Source of the DNA: Clostridiaceae bacterium
Lineage (GTDB): Bacteria; Bacillota; Clostridia; Peptostreptococcales; Tindalliaceae
Assembly: GCA_011390155.1 (NCBI GenBank)
Contig: JAABSW010000006.1
Coordinates: 1 to 64,000, forward strand
DNA length: 64,000 bases
Reading direction: 5' to 3'
In this document: positions 1 to 64,000 of the stretch, in pieces
Numbering within the stretch: the first letter of the stretch is position 1
Layout: each line of letters begins with the position of its first letter
Translations under genes and position numbers: made by a program
Notes under the pieces: model-generated
Databases searched by the model: none
Told to the model about the DNA's origin: nothing
The model's input: only the letters and a program-made list of their open reading frames with translations

Positions 1-182
1 CCCAAGGCCCCAACCATGTTCACTTCTGCCCCCAACCTTGCAGCAGAAACGGCCTGGTTGGCGCCTTTTCCTCCTGGAACAGTGAAGTAACCCTCTGCCG
101 TAAGTGTTTCGCCTTTTTGAGGCAGTCGGCTGACTTTCATCACCAGATCCATGTTTATGCTTCCAATCACAACAATCTTCAC
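1..182 (-). CDS. rbsK: Ribokinase, N-terminal part (cut by window start)
   Basis: Partial gene; only the first 60 codons lie in the window. It starts with GTG at 182, six bases after a GGAGGG ribosome binding site at 189-194. The translated start ([16 protein letters not shown]) and the following [19 protein letters not shown] segment are the classic N-terminus of PfkB-family ribokinases, which use ATP to phosphorylate ribose to ribose 5-phosphate in the cytoplasm. It follows the ADP-ribosylglycohydrolase-family gene by 44 bases and is probably the last step of the nucleoside operon, capturing the ribose that the two nucleoside hydrolases release. A related PfkB sugar or nucleoside kinase is possible, because the C-terminal catalytic half is outside the window. 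Confidence 0.85.
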
Positions 183-226
183 AATTAACCCTCCAAGCCT
201 GTCATCATTACGTATTCATGTTATCC

Positions 227-1621
227 TTAGTAGCGCACTGCTTCTTTTACTGCTTTGATGGTTCTTTCTGCCAACTGCGATATTGTCAAATTTTTCATAC
301 CACGGACGTAAGTTGTCACTTCATTCTTAAGAGGGGCTTTCCAGTGGTCTGGTATGTTATGTTTTCCTATGGCAATGCCAAGTATGGTTCCCACCTGTGC
401 TGCATTACAGTCTACTTCTCTTCCTGCCATGGCAACGATGTGCATTGTTTCATCAAAATCGCCATTGCCAAACCACAGTCCCAACACTTCTGCTGCTGCA
501 TTTATATAGGCATGGCTCCAATGATACTTTTCCAGCATAGTTTCGCAGGCGTTCCACACATTTTTCCACTGTGCATTTTCTTCTTTGCACCATGTAAGCA
601 CTGTGTTGACAACGTGGTAATATTCACTTGTAGTGGGGATTAATTCTATGGCAGATTGCAAAATAACCCTGGGGTTTGATTCAACAAAAGCCAATGACGC
701 CATCACAGCGTTAAAGACTTCCCCTAAAATACCATTGTTGTCATGGGACACTGACCCGTCCATCCAGGCCAAGCGTGCAGCTTCTTTTGGATCACCGGGT
801 GCCACCATACCACAGATGGCCCCTCGCATTTGTGCGCCCACCCATTCGGAGAAAGGGTTATTACGGCTTCCACTATCCGGGGGGTAATATCCCAGGTTAA
901 TAGACCGAAGTGCCAGGTCTTCCGCATCGATGCCGTAGGGTATGGAAGAAACCCATTCATCCGCAATTTGCAACGCATTTATGCCATATCCTTTTTCTTC
1001 AAAACACCGTAAAAAAGCAAGTTCATAGGTAATGTCATTGGTAAGGCTGATGGGTTGGCGGACATACCCCTTTACATCACCACACAATTTTATGATCTGA
1101 TCCGTGGTGTATCCTTCTAATGCACTTCCCAGTTGGCTTCCTATGATTTTTCCCAGCCAGGCATCATTTATTTGCATTTCATATTCAATGGATTGTTCAT
1201 CGACTTCCTGCGCCTCTGGAAAATCGACAGCTTCAGCGTATTGCTCGTAAGACTTAAACATCTCATATTGCCAGTATGCTGCATCTGGGTTAATGTCTGC
1301 TGTAGATGTCAGATACTTGATCCGTGCTGTTACTCGAAACAGCTTAGACATATCATTTGCTTCGTATGCGTCCAATCCATCCTGTATCAATCGCTCTGCT
1401 GATTCTACAAAATAGCCTTTGTTTTCCAGGCTTTGTATCATGGCAACCATTAAACACTCAGGTTGTCCTGTACCTATGGTTTTTCCCTTCCACCATCCTT
1501 TTACCCGTTCATCTTCAATTTTTTCCATTTTTGAAAATAAGTCCCAATTGTTTGGCGGGGTATGTAGTACCTGTAGTTCTGCGTTATCAATCAACTCTTT
1601 TGAAAATTGCCATGCTTTCAT
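227..1621 (-). CDS. ADP-ribosylglycohydrolase-family protein, divergent metal site
   Basis: 464 residues from ATG 1621, chosen because GGAGGG stands seven bases upstream; an in-frame start 13 codons earlier has no such site. About 150 N-terminal residues are family-unusual. Then comes an all-helical ADP-ribosylglycohydrolase (ARH/DraG) core: a small-residue motif (KIIGSQLGSALEG), a central SHDNNGILGEVFNAVMAS segment and a C-terminal GREVDCNAAQVGTILG segment. In classical ARH enzymes the metal ligands sit in TDDT and DTDT/S motifs; here the equivalents read TNDI and EVDC, so two ligands look changed. The gene is inside a nucleoside transport and hydrolysis operon. I infer a role on a nucleoside-like glycosidic bond rather than on ADP-ribosylated protein, but this is unproven. 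Confidence 0.8.
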   Translation of the reverse strand: MKAWQFSKELIDNAELQVLHTPPNNWDLFSKMEKIEDERVKGWWKGKTIGTGQPECLMVAMIQSLENKGYFVESAERLIQDGLDAYEANDMSKLFRVTARIKYLTSTADINPDAAYWQYEMFKSYEQYAEAVDFPEAQEVDEQSIEYEMQINDAWLGKIIGSQLGSALEGYTTDQIIKLCGDVKGYVRQPISLTNDITYELAFLRCFEEKGYGINALQIADEWVSSIPYGIDAEDLALRSINLGYYPPDSGSRNNPFSEWVGAQMRGAICGMVAPGDPKEAARLAWMDGSVSHDNNGILGEVFNAVMASLAFVESNPRVILQSAIELIPTTSEYYHVVNTVLTWCKEENAQWKNVWNACETMLEKYHWSHAYINAAAEVLGLWFGNGDFDETMHIVAMAGREVDCNAAQVGTILGIAIGKHNIPDHWKAPLKNEVTTYVRGMKNLTISQLAERTIKAVKEAVRY

Positions 1622-1663
1622 GACTAACCCTCCTTTACACTTATCACCACAGATGCCCATTGC

Positions 1664-2962
1664 CTAAAACCTAATGGATGCGCTGCCTTTCCCTTTTTTC
1701 AATAAATCTTTGGTTGCCTTCAACATGTTGTGTTTTATATTTTCCAAGTTCATTTTTACTTTCCCATCGTATTTTGCCCAGCGCCCTGCAATCATCACAT
1801 GCTTTGCCTGTTCTTTTCCACTACTATAAAGAAGAGCCGCCAAGGGGTTATGTAGGGGCATGGTTGTCGGATGTGTCAAATCCCAGAATACCAAATCTGC
1901 TTTCCATCCTGCCTGAATTTTCCCTGTTTTAAAAGGCAGGGCTTCATGCCCTTTCATGATCATTTGCCAAATTTCTTTTAATGTTTGTCCTGTTGCTTCT
2001 TCCTTTAGCCATTTTCCCATCAATCCATACAACCTGGCCTGTTCCAGAGGGTTTAACGTGTTTGAACTGGCTGCACCGTCGGTTCCAATGGCCAGGGGCA
2101 GCTCTTTGGATTCATTCCAGATGTTTCCTGCACCCATGGCCAGCTTCATGTATGTTTTGGGACTAACGGCTATTGTTGTGGAAGGTGTTAGTAACTGTCG
2201 ATCTTCCGGCGCAACCCACAACCCGTGGGCCACAATGGCTGGCACCTCAAAACCTCCAGCATTTGCAACAACCTGAAATGGTGTGAGTCCATACTGATTG
2301 ATACTGTCCTTCACCTGTTGTCTGGTTTCCGAAACATGGAGGTGAATGCCAACGTCCATTTCTTTTGCCACATCAACCACCTGTTTTAATTGCTCCGGGG
2401 TACATGTATACGGCGAGTGAGGCCCAAAGCGCAACGAAAGGCCCTCATGTTTATGTTGATATTTTTCAATGAGTTTTACTGTCATCTGAACATCATCCTG
2501 AAAGGAAACATTCAACCCAAACAATGTGGGGGCTAAATCGCAGCGTATCCCTGTCTCAATGACAGCTTTTATTATGGCTTCCGGAAACATATAATGATCA
2601 GCAAAAGCGGTGACCCCATAGCTTAACATTTCATAGATGGCTGTTAAGGCACCTGCATAGGCATGGTCTTCTGTCATGTTCTTCTCATAAGGCCATATTT
2701 CCCTGTTAAACCAATCCTCAATTGAGACGTCCTCTGCTATGCCCCGAAACAATGTCATGGGGGAATGAGTGTGAAGGTTCACAAGGCCAGGTGTGATAAT
2801 GAAATTTTCGCAATCTAAAACAGTGGCGGGATCATAGTCATTCTTTATTTCTGATGATACATCAATGATTTCATCTTTGTTAATTATTAGATTTTTACCT
2901 TTGAAAAAAGTGCCAGTTTCATCAATGACACTGGCGCTTTTTAACAAGAAATCAACTTTCAT
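1664..2962 (-). CDS. mtaD: Amidohydrolase, MTA/SAH deaminase-like
   Basis: 432 residues; metal-dependent amidohydrolase of the TrzN/AtzA/MtaD group. Visible hallmarks are the NLHTHSPMTLFRG segment (HxH metal pair), the GPHSPYTC segment, the HLHVSET segment and GTDGAASSNTLN with the metal-binding Asp. Relatives deaminate 5'-methylthioadenosine, S-adenosylhomocysteine or adenosine, usually to the inosine form. It overlaps the preceding nucleoside hydrolase gene by 11 bases (start within the TATGA at its end), so the two are translationally coupled. In this operon it would convert adenine-type nucleosides to inosine types before hydrolysis. Guanine-deaminase-like or other nucleobase deaminase activity cannot be excluded from sequence alone. 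Confidence 0.85.
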   Translation of the reverse strand: MKVDFLLKSASVIDETGTFFKGKNLIINKDEIIDVSSEIKNDYDPATVLDCENFIITPGLVNLHTHSPMTLFRGIAEDVSIEDWFNREIWPYEKNMTEDHAYAGALTAIYEMLSYGVTAFADHYMFPEAIIKAVIETGIRCDLAPTLFGLNVSFQDDVQMTVKLIEKYQHKHEGLSLRFGPHSPYTCTPEQLKQVVDVAKEMDVGIHLHVSETRQQVKDSINQYGLTPFQVVANAGGFEVPAIVAHGLWVAPEDRQLLTPSTTIAVSPKTYMKLAMGAGNIWNESKELPLAIGTDGAASSNTLNPLEQARLYGLMGKWLKEEATGQTLKEIWQMIMKGHEALPFKTGKIQAGWKADLVFWDLTHPTTMPLHNPLAALLYSSGKEQAKHVMIAGRWAKYDGKVKMNLENIKHNMLKATKDLLKKGKGSASIRF

Positions 2963-3881
2963 AGGATTTCAGCAACCTTTTTACCAAGTGAACAAACCCT
3001 TCCCTGTCAATGTCCAGGGCCACATTCACATTGGGTTCTTTTTTTGTTACCCTCATCACGTCCACCACTGTTTTTCCTGTGGTGTATTTACCCTTTGTTT
3101 CAACCACCACATGATAGGGTTCCGTCTTAATCAGTTCTGGTTGTATCACTGCTGCAACAGCAGAAGGGTCATGCATCACCGCACCATCAAAACCAAACCG
3201 GGTCGCAAACCCATAAATGTGATTCATCATGTCCTGTGCCAGTTTTGCCCCTGTTCCCGGTGTCGAAGCCATTGAATCAATTTCTTCTTTGGTTAGAAGT
3301 GCTTTATGTGTACAGTCAAGTCCCACCATGGTAATGGGGATGCCGGAGTCAAAGACTATGCGAGCTGCTTCCGGATCTGCATAGATATTGTATTCTGCAG
3401 CAGGTGTGTCATTGCCATAACCAGATGACCCGGCCATCATGGTAATGCCTTCGATGCCCTCTTGCAACGAAGGGTACTTCATTAATGCCATCGCCACATT
3501 GCTAAGTGGCCCTAAGGTGATTAAATGTACTTTTTCACCCTTGTCAACAGTCAGCTTGTAGAACAGGTCCCATGCTTTTATCTCCAGTTCGGGAATAGAA
3601 GCCTCCGGTAACACCACTGGTCCCATTCCGGATTCACCGTGTACATGGGCTGCTGTCACCAAAGGCCGCATAATGGGTTTATCTGCCCCCTGGGCAACAG
3701 GTACATCTTTGTTTAAATATGATACTATTTTTCGTCCGTTAACCGCCGTTTTATCAGCAGTTTGGTTTCCTGCCACAGTGGTAACAGCCTTTATATCCAA
3801 CTCTTCGGCTGCAAATGCCATCACCAGGGCAATGGTATCGTCTGTGCCTGGGTCACAGTCAATAATCACTGGTCGTTTCAT
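2952..3881 (-). CDS. Nucleoside hydrolase (inosine-uridine preferring family), copy 1
   Basis: 309 residues. The N-terminal DCDPGTDDTIALVMAF is the Ca2+-binding DxDxGxDD motif of IunH/RihABC nucleoside hydrolases; a second metal-site Asp lies in the AVMHDPSAVAA segment near residue 240. These cytoplasmic enzymes hydrolyse the N-glycosidic bond of ribonucleosides to base plus ribose. ATG 3881 is preceded by GGGAGG and overlaps the stop of copy 2 by four bases (ATGA). With ribokinase downstream and an importer upstream, the job is ribonucleoside catabolism. Base preference is not readable from the sequence. Confidence 0.93.
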   Translation of the reverse strand: MKRPVIIDCDPGTDDTIALVMAFAAEELDIKAVTTVAGNQTADKTAVNGRKIVSYLNKDVPVAQGADKPIMRPLVTAAHVHGESGMGPVVLPEASIPELEIKAWDLFYKLTVDKGEKVHLITLGPLSNVAMALMKYPSLQEGIEGITMMAGSSGYGNDTPAAEYNIYADPEAARIVFDSGIPITMVGLDCTHKALLTKEEIDSMASTPGTGAKLAQDMMNHIYGFATRFGFDGAVMHDPSAVAAVIQPELIKTEPYHVVVETKGKYTTGKTVVDVMRVTKKEPNVNVALDIDREGFVHLVKRLLKSYES

Positions 3882-4825
3882 GCGCCAACCTCCCTTTGAT
3901 GGTAATATTGCAAGCTGTCTTTTAGCAACTGAATAAACGCCTTTCGATGGACATCAAAGACCACGTCCACCTGTTTTTCTTTTCCCGTTATACCATGTAT
4001 GTCTACGACAGTCGCCCCATCTGTGTATTCTCCGCAGGTTTCAATGTCAACATGAAGCTTTTGGGAGGTGAATAGCTCAGGTTTTATGAGCCAAGCCACT
4101 GCACAGGGATCATGTAATGGACATCCCTCAAAACCCATTTCCTGATGAAATTTTGCAAAGAAATCCAACAGTTCAGCCACCATCACGGCAACTTTGCCTC
4201 CCTGTTGCCTTAGTTCTTCAATTTCATGATCAAGTATCTGGGCTTTATGGGTTACATCCAGGCCACACATGGTGATGGGGATGCCTGATTCAAAAACAAT
4301 CTCCGCCGCTTCCGGGTCAACCATAATGTTAAACTCAGCCGCAGGCGTCCAATTGCCTCCCACCGCAGAACCACCCATCAATGAGATCCGTTCAATTTTA
4401 TGCTTTAGATGGGGTGCTGCAATCAGTAACCTGGCAATGTTTGTTAATGGTCCAGTGGGTACCAGGGTGATGGGTTCTTGACTCTCGCTGATTACTTTTT
4501 CCATCAATTCCAATGCGCTCAGCGGGCTGGCACTAAAGGTTGGTTCTGGTAATTCAGGGCCATCCAAGCCTGAATCGCCATGTACTTCAGGGGCAATTTC
4601 AAGTTCACGCACCAAAGGCTTACTGGCTCCTGCCGCCACAGGCACATGCGTAATGCCGGCAAAACCCAGCACTTTCATGGCGTTTTGCAGTGTTTTTCCA
4701 CTGGTCTGATTGCCTCCCACTGTAGTGACTGCCCTTACCTCCAGCTGATCACTGGCAAAGGCCATGAGCAGGGCAATGGCATCATCATGACCAGGGTCAC
4801 AATCCATAATAATTGGTTTCTTCAT
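3878..4825 (-). CDS. Nucleoside hydrolase (inosine-uridine preferring family), copy 2
   Basis: 315 residues, clearly paralogous to the adjacent copy 1: DCDPGHDDAIALLMAFAS at the start, MVDPEAAEIVFESGIP in the middle and PLHDPCAVAWL near residue 240 carry the calcium-site aspartates. ATG 4825 has GGAGG nine bases upstream and overlaps the permease stop by four bases. Two tandem hydrolases suggest split specificity, for instance purine versus pyrimidine nucleosides; this is inference. The two proteins differ widely outside the motifs, so the duplication is old. Confidence 0.93.
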   Translation of the reverse strand: MKKPIIMDCDPGHDDAIALLMAFASDQLEVRAVTTVGGNQTSGKTLQNAMKVLGFAGITHVPVAAGASKPLVRELEIAPEVHGDSGLDGPELPEPTFSASPLSALELMEKVISESQEPITLVPTGPLTNIARLLIAAPHLKHKIERISLMGGSAVGGNWTPAAEFNIMVDPEAAEIVFESGIPITMCGLDVTHKAQILDHEIEELRQQGGKVAVMVAELLDFFAKFHQEMGFEGCPLHDPCAVAWLIKPELFTSQKLHVDIETCGEYTDGATVVDIHGITGKEKQVDVVFDVHRKAFIQLLKDSLQYYHQREVGA

Positions 4826-5757
4826 ACACGGTCCTCCGTTTTATGTTTTTGGGCCATTGATTGACGTCTTTTTGCATAAACAACAAGTCCTAAGATGGTA
4901 ACAACATACGGTACCATTTGAACAAATTCGGATGGTATGCGAAATGCCTGCAACGCATTTGCAAGGGCATCTGCCGTACCAAAGAGAAGGGATGTTAGTA
5001 AAACACCAAATGGTCTTCCCATTCCCAGTGCTTCTGCAGCCAGCGCAATAAAACCCCTGCCAGCTGTCATGTTGGTTGAAAACCAGGAAACGTAACCCAT
5101 GGACATAAACGCTCCTCCGAAGCCTGCAAAAGCGCCACTCATGATCAAAGCGATGTACTGGGTTTTAATCACACTGATTCCCACAGAATCAGCCGCATGA
5201 GCGTTTTCTCCAACTGCACGAATACGTAACCCCAAAGGGGTTTTGTAGATAAGCACATACACCACAATCACTGATAATAAGGCCACATAGGTTAAGATGT
5301 TGTGATTTGATAAAACAGCACCCACAACAGGAATCTGGTGGATGAGGGGTATCTGTACCTTTGGTAATACAATACTTGCAAGAGAACTGGAAATGCCTCT
5401 GTCTCCAGATATAATATAAAGGGCAAAAACCGTGCCTCCTGAAGCCATTAAGTTGATGGCAATGGCGGCCAAAATGATGTCTGTTTTCAGATTGAGGGCA
5501 AAGTATGCCAACATTAACCCCAACAACATACCCGCCAGTACTGCAGCGACCAATCCTGCCAGACCACTGCCAGTTACAGCACTGATGACCACACCGGTTA
5601 GGGCTGCCGTCAGCATGGTGCCTTCCATGCTGATGTTTACCACACCGGCTTTGATGGAAATTAACGCACCCAGGGTTGCAAATAAGATGGGGGTGGTCAC
5701 ACGCAAAACAGCGTATCCAAAACTGGTTGATAGTATAATGTCCATCAGATTAGCCAT
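4822..5757 (-). CDS. nupQ: Nucleoside ABC transporter permease (NupQ-like)
   Basis: 311 residues, about nine hydrophobic segments. It matches the second permease of BMP-type nucleoside importers, with segments such as ATLGALISIKAGVVNISMEGTML and GYVSWFSTNMTAGRGFIALAAEALG typical of the BPD_transp_2 family. ATG 5757 is chosen because GGGAGG stands upstream; an ORF extension of six codons lacks support. The start overlaps the preceding permease gene by eight bases. It forms the heterodimeric membrane channel with the neighbouring permease and is driven by the duplicated ATPase. Confidence 0.92.
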   Translation of the reverse strand: MANLMDIILSTSFGYAVLRVTTPILFATLGALISIKAGVVNISMEGTMLTAALTGVVISAVTGSGLAGLVAAVLAGMLLGLMLAYFALNLKTDIILAAIAINLMASGGTVFALYIISGDRGISSSLASIVLPKVQIPLIHQIPVVGAVLSNHNILTYVALLSVIVVYVLIYKTPLGLRIRAVGENAHAADSVGISVIKTQYIALIMSGAFAGFGGAFMSMGYVSWFSTNMTAGRGFIALAAEALGMGRPFGVLLTSLLFGTADALANALQAFRIPSEFVQMVPYVVTILGLVVYAKRRQSMAQKHKTEDRV

Positions 5758-6829
5758 TCTGCACACCTCCCTCATCCATGGGCTGGTTTTGCATCTTTTC
5801 TTTGACGATCATTCGATGACGCCATCCAGCCAGAAGACGTTCAGCTGTCACCAGCATAATCATGATGCCCTGGATAATGGCCACCACTTCACTGGGCACG
5901 TCTGTGACCCTTGCCATGAGGTCTGCGCCAATTCTCAGATAGCCTAAAAAGAAGGCAAACACGGGGATCAGCAATGGGTTGTTGCGGGCCATAATGGCCA
6001 CAATGATACCATCCCAGCCATAACCCGGCAGCTGGAACCAGGTAAAACGTGTGTACATGCCAAGGAGTTCCACTGCTCCTCCCATGCCAGCAATCATACC
6101 TCCGATAATCTGTGAATAAAGGACAACCGACTTCGTATTGATACCGGAATACTCTGCAAAACGAATATTAAGTCCAACCATTCGCAGGGCATAGCCCCAG
6201 CGAGACCTGTATAGGAATAAATAAACCAAAATTACCATTAAAAGGGCAATGAATATGCCAAAATGAAGGCGGGTTCCTTCTAACACACGAATCAGTTTAA
6301 CCTGTTCAGGCAATCTGTGTGATGCCATGGCCCCTGCCTGTGCATCGCGAAAATAATTATTAATGATAAAGATGCCCAGCCAAAAGAGTATGTAGTTCAT
6401 CATAAGGGAAGAAACCAGTTCACTGGCATCCAGCTTTGATTTTAACAGCGCTGGTATGGCATTACCCATACCACCGGCTATTCCACCGCATAAGATGGCC
6501 ACAATGGGCATAATGACGGGCGGTAGATCGAAGGTTAAGGCTAAGGCCGTTGCACCGACAGCCCCAAAGAAAAAGCCACCCTCTGCACCCAGGTTAAACT
6601 GCTTGGCTGTGAACATAACGGATATAGCCAGTCCGGTAAAAACCAGGGGTATGGCCATTTCAAGCACATTACCAAAATTTCGCAGGCTGCTGAGAGGGCC
6701 TAAAAGAAAGCGCTGTAACGCATAGCCCGGGTCTTCGCTGACAGTGAAAATGATGACAAAGGCCAGTAATAGTGCGACACCAATGGCCACCAGGGTTCGC
6801 ATTGTTTCAAACAATATTTTTTTATTCAC
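5750..6829 (-). CDS. nupP: Nucleoside ABC transporter permease (NupP-like)
   Basis: 359 residues, multi-spanning BPD_transp_2 family permease. Typical segments are FNLGAEGGFFFGAVGATALAL, SLMMNYILFWLG and GYGWDGIIVAIMARNNPL. GTG at 6829 is the likely start: GGGAGG ends eight bases before it. An upstream GTG at 6838 would overlap the ribosome binding site itself. The start overlaps the ATPase stop by eight bases. Longer than its partner permease because of an extra N-terminal part, as in the YufP/NupP line. Confidence 0.92.
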   Translation of the reverse strand: MNKKILFETMRTLVAIGVALLLAFVIIFTVSEDPGYALQRFLLGPLSSLRNFGNVLEMAIPLVFTGLAISVMFTAKQFNLGAEGGFFFGAVGATALALTFDLPPVIMPIVAILCGGIAGGMGNAIPALLKSKLDASELVSSLMMNYILFWLGIFIINNYFRDAQAGAMASHRLPEQVKLIRVLEGTRLHFGIFIALLMVILVYLFLYRSRWGYALRMVGLNIRFAEYSGINTKSVVLYSQIIGGMIAGMGGAVELLGMYTRFTWFQLPGYGWDGIIVAIMARNNPLLIPVFAFFLGYLRIGADLMARVTDVPSEVVAIIQGIMIMLVTAERLLAGWRHRMIVKEKMQNQPMDEGGVQNG

Positions 6830-8375
6830 CCATGGCACCTCCCATTTCTTTCACTTCCATTTTTTTCAGTCCCAGCATGTACATGCCCAGTTCCATTTCA
6901 TCAACCTTGGAAGCGTCTTCAAAATAGGCAGCCATTTCACCATTGTACATCACCATTAAACTGTCACTTAATTCCATGACTTCGTTCAGGTCTGCAGAAA
7001 CAAGCAGTATAGCTGTTCCTTCATCCCTCAGTTCAACCAGTTTGCGACGAATGAATTCGGTAGAACCTACGTCAATGCCTCGTGTTGGTTGATCTGCGAT
7101 TATCAATTCGGGTTCAGAAGAAAATTCCCTTGCCACAACTACTTTCTGGATATTTCCCCCAGACAGCATGTTTACCTGTTGGGTTTGACTATCACATTTA
7201 ATGCTGAAATCTTGTATTAGTTCATTGGATTTTTGTACCAAATCATTTACTTTTTGTAAGAGTCCCGTGTTATACGCTGGCAAATCATATCGATCAGAGA
7301 TCAGGTTCTCTCCAATGGTTCCTTCCGCTGCTACGCCATAAACCATTCGATCTTCAGGGATATGAGACGTTTTCAAGTTTCGGATGCCTTTTACGGTTAA
7401 TTTGGTTGCTTCCTGGCCATTGATGAATACCTTGCCATTTGTCGCTTTTTTAAGACCAGTAATCATTTCAACAAGTTCGCCCTGTCCGTTTCCTTCAACA
7501 CCAGCTATACCCAGTATTTCACCTTCTCTGAGCCGAAATGAAAGCTTGTTAACCACTGGTTTGTTAGCCATGTCATAAAATGAAAGGTTTTCTATTTTCA
7601 ATACGGTGTCACCGGGATTGGCAGCTGTTTTGTTTACTTCCAGTATCACATCTCTGCCAACCATGAGCCGGGATATTTCCTGTTCAGATATATCCTTTGT
7701 ATCGTGCACTCCCATACTTCTACCATTTCTTAAAATGGTTAATCTGTCGGTGATTTGTTTTATCTCTTTTAGTTTATGGGAAATAAAGATAATGGTGAGT
7801 CCCTGGTTTTTAAGGTTTATCAACTCTTCAAACAACTCTTTTGTTTCCTGGGGTGTTAAAACCGCTGTTGGTTCATCTAAAATTAATATTTCGGCACCTC
7901 GCAGCAAAGCTTTTAAAATTTCAATTTTTTGTTTTTTACCTACTGCAAGGTTTTCAACCGTTGTTTTAGGATCAATTGCCAGGTTATATTTTTTTGAAAC
8001 CTCTTCAGTCATTGCCACCGCTTTATCAAAATCAAAAAAAGCATTGTTCTTTTTGGGTTCAATACCAAGCACCATATTTTCTGCCACTGTTAAGGATGGA
8101 ACAAGCATAAAATGCTGGTGAACCATGCCAATGCCATAATTAATGGCCTCCCGGGGAGAATTGAGGGTTATTTTTTCTCCTTTATAATAGATTTCTCCTT
8201 CTTCCGGTTGTTCCATACCAAAGAGTATTTTCATCAACGTTGATTTTCCTGCACCATTTTCACCCATAATGGCGTGAATTTCTCCTTTTCCAACAGAAAA
8301 GTCAACGTCCTTGTTGGCAACGATTCCATTTGGATACACTTTTGTGATCCCTTTCATTGATAAAATCTCATCCAT
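6822..8375 (-). CDS. nupO: Nucleoside ABC transporter ATP-binding protein, two fused ATPase domains
   Basis: 517 residues with two ABC domains in one chain, as in sugar and nucleoside importers. Domain 1 has Walker A GENGAGKSTLMK, a Walker B ILILDEPTAVLTP and a degenerate signature (LAVGKKQKIEIL). Domain 2 has a degraded Walker A (GVEGNGQGELVE) but a good signature (LSGGNIQKVVVARE) and Walker B (IIADQPTRGIDVGS). ATG 8375 (MDEILSMKG) gives the family's usual N-terminus; the ORF is open 35 codons further but runs through the two upstream hairpins. It energises the two permeases that follow. Confidence 0.95.
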   Translation of the reverse strand: MDEILSMKGITKVYPNGIVANKDVDFSVGKGEIHAIMGENGAGKSTLMKILFGMEQPEEGEIYYKGEKITLNSPREAINYGIGMVHQHFMLVPSLTVAENMVLGIEPKKNNAFFDFDKAVAMTEEVSKKYNLAIDPKTTVENLAVGKKQKIEILKALLRGAEILILDEPTAVLTPQETKELFEELINLKNQGLTIIFISHKLKEIKQITDRLTILRNGRSMGVHDTKDISEQEISRLMVGRDVILEVNKTAANPGDTVLKIENLSFYDMANKPVVNKLSFRLREGEILGIAGVEGNGQGELVEMITGLKKATNGKVFINGQEATKLTVKGIRNLKTSHIPEDRMVYGVAAEGTIGENLISDRYDLPAYNTGLLQKVNDLVQKSNELIQDFSIKCDSQTQQVNMLSGGNIQKVVVAREFSSEPELIIADQPTRGIDVGSTEFIRRKLVELRDEGTAILLVSADLNEVMELSDSLMVMYNGEMAAYFEDASKVDEMELGMYMLGLKKMEVKEMGGAMGE

Positions 8376-8399
8376 GCCTCTATTTGCCCCCCATTCATA

Positions 8400-8428
8400 A
8401 AAACTCCCGTCAATTTGGCGGGAGTTTT
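8400..8428 (-). terminator. Attenuator-like hairpin inside the nucleoside operon
   Basis: A perfect 10-base inverted repeat (8400-8409 with 8419-8428) with a nine-base loop. Read on the minus strand the stem ends in a short T run, so it resembles a weak intrinsic terminator. It lies 25 bases before the ATPase start and 72 bases after the lipoprotein gene, where partial termination or mRNA end protection would give more binding protein than transporter. Confidence 0.65.
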
Positions 8429-8446
8429 GATCCCCTGGTAAAGGGA

Positions 8447-8480
8447 ATGAACAGGACAGATCAGGGATTGTCCTGTTCAT
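8447..8480 (-). repeat. Perfect 12-base inverted repeat after the binding-protein gene
   Basis: ATGAACAGGACA at 8447-8458 is the exact reverse complement of 8469-8480, loop ten bases. There is no T run after it on the minus strand. It begins 20 bases downstream of the lipoprotein stop and most likely acts as a 3' stabilising hairpin of the lipoprotein mRNA, together with the hairpin at 8400-8428. Confidence 0.7.
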
Positions 8481-8500
8481 GGTTTTACATTGAGTTTTTG

Positions 8501-9655
8501 TTAGGGTCTGACAGAATCTCTTAGTTCATTTAGTTCATCAGTTGTCATTCCCATGGCTGAAGATACTGTAATGTCACCATTTGCTATCATATCTGCCATT
8601 TCCGCCAGTTCTGCCCGCAGTTCTTCAGACACATTGTTTTGATAGAATTCATTGTTAGCCAAACCGATGGCTTCTTCAACCAATCCCAGTTCTTCTGCCT
8701 CACCATAGGGGAGTGTTCCGTCCAGGTGCATTTCAACTGCACGGAAAAGTGAATTATCCACTCTCTTAAGCATTGAGGTCAGTACCAGTTCGGCTTTTTC
8801 CGGATCACTGTCGGCAAATACCATGGCCTGGTCAGAGTCAACCCCAATGGCGTACTTGTTCATTTCCTTTGCCGCATCCAATTGTCCTAACCCAGCTTGG
8901 CCTGCAACGTTAAAGCCTATGTCTGCGCCTGCGTTGTACTGGGCAAGGGCCATTTCTTTACCAGTGGCAGAATCATCAAACCCACCAATATAAGAAACAT
9001 ATACTTTAACATCTTCATCAACATAAAGTGCTCCTTCAATATAGCCCACAAGGAAATCGTTGATAACAGGAATGTCCATACCGCCCAGGAAGCCGATCAT
9101 TTTTTGTTCATTTGCCAGTTCCATATCTGAAGATGTTACATTTGCAGCTAGAGCACCTGCAAGGAATGAACCTTCATTTTGTTTGTACAAGATTGAATAC
9201 ACATTACTTAAATCAGCAACAGAATAATCTACCGCCGTGTCAAAAATGATGTATCGGTTATCAGGAAACTCAGGGGCAATTTCTTGAAGATATTCCTGCA
9301 TTTGCCATGTTCCCAATATGATGATGTCCCAATCCTGTTCAGAAACTTCCCATAGGGTTGGTTCCCAACGGGTTTGATCGTAAGACATTTCGATGGTTCT
9401 TACTTCTGCCCCAAACTCATCTTCAATCATTTCAAGGCCAGCGTTTGCAGAATCAAAGAAGGAACGATCGCCTAATGTGCCATTAAGCAGCAATACCACA
9501 CGCAAGGCATCTTCTTCTGCCTCTTCACCAGGTTCTGCAGGAGCCGATGGTTCATCTGCCGGAGCTGGTTCTTCAGGTTCTGGAGATCCGCATCCAGATA
9601 AGGTTAACGCCAATGCCAATAACAATATCAATACGATGCTACTATACTTCTTCAT
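8501..9655 (-). CDS. nupN: BMP-family nucleoside-binding lipoprotein
   Basis: 384 residues. Signal peptide with charged start, hydrophobic core and lipobox LSGC, giving Cys22 as the lipidated residue; an acidic, proline-rich linker of about 25 residues follows (EPEEPAPADEP). The mature part carries BMP/PnrA-family features such as LNGTLGDRSFFDSANAGLE, NRYIIFDTAVDY and IGVDSDQAMVF. BMP proteins bind purine nucleosides at the cell surface and hand them to the permeases. First gene of the operon, with its own promoter and AGGGGGA ribosome binding site. Called from family plus context; ligand not proven. Confidence 0.93.
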   Translation of the reverse strand: MKKYSSIVLILLLALALTLSGCGSPEPEEPAPADEPSAPAEPGEEAEEDALRVVLLLNGTLGDRSFFDSANAGLEMIEDEFGAEVRTIEMSYDQTRWEPTLWEVSEQDWDIIILGTWQMQEYLQEIAPEFPDNRYIIFDTAVDYSVADLSNVYSILYKQNEGSFLAGALAANVTSSDMELANEQKMIGFLGGMDIPVINDFLVGYIEGALYVDEDVKVYVSYIGGFDDSATGKEMALAQYNAGADIGFNVAGQAGLGQLDAAKEMNKYAIGVDSDQAMVFADSDPEKAELVLTSMLKRVDNSLFRAVEMHLDGTLPYGEAEELGLVEEAIGLANNEFYQNNVSEELRAELAEMADMIANGDITVSSAMGMTTDELNELRDSVRP

Positions 9656-9700
9656 GTAAATCCCCCTTTGTCTGTGGCTGCAGGATAGCAGCCTGGTTGT

Positions 9701-9726
9701 TTGTAAGAAGCAATATCCTCTTACAA
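9701..9726. promoter_or_regulatory. Palindrome overlapping the nucleoside operon start site
   Basis: TTGTAAGA (9701-9708) and TCTTACAA (9719-9726) form a perfect 8+8 palindrome with a ten-base centre. It touches the last base of the predicted -10 box and covers the start site, a usual place for a repressor operator. A second perfect hairpin (GGCTGC/GCAGCC, 9676-9693) follows in the leader; its six-base loop is complementary to the centre of the first. Confidence 0.5.
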
Positions 9727-9754
9727 GTGTAATTGAAATCTGTTATAAAGTCAA
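9726..9754 (-). promoter_or_regulatory. Putative sigma-A promoter of the nucleoside operon
   Basis: On the minus strand TTGACT (9749-9754) is followed after exactly 17 bases by TACACT (9726-9731). Predicted start is near 9719, about 65 bases before the lipoprotein ATG. The -10 box is only a four-of-six match, so strength may be modest or depend on a regulator. Confidence 0.55.
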
Positions 9755-9759
9755 TGTAT

Positions 9760-11904
9760 TCACTTATCTTTGCCAACAGCATTATCAACAGTTACAAGTG
9801 CAAAATCAATTTCTCTTTGTGCAAGATTCACACCTTCTACCCGTATGGTTAGCGCATCACCGATACGGAAAACTTTTTTCGTTCTTTCGCCCGTTAATGT
9901 CAGTTGCTGTTGGTCGTAAATATAATAGTCATCTTCCAAATCACTGAGCCTGATTAAACCTTCCACCGTGTTGTCCAGTTCCACAAAGATTCCAAAAGAA
10001 GTAATGCCTGATATGAGACCGTCAAAGGTTTCTCCGATATGTTGCTTCATGTAGACTGCTTTTTTCAAGTCAACGGATTCTCTTTCTGCCTCTTCAGCGT
10101 TTCGCTCCTGTTCAGATGAATGAGCAGCTGTTTTTTCCAGCTTTCCCTCCAACTTATTTCTTTCCTCTTCATCAGCCAACACTCCATTTTTTAACACTTC
10201 TTTAATGATTCGATGAATGGCTAAATCCGGATACCTTCGAATAGGCGAGGTAAAATGGGTGTAGTACCTGGCAGCCAGCCCAAAGTGTGTATCATGGATC
10301 GCTGTATATTTTGCTTTTTTTAATGAACGCAACATCATGGTGTTAATAACGGGCGCCTCTTTTTTCCCTTCCACTTCAGCCAATAATTGCTGCAATTCCT
10401 TTGGATGCATGTCACTACCTGCACCCTTGAGTTTGTAGCCAAAATGAAAAATAAATTTATTCAAATCCATCATTTTTTCTTCATCTGGGTCTTCATGAAT
10501 TCGATAAATAAAAGGTTGTTTCATCCAGTAATGATGTTCAGCCACTGTTTCATTACACACCAACATAAATTCTTCGATAATCCGGTTAGCTGTTCGTCTT
10601 TCTTCTAACCTGATATCAATGGGGTTGCCTTGTTCATCCAACACCACTTTTGACTCAACAAAATGAAAATCAATGGCTCCCCGGGCGTCTCTTCTTTTTC
10701 GTAGCCGTTGGTAAAGTTTATCCATCAACTGAAGGTCTGCTTTAATATGCCCGTATCGCTTCTTCAGGTCTTCATCATGATTTTCAAGCAAATCACTTAC
10801 GTCATCATAGATTAATCGCTCAGTTGTATTGATAACGGTCTCATGTATTTCGTGATGTACGACAATACCTTTGTCATCAATGTCCATAAAAACTGACAAG
10901 GTCAGTCTGTCTTCATTGGGGTTTAGACTGCAAATACCGTTGGAAATTTCCTTCGGAAGCATAGGCAGTACCCTGTCAACCAGGTAGACACTTGTCCCTC
11001 TGTCCCAGGCTTCCTGGTCCAATTTTGATCCTTCTCGTACATAATGTGCCACATCTGCAATATGAACACCTAGTCGAATTTTGTTTCCGTCTATTTTTTC
11101 AACTGAGATGGCATCGTCCAAATCTTTTGCATCCGGTCCGTCAATGGTCACAATGCTCATCTGTCTTAAATCTTTGCGACGGTGTATTTCTTTTTCCGGT
11201 ATTATTTTAGCAACAGCTTGCGCATCCTTTAAAACACCTTTACCAAAGGTTTCATTTAATCCATGTTTTCGAATAATAACCATCATGTCGGTTTCCGGAT
11301 CTGCTGGATTACCCAACACTTCAATTATTTTACCTTCTGGATTTCGCATGTTTTCCGACCATTTTGTAATGCGGCAGACGACTTTGTGACCATTTGGTAC
11401 ACCCTTTGCCTTGTCCCCAGGTATAAAGATATCTGAGTTAAACCGGGGATCATCAGGAACAACAAACCCAAATTTCTTTGACTTTTCAAAAGTTCCCGGC
11501 AACTCTAACACGCCTCGCTCCAGTACCTTTACCACTTCTCCCTCAGCTTTCTGGTCTTCCCCAGCCGATTCTTTTATCCGCACTAAAACCTTGTCTAAAT
11601 GAAAGGCATTGCGCATGGCATTGGATGGAATGTAGGCGGATGGAAGCTCTGGATCGATGGAATCCACAAATCCATAACCTTTCCAGTGACCTTTTAAAAT
11701 ACCTGTCATATAACCCATTTTTTCCGGAATTCCATAACGCTGGCTTCTGGTTGACATCACAAGTCCTTCTTTTTCCATGTCAGAAAGGATTTCTTGAAGT
11801 GCTTTTTTTTGATCAGAGCCAATTTCCATTGCTTCCATTAGCTCATGAATCTTCATTGGTCGATATGCGGTGGTTTTCATACATGTCAATACCTTTTCTT
11901 TCAT
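9760..11904 (-). CDS. rnr: Ribonuclease R
   Basis: 714 residues, typical length. Order: N-terminal winged-helix/OB region (residues 1-60), cold-shock-type OB domains (to about 220), RNB catalytic domain (about 240-570) with the metal-binding segment DGPDAKDLDDAISVE and LGVHIADVAHYV, and a C-terminal S1 domain (GISGITSFGIFVELDNTVEGL equivalent) near 640-710. It is a processive 3'-5' exoribonuclease that degrades structured RNA and assists tmRNA quality control. ATG 11904 with AAGGA about ten bases upstream. In many Clostridia rnr lies next to secG and smpB; here secG is separated by hppA and no smpB is present. Confidence 0.96.
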   Translation of the reverse strand: MKEKVLTCMKTTAYRPMKIHELMEAMEIGSDQKKALQEILSDMEKEGLVMSTRSQRYGIPEKMGYMTGILKGHWKGYGFVDSIDPELPSAYIPSNAMRNAFHLDKVLVRIKESAGEDQKAEGEVVKVLERGVLELPGTFEKSKKFGFVVPDDPRFNSDIFIPGDKAKGVPNGHKVVCRITKWSENMRNPEGKIIEVLGNPADPETDMMVIIRKHGLNETFGKGVLKDAQAVAKIIPEKEIHRRKDLRQMSIVTIDGPDAKDLDDAISVEKIDGNKIRLGVHIADVAHYVREGSKLDQEAWDRGTSVYLVDRVLPMLPKEISNGICSLNPNEDRLTLSVFMDIDDKGIVVHHEIHETVINTTERLIYDDVSDLLENHDEDLKKRYGHIKADLQLMDKLYQRLRKRRDARGAIDFHFVESKVVLDEQGNPIDIRLEERRTANRIIEEFMLVCNETVAEHHYWMKQPFIYRIHEDPDEEKMMDLNKFIFHFGYKLKGAGSDMHPKELQQLLAEVEGKKEAPVINTMMLRSLKKAKYTAIHDTHFGLAARYYTHFTSPIRRYPDLAIHRIIKEVLKNGVLADEEERNKLEGKLEKTAAHSSEQERNAEEAERESVDLKKAVYMKQHIGETFDGLISGITSFGIFVELDNTVEGLIRLSDLEDDYYIYDQQQLTLTGERTKKVFRIGDALTIRVEGVNLAQREIDFALVTVDNAVGKDK

Positions 11905-11957
11905 AAGTTCATTCCTTGATACGTCGATTCTAACTCCCCCTTTCTATACTTTTATAT

Positions 11958-12269
11958 TTACCACACAAAATCGATGTCAATCAATAATTGGATCAGAAAC
12001 GGCATTACCAGTGCCCTGTGTATAAGGTAGACCAATGGCACGCCAATATAGAAGAGTGGTTTTCTGATTTTGTGTCGAAATAATATCATTCCCACTATGA
12101 CTCCCAATGCCCCGCCCAGCAGGGAAATAATCATCAGTGACTTTTCGGAAATTCGCCATTTACCTTTGACAGACTTTCTTTTATCAATGAGCATTGCCAC
12201 AAATCCCAACAAACTCATTAAAAGATAATATGAATTGACTGGTGATAGCGGCCAATTGGTCATGTCCAT
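11958..12269 (-). CDS. DUF1294 small membrane protein
   Basis: 103 residues from ATG 12269, seven bases after a GAAGG site; a TTG two codons earlier is possible. Three to four hydrophobic segments, with family features MLIDKRKSVKGKWRISEKSL and LLGGALGVIVGMILFRHKIRKP. DUF1294 proteins are widespread, of unknown function, located in the membrane. It lies between the pyrophosphatase terminator and rnr. Confidence 0.85.
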   Translation of the reverse strand: MDMTNWPLSPVNSYYLLMSLLGFVAMLIDKRKSVKGKWRISEKSLMIISLLGGALGVIVGMILFRHKIRKPLFYIGVPLVYLIHRALVMPFLIQLLIDIDFVW

Positions 12270-12290
12270 CCTCAACCTTCTTTCTATTGG

Positions 12291-12326
12291 AAAAAAGCCC
12301 TCTGCCTGAGAGGCAAAGGGCTTTTT
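12291..12326 (-). terminator. Intrinsic terminator after hppA
   Basis: AAAAAGCCCT (12292-12301) pairs with AGGGCTTTTT (12317-12326), with an inner TGCCT/AGGCA extension. On the minus strand it ends in a T6 run, ten bases after the pyrophosphatase stop. Confidence 0.9.
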
Positions 12327-12335
12327 GATGATCGC

Positions 12336-14345
12336 TTAAAACAGTCCGGAAAGCAGACCGCCAAAGGCAACAAACAGTGGTGCGAAAACAACTGAAACAA
12401 TGGTCATAAGCTTGATCAGAATATTGATGGAAGGGCCTGATGTGTCTTTAAAGGGGTCTCCCACAGTGTCACCCACAACGGCTGCCTTATGAGATTCACT
12501 TCCTTTTCCTCCGTGATGTCCTTCTTCAATATACTTTTTCGCATTATCCCATGCGCCGCCTGCATTCGCCATCATGATTGCCAGTAACACACCTGCAACC
12601 AGGGCCCCTGCCAGCAAACCACCAACTGCTTCCGTGCCCAATAAAAGACCCATCGCAATGGGAACAAGCACTGCCAGTAATCCCGGAAGAATCATTTCTT
12701 TAAGTGCTGCTGCCGTACTAATATCAACGCAGTTTGCATAGTCCGGTTTACCAGTTCCTTCCATGATTCCTTCGATGGTGCGGAACTGACGTCTAACTTC
12801 TTCAATCATTTGATTGGCTGCTTTACCCACTGCTTCCATGGTTAATGCAGAGAATAGGAATGGAAGCATGCCGCCAATGAGCATACCAGCGATTACGGTG
12901 GGTTTTGTTAAATCAATGGATGTGAGCCCAACCGCTGCAGTATAAGTAGCAAACAGGGCCAGTGCAGTCAAAGCAGCGGAACCAATAGCAAAGCCTTTAC
13001 CAATGGCAGCTGTTGTGTTACCTACAGCGTCTAATTTATCAGTAATTTGTCTGACTTCTTTTGGCAAATCGCACATCTCAGCAATACCGCCCGCATTGTC
13101 TGCAATGGGACCATAGGCGTCAACGGCAATGGTCATTCCGGCAGTCGCCAGCATTCCCACCGCTGCCAAAGCGATACCGTAAAGTCCTGCGGCTCCGTAT
13201 GCAACCAGGATACCCACCGCGATGAATATAATGGGGTACATGGTGGACATCATGCCGACAGCCAATCCAGTGATGATTGTGGTTGCTGCGCCGGTTTCTG
13301 ATTGTTGTGCAATGTGTTTAACAGATTCATAATCACCGGATGTATATACTTCTGTTATTTTCCCGATGGCCATGCCCACTACAAGACCAATGACAACAGC
13401 CATAAAACCGCTCAGGTTGTCAAGGAGCATGTTGCTGAGTATAAAAGCTGCAACAATGGTAATAACACCACTTACATAAGTGCCACGGTGCAATGCTTTG
13501 GCAGGATTGGATCCTTCCTCTCCCTTAACAAAATAAGTGGCAATAATAGATGCAATAATTCCAATGGCTGCAAGAAGTAATGGAAATAAGGCGCCATTCA
13601 GACCATAAGCGATAAGTCCTAATGCAATTGCAGAAATAATGGATCCTACATATGATTCAAAGAGGTCCGCACCCATACCAGCAACATCGCCCACGTTGTC
13701 GCCAACATTATCAGCGATTACCGCAGGGTTTCGGGGATCGTCTTCAGGAATACCAGCTTCCACTTTACCCACCAGGTCAGCACCAACATCGGCTGCTTTG
13801 GTATAGATTCCTCCGCCTACACGTCCGAAGAGTGCAATGGAAGAGGCCCCTAAGGCAAAACCGGTAATAATTGTGCCTGCAGCTTCAGCTCCTTCCAGAG
13901 CTGTCATAATGATAAAGAGTCCTCCAACACCAAGCAACCCTAAACCTACCACTGACATGCCCATGACGGCCCCACCTGAAAAGGCAACACTTAAGGCTTT
14001 GTTCATACCACTTTCTTTGGCAGCGTTGGCTGTTCTAACATTTGCTTTCGTAGCAACCTGCATACCAAAAAATCCAGCTAAACCTGAGAATAGTGCTCCA
14101 AGTAAAAAACTGATTGCTGTTAAGATGTTAATCCCAATTGCCAGTACAACACCCAGCACAATAACAAAAATGACCAACGTTTTGTATTCTCTTTTCATAA
14201 AAGTCATTGAACCTTCATGAATATAAGAAGCAATCTCTTTCATGCGATCCGTTCCAGGATCTACTTTTGAAATTTTTTGGGCCAGCATATACGCGAAAAC
14301 CAACGCGATTACCCCAGCCAGTGGTGCCAGATAAAATTGACTCAT
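12336..14345 (-). CDS. hppA: Membrane-bound ion-translocating pyrophosphatase, K+-dependent type
   Basis: 669 residues with about 16 membrane helices. It has the substrate motifs [11 protein letters not shown] and [19 protein letters not shown], and near the C-terminus [20 protein letters not shown]. The [17 protein letters not shown] segment has Ala where K+-independent enzymes have Lys, so I call the K+-dependent class. It hydrolyses pyrophosphate and pumps Na+ or H+ across the membrane; ion choice cannot be read with confidence. GGAGGG lies upstream of ATG 14345. It follows secG by 34 bases and ends at a strong terminator. Confidence 0.96.
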
Positions 14346-14379
14346 TTGATCGTGTCCCTCCTGTTGTTTAGGTTATCTT

Positions 14380-14616
14380 TTACTGAATTGCAACCAAAGC
14401 TATAGCAACAAGAATAAACAGTACTGCAGCTGCAGTAGTGACTTTTGCTAAAACGGCTTCGTATCCTCTTCCCTGTTTACCGAATAATTGCTCTGCACCA
14501 CCTGTAATTGCACCGGACAACCCAGCGCTCTTGCCAGATTGCATGAGAATACTTCCGATAAGCACCAATGAAGCAATGACCTGAATGATCATTAATACAG
14601 TTCTCAATGTACCCAT
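14380..14616 (-). CDS. secG: Protein-export translocase subunit SecG
   Basis: 78 residues, usual length, with two membrane helices around the conserved loop ILMQSGKSAGLSGAITGGAEQLFG. Subunit of the SecYEG channel in the cytoplasmic membrane. ATG 14616 is chosen for its GGAGGTG site seven bases upstream; the reading frame opens five codons earlier. First gene of a secG-hppA unit with its own promoter. Confidence 0.95.
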   Translation of the reverse strand: MGTLRTVLMIIQVIASLVLIGSILMQSGKSAGLSGAITGGAEQLFGKQGRGYEAVLAKVTTAAAVLFILVAIALVAIQ

Positions 14617-14651
14617 TTTCACACCTCCCATACCTCGCCTTTAACACAGCT

Positions 14652-14680
14652 ATTCTATCACAGGGGCCTATTTAAAGCAA
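14652..14680 (-). promoter_or_regulatory. Putative promoter of secG-hppA
   Basis: Minus-strand TTGCTT (14675-14680), 17-base spacer, TAGAAT (14652-14657). The -10 box matches five of six. Predicted start near 14645, about 30 bases before the secG ATG. Confidence 0.6.
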
Positions 14681-14741
14681 CAGAAAACTCGCAGAGAAAA
14701 GTCGCAAAACCAATCCAGGATAACAATTTAATGACTGATTG

Positions 14742-14780
14742 AAAAGCAGCTTCTTCACCTTATGGAAAGAAGCTGCTTTT
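14742..14780 (-). terminator. Terminator after eno
   Basis: Perfect 14-base stem: 14742-14755 (AAAAGCAGCTTCTT) with 14767-14780. It ends the glycolytic operon 29 bases after the enolase stop. Confidence 0.9.
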
Positions 14781-14808
14781 ATACTGTGTCATCAATACAT
14801 GTTCGTCA

Positions 14809-17654
<2,846 letters not shown>

Positions 17655-17673
17655 GATAACGCTTCCTTTCGCA

Positions 17674-18420
17674 CTAAAACTGAATGATGCCAATAAAGTC
17701 ATCTGCTTTTAAGCTGGCACCTCCCACCAGTGCTCCGTCGATTTCTTCACAATTCATAATTTCTGTTGCATTGTCGGGTTTGACGCTGCCGCCATACAAT
17801 ATACGGATTTCTTCCGAAACCTGGTTGCCGTAGAGCTTTTCCAGTTCACTACGAATATAACCAATGGCTTCGTTTGCCTGTTCCGGGGTAGCGGTTTTGC
17901 CTGTCCCAATGGCCCAAATAGGTTCATAGGCGATAACCAGTGTCTTAACCTCTTCCGGAGATATTCCTTTGATGCCTTCCTCTAATTGACGTTTGAGCAC
18001 AGAGAATGTCTCATCAGCTTCTCTCTCAGCCAATGTCTCACCGATGCACATAATCGGTGTTATTCCCTTTACTATTGCTTTCGCCACCTTTTTGTTAACC
18101 ATTTCGTCTGTTTCGCTAAAAATCTGACGTCTTTCTGAGTGACCTATTATGACATAGTGAACCTTCGCTTCCAGCAGCATGTCAGGAGAAATTTCCCCTG
18201 TAAAAGCCCCAGCGTCTTCCCAGTGCATGTTTTGCGCACCCAGTTTAATGCTAGTGTTTTCAACTGATTCACCAATGCAGCCTAAAAGAATTGATGGGCA
18301 GCACACTGCCACTTCCACTTCAGTCTCCTGTACTGCAACCTTAATCGATTTCACTAAATCTGCACCTTGCCGGCAATCCAGGTTCATTTTCCAGTTGCCT
18401 GCAATCAGCGGAACTCTCAT
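17674..18420 (-). CDS. tpiA: Triosephosphate isomerase
   Basis: 248 residues. GNWKMN holds the catalytic Lys, IIGHSERR the His, VIAYEPIWAIGTG the Glu, and YGGSVKPDN the phosphate loop. Interconverts dihydroxyacetone phosphate and glyceraldehyde 3-phosphate. AGGAGG eight bases before ATG 18420. Third gene of the glycolytic operon. Confidence 0.98.
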   Translation of the reverse strand: MRVPLIAGNWKMNLDCRQGADLVKSIKVAVQETEVEVAVCCPSILLGCIGESVENTSIKLGAQNMHWEDAGAFTGEISPDMLLEAKVHYVIIGHSERRQIFSETDEMVNKKVAKAIVKGITPIMCIGETLAEREADETFSVLKRQLEEGIKGISPEEVKTLVIAYEPIWAIGTGKTATPEQANEAIGYIRSELEKLYGNQVSEEIRILYGGSVKPDNATEIMNCEEIDGALVGGASLKADDFIGIIQF

Positions 18421-18458
18421 ACAATAGCCTCCTGTTCTCTACTTCCCATTATTCAAAA

Positions 18459-19658
18459 CTATTTTTCAGGTATGGCGGCAATGCCTGGAAGTACTTTGCC
18501 TTCTAAGAACTCCAGTGAAGCGCCCCCACCTGTGGAAATGTGTGTCATTGAATCAGCAAATCCCATTTGCTCAACAGCCGCAGCACTGTCTCCACCGCCA
18601 ATAATGGTAACTGCTTCAGATTCTGCCAGGGCTTTTGCAACTTCACGTGTACCTGTGGCAAATGCCTCAATTTCAAAAACACCCATGGGACCATTCCACA
18701 CAACTGTTTTTGCATCTTTGATTGCTTCAGCATATTGCGCAACTGTTTTTGGTCCGATATCCACGCCGATGCCATCAGCGGGCATCGCTTCAATATCAAC
18801 TGTTTCAAAGGAAGCTTCTGCCGATACCTCAGAGGCAGAAACCGTGTCAACGGGAAGTAACAGCTTCACATTTTTTGCCGCTGCTGTCTCCATCAATTGA
18901 GTGGCCAGTTCAATCTTATCTTCTTCCAGCAACGATTTTCCAATTTCGTATCCCTTTGCCTTGAGGAAAGTATAGGCCATTCCTCCACCAATAACCAATG
19001 TATTCACTTTGTTAAGCAGGTTTTCGATAACACCAATTTTATCTGAAACTTTTGCACCACCCAAGATGGCAACAAATGGTTTTTCTGGATTTTCCAAAGC
19101 TTTTCCTAAAAACTTAACTTCCTTCTCAATCAAATAGCCCATGGCTGCAGGAAGATATTCAGCTAACCCCGTTGTGGAACAATGAGCTCTGTGAGCTGTT
19201 CCAAAGGCGTCATTCACATACATGGTACCCAGGGTCGCCAATTCACGGGAAAAGGAAGGCTCATTTTTTTCTTCTTCCTTCCTATAGCGTACATTCTGCA
19301 GAAGCATAACCTGACCAGGTTTTAGATTTTTGGAAGCTTGTTGAGCCACAGGTCCAGTGACAGTATCATCATCAGCAAATAATACTTCCAGACCAAGTAA
19401 TTTCTCGATTCTGTTCGCAACGGGTTTCAATGAATATTTGGGATTTGGTTCACCTTTAGGCCGCCCCAAATGAGACATTAAAATCACAGCAGCGTTTTGT
19501 TCTAATAAATACTTTACTGTGGGCAAGGCTGCACGAATTCGAATGTCATCCGTTATGTTTCCTTCCTTGTCCATTGGCACATTAAAATCGCATCGCACCA
19601 ACACTTTTTCTCCACTTACCTGTAAGTCATCCATTCTTTTCTTGTTAAGCAAAGACAT
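18459..19658 (-). CDS. pgk: Phosphoglycerate kinase
   Basis: 399 residues. [19 protein letters not shown] and [12 protein letters not shown] in the N-domain bind 3-phosphoglycerate; [29 protein letters not shown] and [14 protein letters not shown] in the C-domain bind nucleotide. Makes ATP in lower glycolysis. Good GGAGGAG site before ATG 19658. In the usual Firmicute order gap would stand between cggR and pgk, but here only 50 bases separate them. Confidence 0.98.
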
Positions 19659-19708
19659 AGAATCTCCTCCTATTCAAATTAAGGACAAATGTGTATCTAA
19701 TCTGATTT

Positions 19709-20731
19709 TTAGTAGTGTTTCATAATTTCCATGGCAGCTGCTTCATCAGTGACCAACATCATCTGAGGCTTGAGTTTTGCAATGGTATAGATGGCTTCTG
19801 CCTTTTTAGCACCTCCCGCCACACCGATGGCGTGTTCAATTTTTGAAAAATCACTGAAATTGATACCGAGTGTTTCTATTTCGTAAACGATTGAACCATC
19901 ACGGGTGAAATAATAACCAAAAGATTCTGCAACAGCCCGGTGCTTTATCAGAAGGTCGATTTGTTCCCCGGAAAATTCTCTTCTTATAGCCATATCGTCC
20001 GCACGTCCAATACCAAAGACAAGGCATTGCGTGGTTTTTATGGTGTCAATAACCTTCTTGATTGCAGGATCATTCAACACGCTTTTCAACGCTTCCTTGC
20101 TGAGATTATCGGAAGCATGCAATAAAAAGTACTTTGCTCCAAGTTTTCTGGCAATTTGTGACACAACTGTGTTAGCCTGTTTTTCAACCTCACGACCGAA
20201 TCCTCCACGTGCGGGCACGACTGTAATGTCTTCATCTTTTTTTAGTGGACTTAGATTATCTGCCACCGCTGCCATTGTACTACCTCCGGTAACCCCCAGT
20301 ACCATGCCAGCTTCCACCGTCTGCTGCAATAACACAGCAGCCACTTTTCCCAGATCGTTTAACACATACTCTTCTTCTTCCAGGTTGCCCGACACAACAA
20401 TCACTTTTTTAAGGCCAAGCTTCTTCTGAAGTGATTCCTGGAGGTGACGAATACCCCTTAACTGATAAATACTTTCCTTCAGTTGATGAATCACTTCCTT
20501 GCCTTTGGGCGTTACTAACATACCTCCAGCATTGACTTCCAGGAGGTCCTGTTTTTGAAGAAATGAAATTTCTTTTCGCACAATTCGTTCACCGATTTGT
20601 AATTTCCCTGCCAGTAACCTTCTGCCAATCGGTTGCCAAACCAGCACATTACGGAGAATGTGATACCGCTTTTCCATTAAAGTCAGCATTTCTGGCACGA
20701 TTATCTTTTGAAGATCCAACAACCCTCTCAT
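19709..20731 (-). CDS. cggR: Central glycolytic genes regulator CggR (SorC family)
   Basis: 340 residues. The N-terminal part (1-85) has a helix-turn-helix (GRRLLAGKLQIGERIVRKEISFLQ) typical of CggR, longer than in other SorC proteins. The C-terminal sugar-phosphate-binding domain has GVTGGSTMAAVADNL, VPARGGFGREVEKQANTV and GVAGGAKKAEAIY. In Bacillus it represses the gap operon until fructose 1,6-bisphosphate binds. ATG 20731 follows AGAGGG. A matching operator lies directly upstream, supporting autoregulation and control of pgk-tpiA-gpmI-eno. Confidence 0.95.
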   Translation of the reverse strand: MRGLLDLQKIIVPEMLTLMEKRYHILRNVLVWQPIGRRLLAGKLQIGERIVRKEISFLQKQDLLEVNAGGMLVTPKGKEVIHQLKESIYQLRGIRHLQESLQKKLGLKKVIVVSGNLEEEEYVLNDLGKVAAVLLQQTVEAGMVLGVTGGSTMAAVADNLSPLKKDEDITVVPARGGFGREVEKQANTVVSQIARKLGAKYFLLHASDNLSKEALKSVLNDPAIKKVIDTIKTTQCLVFGIGRADDMAIRREFSGEQIDLLIKHRAVAESFGYYFTRDGSIVYEIETLGINFSDFSKIEHAIGVAGGAKKAEAIYTIAKLKPQMMLVTDEAAAMEIMKHY

Positions 20732-20748
20732 AATTCAACCCTCTTCCG

Positions 20749-20787
20749 CGGGACGTTTTGAATCCCTGCGATGTAATTTGTGTCCCT
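20749..20787. promoter_or_regulatory. Candidate CggR operator
   Basis: The minus strand of 20752-20787 reads AGGGAC-N6-TACA-N4-AGGGAT-N6-CGTC, the same spacing as the Bacillus CggR site CGGGAC-N6-TGTC-N4-CGGGAC-N6-TGTC (as I recall it). The plus strand gives an exact CGGGAC at 20749-20754 and TGTC at 20781-20784 in the same register. It sits between the promoter and cggR. Confidence 0.6.
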
Positions 20788-20794
20788 GTAAGTG

Positions 20795-20816
20795 TAAAAA
20801 AAAGAGCGAGCTCTTC
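20795..20816 (-). terminator. Short hairpin with long T run between rpoN and cggR
   Basis: AAGAG/CTCTT with a CTCG loop, followed on the minus strand by nine T residues. It probably stops read-through from rpoN. It also lies just after the predicted cggR start site, so it could instead be an early attenuator. Confidence 0.5.
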
Positions 20817-20827
20817 TGCCCACCCTC

Positions 20828-20856
20828 ATTATATCTTATAAAAACCGTTGCATCAA
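20828..20856 (-). promoter_or_regulatory. Promoter of the cggR-glycolysis operon
   Basis: Minus strand TTGATG (20851-20856), 17-base spacer, perfect TATAAT (20828-20833). Predicted start near 20821, upstream of the CggR site, so a bound repressor would block elongation rather than initiation, as described for Bacillus CggR. Confidence 0.75.
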
Positions 20857-20891
20857 CCATGGTTACTCAATTTATTCATTTTACCGAAGGA

Positions 20892-22274
20892 TTAATACCG
20901 CTTTCTTTTTGATGACGCAGGTATTTTCATATCTTCTCGGTATTTTGCAACAGTTCTCCTTGATATTTCGATCCCTTTTCCCGCAAGTTCTCTTGCAATG
21001 CGGTCATCGCTTAAAGGTTTTCGCGCGTTTTCTTCATCAATAATGTCCCGAATATAGTTCTTAATGCTTTCTGATGCAATGCCTTCTGCTGAACCATCAG
21101 AGACACCACTGGAGAAGAAATATTTCAATTCATAGGTTCCCATTGGTGTTTCCATATATTTACCATTGGTTGCACGACTGACAGTGGATTCATGGACGCC
21201 GATCTCATCTGCAATTTCTTTAAGTGTCATGGGCTTCAAGTGTTTTTTTCCATATTCGAAAAAACACCGCTGCTTTTTGAGAATCATGTCAACCACCTTG
21301 TAGATGGTCTGCATTCGTTGTTCAATACTTTTTATTAACCACATGGCACTGTTGAATTTATCATTCAAAAATTTTACTGCATCGTCATTTTTATTTTCGC
21401 TGGACAACATTTTCTGATAATCTTTGCGAATTGTCAACCTGGGTGCATTGCGATCGTTGGGAATAATATAATATTCATTACCTACTTTTCGCACCACCAC
21501 ATCTGGTACCACATATCGATTGTCTACTTCAGCATACATGCGTCCAGGTTTCGGTTCCAGGGTTTTTAGAAGATCGCAGATATCCTGGACCTCACTTGTG
21601 GTAATTCCCATGTTTTTTGCAATAACAGGGTATCTGTTGTCTGCCAGTTCGTCCAGGTATTTTTCAATGACCATGTAAACGTTTTCATCCCTGAGTCCAA
21701 TGGTGCGACACTGAATCGTCAAGCACTCTTTCAGACTTCTGGCTCCAACCCCTGCTGGTTCAAAGTTTTGTACAACCTTCAACATGTTTTCAACGTCATG
21801 TGTGTCTACTTCAAGATCCTCAGCTATTTCTTCAACAGAAATGGGGAGGTATCCATTATCATCCAAATTCTGAATAATGTATTCACCTATTTCTTGATAG
21901 GTTTGATCCAAATTAGTCAGTTGTAATTGAAACATAAGGTGTTCTCTCAAGGTTGGGTCTTTAAAGATAATATTTTCATAATTGAAATCATTATCCTTAT
22001 TGTGATGATAGGCATCTTTGCAATATTCATAGTTATCGAAGTCTTCGGCATATTCTTTCCAGTCAATCTTATTCTCTTCAACGGGCTCAGTTTTGGCTGC
22101 CCGATCTTCTTCACTAATTTCGATGACCGGATTGTTTTCAATTTGTTGTTCGATGTACTCTTCCAGCTCCAAAGAAGTGAACTGAAGTATTTTAATAGCT
22201 TGCCGCAACTGCGGTGTCATCACCAGCTTTTGTGATTGTTCCAAATGGAGATTGTATCCCATTTCCATTGCCAT
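20892..22274 (-). CDS. rpoN: RNA polymerase sigma-54 factor
   Basis: 460 residues. Region I is glutamine/leucine-rich (LEQSQKLVMTPQLRQAIKILQ), followed by an acidic stretch, the core-binding domain and, near the C-terminus, the helix-turn-helix and the RpoN box SRRTVAKYRE. It directs polymerase to -24/-12 promoters and needs an enhancer-binding ATPase, none of which is in the window. ATG 22274 follows AGGAGTG; other ATG codons at 22268 and 22262 are possible. A TATAAT at 22326-22331 may be its own -10 box. Confidence 0.97.
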   Translation of the reverse strand: MAMEMGYNLHLEQSQKLVMTPQLRQAIKILQFTSLELEEYIEQQIENNPVIEISEEDRAAKTEPVEENKIDWKEYAEDFDNYEYCKDAYHHNKDNDFNYENIIFKDPTLREHLMFQLQLTNLDQTYQEIGEYIIQNLDDNGYLPISVEEIAEDLEVDTHDVENMLKVVQNFEPAGVGARSLKECLTIQCRTIGLRDENVYMVIEKYLDELADNRYPVIAKNMGITTSEVQDICDLLKTLEPKPGRMYAEVDNRYVVPDVVVRKVGNEYYIIPNDRNAPRLTIRKDYQKMLSSENKNDDAVKFLNDKFNSAMWLIKSIEQRMQTIYKVVDMILKKQRCFFEYGKKHLKPMTLKEIADEIGVHESTVSRATNGKYMETPMGTYELKYFFSSGVSDGSAEGIASESIKNYIRDIIDEENARKPLSDDRIARELAGKGIEISRRTVAKYREDMKIPASSKRKRY

Positions 22275-22380
22275 CACACTCCTATATTATCAGGATGGCC
22301 TCAAATGTCCGTGACCACTAATCATATTATATCATTGATCTAACATAATAAAAAGAGATTGGCAATAAATAGTCAATATT

Positions 22381-22397
22381 TGGCATGTATTTTGCAT
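22381..22397 (+). promoter_or_regulatory. Orphan sigma-54-type -24/-12 promoter
   Basis: TGGCATGTATTTTGCAT fits TGGCAYRNNNNTTGCW throughout, with ten bases between the GG and GC elements. It points to the plus strand, antisense into the 3' end of grdD. The position is next to rpoN but facing away from it. No plus-strand gene begins within 4 kb. Confidence 0.45.
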
Positions 22398-22400
22398 GTG

Positions 22401-23594
22401 TTATACACACTCGATTTCTTCATATACTAAGTAACCATTTTCTCTTAGTATCATCAAGGCCTGGTCAAACTTCTTTTCATTCACCATTAACACAGGGCCT
22501 GTGCAACCCATTCCACTTTCAGCGTAGATTCCCTCTGACCATACGACCCTAACAGCTTTTTCCAACTCCATTATATCGATGCCTGAAATCCCCTGGTTTA
22601 CCGGTTCGCCCAAAGGAGAAACAACTCCAGTACCTGGTCTATAGCTTTCATCGTCTCGTTCTTTGGTCAGCTCCTCAACAATCTGTTCCAGCCCAGCTTT
22701 TTTTGCCAGGGCAAATTCGTTCTGCGCGACCTTCACTAAATTTCCTTTTACAAGTTGAACTGCATAGAGTATTGCCTGTTGAACGACAATGTGTCCTGAT
22801 GCCCTGGAAATGACCATGGCTAACCGGTCATAATGCTGGCCAATACCAGGACCATAACCAGCGCCAGCTGATTCAAAAAAACCTCCTGTCATGAAGGTTG
22901 CAAACATCTTCATGGTGATGTTACCAGTTAAAGAATCATGAACCAACACATCCGGGGTGCCGGCAACCACATCATTTCCTCTCATGATACAACCGGATTC
23001 AGGCCTGAGGGATTGAGCAAAATGAATGGGGTACCCTTGTTTTTTAAGCTGCTTTAGTTTTTTTTCTGTTTTTCGGGCACCCGCCACATTCAGTATACCT
23101 ACCTTTGGATCAATGATTCCCATGGTTTTCGCAGTGATGATGCCATAAATTGCATTCATCACCATGGCTGCAGAACGATTTAAGGCAGCTGTGCCAGAGG
23201 TGGTGGCCAAATAAAAATCTTTCCCTTTACCTGGGGCCATCATTTTTCCAACTGATGCAACACCGATGGGATAGGTATAATGAGTTGTAATGCAGGCATC
23301 AATCATTCCGAAATCCAACATGGTTTCCATCTTGTGATGTGCTTCATCTTCTGTGTCGGCTTCAAATTGCAGCAAGGTTGTGGTAAGTTTCGGACCGATT
23401 AAAACAACCTCAAAATCCTCTCTGTTTCTGGATATGTCTTCAGCAGCTGCTACCCACTGCTCAATCCCTACTTCGCATCCAAACGTTGTCAGTCCAATTT
23501 TTACCTTCTTATCCAGTTTACCTGTTTCAATGGCTTCTGCTATCTGGTAAAAAACTTCACCCATGATCCGTTTTACTGGTATCTTGTCATTCAT
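22401..23594 (-). CDS. grdD: Glycine/sarcosine/betaine reductase component C, alpha subunit
   Basis: 397 residues, PlsX-like fold, recognised as GrdD by segments such as GLTTFGCEVGIEQWV, ATTSGTAALNRSAAMVMNAIYG and the C-terminal SGMGCTGPVLMV, whose Cys (about residue 364) corresponds to the thioester-forming Cys. Protein C releases acetyl phosphate from the carboxymethyl-selenoether on GrdA. ATG 23594 follows GAGGTGG; the frame opens 17 codons earlier inside grdC. It follows grdC by 16 bases. No in-frame TGA or SECIS is expected or seen. GrdA, GrdB and GrdE are absent nearby. Confidence 0.92.
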   Translation of the reverse strand: MNDKIPVKRIMGEVFYQIAEAIETGKLDKKVKIGLTTFGCEVGIEQWVAAAEDISRNREDFEVVLIGPKLTTTLLQFEADTEDEAHHKMETMLDFGMIDACITTHYTYPIGVASVGKMMAPGKGKDFYLATTSGTAALNRSAAMVMNAIYGIITAKTMGIIDPKVGILNVAGARKTEKKLKQLKKQGYPIHFAQSLRPESGCIMRGNDVVAGTPDVLVHDSLTGNITMKMFATFMTGGFFESAGAGYGPGIGQHYDRLAMVISRASGHIVVQQAILYAVQLVKGNLVKVAQNEFALAKKAGLEQIVEELTKERDDESYRPGTGVVSPLGEPVNQGISGIDIMELEKAVRVVWSEGIYAESGMGCTGPVLMVNEKKFDQALMILRENGYLVYEEIECV

Positions 23595-23610
23595 ACAATC
23601 CACCTCGGTT

Positions 23611-25164
23611 TTAAGATTCCTGTTCAGTAAGCAGTTGGGCGGCAAAATCCCTCATAACCGTTGCAATCATTTTCTTCACTTCATCTTCAGAAATCATTTT
23701 ACTTGCTTCCTGGGATATTTCTCCGGGATTCTTCTCAAGAATCAATGAAATGCCATCAAACTGGTTCGTCAAACGCCCCAGGAATAAACTGCCTTTTCCT
23801 ACGATCATGGCCCGGTGTATTTCATTGTTCAAAAAAGCGTGTCGTGCATGTCCAATGTAAGGAATCCCCGATGGTATATGCCCTTGTGTGGGGGCCCATC
23901 CTGGCAATCCGAATCTTTCTCCGAATGCTGCTACTTCTTTTTGTTCCAGTTCTTCCCTTCTAACACCCAATGCTGCAATCATTTTATAATTTGCTTCCGG
24001 AACATCCCCAGCTCCGGCAGGTCTTGTAATGTCAGGGTTTTGCATTTCAACTGAATATCGATCAATGTCTTTAATCTTATAACCTGCTTTGTCCAATGGG
24101 GTTGTCACAAGTGATGTAATGACTGCCTGGGGAGAAGACCCCGTAGAAACTGTGTGTTTTCCAATCAAATCTGTTCGAATAATTGGGTTCACACCATCAT
24201 TTTCACCAATGAGCACTGCAAAACCAGCAACCATGTCTTCCAGCACAGGCACACCTTTCAGCATATGCTCCCTTGCATTCACACCCAGTTTTGCCACTGA
24301 GCCACCGGCAGTGACAAGTACATTTTTATAAATGCCTGAACTCACCAGGGCAGCCGCTTCAACGATGGCATGAGCTGGGGCAGCACAAAATGCACGGGTG
24401 TCTGATCCGGTTGCATTATTTGCGCCAATGGCTTCGGCAATGGCTTTGGCAAAATTGCCTCCACCCCGTTGTGTTATGTCACCAGCCGCACTTTCAGAGC
24501 ACTCAATGACATAGTCAATCTCGTCTGGATCTATACCGTTTCGATCCAGTAAATTTAAACAGGTTAATACGGCAGATGACTTTGTGGCTAAATTTTCCAA
24601 TATCACCGCCGGGGATAAATTGGGGTCAAACTCGTGGCCTCGCTTCACACAACCCACCAGTCTCCCGTTTACTTCCAGGGGAAGAGCTCCCTGTTGTTGG
24701 ATATGATAATCAAGGGATTCTTCGTCTTCGCCTTCTTTTAGTTTTGCGATGCGTTGTTCACTAAACAGTGGATGTTTCGCCAAAATTTTCTTTATGTCTG
24801 TCGTGAACTTCTTTTCCAAGCGAATCAAGTCGAAGACGTCCGATATTTTCAATAACCCAATAAATTCTTCATAGGGCATTATTTCTCCAAAAGCACCAAA
24901 TCGATCAGCCTCATCAAGGGGATGGTTGTACCATGGCATCTCAATGGACCTTAATGCTTCCGGCTTCAGTTCGCCGACGTATACCTGATTTGGTGGATAG
25001 TGAACTGCTTGATCAAAGGATCTTAATTCACTGGCCACGTCAGACATAAATTCAACTGTGACACTGTTACGCATGGATTCTCTGCCAACAGCACTGAATT
25101 TTGGAATCAACTCAGCTGCATGAATCAGTGTATATCCTTCTGCCTTAATAACTGGAAATTGCAC
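23611..25164 (-). CDS. grdC: Glycine/sarcosine/betaine reductase component C, beta subunit
   Basis: 517 residues with a thiolase-like fold: DTRAFCAAPAHAIVEAAALV resembles the nucleophile region of ketoacyl synthase III. The N-terminal TLIHAAELIPKFSAVGRES and QVYVGELKPEALRSIEMPW segments are typical GrdC. Starts with GTG 25164, seven bases after GGGGG. Works with GrdD to form acetyl phosphate. Located in a trmL-degV-grdC-grdD series, 29 bases after degV, an unusual setting. Confidence 0.92.
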   Translation of the reverse strand: MQFPVIKAEGYTLIHAAELIPKFSAVGRESMRNSVTVEFMSDVASELRSFDQAVHYPPNQVYVGELKPEALRSIEMPWYNHPLDEADRFGAFGEIMPYEEFIGLLKISDVFDLIRLEKKFTTDIKKILAKHPLFSEQRIAKLKEGEDEESLDYHIQQQGALPLEVNGRLVGCVKRGHEFDPNLSPAVILENLATKSSAVLTCLNLLDRNGIDPDEIDYVIECSESAAGDITQRGGGNFAKAIAEAIGANNATGSDTRAFCAAPAHAIVEAAALVSSGIYKNVLVTAGGSVAKLGVNAREHMLKGVPVLEDMVAGFAVLIGENDGVNPIIRTDLIGKHTVSTGSSPQAVITSLVTTPLDKAGYKIKDIDRYSVEMQNPDITRPAGAGDVPEANYKMIAALGVRREELEQKEVAAFGERFGLPGWAPTQGHIPSGIPYIGHARHAFLNNEIHRAMIVGKGSLFLGRLTNQFDGISLILEKNPGEISQEASKMISEDEVKKMIATVMRDFAAQLLTEQES

Positions 25165-25193
25165 ATTTTCACCCCCAAAGTTGTCTTAATTCA

Positions 25194-26036
25194 TTATTCA
25201 TGCAAAAAAATTGCCAATGTTCCCGGACCCGTATGTGTACCAATGGTACATCCAATCTGAGACATGATAATTTCTTTTGGCTTTATCATTTCAATTATTT
25301 TATTTCTTAATTCCTCTGCCTGGTCCCGGGCGTTGGCATGAGCAATGGCGATTGTTTTACTTTTCAAGTCCTCTCCCGTTGACCGGGTCAATTCAATCAT
25401 TTTCTCAATCACTTTTCTTGAGCCCCGCACCTTATCCAAGGGTTCAACCAAACCATTGGTTACTGTTAAAATTGGTTTTATGTTAAGTATGTTAGCCACA
25501 AGTGCCTTTCCAGGGGCGATGCGGCCGCCTTTCTGAAGATAAGTTACTGTATCAACAGTAAAAATGTGTTTCATCCCCTCAGAATATTTTCTGGCAAACG
25601 CAGATGCCTCATCTAAAGAGTGATCTGATTCAAGAAACCTGGCTGTTTCAATCACCGTTAATCCTGCACCCATACATAATCCAAGGGTATCAACCACTTG
25701 AATGTCATTAGATCCAATGGTTTCTTTCGCAATAAGGGCAGACTGATGGGTTCCACTGGCCCGGGATGATGCATTGATACAAAGCACCTGATTACCTTCC
25801 TCCAAAGCCTGTTGAAATGCATTTTGAAATTGTATTGGCGTGACCTGTGAAGTCTGTGGAAGTACGTCTGTGTTTGACAGTCTTTGATAGAATTCTTCCA
25901 TTTCGATTTCAACACCATCCAAATAGGAAGTCTGGCCAAAGGTAATTGTTAAAGGAATCATTTTTATACTATATTTCTCCTGCAACTCTTTGGGTATATC
26001 TGTCATGCTGTCTGTGATCATTTGAATGTTTCCCAT
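25194..26036 (-). CDS. DegV family fatty-acid-binding protein, copy 1
   Basis: 280 residues. ITDSMTDIPKELQ at the start, the INASSRASGTHQSALIAKE segment and FTVDTVTYLQKGGRIAPGKALVANILNIKPIL are DegV hallmarks. DegV/FakB proteins bind a fatty acid and present it to the kinase FakA for phosphorylation. No fakA is in the window. ATG 26036 follows AAGGAGGAG; a 12-codon upstream extension overlaps trmL. It precedes grdC, perhaps only by chance. Confidence 0.93.
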   Translation of the reverse strand: MGNIQMITDSMTDIPKELQEKYSIKMIPLTITFGQTSYLDGVEIEMEEFYQRLSNTDVLPQTSQVTPIQFQNAFQQALEEGNQVLCINASSRASGTHQSALIAKETIGSNDIQVVDTLGLCMGAGLTVIETARFLESDHSLDEASAFARKYSEGMKHIFTVDTVTYLQKGGRIAPGKALVANILNIKPILTVTNGLVEPLDKVRGSRKVIEKMIELTRSTGEDLKSKTIAIAHANARDQAEELRNKIIEMIKPKEIIMSQIGCTIGTHTGPGTLAIFLHE

Positions 26037-26047
26037 TGTACTCCTCC

Positions 26048-26518
26048 TTATTGCAACCCAGGAAAATTCCATTGTCTGAGAACTTCATAACATACCGCTG
26101 CTACAGCATTTGACAGGTTTAGTGACCTTGCTTTTGGATGGTCAACCATGGGAAGCCTGAAACTGGTTTTACCATATGCTTCATGGATAAACGGCGGTAA
26201 TCCGGCCGTCTCCTGACCAAACAATAAATAACAGGGATCCGGGTATTCAACATCATGGTACATTGATCTGGATTTCGTGGTCATGCAGTATACCTGGGGG
26301 TCATGATTTTCTTTTAAAAAATGATCGAAATTCTTATATACATGGAGATCCAACAGATCCCAATAATCTAACCCTGCACGTTTTACCATTTTATCAGATA
26401 ATGAAAAACCTGTTGGCTCAATTATATGAAGTGATGCACCCAGCACCACGCAGGTACGGGCTATGTTGCCAGTATTTTGTGGAATTTCCGGCTGATAAAG
26501 CACAACATTCAATCCCAT
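26048..26518 (-). CDS. trmL: tRNA (cytidine/uridine-34-2'-O)-methyltransferase TrmL
   Basis: 156 residues, the minimal SPOUT methyltransferase length. LYQPEIPQNTGNIARTC at the start, LLFGQETAGLPPFI and LPMVDHPKARSLNLSNAVA form the knotted SAM-binding region. Methylates the ribose of wobble nucleotide 34 in some leucine tRNAs. GGGAGGG before ATG 26518. First gene of the trmL-degV-grdCD group. Confidence 0.95.
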   Translation of the reverse strand: MGLNVVLYQPEIPQNTGNIARTCVVLGASLHIIEPTGFSLSDKMVKRAGLDYWDLLDLHVYKNFDHFLKENHDPQVYCMTTKSRSMYHDVEYPDPCYLLFGQETAGLPPFIHEAYGKTSFRLPMVDHPKARSLNLSNAVAAVCYEVLRQWNFPGLQ

Positions 26519-26565
26519 GGAAACCCTCCCTCTGAGCGTATTGAACTGAATAGTTCTTATATCCG

Positions 26566-26593
26566 ATTATACCATAGATGAGTTTAGCCGCAA
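26566..26593 (-). promoter_or_regulatory. Putative promoter of trmL
   Basis: Perfect TATAAT on the minus strand (26566-26571), 16 bases after a poor TTGCGG (26588-26593). Predicted start about 40 bases before trmL. Confidence 0.5.
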
Positions 26594-26666
26594 TGAATGT
26601 TTTAAAAATGGCTTAAGGAGGGTATTGATGGGAATAACCTTGGCCTCAAAAAGAAAGGAGCATTTT

Positions 26667-27407
26667 ATGAAACCTTTTACGGCTCAAATAACCCATGTAT
26701 ACCACAGTGGATTTATTGTTGAAACAATTAATCATACACTGATTTTTGACTACATTGAACCTGACAAATCCCTTGATGTAACAGGGTTTAATCGTCATGA
26801 TGTTTTCCGAAAGTGGATCAGTGACCGGAATAATGTTTTTGTTTTTGTTTCTCATCACCACCAGGATCATTACATGCCTTCAGTACTTGACTGGCAAGCA
26901 GCTAATCCATCATTACACCTTGTTGCCGGTTATGATGTTCCCGTCCAGCCCTCTAAAAACTGCCATTTAATGAACCCCTGTGAAAAACTTAAAATCAATG
27001 AAGTTTCCATTGAAACCTTTGGTTCCACCGATGATGGAGTGTCGTTCTATGTGCAGGCAGATAACATGTCTTTCTTCCACTCAGGGGACCTAAACTGGTG
27101 GCACTGGAATGAGTTTTCTCCCCAGCAGCTGGAAAAGGAAGAACTTGATTTCAAAAAAGAAATTCAACCTCTTTGTGCCAAAAGTATTGATGTTGCTTTT
27201 GTACCGGTTGATCCCAGATTGGAAGAACATTATTACCTGGCAGGTGAACATTTTGTTGAAACCTGCAAACCATCTTTGATGGTCCCCATGCATTTTGGGA
27301 CCAACTTCGATGTAACAAAAATGTTTTCAAGTAAATTGACCAACTCATCTTCTTCCATCGCAGTGTTGGAAAACTGCGGCCAGCAACTACATTACGAAAA
27401 AAAATAG
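26667..27407 (+). CDS. Metallo-beta-lactamase-fold hydrolase
   Basis: 246 residues. VFVSHHHQDHYMPSVLDW gives the HxHxDH metal motif; SFFHSGDLNWWHW and the late PMHFGT add the other ligands. It resembles the UlaG/YtnP-like stand-alone MBL hydrolases in which the fold begins at once with HSGFIVET. Substrate unknown. Two starts carry a ribosome binding site: ATG 26667 (AAAGGAG) and the in-frame ATG 26628 (AAGGAGGG), which adds 13 residues. I prefer 26667 because the domain begins there. Isolated plus-strand gene, divergent from trmL. Confidence 0.85.
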   Translation: MKPFTAQITHVYHSGFIVETINHTLIFDYIEPDKSLDVTGFNRHDVFRKWISDRNNVFVFVSHHHQDHYMPSVLDWQAANPSLHLVAGYDVPVQPSKNCHLMNPCEKLKINEVSIETFGSTDDGVSFYVQADNMSFFHSGDLNWWHWNEFSPQQLEKEELDFKKEIQPLCAKSIDVAFVPVDPRLEEHYYLAGEHFVETCKPSLMVPMHFGTNFDVTKMFSSKLTNSSSSIAVLENCGQQLHYEKK

Positions 27408-27434
27408 CTTTCTCCAACACATGTTTGTCAAATG

Positions 27435-27469
27435 TAAAAAAACCGGCATTGTCCTTTGACAATGCCGGT
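27435..27469 (-). terminator. Terminator after queT
   Basis: Perfect 12-base stem (27442-27453 with 27458-27469, loop CTTT). The T7 run is on the minus-strand side, so it serves queT; it may also stop the convergent hydrolase transcript. Confidence 0.9.
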
Positions 27470-27485
27470 CATACTGTCACTTGCT

Positions 27486-28001
27486 CTATACCCTAAAAAT
27501 AATTGCCTTGTATTTTTCAAGCACCAATAACAATGGATATCCTAACCCATAACAGGCCACCAATTGACCCGCCCCAACCCATAACATCGCGGACCACAAA
27601 GGTACCTGTTCAGGAGATCCTAAAAACAGATAGTAGAGCATCGTCCCAATAAAAACTGCATTGATCAAAACTGGCGGCATGGGCGCCCATTTTTTTGATT
27701 TAATTTTGCTGGTGACAATGGCTGCCGAGGTCGTAGCTGCCGTTCCAACAACAATATCCAGCAAACCGTAAGGTCCAACTATATTAGAAATCAAACACCC
27801 GATTGCCAAACCAGGGATGGCGGCAGGCGTTAGAAAAGGCAAGATTGTCAACGCTTCAGAAACCCGAACCTGCATCACTCCATAACTAATTGGTCTAAAC
27901 AATAGTGTCATCACTATATAGATGGCGGCGATCATTGCTGCATGAATCCAATACACGGTTCTATTATTAATGACTAACACCTCCTTTTCATCATTTATCA
28001 T
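27486..28001 (-). CDS. queT: Queuosine-precursor transporter QueT family membrane protein
   Basis: Up to 171 residues with five or six membrane helices. LLFRPISYGVMQVRVSEALTILPFLTP and NIVGPYGLLDIVVGTAATTSAA are QueT (formerly DUF988) hallmarks; such proteins are ECF-type substrate-binding units for queuosine precursors. The start is unclear. ATG 28001 has only a weak GGATG before it, while a near-perfect AAAAGGAGGTG lies inside the frame, eight bases before an ATT codon at 27971. The ATT start would give 161 residues and a family-like N-terminus. Confidence 0.85.
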   Translation of the reverse strand: MINDEKEVLVINNRTVYWIHAAMIAAIYIVMTLLFRPISYGVMQVRVSEALTILPFLTPAAIPGLAIGCLISNIVGPYGLLDIVVGTAATTSAAIVTSKIKSKKWAPMPPVLINAVFIGTMLYYLFLGSPEQVPLWSAMLWVGAGQLVACYGLGYPLLLVLEKYKAIIFRV

Positions 28002-28041
28002 CTAAACATCCGGATTTTAGCGTCTCTGGATGCACTTGACT

Positions 28042-28070
28042 ATTTTACACGGTCAGGCCACAACTGGCAA
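28042..28070 (-). promoter_or_regulatory. Putative promoter of queT
   Basis: Minus strand TTGCCA (28065-28070), 17-base spacer, TAAAAT (28042-28047); both boxes match five of six. The predicted leader of some 35-65 bases includes a GCATCC/GGATGT hairpin but no recognisable preQ1 aptamer. Confidence 0.65.
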
Positions 28071-28080
28071 GAAAAATATT

Positions 28081-28109
28081 TTGACGTGATCATTGACAAT
28101 GGTTATAAT
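28081..28109 (+). promoter_or_regulatory. Promoter of the plus-strand degV
   Basis: TTGACG (28081-28086), 17-base spacer, perfect TATAAT (28104-28109). Start expected near 28116, 25 bases before the gene. Confidence 0.75.
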
Positions 28110-28140
28110 GAAGTGTGTTCAAACTGAAGGGGGATCAGAC

Positions 28141-28986
28141 ATGGGAAGAATAATCATTATGACAGACAGCACAAGCGATTTGCCTGCTTCGTTTGTAGAA
28201 ACTGAAAATATATCCATTATTCCATTGTATGTAAATTTTAAAAATACTGCCTACCTTGACGGCGTGGACATTGATCCATCTAAACTGTATGAAAATGTTT
28301 CGGAAACCGGCATTTTCCCTAAAACCGCCAGTCCGTCCCCAAGTGACTTTTTAGAAGCTTTCACCCCCGCCATTGATGCCGGTCACGATATTTTATACAT
28401 CGGTTTGTCGTCCCGATTATCATCAACCATTCAAAACGCCCGCATAGCGGCTTCTGAGTTTGATGATCATCGAATCGAAATCATTGACTCTCTTAATTTA
28501 TCTGCTGGCATTGGTCTGTTGGTCATGAAAGCTGTTCAACTCAATGAAAAACCGCAGCTTAGTGTTAAAGCACTGGCTGATGAGCTGAGATTTTTAGTAC
28601 CTAAAGTGCGCACTTTTTTCGCAGTGGATACACTGGAATACCTTCATGGTGGCGGACGTTGCTCTTCACTGGAAAACCTGGTGGGTAGTATGTTGCGCAT
28701 TCGTCCCATTCTTCAGGTGGTGGATGGCCAAATCCTTGTAAATCGAAAAGTGCGAGGGAAACGGGAGAAACTTCTCCAGGAAATGCTGGGACTTCTTGAC
28801 CCCAATCACACTCACCAAGAGCTGGTTATGGTCAACCATTCCATGTGTCCTGAAATGGCAGATGCTTTGAGCCGTCATATTACCACACTTATGCCCGAAG
28901 CCCAGGTTGTGATCACACAGGCTGGTTGTGTCATTTCAAGCCATTGCGGACCAAAAACCTTTAGTTTTGTCTATTTTGAAAAGTAG
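28141..28986 (+). CDS. DegV family fatty-acid-binding protein, copy 2
   Basis: 281 residues from ATG 28141, seven bases after AAGGGGG; earlier in-frame starts lie at or before the promoter's start site. MTDSTSDLPASF, LYIGLSSRLSSTIQNA and FFAVDTLEYLHGGGRCSSLENLVGSMLRIRPIL are family hallmarks. It is only moderately similar to copy 1, so the two probably carry different acyl chains. Monocistronic, with its own strong promoter, convergent with cobD. Confidence 0.93.
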   Translation: MGRIIIMTDSTSDLPASFVETENISIIPLYVNFKNTAYLDGVDIDPSKLYENVSETGIFPKTASPSPSDFLEAFTPAIDAGHDILYIGLSSRLSSTIQNARIAASEFDDHRIEIIDSLNLSAGIGLLVMKAVQLNEKPQLSVKALADELRFLVPKVRTFFAVDTLEYLHGGGRCSSLENLVGSMLRIRPILQVVDGQILVNRKVRGKREKLLQEMLGLLDPNHTHQELVMVNHSMCPEMADALSRHITTLMPEAQVVITQAGCVISSHCGPKTFSFVYFEK

Positions 28987-28996
28987 TGTACTTGTT

Positions 28997-30079
28997 TTAG
29001 TCAATATTGTCTTTAATGGCGCTTACCAAGCGTTCATTTTCATTTCTGTTTTTAACAGCCACACGAAACCAACGCTCATCCAGTCCAATAAACGTACTGC
29101 AATCTCTGATAACAATACCTGATTGCAGCAACCTTTCCCTTAATTCTGCAACAGTTCTATTATTGTCCTTCCAATGAACCAACAAATAATTTGCGGCGCC
29201 ATTGATAACCTTTAATTGTTGCAAAGCTGACAAATGGTTGTATAACCATTGTCTCTCCTTTGTTATCAGGTGACGTGTTTTGATTGTATACTCTTTTGCG
29301 TCATCGGTGTTGATGTATCGATGAAAGGCGTTTGCCACGGCATTGATCTTCCAGGGAACCGCTTCCTCTTTACATTGAGCGATGAGTTGACTGTTACCGG
29401 CTACCACAGCCCCTAATCGTATACCAGGCATTGCAAATATCTTAGTAAAAGAACGAAGGACGGAAACCTGTGGTAGTGCATTGATTTTTGAAATTAATGT
29501 TTGCTTGTCCCCATCCTCAATGAAGTCCATAAACGCTTCATCCACCATAAGATAACACTTATGGCTCAACACCAAACGCAGAATCTTATCCATTTCTTCA
29601 GACGGTATAATTCTTCCTGTTGGGTTATTTGGGTTGCATAAAACCACAAGATCGATGTCTTTGGTTAGCAGTGGGGCAAGCATTTCAGCTGTTATATCAA
29701 AATTGTTGTCCTGGTGGAGGGTTGCATAGATTATCTCAGCGTTGACCCCTTTTAAAGCCTTTTCGTATTCACTAAAAGTAGGCGCCGGAATAATAGCTTT
29801 CCTGGGAGACATTTTATGCAACCATTGATAAAGAACATCCACTGCACCATTTCCCAAAAGAATGTGTTTTTCATCGCACCCAAAACAGACCGCTGTTGCA
29901 CGGTACAAATCATGGTAATCAGGGTCAGGATAATGCACTGCTTCTGCTATTGACTGATAAAATAAATCCGTTAACTCGCTGGATAATCCCAGTGGGTTAA
30001 TGTTGGCACTAAAATCAACCCAGTCTGAGCTGTTCAGATTTGTGTTTCGCATTAAATAATGAATGTTTCCACCATGCAT
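28997..30079 (-). CDS. cobD: Threonine-phosphate decarboxylase CobD
   Basis: 360 residues, PLP-dependent class I/II aminotransferase fold. HGGNIHYLMR and DFSANINPLG at the start are specific to CobD rather than HisC; VVLCNPNNPTGR binds the cofactor phosphate, MVDEAFMDF carries the Asp, and SFTKIFAMPGIRLG the Schiff-base Lys. Makes (R)-1-amino-2-propanol O-phosphate for the corrinoid side chain, used by CbiB. ATG 30079 follows GGGAGG by eleven bases; GTG 30082 is possible. Last gene of the riboswitch-controlled operon. Confidence 0.94.
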   Translation of the reverse strand: MHGGNIHYLMRNTNLNSSDWVDFSANINPLGLSSELTDLFYQSIAEAVHYPDPDYHDLYRATAVCFGCDEKHILLGNGAVDVLYQWLHKMSPRKAIIPAPTFSEYEKALKGVNAEIIYATLHQDNNFDITAEMLAPLLTKDIDLVVLCNPNNPTGRIIPSEEMDKILRLVLSHKCYLMVDEAFMDFIEDGDKQTLISKINALPQVSVLRSFTKIFAMPGIRLGAVVAGNSQLIAQCKEEAVPWKINAVANAFHRYINTDDAKEYTIKTRHLITKERQWLYNHLSALQQLKVINGAANYLLVHWKDNNRTVAELRERLLQSGIVIRDCSTFIGLDERWFRVAVKNRNENERLVSAIKDNID

Positions 30080-30085
30080 CACGTA

Positions 30086-31030
30086 TTAACCTCCCAAGAT
30101 GGCCGATATGGTCAAAGCTGCAATTACTGCGATACCAGTGGACCAATCCAGTAATTTTAGCGCCTGTTTTATTGCATTACCATCCACTGCCTTCCCGGCT
30201 TGACCTATGGTTGGTTTAACCACCCGTTTACCAAAATAAATGTTAGTACCACCCAGTTGAACTCCTAAGGTTCCTGCCATGACCGCTTCCGGCCACCCAG
30301 CATTAGGGCTTTTGTGGCTCCGTCCATCCAACCGGGCTGTTTTAATCCCTTTCCGCCAATCATAACCAGCAACAGCGCCTGCCAGTATGAGAAACACAAC
30401 TGACAGGCGGGCCGGCACCCAATTTGCCGCATCATCCAGCTTTGCAGCCACACGGCCAAAATATTCGTAGCGTTCATTTTGATAACCCACCATTGAATCC
30501 ATTGTGTTGATTGCTTTATACATCATTGCCAAAGGTGCACCTCCAATGACGAAATAAAAGAGAGGCGCCATCACACCATCAGAAAAGTTTTCAGCCACCG
30601 TTTCCACCACAGCCCGGGCAACACCCTCTTCAGATAATGCTTGGGTATCACGACCTACAATGAGTGATAATTTTTTTCTGGCTTCCAAGAGCTCTTGTCG
30701 TTCCAGAGGATGAAGCACTTCCAATGCCGCCAGTTTCAAACCTTTTGCAGACAACGAAGCATAGGCCAGGTATATGGTGAAGGCGTATCCCAATACAGGG
30801 TGTATGAATGAAAACAAGCGAAGTCCTGTTAAAGTGACACCAGCTGTTACAACCAAAACGATCAAAACCAATGCAAAGCCGCTTAGGAGCTGCTTTTGTT
30901 TTGAGGCTGAACTGGAATAAAAATGTTTTTCTACGAAAGAGATTAAATGTCCCATAAACCTGACCGGATGCGGCCAATGCGGTGGATCTGCCAGCCATTG
31001 ATCCAGTAAATATGCGAATAAAATCATCAT
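30086..31030 (-). CDS. cbiB: Adenosylcobinamide-phosphate synthase CbiB
   Basis: 314 residues, membrane protein of usual length. DQWLADPPHWPHPVRFMG, ARAVVETVAENFSDGVMAPLFYF and NTMDSMVGYQNERYEYFGRVAAKLDD are conserved CbiB segments. It joins aminopropanol phosphate to adenosylcobyric acid. The start overlaps the cobQ stop by one base (TGATG). Confidence 0.96.
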   Translation of the reverse strand: MMILFAYLLDQWLADPPHWPHPVRFMGHLISFVEKHFYSSSASKQKQLLSGFALVLIVLVVTAGVTLTGLRLFSFIHPVLGYAFTIYLAYASLSAKGLKLAALEVLHPLERQELLEARKKLSLIVGRDTQALSEEGVARAVVETVAENFSDGVMAPLFYFVIGGAPLAMMYKAINTMDSMVGYQNERYEYFGRVAAKLDDAANWVPARLSVVFLILAGAVAGYDWRKGIKTARLDGRSHKSPNAGWPEAVMAGTLGVQLGGTNIYFGKRVVKPTIGQAGKAVDGNAIKQALKLLDWSTGIAVIAALTISAILGG

Positions 31031-32532
31031 CAGTCTCCCAACTTCAGTCCCATTAATTGATATACTTTGTCGATGTTTATGGATTCTCTTATGGAGTCCG
31101 CCAGTTTCTTGTATTGTTTTTCTTTATACACTGCAAATTCTTCTGTTATTCTTACTGAAGTTTCTTTACCCGTTTGTTCGTTTAGTTTTTTAAATAACGC
31201 CTCCACAAACTTCTGGTTATCAAAAATCCCGTGAATGTATGTGCCCCAGACCTTTCCGTCCTGGGAAACAGCTCCATCATCACGTGACAAATGTTCACTC
31301 AATCCTTTAACACGTGCAAAGGGCTTCACACTTTCCAATAAGTTGGACTGGCCCATATGTATTTCATAGCCTTTTACGGGATACTGATCCAAAGCAGTTC
31401 CATTCACCTGTATAGTGGTTTTATGAGGTTCAAATGTAGTTTCAACTCCCAGTAATCCCATACCTCGCATGGAGCCTCTTTCGCTTTCAACCTTATGTGG
31501 ATCATGAAGCCATGAACCAAGCATTTGAAATCCGCCGCAGATACCACAGATCATTGAGCCTGCTTCATGTACTTTTTTAATAGTTGCTTCAATGCCCGTA
31601 TCTCTTAGAAAAGCCAAATCTTCCAGTGTATTCTTCGTGCCAGGTATGATCAACAAATCCGGTGTGCCAATTTCAGAAGCAACATCCGTGTATCGTAAAT
31701 CAATGCCCTCAATCATTTCCAGCCAATGAAAATCAGTAAAATTTGAAATTCTGGGTAAGCGAATCACAACAACTTCTATGCCTCCCTTGCGTTGTCTTGA
31801 ATGCAGACGTTCTGCCGTGCCATCTTCTTCCTCAATATCAAAATGACCATACGGAACTACACCCAGTACAGGAATACCCGTCATCTCTTCAAGTTTGTCC
31901 AATCCAGGTGTTAAGATATTGATATCTCCCCTGAACTTGTTGATAATAAATCCTTTGACTCTTTTGCGGTCCGCTTCGGGCAGCAAAGCAATGGTTCCCA
32001 CAAGAGAGGCAAATACACCACCCTTGTCAATGTCTCCCACTAAAATCACCGGCGCATCAATCATCTCTGCAAGCCCCATGTTGACCAAGTCGTTTTCCTG
32101 CAGATTAATTTCTGCAGGGCTTCCTGCTCCTTCAATTACCAGTAAATCAGATTGATTTTCCAGTTTTTTATAAAATTCTAAAACCGTTGATTTTAATGCT
32201 GGTTTTTCCTTCTGATAGGCTTCAGCAGTAATGTTCTTCCATACTTTGCCTCCCACAATAATCTGTGCTGTTTTATCACCCGTGGGTTTAATGAGAATAG
32301 GATTCATGGCAACGTCAGGTTTTAGACCCGCTGCTTCAGCTTGTGCCACCTGGGCCCGACCCATTTCAAGTCCGTCTTCTGTAATGTAGGAGTTCAATGA
32401 CATGTTTTGAGACTTGAAGGGAACCGCTCGGAAACCGTCTTCCTTAAAAATTCTGCAAAAAGCCGTTGTAATCAAACTTTTGCCAACAGACGAGGCTGTA
32501 CCCTGAATCATAATATTTGGTTTTTTTTGCAT
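31030..32532 (-). CDS. cobQ: Cobyric acid synthase CobQ (CbiP)
   Basis: 500 residues. The N-terminal dethiobiotin-synthetase-like ATPase begins MIQGTASSVGKSLITTAFCRIFK; VVIEGAGSPAEINL-like and LVGDIDKGGVFASL segments follow. The C-terminal class I glutamine amidotransferase has the nucleophile in MICGICGGFQMLG and the His in YIHGIFDN. Amidates four side chains of adenosylcobyrinic a,c-diamide. ATG 32532 follows GGAGGGAG, one base after the btuD stop. Confidence 0.96.
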   Translation of the reverse strand: MQKKPNIMIQGTASSVGKSLITTAFCRIFKEDGFRAVPFKSQNMSLNSYITEDGLEMGRAQVAQAEAAGLKPDVAMNPILIKPTGDKTAQIIVGGKVWKNITAEAYQKEKPALKSTVLEFYKKLENQSDLLVIEGAGSPAEINLQENDLVNMGLAEMIDAPVILVGDIDKGGVFASLVGTIALLPEADRKRVKGFIINKFRGDINILTPGLDKLEEMTGIPVLGVVPYGHFDIEEEDGTAERLHSRQRKGGIEVVVIRLPRISNFTDFHWLEMIEGIDLRYTDVASEIGTPDLLIIPGTKNTLEDLAFLRDTGIEATIKKVHEAGSMICGICGGFQMLGSWLHDPHKVESERGSMRGMGLLGVETTFEPHKTTIQVNGTALDQYPVKGYEIHMGQSNLLESVKPFARVKGLSEHLSRDDGAVSQDGKVWGTYIHGIFDNQKFVEALFKKLNEQTGKETSVRITEEFAVYKEKQYKKLADSIRESINIDKVYQLMGLKLGD

Positions 32533-32533
32533 A

Positions 32534-33799
32534 TTAAACTCCCTCCGATTGCTGTATTTCATCCATGATGTCATCCAGATTTTTGTACTCTTTAAGGCCT
32601 AATGTACGGAGCTCATCCAAAAGCTTCTTTCCTTCACCTCCAACATAATCATAAGGAGTGGCGTCAACGTAAGTATTCCACAGAAAAACCGTTTTCCCCT
32701 TAATAAGTTGACTTTTGGCAAGCAATAAATTCCGAAGGTTTCCCCTCCCAATGGGAATACTTGTTAAAATTACATAATGTGCGTTATCCGCCAGGAGGCA
32801 GGCTTTTTCAAGAACGTCATCTGTAATGTCACAAAAAGGTTCCTCTTCAACAATTTCAACATTCAATTTTTTTCCCAATTCTGCATCACTGTCTCCCTTG
32901 TTAACAACTCCCAGTGATAAGTGAATGTTTTCCCGGTAACACCGTTGCAATACCTCTTTGGCAATACCTCCTCCACCAATGACATGCACACTTATACGTG
33001 TGACCCTATTTTTTTTGGTTACACTGATAGGAGAAATTTGCAAGCAACCTGTGTAGACATTACGATCGATAATCATGTTCATGTCATAAGCTCTTTGCAA
33101 TCGTTCCGTCGTCATAACCTTATCAGTTGTTCCCAAGGCCAAGACTTTACCTTCATGCATCAACATGACTTCATCACTGTACCTGGCTGCCAGGTTTAAA
33201 TCATGAATGACGGCAATCACAGTAATGCTTTTTTCCACATTTAGTTTTTTTAATAAATCCAATATTTCAATTTGGTGATGAATGTCCAAAAAGGAGGTAG
33301 GCTCATCCAATAACAATATTTGAGGTTCCTGTGCCAGCGCTTTGGCAATCATGACCCGTTGCTTTTCGCCGCCGCTTATTTCATCAATAAACCTTTCCTG
33401 AAGGTGAAAAATATTGGTTGCTTTCAATGCCTGTTCGACAATTGAGACGTCTTGATCTGTCTCCCTTTTAAACCTTGAAATATAGGGATGTCGACCCATC
33501 ATGACTACATCATAGACGGTAAAATCAACCCCGGCATCAGGGTTTTGATGCACCACTGCCATGTCCTTTGCCAAATCCGCCGTTGAATAGGTTGTTAGTT
33601 TTTTTTCATCGATAAAGATTGATCCCTGGTTCGGCGTAAGATTCCTGGCAATATTTTTTAATAAAGTTGTTTTTCCTGAACCATTGGGCCCAATTATGGA
33701 TAAAAAAGTTCTGTGTCCGATCATCACATTCAACTTTTTCAGAATTGACTGATCGCCATACCCAAAACTCAGGTCCTTGATTTGTATGGATTTTCCCAT
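32534..33799 (-). CDS. btuD: Cobalamin ABC transporter ATPase with extra C-terminal domain
   Basis: 421 residues. Residues 1-255 are an FecE/BtuD ATPase: Walker A GPNGSGKTTLLK, Q-loop VVHQNPDAGV, signature ISGGEKQRVM, Walker B ILLLDEPTSFLD and a His loop VIAVIHDLNL. Residues 260-421 are a separate domain starting with VHVIGGGGIAKEVLQRC, Rossmann-like, seen in some archaeal and clostridial corrinoid ATPases but of unknown role. ATG 33799 follows AAGGA by eight bases. Energises BtuC. Confidence 0.92.
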   Translation of the reverse strand: MGKSIQIKDLSFGYGDQSILKKLNVMIGHRTFLSIIGPNGSGKTTLLKNIARNLTPNQGSIFIDEKKLTTYSTADLAKDMAVVHQNPDAGVDFTVYDVVMMGRHPYISRFKRETDQDVSIVEQALKATNIFHLQERFIDEISGGEKQRVMIAKALAQEPQILLLDEPTSFLDIHHQIEILDLLKKLNVEKSITVIAVIHDLNLAARYSDEVMLMHEGKVLALGTTDKVMTTERLQRAYDMNMIIDRNVYTGCLQISPISVTKKNRVTRISVHVIGGGGIAKEVLQRCYRENIHLSLGVVNKGDSDAELGKKLNVEIVEEEPFCDITDDVLEKACLLADNAHYVILTSIPIGRGNLRNLLLAKSQLIKGKTVFLWNTYVDATPYDYVGGEGKKLLDELRTLGLKEYKNLDDIMDEIQQSEGV

Positions 33800-33810
33800 G
33801 TTCGTCATCC

Positions 33811-34851
33811 TTAACGTAATTTTTTTGTTTGTCGCAACAAATATATGAAAAAGGGAGCTCCTGCCAAAGCAGTTATGATGCCCACGGGTAATTCTGTCGG
33901 TGCAATGACCGTACGTGAAAATGTATCAGTTATAATCAAAAAAATGCCACCCATCAATCCTGCAGCAGGTAATAAAAATCTATGATCTGGTCCCGTCAAC
34001 ATGCGTGTTACATGGGGAATAATAAGTCCAACAAAACCAATAATACCGCTGACTGACACAACAAAAGCTGTCAGCAAGGTGCTGACCACCAATATGATCC
34101 GTTTCACTGCATCCACTTCAACGCCTGTGTTAGAAGCCGCATCTTCTCCCAGCAATAATAAATTCAGTTCTTTTGCGTATGCCATCAACACCAGTGAACC
34201 GGCAAGCACAGGAATGACAATCAAACTGACATGTTGCCAGCCTCGGGAAGAAAAACTGCCCATGGTCCAATAGATAATGCTGCTGACATCCTGTGAAGCC
34301 ATGACCATGATAAATGACAAAATTGCATTAAAAAACTGACCCGTTGCAACACCTGCTAATAACAAGGCAGTTACCGGCACCCTGTTTTTCAAACTGGCCA
34401 AGCGATAAACGATACTTGTTGAAAGGAGCGCTCCAACGAAGGCTGTGATGGACACAGCACCAAATCCCAGTATGCTTTGATTAAATTTAAGAACAATGGC
34501 TATGGCAGCTCCCAGTGCTGCTCCTGAAGAAGTACCAATGATAAAGGGGTCCGCCATGGGGTTTTTAAGCATGCCCTGCATGGCTGTTCCCACCACCGAG
34601 AGACCATACCCCACCAAAAATGCCAGTAGAATCCGTGGCAATCGAATGTACAGTATGATGGATTGATGTGCCTGGGAAATATGGCTTACATCCACCAAAT
34701 CTCCGATGCCGGGTATTGATGATAAAATGACCATCAATGAATCCCGCGGCGCTATACTGGCTGCTCCAAGTGAGGTTGAAAAAACCAGCACAATGGCCAG
34801 TGCCATGGTGCCGGTAATAAAAAATGTTTTTTTGGATAGACTTATTGTCAT
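33811..34851 (-). CDS. btuC: Cobalamin ABC transporter permease (FecCD family)
   Basis: 346 residues, about ten helices. RLPRILLAFLVGYGLSVVGTAMQGMLKNPMADP and the coupling segment GIIGFVGLIIPHVTRML are family signatures. Channel-forming subunit for corrinoid import with BtuF and BtuD. ATG 34851 lies directly after the btuF stop, with GAGGTG eight bases upstream. Confidence 0.95.
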   Translation of the reverse strand: MTISLSKKTFFITGTMALAIVLVFSTSLGAASIAPRDSLMVILSSIPGIGDLVDVSHISQAHQSIILYIRLPRILLAFLVGYGLSVVGTAMQGMLKNPMADPFIIGTSSGAALGAAIAIVLKFNQSILGFGAVSITAFVGALLSTSIVYRLASLKNRVPVTALLLAGVATGQFFNAILSFIMVMASQDVSSIIYWTMGSFSSRGWQHVSLIVIPVLAGSLVLMAYAKELNLLLLGEDAASNTGVEVDAVKRIILVVSTLLTAFVVSVSGIIGFVGLIIPHVTRMLTGPDHRFLLPAAGLMGGIFLIITDTFSRTVIAPTELPVGIITALAGAPFFIYLLRQTKKLR

Positions 34852-35805
34852 CTAGAACACCTCTGGGTGAATCGCCTCTGCAAACATGCGCAGACCTTTT
34901 ATAATGCGCACGCCTGGACGCGACGCAATGTTAGGCTCCATCAGTTCAATTCGATTATCTTTAATGGCTTTTATTTGATCATAGCCAGGCCGTTTTCTTA
35001 CTTCTTCCCGATATGCTTCAGCCATCTCCTCTGTCATCTCTTCAAAATTCGCCACATGTGGCGGCATAAAATAGATTTCAGGGTCTTTTTCAATCAGTGC
35101 TTCTACGCTGTACATGGGGTACTCAGTATCAGTATCCCCAGCGATATTTTCTCCACCAGACATTTCTATCAGTTCATGAATGAAAGATCCAGGTCCTGCT
35201 GTTTGTAATGGTTCATCCCATACCTGGTAAAAAACAGGAACTTTAGGAAGGTCTTTGACTTTTGAAAGAATCAGTTCTTTTTCAGCTTCGAGTTCTTCCA
35301 CAATACCTTGGGCTTCATCTATTTTGTTTGTTAGTTCTCCTGTTTTCAAAATCGATTCAAAAACAGCTTCAATTGAATTGGGTGTAAAATCGACAACCTG
35401 TATTCCAGCAGCGTTCATCTGCTGAACAGCTTCAGGTTGTCCACCGGCATAAATAAAAACAATGTCCGGTTCCATTTCCAGTATGCGTTCAAGGTTAATT
35501 GTCCATGAACTGCCCATTTTTTCCTTCGTTAACGCTTCTGCAGGATAATCACAGTAATCAGAGACGCCAATGATTTGATCTTCCAAACCCAAGGCAAACA
35601 AATTCTCCGTTTGACTGGGTGATAATGATATGATGCGAATCGGCTCATCCTGGGCGGTTTCCTCTAAAGGCTGATCCAGGTTGGTTTCCTCGGAAGATTG
35701 GTCTTGTAGCACTTCCTCTGAAGGCTGAACTTCCTCATTGCTGGTGCAGCCAGCCACTGTAAAAAACAGTAAAACAGCTATAAGAACTAATAACACTCTT
35801 CTCAT
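34852..35805 (-). CDS. btuF: Cobalamin-binding lipoprotein BtuF
   Basis: 317 residues. Signal peptide with lipobox VAGC (Cys20), then a repetitive acidic linker with QPSEE/QPLEE units, then a helical-backbone-metal-receptor domain: IRIISLSPSQTENLFALG, GVSDYCDYPAEA and PGSFIHELIEMSGGENIAGD. Membrane-anchored receptor for corrinoids; specificity is inferred from the cobalamin riboswitch and neighbours. ATG 35805 follows AAAGGGG. Confidence 0.93.
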   Translation of the reverse strand: MRRVLLVLIAVLLFFTVAGCTSNEEVQPSEEVLQDQSSEETNLDQPLEETAQDEPIRIISLSPSQTENLFALGLEDQIIGVSDYCDYPAEALTKEKMGSSWTINLERILEMEPDIVFIYAGGQPEAVQQMNAAGIQVVDFTPNSIEAVFESILKTGELTNKIDEAQGIVEELEAEKELILSKVKDLPKVPVFYQVWDEPLQTAGPGSFIHELIEMSGGENIAGDTDTEYPMYSVEALIEKDPEIYFMPPHVANFEEMTEEMAEAYREEVRKRPGYDQIKAIKDNRIELMEPNIASRPGVRIIKGLRMFAEAIHPEVF

Positions 35806-35860
35806 CTTAGACCCCTTTCTTTTCTTGCACTGCATCATTACACATTGTCGGGGGAAATAG

Positions 35861-35893
35861 AAAAACCCCTTAACCCATGTACGCGTGGGCAGG
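35861..35893 (-). terminator. Probable expression-platform terminator of the cobalamin riboswitch
   Basis: On the minus strand CCTGCCCA pairs with TGGG...AGG around an eight-base loop, followed by GG and a T5 run. The 5' arm shares bases with the closing stem of the aptamer (35890-35895), so the two can compete. A CCCCC at 35849-35853 could also mask the AAAGGGG ribosome binding site of btuF. Confidence 0.55.
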
Positions 35894-36062
35894 CAAATTC
35901 TCTCTGATGGAGCAGGTTTCCTGACTCGGTGTCTTCACCAGAACTGCGTCTTCCCGGACTTTCCCAGTGACCTTTGCAGCCTGACTCTCCCTTACAGTGG
36001 CGCGACCGTGCCGGATTTTCACCAGCTTCCCTCTCTGCCTTATGTTTAGGCATCACTCGCAT
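35888..36062 (-). ncRNA. Cobalamin (adenosylcobalamin) riboswitch
   Basis: The minus strand carries the conserved core in order: GGGAAGCTGGTGAAAATCC, then GCGCCACTG, then CACTGGGAAAGTCCGGGAAG, and finally the B12 box GAGTCAGGAAACCTGC (35911-35927 region). AGGCA at 36038-36042 can close the aptamer with TGCCT at 35891-35895, or pair with an upstream TGCCT. Binding of cobalamin should switch off btuFCD-cobQ-cbiB-cobD. Confidence 0.97.
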
Positions 36063-36095
36063 CAGAATATATTCTTTTCATTTGAACGGTTTAAG

Positions 36096-36123
36096 ATTAC
36101 CATTCTTTCATCTTGTCTGTCAA
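36096..36123 (-). promoter_or_regulatory. Putative promoter for the riboswitch operon
   Basis: Minus strand TTGACA (36118-36123), a perfect -35 box overlapping the cobC stop codon, 16-base spacer, GGTAAT (36096-36101). Start expected near 36089, so the whole aptamer is transcribed. Confidence 0.55.
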
Positions 36124-36740
36124 GGTGATGAAAGCGGATGACCCAAGTGGTTAGTGTCATTGCACAGATCCAACACCGGAAACCCGTCGTAAAAGTCAAC
36201 AACGGTAATGCTGCAATGGTCAATCCTGAACCTCCAGTGAGCACGCCAGTCATTTGCAATCCACCCGGCAAGCAAACATCGTATGGTTCCTGAATGGGCT
36301 ACCACAGCAATTGTTTCATCATTTGGAAGTTTCATCAATTTTTGCGCCGCTGACTGAATGCGTTTGTGAAAGCTACGCAAACTTTCTCCTTTAGGAAAAA
36401 CATACTTGCCCGTCATTTTCTGTAACTGTCTAAAATCATCCGGGTATTCATCCCGAATGTCATCCATTGTTAACCCTTCCATGGTGCCGAAGTTCATTTC
36501 CTTTAGACGATCCACAATTTCTCTGGATTTACATAGGTGGGGAAAAACGATGGATGCCGTCTCTTCAGCCCGCTCCATCCCACTGGTGATAACTCTGTGT
36601 ATTCTCACATGTTCCAGTCTTTTCGCCAATAATCCTGCCTGCTCAATACCTTTTTGACTTAATGTTGCTTCAGTCCATCCACTCATTCTGTTTTCCACGT
36701 TGTGATCTGTTTCCCCATGCCGAATGAGGATCAATTTCAT
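36120..36740 (-). CDS. cobC: Alpha-ribazole phosphatase / histidine phosphatase CobC
   Basis: 206 residues. LILIRHGETDHN carries the phospho-acceptor His, ITSGMERAEETA and VVAHSGTIRCLL the second Arg and His. Histidine phosphatase superfamily; the setting behind cobS supports removal of the 5'-phosphate of alpha-ribazole or of cobalamin phosphate. ATG 36740 lies four bases after cobS and within a weak site (GGAGATGATTTT). A generic phosphoglycerate-mutase-like role is less likely. Confidence 0.88.
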   Translation of the reverse strand: MKLILIRHGETDHNVENRMSGWTEATLSQKGIEQAGLLAKRLEHVRIHRVITSGMERAEETASIVFPHLCKSREIVDRLKEMNFGTMEGLTMDDIRDEYPDDFRQLQKMTGKYVFPKGESLRSFHKRIQSAAQKLMKLPNDETIAVVAHSGTIRCLLAGWIANDWRAHWRFRIDHCSITVVDFYDGFPVLDLCNDTNHLGHPLSSP

Positions 36741-36744
36741 AAAA

Positions 36745-37482
36745 TCATCTCCAATTAATCAGCATTAACATTGCAATCATGAACAATGTCTCGCTTATTT
36801 CATTAAGTGCGCCCAGGGTATCTCCTGTCATTCCAGTCAGTATTTTCGTCGTCACTTTCTTACACAGGATAATCCCTGGAACAACGATGACCAGACTTAG
36901 ATAAGCTCCTGGGTAAATTATCAGGCACATGAGCAACAAGATCAATGCAGTCATCATGTCTTTTGTACTTATGACTCCTATAAATAGGTTGCCCAAGCCT
37001 TCGTGTCTTGCATAGGTTGACCTCCAGGCGCCCATTACCAGAGCGAATCTTCCCACTGCTGGCGTGAGTATAATGATTAGTATTCGAGAGGTGTCCGGCA
37101 TGAGCAGGAGGGCTGTGAATTTAAGGATAATGATAAACAACAAGATTACCGCTCCGTGTGTTCCCAGGCGGCTGTCTTTCATAATTTCAAGTTTTCTTTG
37201 CAGATTCCGTCCACTCATACATCCGTCAAAGGTATCCGCCAACCCGTCATGGTGCAATCCTCCTGTGATAATAAACTGGGTTATTAAGACCAGTATCACT
37301 GCAATTTCCAAAGGAAGCACCTGTACACTCACCCAATAGACCATTGCGCTGAATGTGCCAACCAATAAACCTACGATGGGAAACCATCCCATGACCCGAT
37401 GATACGCCTCTTTACTGACCATGGCGGCAGGGGCAGGGATGATTGTTAAGAATTGTATGGCCAGCATGATCCTGTTGATCAT
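36745..37482 (-). CDS. cobS: Adenosylcobinamide-GDP ribazoletransferase CobS
   Basis: 245 residues, about six membrane helices. FLTIIPAP near the start and the conserved GGLHHDGLADTFDGCMSG motif, with its acidic metal ligands, identify CobS. Joins alpha-ribazole (phosphate) to adenosylcobinamide-GDP at the membrane. GGAGGAG before ATG 37482; ten bases after cobU. Confidence 0.96.
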   Translation of the reverse strand: MINRIMLAIQFLTIIPAPAAMVSKEAYHRVMGWFPIVGLLVGTFSAMVYWVSVQVLPLEIAVILVLITQFIITGGLHHDGLADTFDGCMSGRNLQRKLEIMKDSRLGTHGAVILLFIIILKFTALLLMPDTSRILIIILTPAVGRFALVMGAWRSTYARHEGLGNLFIGVISTKDMMTALILLLMCLIIYPGAYLSLVIVVPGIILCKKVTTKILTGMTGDTLGALNEISETLFMIAMLMLINWR

Positions 37483-37492
37483 GTTTCTCCTC

Positions 37493-38062
37493 CTATTTTA
37501 TCCGTACAGGGATTCCGGAAACCACAAAATACACGGCATCTGCAAATGACGCAATACGTTGGTTCATACGTCCAGCAATATCCCTGAAATCCCTTGACAT
37601 TTTATCTCCCGGCACAATACCAAGGCCCACTTCATTGGTTATGATCACAGCCGGCAGTCCCAGGAATTTCAGTGTTTCCAATAGCTCATCAATTTCCTGC
37701 TGAACACCTTTTTCAATTTCATCCAACGCTTCAGAAGAAATCTTGTCCCAGGATTCGGAACACTTGTCCAACATAAGTTGGGTGACCATCAATGTGATGC
37801 AGTCCAGCAGCACACCATCCACCTTGTTTTTCCAGTCTGGCAACACCTTCTCAAACTGACGGTATTCCTCTATGGTATGCCAGAAAGCGGGTCGTTGTTT
37901 ACGATGTTTCTTCACTCTGTCTTCCATTTCTCTGTCGTATACCTTAGCTGTTGCAATATAAAGTATCTTCAACTTTTCAGCTGTTAAGAGCGATTCACCA
38001 AACCTGCTTTTTCCGCTTCTGGCGCCACCTGTTACCAGTGATATTAACGGCTTGTCATCCAT
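37493..38062 (-). CDS. cobU: Adenosylcobinamide kinase / guanylyltransferase CobU
   Basis: 189 residues. P-loop GGARSGKSRFGE at the start; HKKQRP-like HRKQRPAFWHTIEEY carries the guanylated His region; VITNEVGLGIVPGDKMSRDFRDIAGRMNQ is typical. Phosphorylates and then guanylates adenosylcobinamide. GGAGGA before ATG 38062. Overlaps the ogt end by 19 bases. Confidence 0.96.
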   Translation of the reverse strand: MDDKPLISLVTGGARSGKSRFGESLLTAEKLKILYIATAKVYDREMEDRVKKHRKQRPAFWHTIEEYRQFEKVLPDWKNKVDGVLLDCITLMVTQLMLDKCSESWDKISSEALDEIEKGVQQEIDELLETLKFLGLPAVIITNEVGLGIVPGDKMSRDFRDIAGRMNQRIASFADAVYFVVSGIPVRIK

Positions 38063-38589
38063 GCTGAGTCCTCCATGATACGCCCGTTGTTTACAGAAAT
38101 TCCTTCAAGGGATAGCAATGCCTCTTTCATGTCCAATCCCCCGCCATAACCTACCAAAGCACCATTTTTTCCCACAACACGATGGCAGGGAACCACCACT
38201 GACACCGGGTTACGGTTATTCGCCATTCCTGCAGCACGTACTGCCTTGATATTGCCTGCAGCTGCTGCCGCTTCCTGATAACAAGCCACTTTTCCATAAG
38301 GAATTTTTAACAAAAATTCCCACACACGTCGTTGAAATGCCGTCCCATTTAAATCCAGTGAAAGATCAAAAACTTTCCGTGATCCTTCAAAGTACTCCTT
38401 TAGCTGTTGTAAATAGGGCGCAGCCGCTTCCTTATCCAAGACAACATCAAGACCAGGTTCTCTTCTTTGTTCCCTTGCTGAAATTTCTTCAACGCTTCTA
38501 AACTCAAGTATACGCAGCCCTTTTGATGTGACTCCCACTGTCATAGGCCAATGTTTCCACTGGATTTGGTTCATATAGAGCTTAGGCAT
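38044..38589 (-). CDS. ogt: Methylated-DNA--protein-cysteine methyltransferase
   Basis: 181 residues. The active-site motif VVPCHRVVG with the acceptor Cys and the preceding GTAFQRRVWEFLLKIPYGK (helix-turn-helix and recognition) are diagnostic of Ogt/AGT. Transfers methyl groups from O6-methylguanine to itself. ATG 38589 follows GGAGGG; a 14-codon ORF extension overlaps the upstream gene. Overlap with cobU implies co-transcription, not shared function. Confidence 0.95.
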   Translation of the reverse strand: MPKLYMNQIQWKHWPMTVGVTSKGLRILEFRSVEEISAREQRREPGLDVVLDKEAAAPYLQQLKEYFEGSRKVFDLSLDLNGTAFQRRVWEFLLKIPYGKVACYQEAAAAAGNIKAVRAAGMANNRNPVSVVVPCHRVVGKNGALVGYGGGLDMKEALLSLEGISVNNGRIMEDSAWMTSR

Positions 38590-39277
38590 GTTCTGCACCC
38601 TCCTTCTGCTTGTTATAATCGTCCTTTGCAAGTTGCCATTGATCTCTGGCTTTTAGCTGAATAAGGCGTTTATTTTTAATGTCAGGGTGTTCTAAGGCCT
38701 TGTTGTACCAGAAGATGGCTTCTTTAGGTTTTCCTGTCGATCGTTTTAATTCCCCCACTAAGTATGACAGTGATACCTCATCCAGTCCTGCAATGGGAAA
38801 TGTTTCTTCAGCATAGGCTTTTTCAAAGTAATCTAAGGCATGCTGTAGGTATGTGTCTTCTTGCGTGCTGTTGGCTTCCCGATAAAGCCATCCTAGCCTC
38901 AGTGACAATCCTCCCAAATAACCGTTAGGTTTTCCCAGCAGCTGTCCCATAAAGATTGCCAATTTATGAGTCTCCACCGCGTGTTCCCATGTGCGCTCAC
39001 TTCCGAAATCTCGTTTGTTCCACTTAACACTGACATGTTTCAAAATAAGGGATTTCTGTTCGGCAGTAAGCGGTTTATGTTCACTTTCAGTGACACTTAA
39101 ACCGCAGTTGGGACAAACCCACACGTTATAAAACACAGGGTTCAGTTCTTTGTACCATATGTGAAAATCAGGGTCTTTTTTTTCAACGGGAATTTTTCTG
39201 ATTCTTGGTTTTTTTGTTGAAAACTTCATGTTACACACCGGGCACGTTACTTCTTTATCGTATAGATATTTATCCAT
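38582..39277 (-). CDS. DUF2225 zinc-ribbon/TPR protein
   Basis: 231 residues. Two CxxC pairs (CPVCNMKF near residue 12 and CPNCGLSV near 56) suggest a zinc ribbon; the C-terminal half (LQHALDYFEKAYAEE, EAIFWYNKALEHP) is TPR-like. The family is common in Clostridia and Bacilli; function unknown. GGAGGA six bases before ATG 39277. Overlaps both the VanW gene (eight bases) and ogt (eight bases), so it is co-transcribed. Confidence 0.88.
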   Translation of the reverse strand: MDKYLYDKEVTCPVCNMKFSTKKPRIRKIPVEKKDPDFHIWYKELNPVFYNVWVCPNCGLSVTESEHKPLTAEQKSLILKHVSVKWNKRDFGSERTWEHAVETHKLAIFMGQLLGKPNGYLGGLSLRLGWLYREANSTQEDTYLQHALDYFEKAYAEETFPIAGLDEVSLSYLVGELKRSTGKPKEAIFWYNKALEHPDIKNKRLIQLKARDQWQLAKDDYNKQKEGAEHA

Positions 39278-40712
39278 CCAAATCCTCCGAGTTGTTATTT
39301 TCTATTGCATTTGGTACTTGTATGGAATCATTGATTAACCACTCTCCAGGGAAACGAGGCTTTGTACCCTGAATGACAATGCCATTCACTGTCCTGTAAT
39401 AGTCACGATTAAATTCTTCTCGCATGACTTCACGGCCATTTTCACTGTACACTTTATACGTAACCACCCGATACCCTGTTCTTGGTTCTCTTTCCACTTG
39501 AGTTTCATCCACATACAATGAATTGTCGTATCTAATTTCAGTTGTCGGTTCAATCACCTGTACCACCTGTGAAACCAGGTCAATGTCAGGCCTCTCCTCG
39601 TCCTTGCCGTAAATTTTCACTTGTATTTGGTTGCCTTGCACTTCACTTACGAGAAAGATGGGTGACTGCAGGTTATTCTTAAATTTAAAGTCAATTGAAT
39701 TAAATGCAACGGTTGCATCCTGGCCTCTGGGCACATAAGAAACAGGCAGCGAATGATTTGAACGCTCGACAATGTCTAAATCAGCCCGTACCACCGCATT
39801 ATACAGCGTGGTGGATACCTGGCAGATTCCTCCGCCAATCCCAGGAACCAACTCACCCATTAGAATAACAGGTGCTTCCTGGTATCCAGCTGAGGCAATA
39901 CGCGGCCCCGTTGTGTCATTAAAAGAAAATTCCTGTTCAGGTAATAGTAAGATCCCATCGATGCTGTTGGATCCTTGTTTCAGATTCTCTGTACGACCAA
40001 TGGCTCCAGCATTAAACGTTGTACTGAACTCACTGATAACCGTTTCTATCTGGTTCAGATCCGTCGCAGTGGGATACACATTAATCTCTTCCACAGCCAA
40101 CATAATCGGTTCATCTGTTTCACCTATAAGCACACGATGAGCCATTTCTTTGGTTTTTTCTTTGTCCAGTTCCCGTCCCAGTTGTTCAGGTTCCACAACA
40201 AACTCATCCCCAACCCGTTCAATGGCAGCTGGATGAGGACTCATAAAAATTTCTTCTTCAATATCCTGAATTAGTTTTTCCAATAAGGCATCATCATATC
40301 CAAATCGAAGTGTTAAATGGGCCGGACTTTCTCGCAAACCTTTAATTTCATTAAGCCGGTTCACAACACTGCCGTTGCGGCCGTATCCCATTGCCTCGTC
40401 AAGTACTTCTTCGTAAAAATAGTGAAATCCCAGTTCTTTATATGGTATACTCCATTCCTTTTCCCCAAAGGTTAGTGTCAGGTACCGATCTTCAAGCTGT
40501 GTTTCCAAATGTGCTTCCAACCTTTTTTGGGCTTCTTCTGGCTTAAGGTCATGCACATCGATTCCTTCAACTGTCACATGAGGATAAATGGTGGAGGTAT
40601 TCAACACGCGCTGTGCATAAACACCAGCAGTTACGCCTGTTAAAAGTATTGCTGAGATCATTCCAATGATAACACCCCACAAAATACGTTTGTTACGATC
40701 CTTCTTTTCCAT
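39270..40712 (-). CDS. VanW-family exported protein
   Basis: 480 residues. One N-terminal membrane anchor (ILWGVIIGMISAILLTGVTA), a peptidoglycan-binding-like region (PHVTVEGIDVHDLKPEEAQKRLE, about 50-250), the VanW domain (FSFNDTTGPRIASAGYQEAPVI, GGGICQVSTTLYNAV, ERSNHSLPVSYVP) and a G5-like tail. Predicted outside the membrane, cell-wall associated; biochemical role unknown. ATG 40712 follows GAGGGAA. It overlaps the FtsA-like gene by 20 bases, suggesting a shared cell-envelope task. Confidence 0.88.
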   Translation of the reverse strand: MEKKDRNKRILWGVIIGMISAILLTGVTAGVYAQRVLNTSTIYPHVTVEGIDVHDLKPEEAQKRLEAHLETQLEDRYLTLTFGEKEWSIPYKELGFHYFYEEVLDEAMGYGRNGSVVNRLNEIKGLRESPAHLTLRFGYDDALLEKLIQDIEEEIFMSPHPAAIERVGDEFVVEPEQLGRELDKEKTKEMAHRVLIGETDEPIMLAVEEINVYPTATDLNQIETVISEFSTTFNAGAIGRTENLKQGSNSIDGILLLPEQEFSFNDTTGPRIASAGYQEAPVILMGELVPGIGGGICQVSTTLYNAVVRADLDIVERSNHSLPVSYVPRGQDATVAFNSIDFKFKNNLQSPIFLVSEVQGNQIQVKIYGKDEERPDIDLVSQVVQVIEPTTEIRYDNSLYVDETQVEREPRTGYRVVTYKVYSENGREVMREEFNRDYYRTVNGIVIQGTKPRFPGEWLINDSIQVPNAIENNNSEDLDG

Positions 40713-42780
40713 AATCTTGTTCCCTCTTTTCCTCAGCGACATTTATCTTTTCCTGGTCCCAATAAACCCAAATATCATCACCCGGTTTAATGGGAGCTGT
40801 GTAAACAGCCGGCTCACCATTGTGTAACAGCACTAATTTCCCCTTAACGTCACTTCTATCAAAATCAATGTGATCAAATAAATCGACAAATATTATTTCA
40901 TTCTTATCCGTTTGAAAGGAAAATTCTTTTCCATTGTATTGAATGATTACCCTATTACTACCAGTCTCTGCTCTGTTCGTTTCGACCTTCAAAGTAGAGG
41001 CCCTTTCCTTCTGTTCCACTTTTTGTTCCATTTTAAAAAACTGTTCATTGTGATGGATCATAACATCCTTTGAAGTAACCTGGCCTGCTTTGTTACAGAT
41101 ACATTCAATGGGCCATTCATACCCTTGGTGTAACCAAACATCATTCAATGTTTTTAATTCATCGTACTCAACGGCGTCTTCATGCTGTAATGCCATGGTC
41201 AAATTTTCAACTGGCTGGCCATTGACCTTAATGTTGGCAATAAGTGATACTTCTTTGTCATCCAGCAAAAAATGCCTCTCATGAATTACTTCTTTTAACA
41301 TCAACTTGCGTTTTTTGCCAACCGTGGCTTTTTTAATAAAAACCCGGTCACCTGAATGCAACTCTGTTTCAATGGAAGCCATTGATTTATTGACATAGAT
41401 TGTAGCCGCTTCACCATATTCACCATAGAAGGTTACAGGTTCACCATTGAGTAGAATGGTTAATCCTTCACCCCTGCGTGGCACCAGATGTTGTGGTTCA
41501 TATTGAATGGCTGCCAGCGAATCCTTAACATACAATGTTCTTGTGTGAAATAATTTTACCAGCTGTCCATTAACCTCCACTTCAAAGAAATCATTTAACG
41601 TTGAAACCAGTGCCTTCTTTAAAATTCCAATGGGGGTAACCCCTTCAGGGCCCAGGTTGATTGAAGCCCTATAGTCAACCCCTGGAATTTGATGAATGTT
41701 TCTCACGGCCACCCTTTCCGGCGGCAACCCCAACAAATTGCTGATAACACCCGGTAATCCGGGAATTTGGCATCCTCCTCCAATTAGAAATACAGCACTT
41801 GGTTTTCGGGTATTTTTTTCCAAAATGCTTTTATGTATCTCTTCTGCCACCATGTTAATGGCGGGCTGTAACTTCTCCAAAAGGGCATCGCTGGATGATT
41901 CATGTTCCATGCCGAAAATATCATTATAGCGCAACTGATCCTGTTGCGAGATTAAACACTTTAAAATTTCCGCCTGATCAAAATCCATCATCTCAGTTTT
42001 TGCCAACAATTCAGTTATTTCATCACCGGCGACAGCACTCATACCGAAAGCGATCATTGTGCCGTCCTTTGTGATGGCGAGGTCAGATGTACCAGCACCA
42101 ACATCAACCAAAGCAATGTTCAGTAACCTTGCATTTTCAGGCACTGCAACTTCTATGGCTGCAATAGGTTCCAGGGTCATGTAGACCACTTCCAGGTTTG
42201 CCTTGGAGACAGCTGTGTAGAGACTGTCTACCACCATTTTGGGTAAAAACGTGGCAATCAGGTTAACAGTCAAGTGGACGCCATGATGGCCCAATGGATT
42301 TGTGAGTACAGCCCCATCCAACTTGTAATGCACCACTGAATGTCCCACACAGAAATAACGGGTATCTTCACCGATGTCTTGGTAAATTGTATCCTGTGCC
42401 TTCTGCAATGCTTCCAATTCAACTTGATGTATATGTGATTGACCAATGGGCATCAATTCATCCAAGTTAAGGGCTGCCTCAACCTGTGTGGTTTTCAAAG
42501 CGCGACCAGCCGCTGCAATGGTTACTTCTGAAAGTGTCTGTCCAGCGATTTCTTCAAGTTCTTCCTTCACACGTTTTATCACCTTTGACACTTTATCGAT
42601 GTCGTGAATCTGACCGTCGAACATGGCCCTGCTTTCATGGTATACCATCGCTGCATGTTCAACCACAAGCGTTTGTTCTTCTATATACCCCAGCAAGCCC
42701 ACCACACTTCGTGTGCCGATGTCCAAAGCAAACATCAATGGCGATTTTTTCAATAAAGCAGCAGGTTTTTTTTCCGTCAT
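40693..42780 (-). CDS. FtsA-like actin-fold protein with long repetitive C-terminal extension
   Basis: 695 residues. About 1-390 is an FtsA/PilM actin-like ATPase: FALDIGTRSVVGLLG (phosphate 1), VDVGAGTSDLAITKDG (phosphate 2) and FLIGGGCQIPGLPGVISNLLGLP (adenosine). SHS2-like insertion lies near 90-170. Residues 400-695 contain at least three units of the type hNGxxh...GDxh (ILLNGEPVTFYGEY, IKVNGQPVENLT, LLHNGEPAVYTAPIKPGDDIW). Not the dcw-cluster ftsA, which is normally about 420 residues and next to ftsZ. ATG 42780 has AGG eight bases upstream; GTG 42795 is the alternative. Probably a membrane-associated filament; partner could be the VanW protein. Confidence 0.85.
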   Translation of the reverse strand: MTEKKPAALLKKSPLMFALDIGTRSVVGLLGYIEEQTLVVEHAAMVYHESRAMFDGQIHDIDKVSKVIKRVKEELEEIAGQTLSEVTIAAAGRALKTTQVEAALNLDELMPIGQSHIHQVELEALQKAQDTIYQDIGEDTRYFCVGHSVVHYKLDGAVLTNPLGHHGVHLTVNLIATFLPKMVVDSLYTAVSKANLEVVYMTLEPIAAIEVAVPENARLLNIALVDVGAGTSDLAITKDGTMIAFGMSAVAGDEITELLAKTEMMDFDQAEILKCLISQQDQLRYNDIFGMEHESSSDALLEKLQPAINMVAEEIHKSILEKNTRKPSAVFLIGGGCQIPGLPGVISNLLGLPPERVAVRNIHQIPGVDYRASINLGPEGVTPIGILKKALVSTLNDFFEVEVNGQLVKLFHTRTLYVKDSLAAIQYEPQHLVPRRGEGLTILLNGEPVTFYGEYGEAATIYVNKSMASIETELHSGDRVFIKKATVGKKRKLMLKEVIHERHFLLDDKEVSLIANIKVNGQPVENLTMALQHEDAVEYDELKTLNDVWLHQGYEWPIECICNKAGQVTSKDVMIHHNEQFFKMEQKVEQKERASTLKVETNRAETGSNRVIIQYNGKEFSFQTDKNEIIFVDLFDHIDFDRSDVKGKLVLLHNGEPAVYTAPIKPGDDIWVYWDQEKINVAEEKREQDYGKEGS

Positions 42781-42819
42781 TACAATCATCCTCACAAGAA
42801 ATTCTATTTCATCGATAGG

Positions 42820-43485
42820 CTATGGCTCTAAACTGGATGGACAAATATGATTTAACCCACACTGATGACACCTGGGGTTTCTTGCATGACACACCCTTCT
42901 GCCATGTAAAATCAGCCAGTGGTGTGCAGGGGACCACTCGTGTTCAGGAATGACATCCATCAGTTGAAATTCGGTTTCTTCCGGATTTTTTGATGCGACA
43001 AGGCCCAGGCGATTGGCAACACGAAAAACATGTGTATCAACTGCAAGGGCAGGAAGCCCAAAAGCATTGCTGAGTACCACGTTGGCAGTCTTACGGCCTA
43101 CACCTGGTAATTGCATCAGGCTTATTCTGTCAGAAGGTACCTGACCATCAAAATCTTTTACCAGCAAATGACATGTGGCAAGTATATGTTTACTCTTGGT
43201 CTTATAATAATTACAGCTTTTAATTTTTTCCTGCAACTCAGTCTCAGTCCATCTTATCATATCCTCTGGTGTTTTTGCCTCTTTAAACAATTGTGAAGTA
43301 ATTAAATTTACACGCTGGTCAGTGCATTGGGCTGACAACATGGTAGCGATTAAACATTCAAAAGGGTTTTCAAATTCAAGTTCACTCTCTGCAGAAGGAT
43401 ATGTATTTGAAAGTATTCTTCTAATTTCTACTATGTCTTTGGATGTTAATGGCAATTTATTGTTGTTTGGTTTTTCGCTGTTCAT
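42820..43485 (-). CDS. nth: Endonuclease III
   Basis: 221 residues. Helix-hairpin-helix LPGVGRKTANVVLSNAFG with the catalytic Lys, AVDTHVFRVANRLG with the Asp, and the C-x6-C-x2-C-x5-C iron-sulfur motif near the end. Removes oxidised pyrimidines and nicks abasic sites. ATG 43485 follows GAAGG by eight bases. Confidence 0.97.
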   Translation of the reverse strand: MNSEKPNNNKLPLTSKDIVEIRRILSNTYPSAESELEFENPFECLIATMLSAQCTDQRVNLITSQLFKEAKTPEDMIRWTETELQEKIKSCNYYKTKSKHILATCHLLVKDFDGQVPSDRISLMQLPGVGRKTANVVLSNAFGLPALAVDTHVFRVANRLGLVASKNPEETEFQLMDVIPEHEWSPAHHWLILHGRRVCHARNPRCHQCGLNHICPSSLEP

Positions 43486-43500
43486 CGCTGTCACCTTCTT

Positions 43501-43785
43501 CTATACAATTTCTGTTTGAATGTCCATGATTTCTCCCCTGCCGTCTGATTCTGCAAAACGTATAATCTCCTGCATCATTTTTTCAATATGTCCTTTTTCA
43601 TTGCTTACACAGCTAAACCCGATTTCAGAGCGCTGCCATTTATCCTGCTCTCCCACTTCTGCAATCGATACATTATAACGACTACTGATCTTTTGAATCA
43701 GGCTTTTTACAACCATCCGTTTTTCTTTTAAGGAAGCACCCTCATATAAAAGTAATGTAAAACTGCCAATACCAACGTATAGCAT
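43501..43785 (-). CDS. DUF503 protein
   Basis: 94 residues from ATG 43785, six bases after AAAGGTGG. SLKEKRMVVKSLIQKI and RYNVSIAEVGEQDKWQ are DUF503 (YlxP) hallmarks; homologues lie near ribosome-assembly genes such as rbfA, but the function is unknown. It lies between queG and nth, 15 bases from nth. Confidence 0.9.
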   Translation of the reverse strand: MLYVGIGSFTLLLYEGASLKEKRMVVKSLIQKISSRYNVSIAEVGEQDKWQRSEIGFSCVSNEKGHIEKMMQEIIRFAESDGRGEIMDIQTEIV

Positions 43786-43814
43786 CCCAGCACCACCTTT
43801 TATAAAAATTATTT

Positions 43815-44843
43815 TTACGAAAGCTCTTTCAGGGCCCACCGGGCCATATCAGTAAGTGTTTCTCTTTGATGATGTAAAAATGGCTTTATGTGAGTAATTG
43901 CGCCCGGGTCATTAGTGTTTCCCAACGCCATGAGTGCGTTTCTCTGCATGATTTTCTGTCCTCTCCATCCAAAAGCCCTGCTTCGATACAATCTGTTAAA
44001 CTCTCTATTGGATAAGGTAAGCAGATGAGCTGCATCAATCCACGGTAATCTGGGAATTTCCAGCATTTTCGATTCTTTAGTCTTGGCAGCATTTTCGTTA
44101 TGAGGACACACTTCCTGACAAACATCACACCCATACACCCGTTGACCCATGCGTTTTCTCATTTCATGAGGAATGGTTTCTTTTTGTTGCAGCAAATGTG
44201 ACAGGCATAAGCTGGGGTTTACTTGAAATGGTTCTTCCAACGCTTTTGTGGGACAAGCCCTTTGACATTTTCCACATCCATCACAGGATTGAAGGGGTCG
44301 GGGTCCGCCCACACTTTTTTGTATAGGTTTATTAATAATCAAATAGCCTAACACTACATAGGAACCTGTTTCAGGAATAATCAAACAGTTATTTTTTCCA
44401 TAAATCCCAATACCCGCCTGCGCCGCAAGGTATCTGTCAACCAAAGGGCCCGTATCCACAAAAGCCCGCCAGGATATATCCAGTTCCAGTTTCTGGAGTT
44501 TTTCTGCCAACTCTTTAAGTTGGTAATGCACCACTTGATGATAATCCAATCCACGTGCGAAACGAGCCAGTTCACCTGCATAACGGGGCTTATTTTCCAT
44601 AAATACTGACGATTCGTCACAATAAGAAGTTGCGGTAACAATGATGCTTTCGGCCGTGTCCATCAATAAAAATGGATTGATTCTTACTTCAGTTTGCTGT
44701 TCCTCAAAAACTGTCTTCCTTTTTTGTTCTGCCCGTTTCTGTAAAATCGGCAGCAGCTCGTCAAATTGACGGGCTTTCAAAGCACCAATGGCGGCAAAGT
44801 TCAGTTCTTTTCCCAACAGATTAAGCTTATCAAGATCAAGCAT
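43815..44843 (-). CDS. queG: Epoxyqueuosine reductase QueG
   Basis: 342 residues. N-terminal cobalamin-binding part, then two [4Fe-4S] motifs (CDGCGKCQRACPTKAL and CDVCQEVCPHNE) and a C-terminal HEAT-like region (LMALGNTNDPGAITHIKPFL). VDTGPLVDRYLAAQAGIG holds the catalytic Asp. Last step of queuosine synthesis in tRNA; needs cobalamin, which fits the nearby corrinoid cluster. GAGAGGA before ATG 44843. Confidence 0.96.
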   Translation of the reverse strand: MLDLDKLNLLGKELNFAAIGALKARQFDELLPILQKRAEQKRKTVFEEQQTEVRINPFLLMDTAESIIVTATSYCDESSVFMENKPRYAGELARFARGLDYHQVVHYQLKELAEKLQKLELDISWRAFVDTGPLVDRYLAAQAGIGIYGKNNCLIIPETGSYVVLGYLIINKPIQKSVGGPRPLQSCDGCGKCQRACPTKALEEPFQVNPSLCLSHLLQQKETIPHEMRKRMGQRVYGCDVCQEVCPHNENAAKTKESKMLEIPRLPWIDAAHLLTLSNREFNRLYRSRAFGWRGQKIMQRNALMALGNTNDPGAITHIKPFLHHQRETLTDMARWALKELS

Positions 44844-44844
44844 T

Positions 44845-45771
44845 TTATGATCCTCTCACCACAGGGTTTGTGTTTTTCAGTTTGGCCGGTTTTGCTGTGG
44901 AACCTCGCAAGAATAAGAAGAGGCCAAAAATAATAATCGCTCCACTGATCAACTGCAATGAACCCGGCACTTCATTTAATAGTAGGTAAGCCAAAATGGT
45001 GGCCCCCAGAGGCTCCCCCAAAGAGGCTGTTGACACCTTTACGGCTTCCAGGTGTTTTAAACTCCAGTTAAAAATACTGTGACCTCCCAATGTGCAAACC
45101 AAAGCCAGCGCCATAAATATGACCAGGTTTTGTGATCCCACACCAGTCATTGGAATTGAAAAAACCATGTTAAAAACAAACAGGGTAACAGCACAGGCCC
45201 CATAAACCAAAGTACAATAAGTGGCCGCTGGCACATTGACCCTTAGTTTTCTTCCAATTAACATATAAAAGGATGCAAAAAGACCGCCTGAAAGTGCAAG
45301 CATGTCACCAAGCAGATGAGCACGGTCAACCTGCAAGTCAGATATACCCATCACCACACTTCCCGCAATGGCAACCAACATTCCGAACCCACTTAGCCAT
45401 GGCAATTTTTCTCTATAGAGAAGATAGCCTAAAATCATTGTAAAAACAGGCTGTAAGCTCACCAACACCGTTGAAGAAGCAATGGTTGTCATTGATAATG
45501 ACTGGATCCAGGTGAGAAAGTGAGCTGCCAGAAAAATACCGCTGGCAATTGAATAGTATAATTCCTGTTTTGTAAGGTTTTTAAAATATGAACGTTGATA
45601 GTACAGAGAATAAGGCATCGTCAGAAGACAGGCAAAAAGAAGACGATAGAAAGCAATGACGCTGGCTGGCGCTTCAGCAAATCTGGTTAAAATGGCTGAA
45701 AATGAAACGCCAACCACTCCAAGAAAAAGTACTACATACACAAAAATAGGTTTTTCTTTCGCTTCCACCAT
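44845..45771 (-). CDS. EamA/DMT-family transporter
   Basis: 308 residues, ten predicted helices as two EamA repeats (first with FAEAPASVIAFYRLLFACLL, second with SKHLEAVKVSTASLGEPLGATILAYLLLNE-like LKHLEAVKVSTASLGEPL). Drug/metabolite transporter of unknown substrate. GAAGGTG before ATG 45771; one base before queG. Confidence 0.9.
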   Translation of the reverse strand: MVEAKEKPIFVYVVLFLGVVGVSFSAILTRFAEAPASVIAFYRLLFACLLTMPYSLYYQRSYFKNLTKQELYYSIASGIFLAAHFLTWIQSLSMTTIASSTVLVSLQPVFTMILGYLLYREKLPWLSGFGMLVAIAGSVVMGISDLQVDRAHLLGDMLALSGGLFASFYMLIGRKLRVNVPAATYCTLVYGACAVTLFVFNMVFSIPMTGVGSQNLVIFMALALVCTLGGHSIFNWSLKHLEAVKVSTASLGEPLGATILAYLLLNEVPGSLQLISGAIIIFGLFLFLRGSTAKPAKLKNTNPVVRGS

Positions 45772-45810
45772 TTCACCTTCTTATTAATTAAGTTTATACG
45801 TCAAATCATT

Positions 45811-45839
45811 AAAAAGCAGTGTGACCCTGGCCACACTGC
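45811..45839 (-). terminator. Terminator after the nucleoside kinase
   Basis: GCAGTGTG (45816-45823) pairs with CACACTGC (45832-45839); T5 follows on the minus strand (45811-45815). Confidence 0.85.
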
Positions 45840-45854
45840 AGCACGCATAAGGCG

Positions 45855-47528
45855 TTAAAAGGCACTTTCTCCAATAAACTCCCTCAGGATAGACGTTTTG
45901 GGAACATCATCCTCATTCTCAAGAACCACAAAATAACCAAGGAATTTTAGAAGTCTCTTAGCTTCTGCATAGAGGGGATTTTGATTGTCAATTTGCCTTA
46001 ACAATGGTTCTGCATATTTTTTCAGAACACTGAGTTCGTAAAAGAGGGCTGAATTGAACATGGCATCAGCATCTTCCTGGAACGGAAAGATATTCCCTTC
46101 TTCGCCGCGTCTCACAGACATCCACATTGAAAGGGTACGAGTGGCATCGTTTCCTCTAAATTGAAAGTCCCTTACCAAACGACGTATTAATCGGGTGTCT
46201 GTGGTTGGTATGCGGTTATGTTCATCGATATTAAGCTGTGTTAAACAACTGATGTATATTTTAAATTTATTATTTCTGTCAATGCTTCGCGTCAATTCTT
46301 CATTCAACCCATGGATTCCTTCCAGAATCAATGGTTGGTTTTGATCCACCTTAATTTTATGGCCAGTATACTCTCTTTTCCCTGTTTTAAAGTTAAAGGT
46401 GGGAACCTCAATCTCTTTACCCTCAAGCAGCGCTTTCAGGTGCTCATTAAAGAGATCCAAATCGATGGCATACAGCGACTCAAAATCATATTCTCCCAAT
46501 TCATCCAAGGGTGTTTTTTCACGGTCAACAAAATAGTCATCCAAAGAGACGCTCTTGGGTTTTAGTCCATTGACTTTCAATTGTATCGCTAACCTTCGGG
46601 CAAAAGTGGTTTTCCCTGAAGACGAAGGACCCGCAATTAATATCAGTCTTTTTTCTGACAAATGTCTGGTCACGTCGTCAGCTATTTCAGCAATTTTTTT
46701 TTCATGCAATGCTTCAGCCACCCGCAGGTACTCTGCTTCTTTTTTGCTGACAATTAAATCGTTTAAAACCGACACATAATCAATCTCAAGAATTTCTGCC
46801 CATTTTTCTGACTCTCTAAATACCTTAAATAATTTTGGATTGTCAACAAATTCAGGTATGGCTCCCTTTTCTTCCAACCTTGGGTACCGAATGACAACGC
46901 CAGGTGCGTACCACGTCAAGTCAAATTGTTTTAAATAGCCGGAAGAAGGGACCATATAACCATAAAAATAATTTTTAAGCCACCCGCACTGATATATTTT
47001 AATATAGGGCTTTTCACGGTATTTTAACAACTTAACTTTACTTTCCTGCCCATAATCCCTGAAAATATCAATGGCTTCCTCGACAGATATGCGGCTTTTT
47101 TGAAAAGGCACATCTTCATCAATGATTTCCTGCATACGTTGTCTGATTCGTTCCACCATTTCTTCATTTATTGGTGTTTTGTACTTCACTTCACAATATA
47201 AACCTTTGCTCATGGAATGTTCCACATTTACTTTACACCCTGAAAAAAGCTCCATACAGGCTCTCACAAAAACAAAGGATAAACTTCTTTTGTATATTCT
47301 CGATCCAATGGAAGAACAGTAATCAACCCACTTAACTTCACAATCTTCATCCAGGGTATGACGAAGTTCTTTTAGTTCATTACCCACAATACCTGCAATG
47401 ATCAAGTATTGTGATTTATCTTGAAAGTTTTTAGAAACTTCTTCCAAAGTTATTCCGTAGGGGTATTCGAATTCGCCCTGTCCTTCGATTCTAACTTTGA
47501 TAGCTCTTTTGATTGTATTTGCAACCAT
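45855..47528 (-). CDS. Nucleoside kinase with N-terminal TGS/SAD-like domains
   Basis: 557 residues. Residues 8-60 resemble a TGS domain, about 70-150 the second additional domain of ThrRS (EHSMSKGLYCEVKYKTPINEE), and 280-480 a uridine-kinase-like P-loop domain (LILIAGPSSSGKTTFARRLAIQL, SLDDYFVDREKTP, LILEGIHGLNEEL). Annotated in Firmicutes as uridine kinase or nucleoside kinase; real substrate unproven. GAGGAGG before ATG 47528. Monocistronic or following lepB by 33 bases. Confidence 0.9.
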   Translation of the reverse strand: MVANTIKRAIKVRIEGQGEFEYPYGITLEEVSKNFQDKSQYLIIAGIVGNELKELRHTLDEDCEVKWVDYCSSIGSRIYKRSLSFVFVRACMELFSGCKVNVEHSMSKGLYCEVKYKTPINEEMVERIRQRMQEIIDEDVPFQKSRISVEEAIDIFRDYGQESKVKLLKYREKPYIKIYQCGWLKNYFYGYMVPSSGYLKQFDLTWYAPGVVIRYPRLEEKGAIPEFVDNPKLFKVFRESEKWAEILEIDYVSVLNDLIVSKKEAEYLRVAEALHEKKIAEIADDVTRHLSEKRLILIAGPSSSGKTTFARRLAIQLKVNGLKPKSVSLDDYFVDREKTPLDELGEYDFESLYAIDLDLFNEHLKALLEGKEIEVPTFNFKTGKREYTGHKIKVDQNQPLILEGIHGLNEELTRSIDRNNKFKIYISCLTQLNIDEHNRIPTTDTRLIRRLVRDFQFRGNDATRTLSMWMSVRRGEEGNIFPFQEDADAMFNSALFYELSVLKKYAEPLLRQIDNQNPLYAEAKRLLKFLGYFVVLENEDDVPKTSILREFIGESAF

Positions 47529-47561
47529 TGCTTATGCCCTCCTCATCAGCATCTTACTGTG

Positions 47562-48083
47562 CTAATACAAGCCTCCAAAGCGGCCGAATGGATATAACCG
47601 CAGGAATGCCTTTCCGACAATATCTTCCAGATCAACCAAACCAAGGGCTTGGTCCCGGCTGTCAAGGCTGTTATTTCGATTATCGCCCATAACAAACATT
47701 TTACCTTCTGGAATCACCATATCAACTTGCCCCAATGTATAGCCATCTTCCAAGTAAGTTTCCTCCAGAAGCTCACCGTTCACATACACTTGACCATCCT
47801 GTATCAAAATGCTGTCTCCAGGTAAAGCGATCACTCGCTTTATCAGGAGTTTTTCCTGCCCTGTGGCAGTTAGCAGGGGGGATTCAAACACAATAATATC
47901 ACCTTTTTGAGGTTCACCTCTTCGGTACAGCAATCGATTGATCATTAAAAAATCGTTTTCTTCCAATGTGTGATCCATGGAATGGTTTTTAACAATGGTA
48001 GGTTTCACAAAGGTCGTTATCACCAGTGCAATTACCAATGATATCAGAATGGTTTTGATCCATTCCATAATTTCCTCTTTCAT
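47562..48083 (-). CDS. lepB: Signal peptidase I
   Basis: 173 residues. One N-terminal membrane helix; catalytic Ser35 in NHSMDHTL and Lys82 in LIKRVIALPGD, and the box GDNRNNSLDSR. Cleaves signal peptides outside the membrane. The Ser motif is SMDHTL, not the common SMxPTL. GGGAGG ten bases before ATG 48083. Confidence 0.96.
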   Translation of the reverse strand: MKEEIMEWIKTILISLVIALVITTFVKPTIVKNHSMDHTLEENDFLMINRLLYRRGEPQKGDIIVFESPLLTATGQEKLLIKRVIALPGDSILIQDGQVYVNGELLEETYLEDGYTLGQVDMVIPEGKMFVMGDNRNNSLDSRDQALGLVDLEDIVGKAFLRLYPFGRFGGLY

Positions 48084-48130
48084 GATGCATTTGCCTCCCG
48101 TCTATCTTTAACAGTCATAAAACTAACACT

Positions 48131-48159
48131 ATTGTACCACCACCTGAAGGTGAAAGCAA
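48131..48159 (-). promoter_or_regulatory. Putative promoter of lepB
   Basis: Minus strand TTGCTT (48154-48159), 17-base spacer, TACAAT (48131-48136). The spacer holds the small palindrome CACCTGAAGGTG. Confidence 0.55.
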
Positions 48160-48206
48160 CGGCCATGCTCTTGTATCCAATTATGCCTTTCAGACCAGTT
48201 CATCGG

Positions 48207-48235
48207 TTGAAATAGCCATTAATCTATGCTATGCT
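48207..48235 (+). promoter_or_regulatory. Putative promoter of the MltG-domain gene
   Basis: TTGAAA (48207-48212), 17-base spacer, TATGCT (48230-48235). Start near 48242, which excludes the upstream ATG at 48231 as a start codon. Confidence 0.55.
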
Positions 48236-48302
48236 GAATCCGATGACTATCACCGCTAAGAATCCTGTTTTATCTGACTTTAGAATGCGAGGTGTTCCAT
48301 TA

Positions 48303-48836
48303 ATGGAAAAAATTAAAGACATGATCTATGATTATTCTGATCTGTTTCTTGCACTCATCATCACTGCAGCCATGGTTGGCGTCGTGTACGTAAACCTTAC
48401 AACTATTTTTGATGATAGTATTGCCGTGATACCAGGTTCTTCGGATATTCTCATAGGCGGTACAGATGCACCATCCGAACCTGGTGAATCCACTGAAACC
48501 ATCGTCGTTGATCTCAGCGATCCGGTTACTCCAGAAAACACGGATGTGGAAGACAGTCGCCATGAATCTGAACTGGAAGAGCCACCGGTTGAAGAGCCTT
48601 CCACACCTGTCACCCCACCGGTTTCAGGTGAAATGGTCAGTGTCACCATCCCCAACGGAACCCCTGGGATAGGCATTGCGCAGATCCTGGTTGATCATCA
48701 GTTGCTCCCTGATACAACCGCTTTTGTTCAGGCGGCGGAAGAACTTGAGCTGGCAGTGAAACTCAAATCAGGAACCTTTCAAATTCCTGCAGGATCTTCG
48801 CCGGAACAAATGGTTAGAATTATCGCCAGGCAATAA
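48303..48836 (+). CDS. Anchored protein with MltG (YceG) N-terminal-type LysM-like domain only
   Basis: 177 residues from ATG 48303, eight bases after AGGTG. One membrane helix (LFLALIITAAMVGVVYVNL), an acidic and proline-rich linker (about 60-115) and a C-terminal domain (VTIPNGTPGIGIAQILVDHQLLPD, LKSGTFQIPAGSSPEQMVRII) that matches the LysM-like part of MltG. The transglycosylase domain with its catalytic Glu is absent and the gene ends at a strong terminator, so this is not a frameshift. Probably binds glycan outside the cell; function inferred. Confidence 0.75.
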   Translation: MEKIKDMIYDYSDLFLALIITAAMVGVVYVNLTTIFDDSIAVIPGSSDILIGGTDAPSEPGESTETIVVDLSDPVTPENTDVEDSRHESELEEPPVEEPSTPVTPPVSGEMVSVTIPNGTPGIGIAQILVDHQLLPDTTAFVQAAEELELAVKLKSGTFQIPAGSSPEQMVRIIARQ

Positions 48837-48837
48837 C

Positions 48838-48865
48838 AAAAGCCTCCGCCCTTGCGGAGGCTTTT
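48838..48865. terminator. Bidirectional terminator
   Basis: Perfect 11-base stem (48838-48848 with 48855-48865) starting with A4 and ending with T4. It separates the convergent MltG-domain and thioesterase genes. Confidence 0.9.
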
Positions 48866-48889
48866 CTTTAACCGATGACAATGACTTAA

Positions 48890-49315
48890 TCACCTGTTCA
48901 TGTCTTCTAAGGCTTCAGCTCTTCCATGAGCACGTTTTATCAGGGCATCTTTATTCACAATATGTCTTTCCATCCGACCTTTGGCAATGGGCCCTACTTC
49001 ATCATAGCAAACTAGATCAAAATAAATCGTATTGCCTTCCACACGGTCAATGCTTGCTTTAACAGTAACGGTCATACCCTGCAGTGTTGGTTTTTCGTGC
49101 GTTAGTTGAAGCTGCCTGGCCACTGTAATTGTTCCATCCGGCACATTATCACCGACCAAATCAACACAGGCTTCAATCATCATGCTTACCAGGGCAGGAG
49201 TTGAAAAAAGAGTTTCAATACCGGATCGACCAAAGCTGACAGTGGTATCTTCGTATGCCACTTTTTTCTGAATCATATACTCCATACCGGCTTTCAGCAG
49301 TACATCCTGCATCAT
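48890..49315 (-). CDS. Hot-dog-fold thioesterase
   Basis: 141 residues. Features of the fluoroacetyl-CoA thioesterase-like group: ETLFSTPALVSMMIEACVDLVGDNVPDG, then QLTHEKPTLQGMTVTVKA. Conserved Thr/Glu-type active-site residues fit acyl-CoA hydrolysis; substrate unknown. ATG 49315 follows GGAGG by eight bases. Confidence 0.85.
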   Translation of the reverse strand: MMQDVLLKAGMEYMIQKKVAYEDTTVSFGRSGIETLFSTPALVSMMIEACVDLVGDNVPDGTITVARQLQLTHEKPTLQGMTVTVKASIDRVEGNTIYFDLVCYDEVGPIAKGRMERHIVNKDALIKRAHGRAEALEDMNR

Positions 49316-49410
49316 TATTGCCACCTCCCTTTTTCATTTTCGTTTCAGTTAACTGACCATTTAGATTTTCCATTTAACCTACCTATCATGATTACTAAAC
49401 ACTTGCTACT

Positions 49411-49439
49411 TATATACCCATATTATTAAAAAAGTCCAA
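49411..49439 (-). promoter_or_regulatory. Putative promoter of the thioesterase gene
   Basis: Minus strand TTGGAC (49434-49439), 17-base spacer, TATATA (49411-49416). It lies in a 224-base AT-rich gap (49316-49539) in which I see nothing else convincing; a weak GAATTTT/AAAATTC repeat at 49469-49507 may end exoA. Confidence 0.55.
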
Positions 49440-49539
49440 CGTTTTCTGAAAATTCATTGATATTCTGACCAAAGTGAATTTTTTTAAAAGAAACATAAAG
49501 AAAATTCGTTTTATTTATCAAACCTGCAAACATTAAATT

Positions 49540-50313
49540 CTATTCTATATCAGGAGTTTGAAGCACTAATTCCACCGGACAATGATCGCTACCCAGCACC
49601 TTGTCATGAATGCCAACATCTTTCAACAAGGGAATAAGCCTTTCAGAAACAATAAAGTAGTCAATTCTCCACCCAACATTCCTGTCCCGTGCTTTACCCA
49701 TATAGGACCACCAGGTATAGGCATCTTCTTGATCTGGATAGAAATACCGGAATGTATCAACAAAGCCCTTGCCCAACAACACAGTCATTTTTTCGCGTTC
49801 TTCATCAGTGAAACCGGCATTACGACGATTTGTCTTTGGATTTTTCAAATCAATTTCCTTGTGGGCTACATTAAGGTCTCCACACAAAATTACGGGTTTC
49901 ATCTCATCAAGGCGTATCAGGTAATCTCGAAAAATATCTTCCCATTCCTGCCGATACTCCAGCCTGGCTAAGTCTCTCTGAGAATTAGGCGTATAAACAT
50001 TCACAAGGTAGTAATCGTCAAAGGTAAGTGTCAACACGCGCCCTTCACTCTCCAATGATTCCTGACCGGTGTTTAAGCCATAGGTCACATCAATGGGTTC
50101 TTCCCTGGTGAACACAGCCGTTCCAGAATAACCTTTTTTCACAGCAGAATGCCAAAACTGATGATACCCTTTCAAATCAAGTTCCAGTTGTCCTTCCTGC
50201 ATTTTTGTTTCCTGAATACAGAAAATGTCTGCATTTACTTCCTGGAAAAAATCTAAAAAACCTTTCTTTACACAAGCCCGAATACCGTTTACGTTCCATG
50301 ATATTAGTTTCAT
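49540..50313 (-). CDS. exoA: Exodeoxyribonuclease III / AP endonuclease
   Basis: 257 residues, EEP superfamily. SWNVNGIRA, CIQETKMQ, VNVYTPNSQ, CGDLNVAHKEIDL and LGSDHCPVEL are all present and hold the metal ligands and catalytic Asp/His. Repairs abasic sites. GGGAGG seven bases before ATG 50313. Confidence 0.97.
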   Translation of the reverse strand: MKLISWNVNGIRACVKKGFLDFFQEVNADIFCIQETKMQEGQLELDLKGYHQFWHSAVKKGYSGTAVFTREEPIDVTYGLNTGQESLESEGRVLTLTFDDYYLVNVYTPNSQRDLARLEYRQEWEDIFRDYLIRLDEMKPVILCGDLNVAHKEIDLKNPKTNRRNAGFTDEEREKMTVLLGKGFVDTFRYFYPDQEDAYTWWSYMGKARDRNVGWRIDYFIVSERLIPLLKDVGIHDKVLGSDHCPVELVLQTPDIE

Positions 50314-50331
50314 TGTTTTCCTCCCGGTAAA

Positions 50332-51585
50332 TTAAAATCGGCTTAAACAAACAGGAGCTTTTGCAGCGTGAAGCACACGCCCCAAAGCTCTCATCTTGGT
50401 GTTGTCATTCACCTCAATAAGTCCATAGTTCAACAGAGAGTCCATCTCCACAGCTCCCATGACCAGGGATGCCATGTTTGCTATATCCACAGATCCGTCC
50501 TTTTGGGAATGCTCTTTTGCTGGTGAGGCCGAAATTTTTCCTGCAACGCGCTCCAGGGTCCACAAACCAGTCAGTTCGTCGATCAAGGGGTCATCGATGT
50601 AAACATGGATGGGAAAATACTGTGATTCATGGTCTGGCACCTCCACTACAGCCAATGCCTTTTCCACGTTTAAGATTCTGGCCATCATCCCATTGCCAGT
50701 TCGATACATTTCATTGCTTCTGGTATGGAATGTATCATCGTCTCCCGTGTCTGGGTTCTGAAAGTTAAATTCAAAATTGTTATCCTGACTGAAAATAATA
50801 ACTTGATGGACCTGATCTTCCTGTGCATTCAAAAAAGCCATCAACGCTTTGGCTGTTTCATAATTGTCCCATAAAAATGCCTCAACAATGAGATTGGTCT
50901 TGAAAATATTATGAGGTGCAGTCCTTTCAAACCGTATTGGCATAATGCCTGATAGCTTATTCTGTTGCCATACTCCCAGTGTCATCTGGCATTCTTTTAA
51001 AATGTCCCACACTTCGTAGGCTTCCATTTTAAGCATGCCATGATTCTTTTCAAAATACTCATGAACAAATTCGACAACTTCAGGCATGTGTTTTTCCGTC
51101 AATTCACTTACCAAAGATCGGTCACCCACTTTTGAAATTTGAGATGGTTTAAGTTTGAACTGGTGATTTTTTACACTTATCCCACAGCCCATTTTCTTAT
51201 AAAAACCTATGTTAAAGGGATCTAATATGGCCATGCAGGCACCATCATTTCTGCCTTTCAGGAAGGCATGAAGCAAAAGATTAAGGGCAATTCTTTTTTT
51301 CTTATGCAGCAAGTCAACACACAGCCCACCCAGTCCAATAACATCCACCTGTTCCATGCGCAAGTTCATGGATTGTTGTAGTACCTGGATGCCCCCCAAC
51401 AGTTGGTCGTATTCATCAAAATACCCCAGCCCGATTTCATCTGTTGTACTTGTAACCATACGCTTTACCCATTTTTCAGTATTCTTTTGTGCATCAACAG
51501 TTATGTCGTATCCCGGATAAGCATTGCGCATTAACCTTGCCATGGCAGGTATGTGTTCTTCTTTCATCTGTTTAATAATACTCAT
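50332..51585 (-). CDS. Eis-like GNAT acetyltransferase
   Basis: 417 residues. N-terminal GNAT domain (MKEEHIPAMARLMRNAYPGYD; acetyl-CoA loop near VDLLHKKKRIALNLL), a second GNAT-like middle and an SCP2-like C-terminal domain (MGAVEMDSLLNYGLIEV). This three-part layout is that of Eis/YitI-like proteins. Substrate unknown. GGGGGG before ATG 51585; 18 bases before exoA. Confidence 0.85.
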   Translation of the reverse strand: MSIIKQMKEEHIPAMARLMRNAYPGYDITVDAQKNTEKWVKRMVTSTTDEIGLGYFDEYDQLLGGIQVLQQSMNLRMEQVDVIGLGGLCVDLLHKKKRIALNLLLHAFLKGRNDGACMAILDPFNIGFYKKMGCGISVKNHQFKLKPSQISKVGDRSLVSELTEKHMPEVVEFVHEYFEKNHGMLKMEAYEVWDILKECQMTLGVWQQNKLSGIMPIRFERTAPHNIFKTNLIVEAFLWDNYETAKALMAFLNAQEDQVHQVIIFSQDNNFEFNFQNPDTGDDDTFHTRSNEMYRTGNGMMARILNVEKALAVVEVPDHESQYFPIHVYIDDPLIDELTGLWTLERVAGKISASPAKEHSQKDGSVDIANMASLVMGAVEMDSLLNYGLIEVNDNTKMRALGRVLHAAKAPVCLSRF

Positions 51586-51609
51586 ACGATATTCCCCCCA
51601 GATATGTTG

Positions 51610-53529
51610 CTATTTCAAGGAAAAGATAAGGCTAACAGGATTATGATCACTGTATGTGAACCCCAAGTCATGGCCTTCGATTTGATGCACTTCCACGTTA
51701 TTCGAGACAATAAAACCGTCAATCACAGTTGCAAAACTTTCTCCTACTCTATAAGGAGTGGCATTGTCCCGAACAGTGTATACATCAGGATCAACTGCCC
51801 ATTGATAATTTTCCGGCAAAAAATCTTGGGGTAACGGCATTAACCAGTCTGGCCAGTTGGCCATAAAGGCAGGGTCATCCATCTGTTCCGGGTACAATAA
51901 ATGATTCCAGTCACCACCAACGATGACATAATTTCCTTCTACAGTCTGATCAAGTAAGTATTGTTTTATAAAGTCAATTTGATGTTCCCGTACCTTTCCT
52001 CCTTTGTCATAGGCGGACAAGTGTAAGTTAACTAATGCCAGGGACTTTCCATTTTTCACAGGTATCCTGGTTTCAATCATGCACCTGTCAAGGTCAAAAA
52101 GTTGACGTGGCCATGCTTCACTGCCGGGAAGCTGGTGTCTAAGAGGATTGTCCATGGCATATACACTAAACGTTGTGATTCCCGAGTCAGCATAACCCAT
52201 GGGGTTAAACACAGGAACAGGTACCCACAACGCCTTATAGTTCCATCCGTGAACACTGGCATGGTGTGGAAACGCTTCCCGAAACATTTTTAGTTGGTTG
52301 ACATCAAAACTTCTGGAAGACCTAATGTCCACTTCCTGCAACAACATAATCTCGGGTTGCAACGTCTGTAGAAAGCTAATCATTTCCCTTGAATTTTCCT
52401 GGGTTCTCTCAAGGCTTTCAGACCTGGACTCCACCCCACCATCCATAAAGAAATCCCTGTCTTTATCCAGCCCACCATAGCCAATGTTAAATGTCGTCAT
52501 TGTCACTGGCGTGTTCAGGGATAGTTCTTGTTGTTGGGGATTATAAACTTCCAATAATTCCACTTCTTCAGGTATTGGATTCATATAACTCACCACCCCT
52601 ATAAAACCACCAATCACCCCCGCAAAAACCATGACTATCACCAACAATACCATAAACTTTCGCTTCTTTGTGATCACCGTTTTGTTATTTAAAGCATCAG
52701 TATCCAGAGGTTCTTCTATTGCTACATCTTCTGAGTTAGTCTCTTGTCCCAGCGATTGGGATGCAATATCTTTTTGTTCCAGGGGGGATTCAAAATTCTG
52801 GTCAGTCCCTTCCACTTGATCTAGTTTTATAACTTTATCCCCCTGCACTCCTGGTGAAACCATCCCTTTCAACCTTTTAATAGCCAGGATCAATGACAGC
52901 ATGGCAATGGGCAGGGTTAATACACCACTGATCAAGGTCAACAAATCCAATGTTTTTACCCCAGCCAGTAAGCTTGTATAGGCTGCCAGGGAAATAATGG
53001 CTGAAAGAAGAAACAATACACCCAACCATCTTTCTATGCCTTCTCTCTTAACCAAGCTCCAGAAAAGAAGGATCACAGCCACTGCCCATAAGGCATATCC
53101 GGTTTGATTAATAAAATATGCCAAAGAATCTGGATTGAAAAAATACCATAGTTCTGCCATGAAGAACTTATTTTGATTAAGATAATACGGTACAAGGGTA
53201 AGTTGAGCCCCATATGAAGCGGTGGCAGCCACTGCATAAAACACTGAAATGGTATAACCTGTTATTTTTGTTATGCTAACAAAAGGTAGGAACAGCTGGT
53301 GAAGGGAGATCATAAAATAGAGAAAGACTGGAGCTATTGTCAGTGCCACAATAAAACTAAGCCTGAATATTTGCCAATGCTCTGCCAAATTTCTTAATTG
53401 GTTCAGGTATGTTCCTGACAGGGGGTTTAATAACATAAAAATTACCCAGGCGGTTAAAGCAACAATCAATAGACTGCTGCTGACCACCACATGTATGCTC
53501 ACTTTTTTTTCATTATTCAGTTTGATCAC
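51610..53529 (-). CDS. Seven-helix membrane protein with C-terminal EEP phosphohydrolase domain
   Basis: 639 residues. Six hydrophobic helices (to about 225), a soluble acidic loop (about 230-285), a seventh helix (MVLLVIVMVFAGVIGGFIGVV), then an endonuclease/exonuclease/phosphatase domain: MTTFNIGYGG, IMLLQEVD, LVNLHLSAYD, IVGGDWNH and YSDHNPVSL. With the N-terminus inside, the catalytic domain would be outside the cell. Start is the GTG at 53529, which merges with its own ribosome binding site; CTG 53520 would be better spaced. Substrate unknown, perhaps phospholipid or nucleic acid. Confidence 0.82.
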   Translation of the reverse strand: MIKLNNEKKVSIHVVVSSSLLIVALTAWVIFMLLNPLSGTYLNQLRNLAEHWQIFRLSFIVALTIAPVFLYFMISLHQLFLPFVSITKITGYTISVFYAVAATASYGAQLTLVPYYLNQNKFFMAELWYFFNPDSLAYFINQTGYALWAVAVILLFWSLVKREGIERWLGVLFLLSAIISLAAYTSLLAGVKTLDLLTLISGVLTLPIAMLSLILAIKRLKGMVSPGVQGDKVIKLDQVEGTDQNFESPLEQKDIASQSLGQETNSEDVAIEEPLDTDALNNKTVITKKRKFMVLLVIVMVFAGVIGGFIGVVSYMNPIPEEVELLEVYNPQQQELSLNTPVTMTTFNIGYGGLDKDRDFFMDGGVESRSESLERTQENSREMISFLQTLQPEIMLLQEVDIRSSRSFDVNQLKMFREAFPHHASVHGWNYKALWVPVPVFNPMGYADSGITTFSVYAMDNPLRHQLPGSEAWPRQLFDLDRCMIETRIPVKNGKSLALVNLHLSAYDKGGKVREHQIDFIKQYLLDQTVEGNYVIVGGDWNHLLYPEQMDDPAFMANWPDWLMPLPQDFLPENYQWAVDPDVYTVRDNATPYRVGESFATVIDGFIVSNNVEVHQIEGHDLGFTYSDHNPVSLIFSLK

Positions 53530-53589
53530 CTCACGCGTGTTGTCATAAACAGGATTTTTAGCTTCTGGTTGAGTTTATCTTAAACATTG

Positions 53590-53607
53590 TTATTTATGGT
53601 ATGGTTC
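53590..53607 (-). repeat. Second copy of the rlmH 3' end (possible attachment site)
   Basis: Read on the minus strand this encodes EPYHK followed by a stop, the same last five residues as RlmH. TTATGGTA-y-GGTTCA matches 54333-54347 at 14 of 15 bases, in the same orientation; similarity stops abruptly on both sides. No open reading frame leads into it (TGA two codons upstream of the match). See the finding on the rlmH interval. Confidence 0.6.
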
Positions 53608-53682
53608 ACCGTATCACTGTAACTGCGGTTTTGTCTTTACAGAACAAATGAGTCATCGGAACTGCTCCCTCAACTCCTTAAC

Positions 53683-54195
53683 TTAGAATACGGCAAGTTT
53701 AATACGTTTATATAAGTAATACACTACTAAAATTATTATACTAATATACGATAGAGTAATTATTAGTAAGCCACTAAAATCAAATTGAAATGTTAGAAAT
53801 GCAGCTGTATAAGAAATTAATGGAATTGCTTCATTAAATGTATCAAGTATTACCGCTGGCAAAATAGTATAAAAAGATATTATGAGATATACAATCAACA
53901 TGGATACTGTGTATCTGTTTTTATAAATGAATATGTCTAAACAACTAATGATAACCCCCATAGCACATAATATGAAAAAATAACCACGGAACTGTATATT
54001 GGCAAGTGTTACATATAAAAAAGTGGCATCGCCATTATATGAAAATAAGTTGCCATTTTTTAAAATATCATTATAATCGTGGGGATAGAATAGAATTTCT
54101 GGTTCCATATTTATTCTTTCATTCACCATTCCTACTACAAAAAATACCCAAATCAATAGTAATGCTACTGGTAAAACCTTTTTAAACATATTCAA
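53683..54195 (-). CDS. Unknown AT-rich membrane protein
   Basis: 170 residues, no family recognised. Four or five hydrophobic helices (residues 5-24, 68-90, 97-118, 126-145, 148-165) and one polar stretch after the first helix (ERINMEPEILFYPHDYNDILK). Start is either TTG 54195, seven bases after GGGAGG, or ATG 54189, 13 bases after it. Codon use is markedly richer in A/T (ATA, TTA, AAT) than in neighbours, suggesting foreign origin. It is the only gene between the two rlmH-end repeats. No terminator seen. Confidence 0.6.
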   Translation of the reverse strand: MNMFKKVLPVALLLIWVFFVVGMVNERINMEPEILFYPHDYNDILKNGNLFSYNGDATFLYVTLANIQFRGYFFILCAMGVIISCLDIFIYKNRYTVSMLIVYLIISFYTILPAVILDTFNEAIPLISYTAAFLTFQFDFSGLLIITLSYISIIILVVYYLYKRIKLAVF

Positions 54196-54328
54196 TCTTT
54201 TTCCTCCCTACTTAATCTTTTTGTTATTTTATCAAGTAGAAACGGTCCTTCCTTGCTTACTTCAGCAAATATCTTTCCATTGATTATTCATATATATTGA
54301 AAACACTTCACCCTAGAGAAAATTCCAG

Positions 54329-54808
54329 TCACTTATGGTACGGTTCATTCCTGTTTATTTTGAAGGCTCGATAAACCTGTTCCAGCAAGATAAGGCGCAT
54401 TAATTGATGGGGAAAAGTCATTTTTGAAAAACTAATCTTTTCGTTGGACCTGCCAAGCACACCATCTGATAAACCCAAGGATCCGCCTATGATAAAGACA
54501 ATCTGACTGTTACCCTGCAACGATAATTTTTCAAGCTTATCTGCGAATTGTTCTGAAGTATGCATTTTACCATCTAGATTCAAGGCAATGACGTACATGC
54601 TATCCTTCACATGCTTTAAAATCCTCTCTCCTTCCCGTTCCTTCACCTGAATCATGTCATTGTCACTCAGGTTTTCCGGAGCCTTTTCATCAGCCACTTC
54701 AATAAGATTCAGGGAACAGTATCGTGATAATCTCTTTGAGTATTCAGCTATTCCATCCTTCAGGTACTTCTCTTTCAGTTTTCCGACTGAGACAACTGTT
54801 ATATTCAT
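54329..54808 (-). CDS. rlmH: 23S rRNA (pseudouridine-1915-N3)-methyltransferase RlmH
   Basis: 159 residues, exactly the family length. SPOUT fold with [23 protein letters not shown] at the start, [14 protein letters not shown] (SAM knot) and [23 protein letters not shown] at the C-terminus. Methylates the pseudouridine in helix 69 of the ribosome. ATG 54808 follows GGAG; an 18-codon upstream extension is not needed. The last codons are the integration site of SCC elements in staphylococci (gene orfX), and here a copy of them occurs about 740 bases downstream. Confidence 0.97.
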
Positions 54809-54896
54809 TTCTTCAGCTCCATGAGTGACATCCTTATTCTGTTTCATTATACCCGAAAACACAAGGTCTATAAATGGAATAATAAATAAGTTTTAA

Positions 54897-54911
54897 TGAT
54901 AACCATTTTCA
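54897..54911. promoter_or_regulatory. Fur-box-like palindrome upstream of the S4 paralogue
   Basis: TGATAACCATTTTCA matches 12 of 14 defined positions of TGATAATNATTATCA. Outer TTAAT/ATTAA extend the symmetry. It overlaps the -35 region of the promoter at 54906-54934, where a bound repressor would block transcription. Confidence 0.45.
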
Positions 54912-54934
54912 ATTAATGTTTTTTATGATATACT
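54906..54934 (+). promoter_or_regulatory. Putative promoter of the S4 paralogue
   Basis: TATACT (54929-54934) with a weak TTTTCA (54906-54911) 17 bases upstream. A leader of about 55 bases follows. Confidence 0.45.
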
Positions 54935-54994
54935 GTATTTTGCCAACAGGCTTACCGCGGCACAACGTTTGTTAAATAGCAGGAGGAATTTGAA

Positions 54995-55588
54995 GTGGCA
55001 AAAATGATGAAACCACGTTTTAAAACCAGTCGACGATTGGGTGTCAACATTTGCGGCCATCCTAAAGCGATGAACCGCGCAAGTGCATCCTTTGACAGAA
55101 GTGCACGTAAATTGTCAAATTACGGTGTACAGTTGCTTGAAAAACAACGATTAAGGGCATACTATAATGTTTTAGAAAGACAATTTGAAGGATATGTTTC
55201 AAAAGCAATGAAACATCCTGGGGTAACTGGGGAAATATTGGTTCAGCTGCTGGAAAGCAGGCTGGATAATTTAGTATACCGATTGGGGTTAGCCCAGTCA
55301 ATTCGACAGGCACGGCAAATGGTCAATCATGGACATATATTATTAAATGGCAATAAAGTGAATATTCCCTCTCACCAAGTTCTTCCCGGCGACCTGATTG
55401 CCTTACGGGAAAAATCCAGGAATAATGAACATTATAGTAAGCTTTATCAGCAATCTGATCATTCACTTTATCCATATCTTGAAAAACTTCCCGATGATTT
55501 TGGAGGGAGACTGATCAAAATCCCACATCGACAGGACATTCCCATAGAAGTAAATGACCAGTTGGTCGTTGAATATTATTCTAAATAA
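54995..55588 (+). CDS. rpsD: Ribosomal protein S4, stand-alone Cys-poor form
   Basis: 197 residues. The S4 domain is clear ([49 protein letters not shown]). The N-terminal [18 protein letters not shown] region has no CxxC zinc pairs and lacks the usual YAPGxHG segment. S4 normally lies in the rpsM-rpsK-rpsD-rpoA cluster, so this isolated gene is probably a second copy, though the window cannot show the other. GTG 54995 follows AGGAGG. A Fur-box-like site suggests metal control. Confidence 0.88.
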
Positions 55589-55610
55589 TGATCTTGAATT
55601 TCAATAGGAT

Positions 55611-55653
55611 AAAAGCACCTGCACTGATCACATTTCAGAATGCAGGTGCTTTT
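55611..55653. terminator. Terminator after the S4 gene
   Basis: Perfect 13-base stem (AAAAGCACCTGCA, 55611-55623, with 55641-55653), A4 before and T4 after, so it can serve both S4 and the convergent DUF302 gene. Confidence 0.9.
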
Positions 55654-55683
55654 ACTATTTAGTATACTACTGCGACTGTTTTT

Positions 55684-56079
55684 CTACCCAACTGTCTTGT
55701 CAATGGCTGTGCGTAATGCTTCTTCCACTTCCAGTGCAAAGGCTTTCAACGATGGATCCTGCAGACTTTCCATCATGACAGAGGGCAACATCATACCGAT
55801 GGATGTCATCCCTGCTTCTTCAAAAACAACAATCTTGCATGGCAGAAAGTATATGACCTGTAAATTAGCTTCAAGTGCATTTTTTGCATGAACCGGGTTG
55901 CACACTTCAAGAATCACTGCTTCTCTTTGGTAGTCAACACCTTTTTCTTTAAGCTTTGATGGCACATTCAGCTCCCAGAGAGTCCCAAATCCCTGTTCAG
56001 CCAAAGCACTGCGAACATCCGTCACTGATTGCTCAACTGTTTTATCCGTTTTAACAGTATACGTGTACGTAAACGCCAT
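55684..56079 (-). CDS. DUF302 protein
   Basis: 131 residues. YTYTVKTDKTVEQSVTDVRSALAEQGFGTLWELNVPS, VCNPVHAKNALE and FLPCKIVVFEEAG are DUF302 hallmarks. Function unknown; related domains bind small ligands or metals. ATG 56079 follows TGGAGG by seven bases. Confidence 0.9.
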   Translation of the reverse strand: MAFTYTYTVKTDKTVEQSVTDVRSALAEQGFGTLWELNVPSKLKEKGVDYQREAVILEVCNPVHAKNALEANLQVIYFLPCKIVVFEEAGMTSIGMMLPSVMMESLQDPSLKAFALEVEEALRTAIDKTVG

Positions 56080-56175
56080 ATTAATACCTCCAATGTATTT
56101 TTTGTTCCAAACCAACTATATAGCTTAACAAATAGTTACCCCATACTGTGGCAAAATCACATCATCACCTAAGGA

Positions 56176-56212
56176 GAAAATAAAAATCCAGCTATTATTT
56201 TCAATAGCTGGA
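56176..56212 (-). terminator. Terminator after rnpB
   Basis: TCCAGCTATT (56187-56196) pairs with AATAGCTGGA (56203-56212); a T5 run and further Ts follow on the minus strand. Confidence 0.9.
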
Positions 56213-56230
56213 CTGTTCCATCGTGATAAA

Positions 56231-56577
56231 CGAGTAAACCTATAAGCCGAGTTCTGTATTAGACAGCCATCTATCTAGGCCGCGTGTTACCAAACGGCTC
56301 AAGCAACCTACCACGGGACGCGACGGGCAGCCGCTTTTTCAGCCCCTACTTGGTCTTGCTCCTGATGGGGTTTACATAGCCAGCCTGTCACCAGACTGCT
56401 GGTGAGCTCTTACCTCACCTTTCCACCCTTACCTGACTTGCATGCAAGCAGGCGGTATCTCTCTGTTGCACTATCCTTAGAGTCGCCTCTACTGGGAGTT
56501 ACCCAGCACCATTGCCCTGGGGAGCTCGGACTTTCCTCGTCATCACATTGTGATGCCGCGACTGTCTGGTTTACTCG
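56231..56577 (-). ncRNA. rnpB: RNase P RNA, class A
   Basis: The ends CGAGTAAACC and GGTTTACTCG (56568-56577 with 56231-56240) form a perfect ten-base P1 stem. Universal segments are present: GAGGAAAGTCCGAGCTCC near the 5' end, ACAGAGAGATACCGCC in the middle, GGTAAGGGTGGAAAGGTGAGGTAAGAG, and GGCCTAGATAGATGGCTGTC near the 3' end. Catalytic RNA that matures tRNA 5' ends. Together with flanks it fills most of the gap 56080-56674. A bacillus-type (class B) architecture is not suggested. Confidence 0.97.
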
Positions 56578-56598
56578 CTTTCTTTTGTGGACATTATC

Positions 56599-56627
56599 AT
56601 TGTAACATGGAGCTTTTTCAATGTCAA
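56599..56627 (-). promoter_or_regulatory. Promoter of rnpB
   Basis: Minus strand perfect TTGACA (56622-56627), 17-base spacer, TACAAT (56599-56604). Start about 15 bases before the mature 5' end. Confidence 0.85.
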
Positions 56628-56674
56628 AGCAGTTAAAAGCCATGTGTAGTTAACCACCATGTTATTATATCATG

Positions 56675-57793
56675 CTAAATGGTTTTTATCGGATTATTTT
56701 GATTTTTTGCACATACAATGCTTACGGAATGACCTGTTTTATTAAAATATTCCTTTAAATGGTTTTCCACAACTTCTGTAAAACATATTTCTGATTCAAA
56801 ATGACCAACATCAAACAAGTGAAGGTCCAGGGATTCTGCCAGTTGAGCGTCATGGTACTTAATATCCCCCGTTACTAAGGCATCACACCCATTCTTCGCT
56901 GCTTCTTCGATGGCGCTGGCGCCACTGCCGGTTAGTACTGCAATCTTATTGATAGAAGTTGTTGAAGCTTCTACCCATCGTAACGTTTTTAGATGAAACA
57001 CATCTTTAAGCTGATCAACAAAATCTTTTACCGGTATTGATGAAGGCAATTCACCTATACGTCCTATGCCATGTTGTTCCCCTTTCTGGTTCAATTGGAA
57101 CACATCATAAGCCACCTCTTCGTATGGATGAACTTTTTTCATCGCATCAATGACAGCTGTCAGTTGTTTAAAGGGTACAATGGTCTCCAGCCTGGTTTCA
57201 GACACATGTTCAATTTTATCAATTGAGCCAATTGCAGGAGATGCTCCTTCAAGGGGTTTAAAAGTGCCAATTCCCCGCGACTTGAAACTACAATGACTGT
57301 AATTACCAATATGCCCCGCTCCTTCAGCAGCCAGAGCATCTGCCACCCTTTCGACATCATTGTCTGGCACATAAACCACCAGTTTTAACAGTGGTTCTGA
57401 TGAAGTATGTTCCAGTAAACGCTGCTTTGTTAAGTTTAGTTTATGAAATACCCAATCGTTAAGCCCGCCTTTGGCAATGTCCATGTTTGTATGTGCAGCG
57501 TATAATGCTATTCTAGATGCAAGCAATTGTTGAATAACCTTCCCTGGCATGCGGTCTGTGCGAATGTTTTGGATAGGTGAAAAAAGAAAAGGATGATGGG
57601 TTAGGATCATGTCTGGTTCATGGACCAAAGCTTCTGTCAGGCAGGCTTCCGTTAAATCCAAGGCAAGAAAAACCTTTGTCACGTCATCCTCCGGAGAACC
57701 AATCTGCAAGCCGACATGGTCCCATTCCATGGCCAAAGATTCTGGGGCCAATTGATTCAATGCAGCGATAATGTCTTTTACTTTGCAAACCAT
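56675..57793 (-). CDS. Nif3-like dinuclear metal-centre hexameric protein (YqfO)
   Basis: 372 residues. N-terminal WDHVGLQIGSPEDDV and LTHHPFLFSPIQ plus C-terminal TGDIKYHDAQLAESLDLHLFDVGHFESE carry the metal-site His/Glu residues. The middle part (about 135-235) is the PII-like insertion of the Bacillus YqfO type. Often called GTP cyclohydrolase I type 2, but function is uncertain. AAGGAGG before ATG 57793; overlaps trmK by 16 bases, the usual neighbour. Confidence 0.94.
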   Translation of the reverse strand: MVCKVKDIIAALNQLAPESLAMEWDHVGLQIGSPEDDVTKVFLALDLTEACLTEALVHEPDMILTHHPFLFSPIQNIRTDRMPGKVIQQLLASRIALYAAHTNMDIAKGGLNDWVFHKLNLTKQRLLEHTSSEPLLKLVVYVPDNDVERVADALAAEGAGHIGNYSHCSFKSRGIGTFKPLEGASPAIGSIDKIEHVSETRLETIVPFKQLTAVIDAMKKVHPYEEVAYDVFQLNQKGEQHGIGRIGELPSSIPVKDFVDQLKDVFHLKTLRWVEASTTSINKIAVLTGSGASAIEEAAKNGCDALVTGDIKYHDAQLAESLDLHLFDVGHFESEICFTEVVENHLKEYFNKTGHSVSIVCAKNQNNPIKTI

Positions 57794-58482
57794 TCCAATG
57801 CCTCCTTCAACTTTATCAACAATAGTTCCACTTCCATTATTTTCGATTTTTCTACCGTTTCAGACTTCAACATCCCCCGTCGTTTATTCTCCGTTAATCT
57901 AATTTTTCTCCGTAAAAATGCTTGTGAGATATCAGGCTCCTGGTATTGCAAAAATGCTCCCACTTCCAATACTAAGGGATCAATCTGTTGTAATGGTTTG
58001 TTCCTAAACTGTGTGCACAGAATTTCATAGAACCGATTTTTTTCCTGCATCAGTATTTCATTGGTAATTTCATAACCATTTTCCAATAGATACTGACGTA
58101 ACTCTCTGACACTCTGTACCGGTTGCAGTATAATTCTTTCAGCACCTTTTGCTATGGAGGGGCTTTGTTCCAATATTTCACTGATTAAGTTTCCCCCCAT
58201 ACCGGCAATAATAATAGTGGAGGCTTCTCCCTCATGCAGTATGCTAAGACCATCCCCCAGACGGAGTTCAATGTGTTGCTGAAGTTTATGCCGTTGGATA
58301 ACACGTCGTGCTTTGTTTAAAGGATCCTGGTTCACATCCGCAGCGATCACGCTGGATAAGCCCTTGTTTTTCACTAAATACACAGGAAGGTATCCGTGGT
58401 CTGTGCCAATGTCTGCAACCGTTTTATTAATAATGACTTCATCTGCAATGGCTTTAAGCCGATGCGAAAGTGGTATCCTCAT
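57778..58482 (-). CDS. trmK: tRNA (adenine-22-N1)-methyltransferase TrmK
   Basis: 234 residues. MRIPLSHRLKAIADEV start, Rossmann motif ADIGTDHGYLPVYLV, IIIAGMGGNLISEIL (NPPY-like position) and PVQSVRELRQYLLENGYEI. Methylates A22 in tRNA. ATG 58482 follows GGGAG; the frame is open 15 codons more. Confidence 0.95.
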   Translation of the reverse strand: MRIPLSHRLKAIADEVIINKTVADIGTDHGYLPVYLVKNKGLSSVIAADVNQDPLNKARRVIQRHKLQQHIELRLGDGLSILHEGEASTIIIAGMGGNLISEILEQSPSIAKGAERIILQPVQSVRELRQYLLENGYEITNEILMQEKNRFYEILCTQFRNKPLQQIDPLVLEVGAFLQYQEPDISQAFLRRKIRLTENKRRGMLKSETVEKSKIMEVELLLIKLKEALEWFAK

Positions 58483-58540
58483 ATTATGATCACTCCCTAC
58501 CCATTTCACCATGCAGCGATGCTCCATCGTGCAGCCAGAT

Positions 58541-58570
58541 AAACAAAGGACTCGCCTAGGCGAATCCTTT
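58541..58570 (-). terminator. Terminator after rpoD
   Basis: AAAGGA-c-TCGCC and GGCGA-a-TCCTTT (58545-58570) form a stem with one internal mismatch and a tiny TA centre; a broken T tract follows on the minus strand. Confidence 0.7.
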
Positions 58571-58611
58571 ACTGTTCTTCCATCGATACAGCTGGATGGT
58601 CTTTGGTTTAC

Positions 58612-59736
58612 TTACTCCAAATAATCTTTCAACTTTTTACTGCGACTGGGATGTCTTAACTTCCGAAGCGCCTTTGCCTCTATTTGTCTGATTCGTTCTC
58701 TGGTTACCTGAAATTTTTTCCCTACTTCTTCAAGGGTTCTTGCACGCCCATCGTCCAGCCCAAATCGCAATCTCAATACTTTTTGCTCTCTTACTGTCAG
58801 CGTATGCAACACTTCCACTAACTGTTCCTTTAACAGGGAAAAAGCTGCTGAATCAGCCGGTGCCAATACATCTTCATCAGGTATAAAATCGCCCAAATGA
58901 CTGTCTTCTTCTTCTCCTATGGGAGTTTCCAAAGAAACTGGCTCTTGCGCAATTTTTAAGATCTCCCGTACTTTTTCTTCCGTGATATCCATTTCCCGGG
59001 CAATTTCCTCAGGTTTTGGTTCCCGTCCTAAATCTTGTAACAACTGACGAGATACCCTAATCAGTTTATTAATTGTCTCTACCATATGAACGGGTATACG
59101 TATGGTTCTGGCCTGGTCAGCAATAGCCCTGGTGATAGCCTGTCTAATCCACCATGTGGCATAGGTACTGAATTTATAGCCCTTCCGATAATCAAACTTC
59201 TCGACGGCTTTAATCAGACCTAAGTTCCCTTCCTGAATCAAATCGAGAAATAACATGCCTCTGCCAACATACCGCTTGGCAATGCTAACAACCAGTCTGA
59301 GGTTCGCTTCCACCAACTGCTTTTTGGCCTGTTCGTCTCCCTGTTCCATTCTTTGCGCCAACTCTATCTCGAGTGCACTGGTTAACAGTGGTACTTTACC
59401 AATTTCTTTCAGGTACATTCGAACAGGGTCATCAATGTTGACACCTTTAAGAAAGGCGATTTCATCTTCCTGTTTATCATCAGCTTTCATGTCATCTTCA
59501 TCCAATTCAGGATCATCAAGGTCCGGGTCATCAATCTCTAAATCTTCCTCTTTTTCCCCAATGATATCAATGCCCAGGTTGGTAAACTGGTCATACAGGT
59601 CATCAATCTGATCTTTATCCAAATCTGCTTTTTCCAATGTGTCCATAATTTCGCCATAGGTAAGATGACCATCTTTCTGGCCTTTTTCAAGCAGTTTTTT
59701 TAATAATTCTTTCACATCGACAGCCTGATTATCCAT
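58612..59736 (-). CDS. rpoD: RNA polymerase primary sigma factor (sigma-A)
   Basis: 374 residues, as usual in Firmicutes. Region 1.1 at 1-60, an acidic stretch ([19 protein letters not shown]), region 1.2 ([12 protein letters not shown]), region 2 ([36 protein letters not shown]), region 3 and region 4.2 ([17 protein letters not shown]). AAGGAGG before ATG 59736, inside the dnaG end (8-base overlap). Third gene of dgt-dnaG-rpoD. Confidence 0.98.
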
Positions 59737-61594
59737 TGGTTTTCACCTCCTTCTGCAATGGCAACTGTTGCAGTTCTATGTTAATGCGCCTAATTTCCAT
59801 TCCCATCTTAAGCATTTCATCTTCCTTCTCTTTCGGGTTCATATCCACTAATTCTTCAATATGTTGCAGCTGTTTTTCCAAATGTTTCAGTTGTTGTTGC
59901 AATCTGTACTTCCTGACAAAGTGGGTGAATCGTTGTATGATTTCATCGTTTGGTAAGTTATGCTCTTCCATCCTTTCAATATTCGCCAATTCTTTCTCAA
60001 ATCCTGCAAATAAATCAACTTTTTTTTGATTTACCCCAATTTCTTTTGCACTTTCCAGAATGATTGCAAAAATAATCTTATGAGCAGGATCGTGAAAGTA
60101 TTCATCCGAAACTATATCTGTTAGTCGATCCAGTTCGTCTCTGTGATCCAGCATCCACTTTAAAAACTGTTGTTCGCTTTTTAGGAGGGGGTCTGCCTCC
60201 AAGGGCAGCATGGCTTCTATTGCTGGCATAAACTCTTTTTTTCTTTTTGAAGATTGATAGGATTGCTTCTGAACAAATCCATGTCCACTCTGCTGTAACT
60301 CCTGCATAAAGGAGGCTTTTGAGACTCCTATTTCTTCAGCAATTCTACCGGCATAGGCTTCTCTCTCAACCAAACTTTTAATCTGTTTAAGAATATCCGC
60401 TGTTTCCCGTGCGAAATGGAGCTTACCTTCAACAGTGGCCAGCGAATGCTTTCTGCGAATCAATGATATTTGATAGTCTACAGCTGTCGGTGTTTTATCC
60501 AATAAATTCTGAAACGATTCTCTTCCTTCATTCTGAATGTATTGGTCTGGATCAGTTCCCAGGGGTAGTGTGAGTATCCTGACTTCCAGTTGTGTTTGTC
60601 GAAAGATCTGTATACTGCGTTGCGCTGCACGAATACCCGCCTCATCACCATCAAAACAAAGAACAACTTTTCCAGCCAGTTTTTCCACTACTTTAGCATG
60701 ATCAGGTGTCAGAGAAGTACCCAGTGTTGCTGCGCTATTCTTAAAACCCTGTTCATGCAGGCTTATCACATCTGTGTATCCTTCCACTAAAATCAGTGTT
60801 TTGTTGGTCAGGTGAGTTCTGGCTATGTTTAGTCCATACAATAGATGACGTTTATTGAAGGTTGGCGTTTCAGGGGAATTTAAATATTTTGGTGTGCCTT
60901 CCGGTGTTAGAATTCTGCCACCAAAGGCAACCACATTTCCCCGAATATCAAATATTGGGAACATGACACGGTTCCTAAACCGGTCATAAACCCCACTTTT
61001 TTCTCGCTTAATGGCCAAGCCCGCTTTGATCAACTGGTCTTCAGGATGTCCTTTTTTTACCAAGTGTCTTGTCAGTGCATCCCATTGATCCGGTGCATAC
61101 CCCAGTCCGAAACTTTTGATGGTTTGAATGCTCCAGCCTCTTTTCGCCAGATAAACAGCGCCTGGACTCTTTGGTTTTTTAAGATTCTGGAAATAAAAGC
61201 TGGCAGCTTCACGATGCAGGTCCATTAATGAATGCTGTTCCTGCAAGATTTGTTTCGCTTCCTGACTCATGTCTTCTTCCGGAATCTGCATGTGAACTCT
61301 TTCCGCTAATTTTTTCAATGCTTCAACAAAATCCAGGTTTTCTTTTTCCATGATAAACCCAGCCACATTACCAGCTGCCCCACATCCAAAACACTTATAG
61401 ATCTGCTTTTCCCTGCTGACCATAAATGAGGGTGTTTTTTCGTTGTGAAAAGGGCACAGTGCTCTGTGATTAGCGCCACCCGGTTGTAGCGGCAGGTATT
61501 CGCTGATGACCTCAACAATGTCATTTCGACTGATTATTTCGTTGACAATCTCTTCCGGAATTCTTTTCTTCACTTTTTCACATCTTTCCTTCAT
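59729..61594 (-). CDS. dnaG: DNA primase
   Basis: 621 residues. Zinc finger with Cys47, His50, Cys68 and Cys71, TOPRIM domain ([29 protein letters not shown]) and a C-terminal DnaB-interaction region. Makes replication primers. The start is uncertain: ATG 61594 has poor spacing from AGG; GTG 61573 would remove seven residues and give the common family start. Classic macromolecular synthesis operon with rpoD. Confidence 0.97.
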
Positions 61595-61667
61595 CTGTAA
61601 AGGACCTGTTTATGTTCTATTCGACGTCGTGTCAACTTTTCCTCTTTACATATCAGAAAAAGTCTCA

Positions 61668-62642
61668 TCATTTGGGTTTCGGTATGATGTGATCCTTAAA
61701 TTCCTTGATTGCCATACTATCTGTTAAGCCAGCAATGCGATCTGTGGCCTCTGCCACTGACATCTCTTTTGTATACCTTTGGAACAAAAATTCCACAATA
61801 TGGGTTGCTTTAACCTTTTCATGCATACACACTTCTCCATTGTACACACGGTTAAACATGAATTTTCTTAACTCAATCATCATAGATTCCATTTCTGGCG
61901 TTTGATAAATTCGTTGCTCATTCCCTGCTTTTAGTTGTCGGGCCGTTTCCAATACCATATCCTGAACAAATGCGTTGACTCTCTGGCTGTGGCTGTTTCC
62001 CAGCCTCTTCTTAAATGAATCAGGAATATCCTCATTGGTGATAATGCCTGCACTTAAGCTATCCTGGATATCATGACATAAATACGTGATACGGTCTGCA
62101 ATTTTTACCAGTTTTCCTTCCATCGTCACAGGGACCCCTTGACCTGTATGATTCAGTATGCCATCTCTTACTTCATAGGTTAGGTTTAATCCTTTGCCCT
62201 TTCTTTCCAACTCATCAACCACACGAAGACTTTGTTCATTGTGTGCAAAATGTCCTGTGAGATGATCAAGTACTTCCTCACCGCTATGGCCAAAACATGT
62301 ATGTCCAAGATCGTGGCCTAATGCAATGGCTTCAATTAAATCTTCATTCAGCCGCAGTGCCCTGGCAATGGTCCGGGCAATCTGACTTACTTCCAGAGTG
62401 TGTGTCAGACGACTACGATAAAATTCATGCATCTGGATAAACACCTGAGTTTTTCCCTTTAATTTTCGAAAAAACTCAGAATGAATAATTCGGTCACGGT
62501 CACGTTGGTAAGCCGTTCGAATCTCACATGGTTCTTCATCGATTAACCTTCCTTTGCTTGCACTGCTGAGCTGTGCCCAAGGTGACAAAAATACCTTTTC
62601 ATTGTTTTCCGTCATTAACCGAATTTTACTATCCTGTGACAA
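61668..62642 (-). CDS. dgt: Deoxyguanosinetriphosphate triphosphohydrolase-like HD protein
   Basis: 324 residues. HD-domain motif R-H...HD...D: SRLTHTLEVSQIARTIARAL, AIALGHDLGHTCFGHSGE and GVPVTMEGKLVKIADRITYLCHDIQDS. Hydrolyses dNTPs to nucleoside and triphosphate. Best start is TTG 62642, nine bases after GAGGTG; ATG 62615 lacks a site. Gene is often placed before dnaG in Clostridia. A strong promoter lies upstream. Confidence 0.94.
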   Translation of the reverse strand: MSQDSKIRLMTENNEKVFLSPWAQLSSASKGRLIDEEPCEIRTAYQRDRDRIIHSEFFRKLKGKTQVFIQMHEFYRSRLTHTLEVSQIARTIARALRLNEDLIEAIALGHDLGHTCFGHSGEEVLDHLTGHFAHNEQSLRVVDELERKGKGLNLTYEVRDGILNHTGQGVPVTMEGKLVKIADRITYLCHDIQDSLSAGIITNEDIPDSFKKRLGNSHSQRVNAFVQDMVLETARQLKAGNEQRIYQTPEMESMMIELRKFMFNRVYNGEVCMHEKVKATHIVEFLFQRYTKEMSVAEATDRIAGLTDSMAIKEFKDHIIPKPK

Positions 62643-62686
62643 ATTGCATCACCTCTCTGGTATATCAATACCCTCATAAGTAGTAT

Positions 62687-62715
62687 ATTATATCAAAATT
62701 GATAAATAATCTCAA
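62687..62715 (-). promoter_or_regulatory. Promoter of dgt-dnaG-rpoD
   Basis: Minus strand TTGAGA (62710-62715), 17-base spacer, perfect TATAAT (62687-62692). Start about 38 bases before dgt. Confidence 0.8.
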
Positions 62716-62744
62716 TTGTTTTTTGTTCAATCGTGTTAGATTTC

Positions 62745-62783
62745 CGAAAAAACAATCCTGCTGTCAGTTATAACAGCAGGATT
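62745..62783 (-). terminator. Terminator after ppdK
   Basis: AATCCTGCTGT (62754-62764) pairs perfectly with ACAGCAGGATT (62773-62783); TTGTTTTTTC follows on the minus strand. Confidence 0.9.
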
Positions 62784-62809
62784 ATCAACGATGTTGTATT
62801 TTCCTCTCT

Positions 62810-64000
62810 TTATGAAGGATAGCGTATAGCAGCCTGGGCCGCAGCCAAACGTGCAATAGGTACTCTAAAAGGTGAACAGGAGACATAATCCAATCCTATC
62901 ATATGACAGAATTCAACAGAACTTGGGTCACCACCATGTTCTCCGCAGATACCCAATTTCAAATCAGGTCTGGACTCTTTACCCAACTTGACAGCTGTTT
63001 TCATCAACTCTCCTACACCTCGTCGATCAATTTGCTGGAATGGGTCTTTTTCCAGAATTCCTTTATCACGGTATTCCTTGATAAATTTTCCTGCATCATC
63101 CCTGGAAAATCCGTAGGTCATTTGGGTTAAATCATTTGTGCCAAAGGAGAAGAACTCAGCGTCCCTGGCAACATCATCGGCTGTGATGGCTGCCCGAGGA
63201 ATCTCGATCATTGTTCCAATCATGTAAGGCACTGTCTGTCCGCTTTCTTCAGCCACCCTTTTGATCACTCTAAGTACCAGCTCTTTCACAAATTGCAGTT
63301 CTTTCACTTCACCAATGAGCGGTATCATGATCTCAGGAATAACTGCATGACCTTCACCCTTAAGAATGGTGGTAGCTTCCATAATTGCCTGTACCTGCAT
63401 CTCGTAAATTTCCGGATAAGTTACTGCCAGTCGGCAGCCACGGTGCCCCAACATTGGATTAACCTCTGCCAATTCCCGCACAGTTTCTTTTAATTGTTCA
63501 ATCGAAACCTCCAGTTCACTGGCCAACCGTTCAATGTCCTTGGCTTCTGATGGCAAGAATTCATGTAGAGGAGGATCCAGCAAACGAATGGTTACGGGTC
63601 GGTCTCCCATCACTTTGAAAATTTCGACAAAATCCTGACGTTGCATTGGCATCAGTTCTGCCAGTGCTTTCTTTCTGGCTTCCAGGGTACGTGACAAGAT
63701 CATTCGCCGCATCACAGAGATTCTGTTCTCCTCGAAAAACATGTGCTCTGTTCGACAGAGCCCGATGCCTTCTGCTCCAAATTCCACAGCTTTGGCAGAG
63801 TCTCTGGGTGTGTCTGCATTGGTGCGCACTTTTAGTGTGCGAATGGCATCTGCCCACTCCATAATAGTCACAAAATACCCGCCCAACCTGGCTTCACGGG
63901 TGGCAATATTCCCGGCATACACATTGCCAGTGTTTCCATCCAGGGAAATAAAGTCACCTTCATGAAAGGTATCCGTTTCATTCTTAAAATATTTCTCCTG
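62810..64000 (-). CDS. ppdK: Pyruvate phosphate dikinase, C-terminal part (cut by window end)
   Basis: 396 residues in the window; the frame runs off the end at 64000 without a start codon. It begins within the swivelling domain (EGDFISLDGNTGNVYAGNI) and contains the PEP/pyruvate TIM barrel: GAEGIGLCRTEHMFF, PEIMIPLIGEVKEL, FFSFGTNDLTQMTYGFSRDDAG and GICGEHGGDPSSVEFC with the catalytic Cys. Interconverts pyruvate and phosphoenolpyruvate using ATP/AMP, PPi and Pi, so it pairs functionally with the membrane pyrophosphatase. The ATP-grasp domain and phospho-His are outside the window. Confidence 0.97.
   Translation of the reverse strand, partial: QEKYFKNETDTFHEGDFISLDGNTGNVYAGNIATREARLGGYFVTIMEWADAIRTLKVRTNADTPRDSAKAVEFGAEGIGLCRTEHMFFEENRISVMRRMILSRTLEARKKALAELMPMQRQDFVEIFKVMGDRPVTIRLLDPPLHEFLPSEAKDIERLASELEVSIEQLKETVRELAEVNPMLGHRGCRLAVTYPEIYEMQVQAIMEATTILKGEGHAVIPEIMIPLIGEVKELQFVKELVLRVIKRVAEESGQTVPYMIGTMIEIPRAAITADDVARDAEFFSFGTNDLTQMTYGFSRDDAGKFIKEYRDKGILEKDPFQQIDRRGVGELMKTAVKLGKESRPDLKLGICGEHGGDPSSVEFCHMIGLDYVSCSPFRVPIARLAAAQAAIRYPS

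Follow-up and report, generated by a model that had tools for sequence, protein, structure and literature searches.

Stem-loops at the 5′ termini of the E. coli ompA and papA mRNAs stabilize the messages that carry them. Purine riboswitches have two hairpins with complementary loops and a stem that encloses both, and repressor operators, of the LacI type and others, lie over start sites. In B. subtilis, removal of the aprE 5′ stem-loop is described as reducing mRNA stability from more than 25 to about 5 min (PMC11805744; see also PMC3997798). The locus considered here lies in a 64,000-nt stretch of DNA (the window) from a Clostridiaceae bacterium of the family Tindalliaceae, where the 104-nt gap between rnr and what its predicted genes identify as a BMP-type nucleoside transport/uptake operon, both on the minus strand, holds a promoter and two hairpins (Table 1); the BMP start codon is at 9655. 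As in aprE-type stabilizing leaders, there is a short leader with a stem-loop near its 5′ end and a strong Shine-Dalgarno site next, and likewise form seems to outweigh letters; unlike in them, the predicted transcript would run for some 26 nt before the second hairpin begins. A generic 5′-leader role for the stem-loops behind this conserved promoter, most likely protection of the mRNA 5′ end, is tentatively preferred, at close to an even chance.

Table 1. Features of the rnr–nucleoside operon junction, in window coordinates
Feature	Position	Strand	Details
RNase R gene, rnr	9760–11904	minus	Upstream of the operon; TIGR02063, 860.6 bits
Sigma-70/sigma-A-type promoter	9726–9754	minus	TTGACT (9754–9749), 17 nt, TACACT (9731–9726)
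8+8 palindrome (hairpin 1)	9701–9726	minus	TTGTAAGA-N10-TCTTACAA; arms 9726–9719 and 9708–9701; spans the −10 end and predicted start
Leader hairpin (hairpin 2)	9676–9693	minus	GGCTGC-TATCCT-GCAGCC; 6-bp stem
Shine-Dalgarno region	9662–9669	minus	AAAGGGGG
BMP/PnrA-like substrate-binding lipoprotein, operon gene 1	8501–9655	minus	PF02608, E 1.7e-58
Remaining operon genes	227–8480	minus	ABC ATPase, two permeases, two RihA-type nucleoside hydrolases, amidohydrolase, ADP-ribosylglycohydrolase-family protein

The family sample comprised seven genomes including the source genome (G000). All seven have a BMP orthologue, those of the other six being 95, 83, 76, 75, 74 and 74% identical, with the closest relative (G001) first, and all seven have rnr directly upstream with the gap also kept; identical matches are given by the named records of a Clostridiaceae MAG (LH_M71), of Anoxynatronum buryatiense and of Tindallia MAGs. 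By eye, TTGAC[TG]-17-TAnnnT is at the same position in every one, and only two of 29 promoter sites differ between the source genome and its closest relative. The nucleoside operon is predicted to be driven by a conserved housekeeping-type promoter directly behind rnr. The 8+8 palindrome that the initial annotation placed over the predicted start is indeed there, with a perfect match between its arms. It shares its first base with the end of the −10 hexamer, which puts the predicted start, 5–8 nt past the −10, in the left arm. Since most of that arm would then go untranscribed, only hairpin 2, which would lie within the promoter-made transcript, can be counted as a firm RNA element; full hairpin 1 would form only in RNA begun further upstream, by rnr read-through for instance, and otherwise a stump of 4–5 bp would be left.

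As a group, the family leaders fold better than control sequences. Folded whole as RNA, the source leader has an energy of −23.5 kcal/mol (z −3.4), a shorter stretch reaching z −5.4, and the leaders of the six relatives have a mean z of −2.9 when taken from the −10 end and of −2.3 from a start 7 nt later. The mean for the controls, 22 upstream stretches taken from the window, is −0.44; four of them are at −2 or below and one of these at −3 or below. A rank test of relatives against controls gives p 0.003 and 0.013 for the two starts respectively, values that are generous because the relatives are not independent, two of them (G003 and G004) being near-duplicates, and because G001 and G006 are weak singly (z −0.7 to −1.9). 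The one control stretch of the 22 below −3, at 58528–58602 before the gene at 57778–58527, has z −3.4. Of the proposal of a promoter with a structured leader, then, the general part stands, with the promoter in seven of seven genomes and the folding of the group, but its specific readings as an operator or a kissing pair found no support.

The letters of the hairpins are another matter. The seven leaders are alignable only within two close pairs, and so no covariance model was built. In G001 hairpin 1 is imperfect and the hairpin-2 stem carries a new loop; the next relative, G002, has an unrelated second hairpin of about 7 bp, and G003 to G006 have other hairpins, unlike the source pair. Between the source genome and G001, 7/25 sites of hairpin 1 past the −10 have changed and 3/10 of its pairs are lost in the aligned register. 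The hairpin-2 loop differs at four of six sites and by a gap, and its stem at 2/12 sites with none of the six pairs lost, two G-C pairs having become G-U. At four-fold silent sites of the BMP gene, 33% of 162 have changed. With change in the hairpins near this silent rate, against 2/29 in the promoter and 0/14 around the Shine-Dalgarno site, the hairpin letters appear close to unconstrained, in contrast to promoter and ribosome site. The G-C to G-U swaps, which RNA tolerates and a DNA palindrome does not, count for reading hairpin 2 as an RNA stem. Neither arm conservation nor compensatory change is seen for hairpin 1, one of the outcomes that the initial annotation had set against its proposal; for hairpin 2 this is so only in part, its stem surviving in G001 by way of the two swaps.

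The other close pair, G003 and G004, spans 98 aligned columns and shows one gap and four substitutions. Every substitution is in a hairpin, three in the stem and one in the loop, and no pair is broken: one pair has changed on both sides, from G-C to A-U, and one U-G has become U-A. The compensatory pair is one event and is not significant on shuffles (248/500).

With such turnover, a serious rival, somewhat unlikely in our estimate, takes the promoter as the sole function and puts the palindrome and hairpins down to chance or to template-switch mutation, a process that would make the arms alike without selection. Template switching is described as homogenizing the arms of inverted repeats (PMC8604942, PMC7202029). 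The near-silent rate of change in the hairpins fits this rival, as does the presence of the perfect palindrome in one genome of seven. So does the frequency of perfect inverted repeats (arms of at least 8, spacer 3–14), of which the 64-kb window has 23 against 11–20 in five shuffles; by our own arithmetic a 104-nt gap would contain one in about 4% of cases, which is uncommon but not remarkable. Against it are the better folding of the six relatives' leaders, as a group, than of controls, and the preservation of pairing by all stem substitutions between G003 and G004, keeping in mind that template switching could yield the paired change in one step.

The preferred reading, a generic leader role, is suggested by a promoter that is conserved together with a leader whose form is loosely kept while its letters are not, for which aprE is a precedent. 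The 5′-proximal hairpins would shield the mRNA from 5′-end-dependent decay and keep the leader ordered as far as the Shine-Dalgarno site, and the folding of the stem-loops, not their letters, would be loosely kept. From its sequence the locus looks like an ordinary structured mRNA start, not a new switch. Quite improbable is a further pair of possibilities: a structure-only leader element, in which a stem-loop is selected at a fixed place as its letters turn over almost freely within the family (several unrelated hairpins across the seven species), or a fast co-evolving repressor that changes its operator there. If the structure-only alternative were true, nature would have provided here, on a small scale, a test of letter freedom in an mRNA-protecting hairpin.

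The palindrome was also proposed as a repressor site, and a perfect 8+8 dyad across the end of the −10 and the predicted start is at the classical position for a repressor, as with operators of the LacI type and others. The family comparison speaks against that proposal, in that the palindrome, at up to one mismatch, is missing from 6/6 other family genomes, and even in G001, despite BMP proteins 95% identical, Watson-Crick symmetry is left at only 4/8 arm positions. Within its own genome there is no excess of the palindrome: when up to three mismatches are allowed it has 22 sites and the reversed control 20. A search before other nucleoside genes, which the initial annotation had suggested, gave no further copy: the palindrome was not found upstream of the second BMP gene (C58), and the contexts of the three two-mismatch sites show no nucleoside operator of such a kind. 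A palindrome regulon was rejected on these genome and family scans and contexts. Nor was a DNA-binding domain found in the two operon-end genes tested, those for the PfkB-type kinase and SmpB, of G002 and G003. Since conservation has no power on a one-species site, an operator peculiar to this species keeps some probability and is judged unlikely. The best guess from the comparison is that the perfect palindrome is a species-specific quirk.

Some more distant clostridial orthologues have a different paired motif, AAACGTTT, upstream of BMP, mostly near the start, and this is a point in favour of repressor control. The two copies are 13 nt apart in loci L048, L049, L055, L068 and L099 (AACGTTT in L099); by their look they would be a LacI-type operator, and repression of the nucleoside operon in those distant clostridia is plausible. 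The 200 nt preceding BMP gave no match to the motif in family loci L032, L034 and L035, and none was seen by eye in the leaders of L004/L033, L007 and L008, so that a LacI-type operator shared with the family was rejected for the loci examined. A stricter two-sided pattern, run over L032–L111, matched in L099 only. The dyad described here differs from known repressor operators in having no conserved copies, and its letters are unlike those of the AAACGTTT pairs.

Far less probable is a nucleoside- or purine-sensing riboswitch in which two RNA hairpins are joined by a kissing loop, as had been envisaged for transcripts begun further upstream. The complementarity on which it was based is real as sequence, the hairpin-2 loop TATCCT pairing over 6 bp with AGGATA in the palindrome centre, where GGATA had been noted. 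Random 6-nt loops match the palindrome centre by at least 5 bp in 1.9% and by 6 bp in 0.24% of trials, a calculation made post hoc. In the source fold, though, the GG of GGATA is locked in stem 1, so that the free loop, ATATTG, offers part of the complement only, and the predicted start cuts hairpin 1. The longest Watson-Crick run between the loops falls from 6 in the source genome to 2 in both G001 and G002, the three genomes that the comparison covers (the other four relatives have no comparable hairpin pair by eye), and beyond G001 the hairpin sequences are wholly different.

The locus resembles a purine riboswitch in its place upstream of a nucleoside gene and, in the source genome only, in a pair of hairpins with complementary loops; it differs in having no Rfam match and no enclosing stem in the fold, and in a complement that is not conserved. 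The initial annotation had itself seen no purine aptamer consensus, and no Rfam aptamer matches: at the gathering level neither the purine riboswitch nor any other family is found at the leader, and with the limit relaxed to E 10 the only hit in 9560–9860 is a snoRNA model (E 1.1) on the plus strand, with none on the minus strand. Nor does an intrinsic terminator follow the hairpins on the minus strand, where no T-run comes after 9676–9693; the flag for a terminator there came from the plus strand alone, against the direction of the genes. With the complement lost in the closest relatives and no Rfam match, the kissing-loop reading was rejected. Nothing at the leader supports a new sensor, and a candidate kissing-loop nucleoside sensor is thereby removed.

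At the far end of the operon, in G002 and G003, the two relatives whose sequence was followed to that point, the PfkB-type kinase gene is last in the run, with smpB and tmRNA after it, the operon there being flanked by rnr on one side and smpB-tmRNA on the other; the stretches concerned are 227–9655 of the window, 8029–19561 of L122 and 7468–18689 of L123. In 4/7 other genomes of the order only some 1–3 kb separate rnr from smpB, and this short spacing makes it probable that the nucleoside operon was inserted between them in Tindalliaceae. Elsewhere in the window, on the minus strand, are a cobalamin riboswitch (35895–36075, 95.3 bits) and a bacterial class A RNase P RNA (56227–56577, 303 bits).
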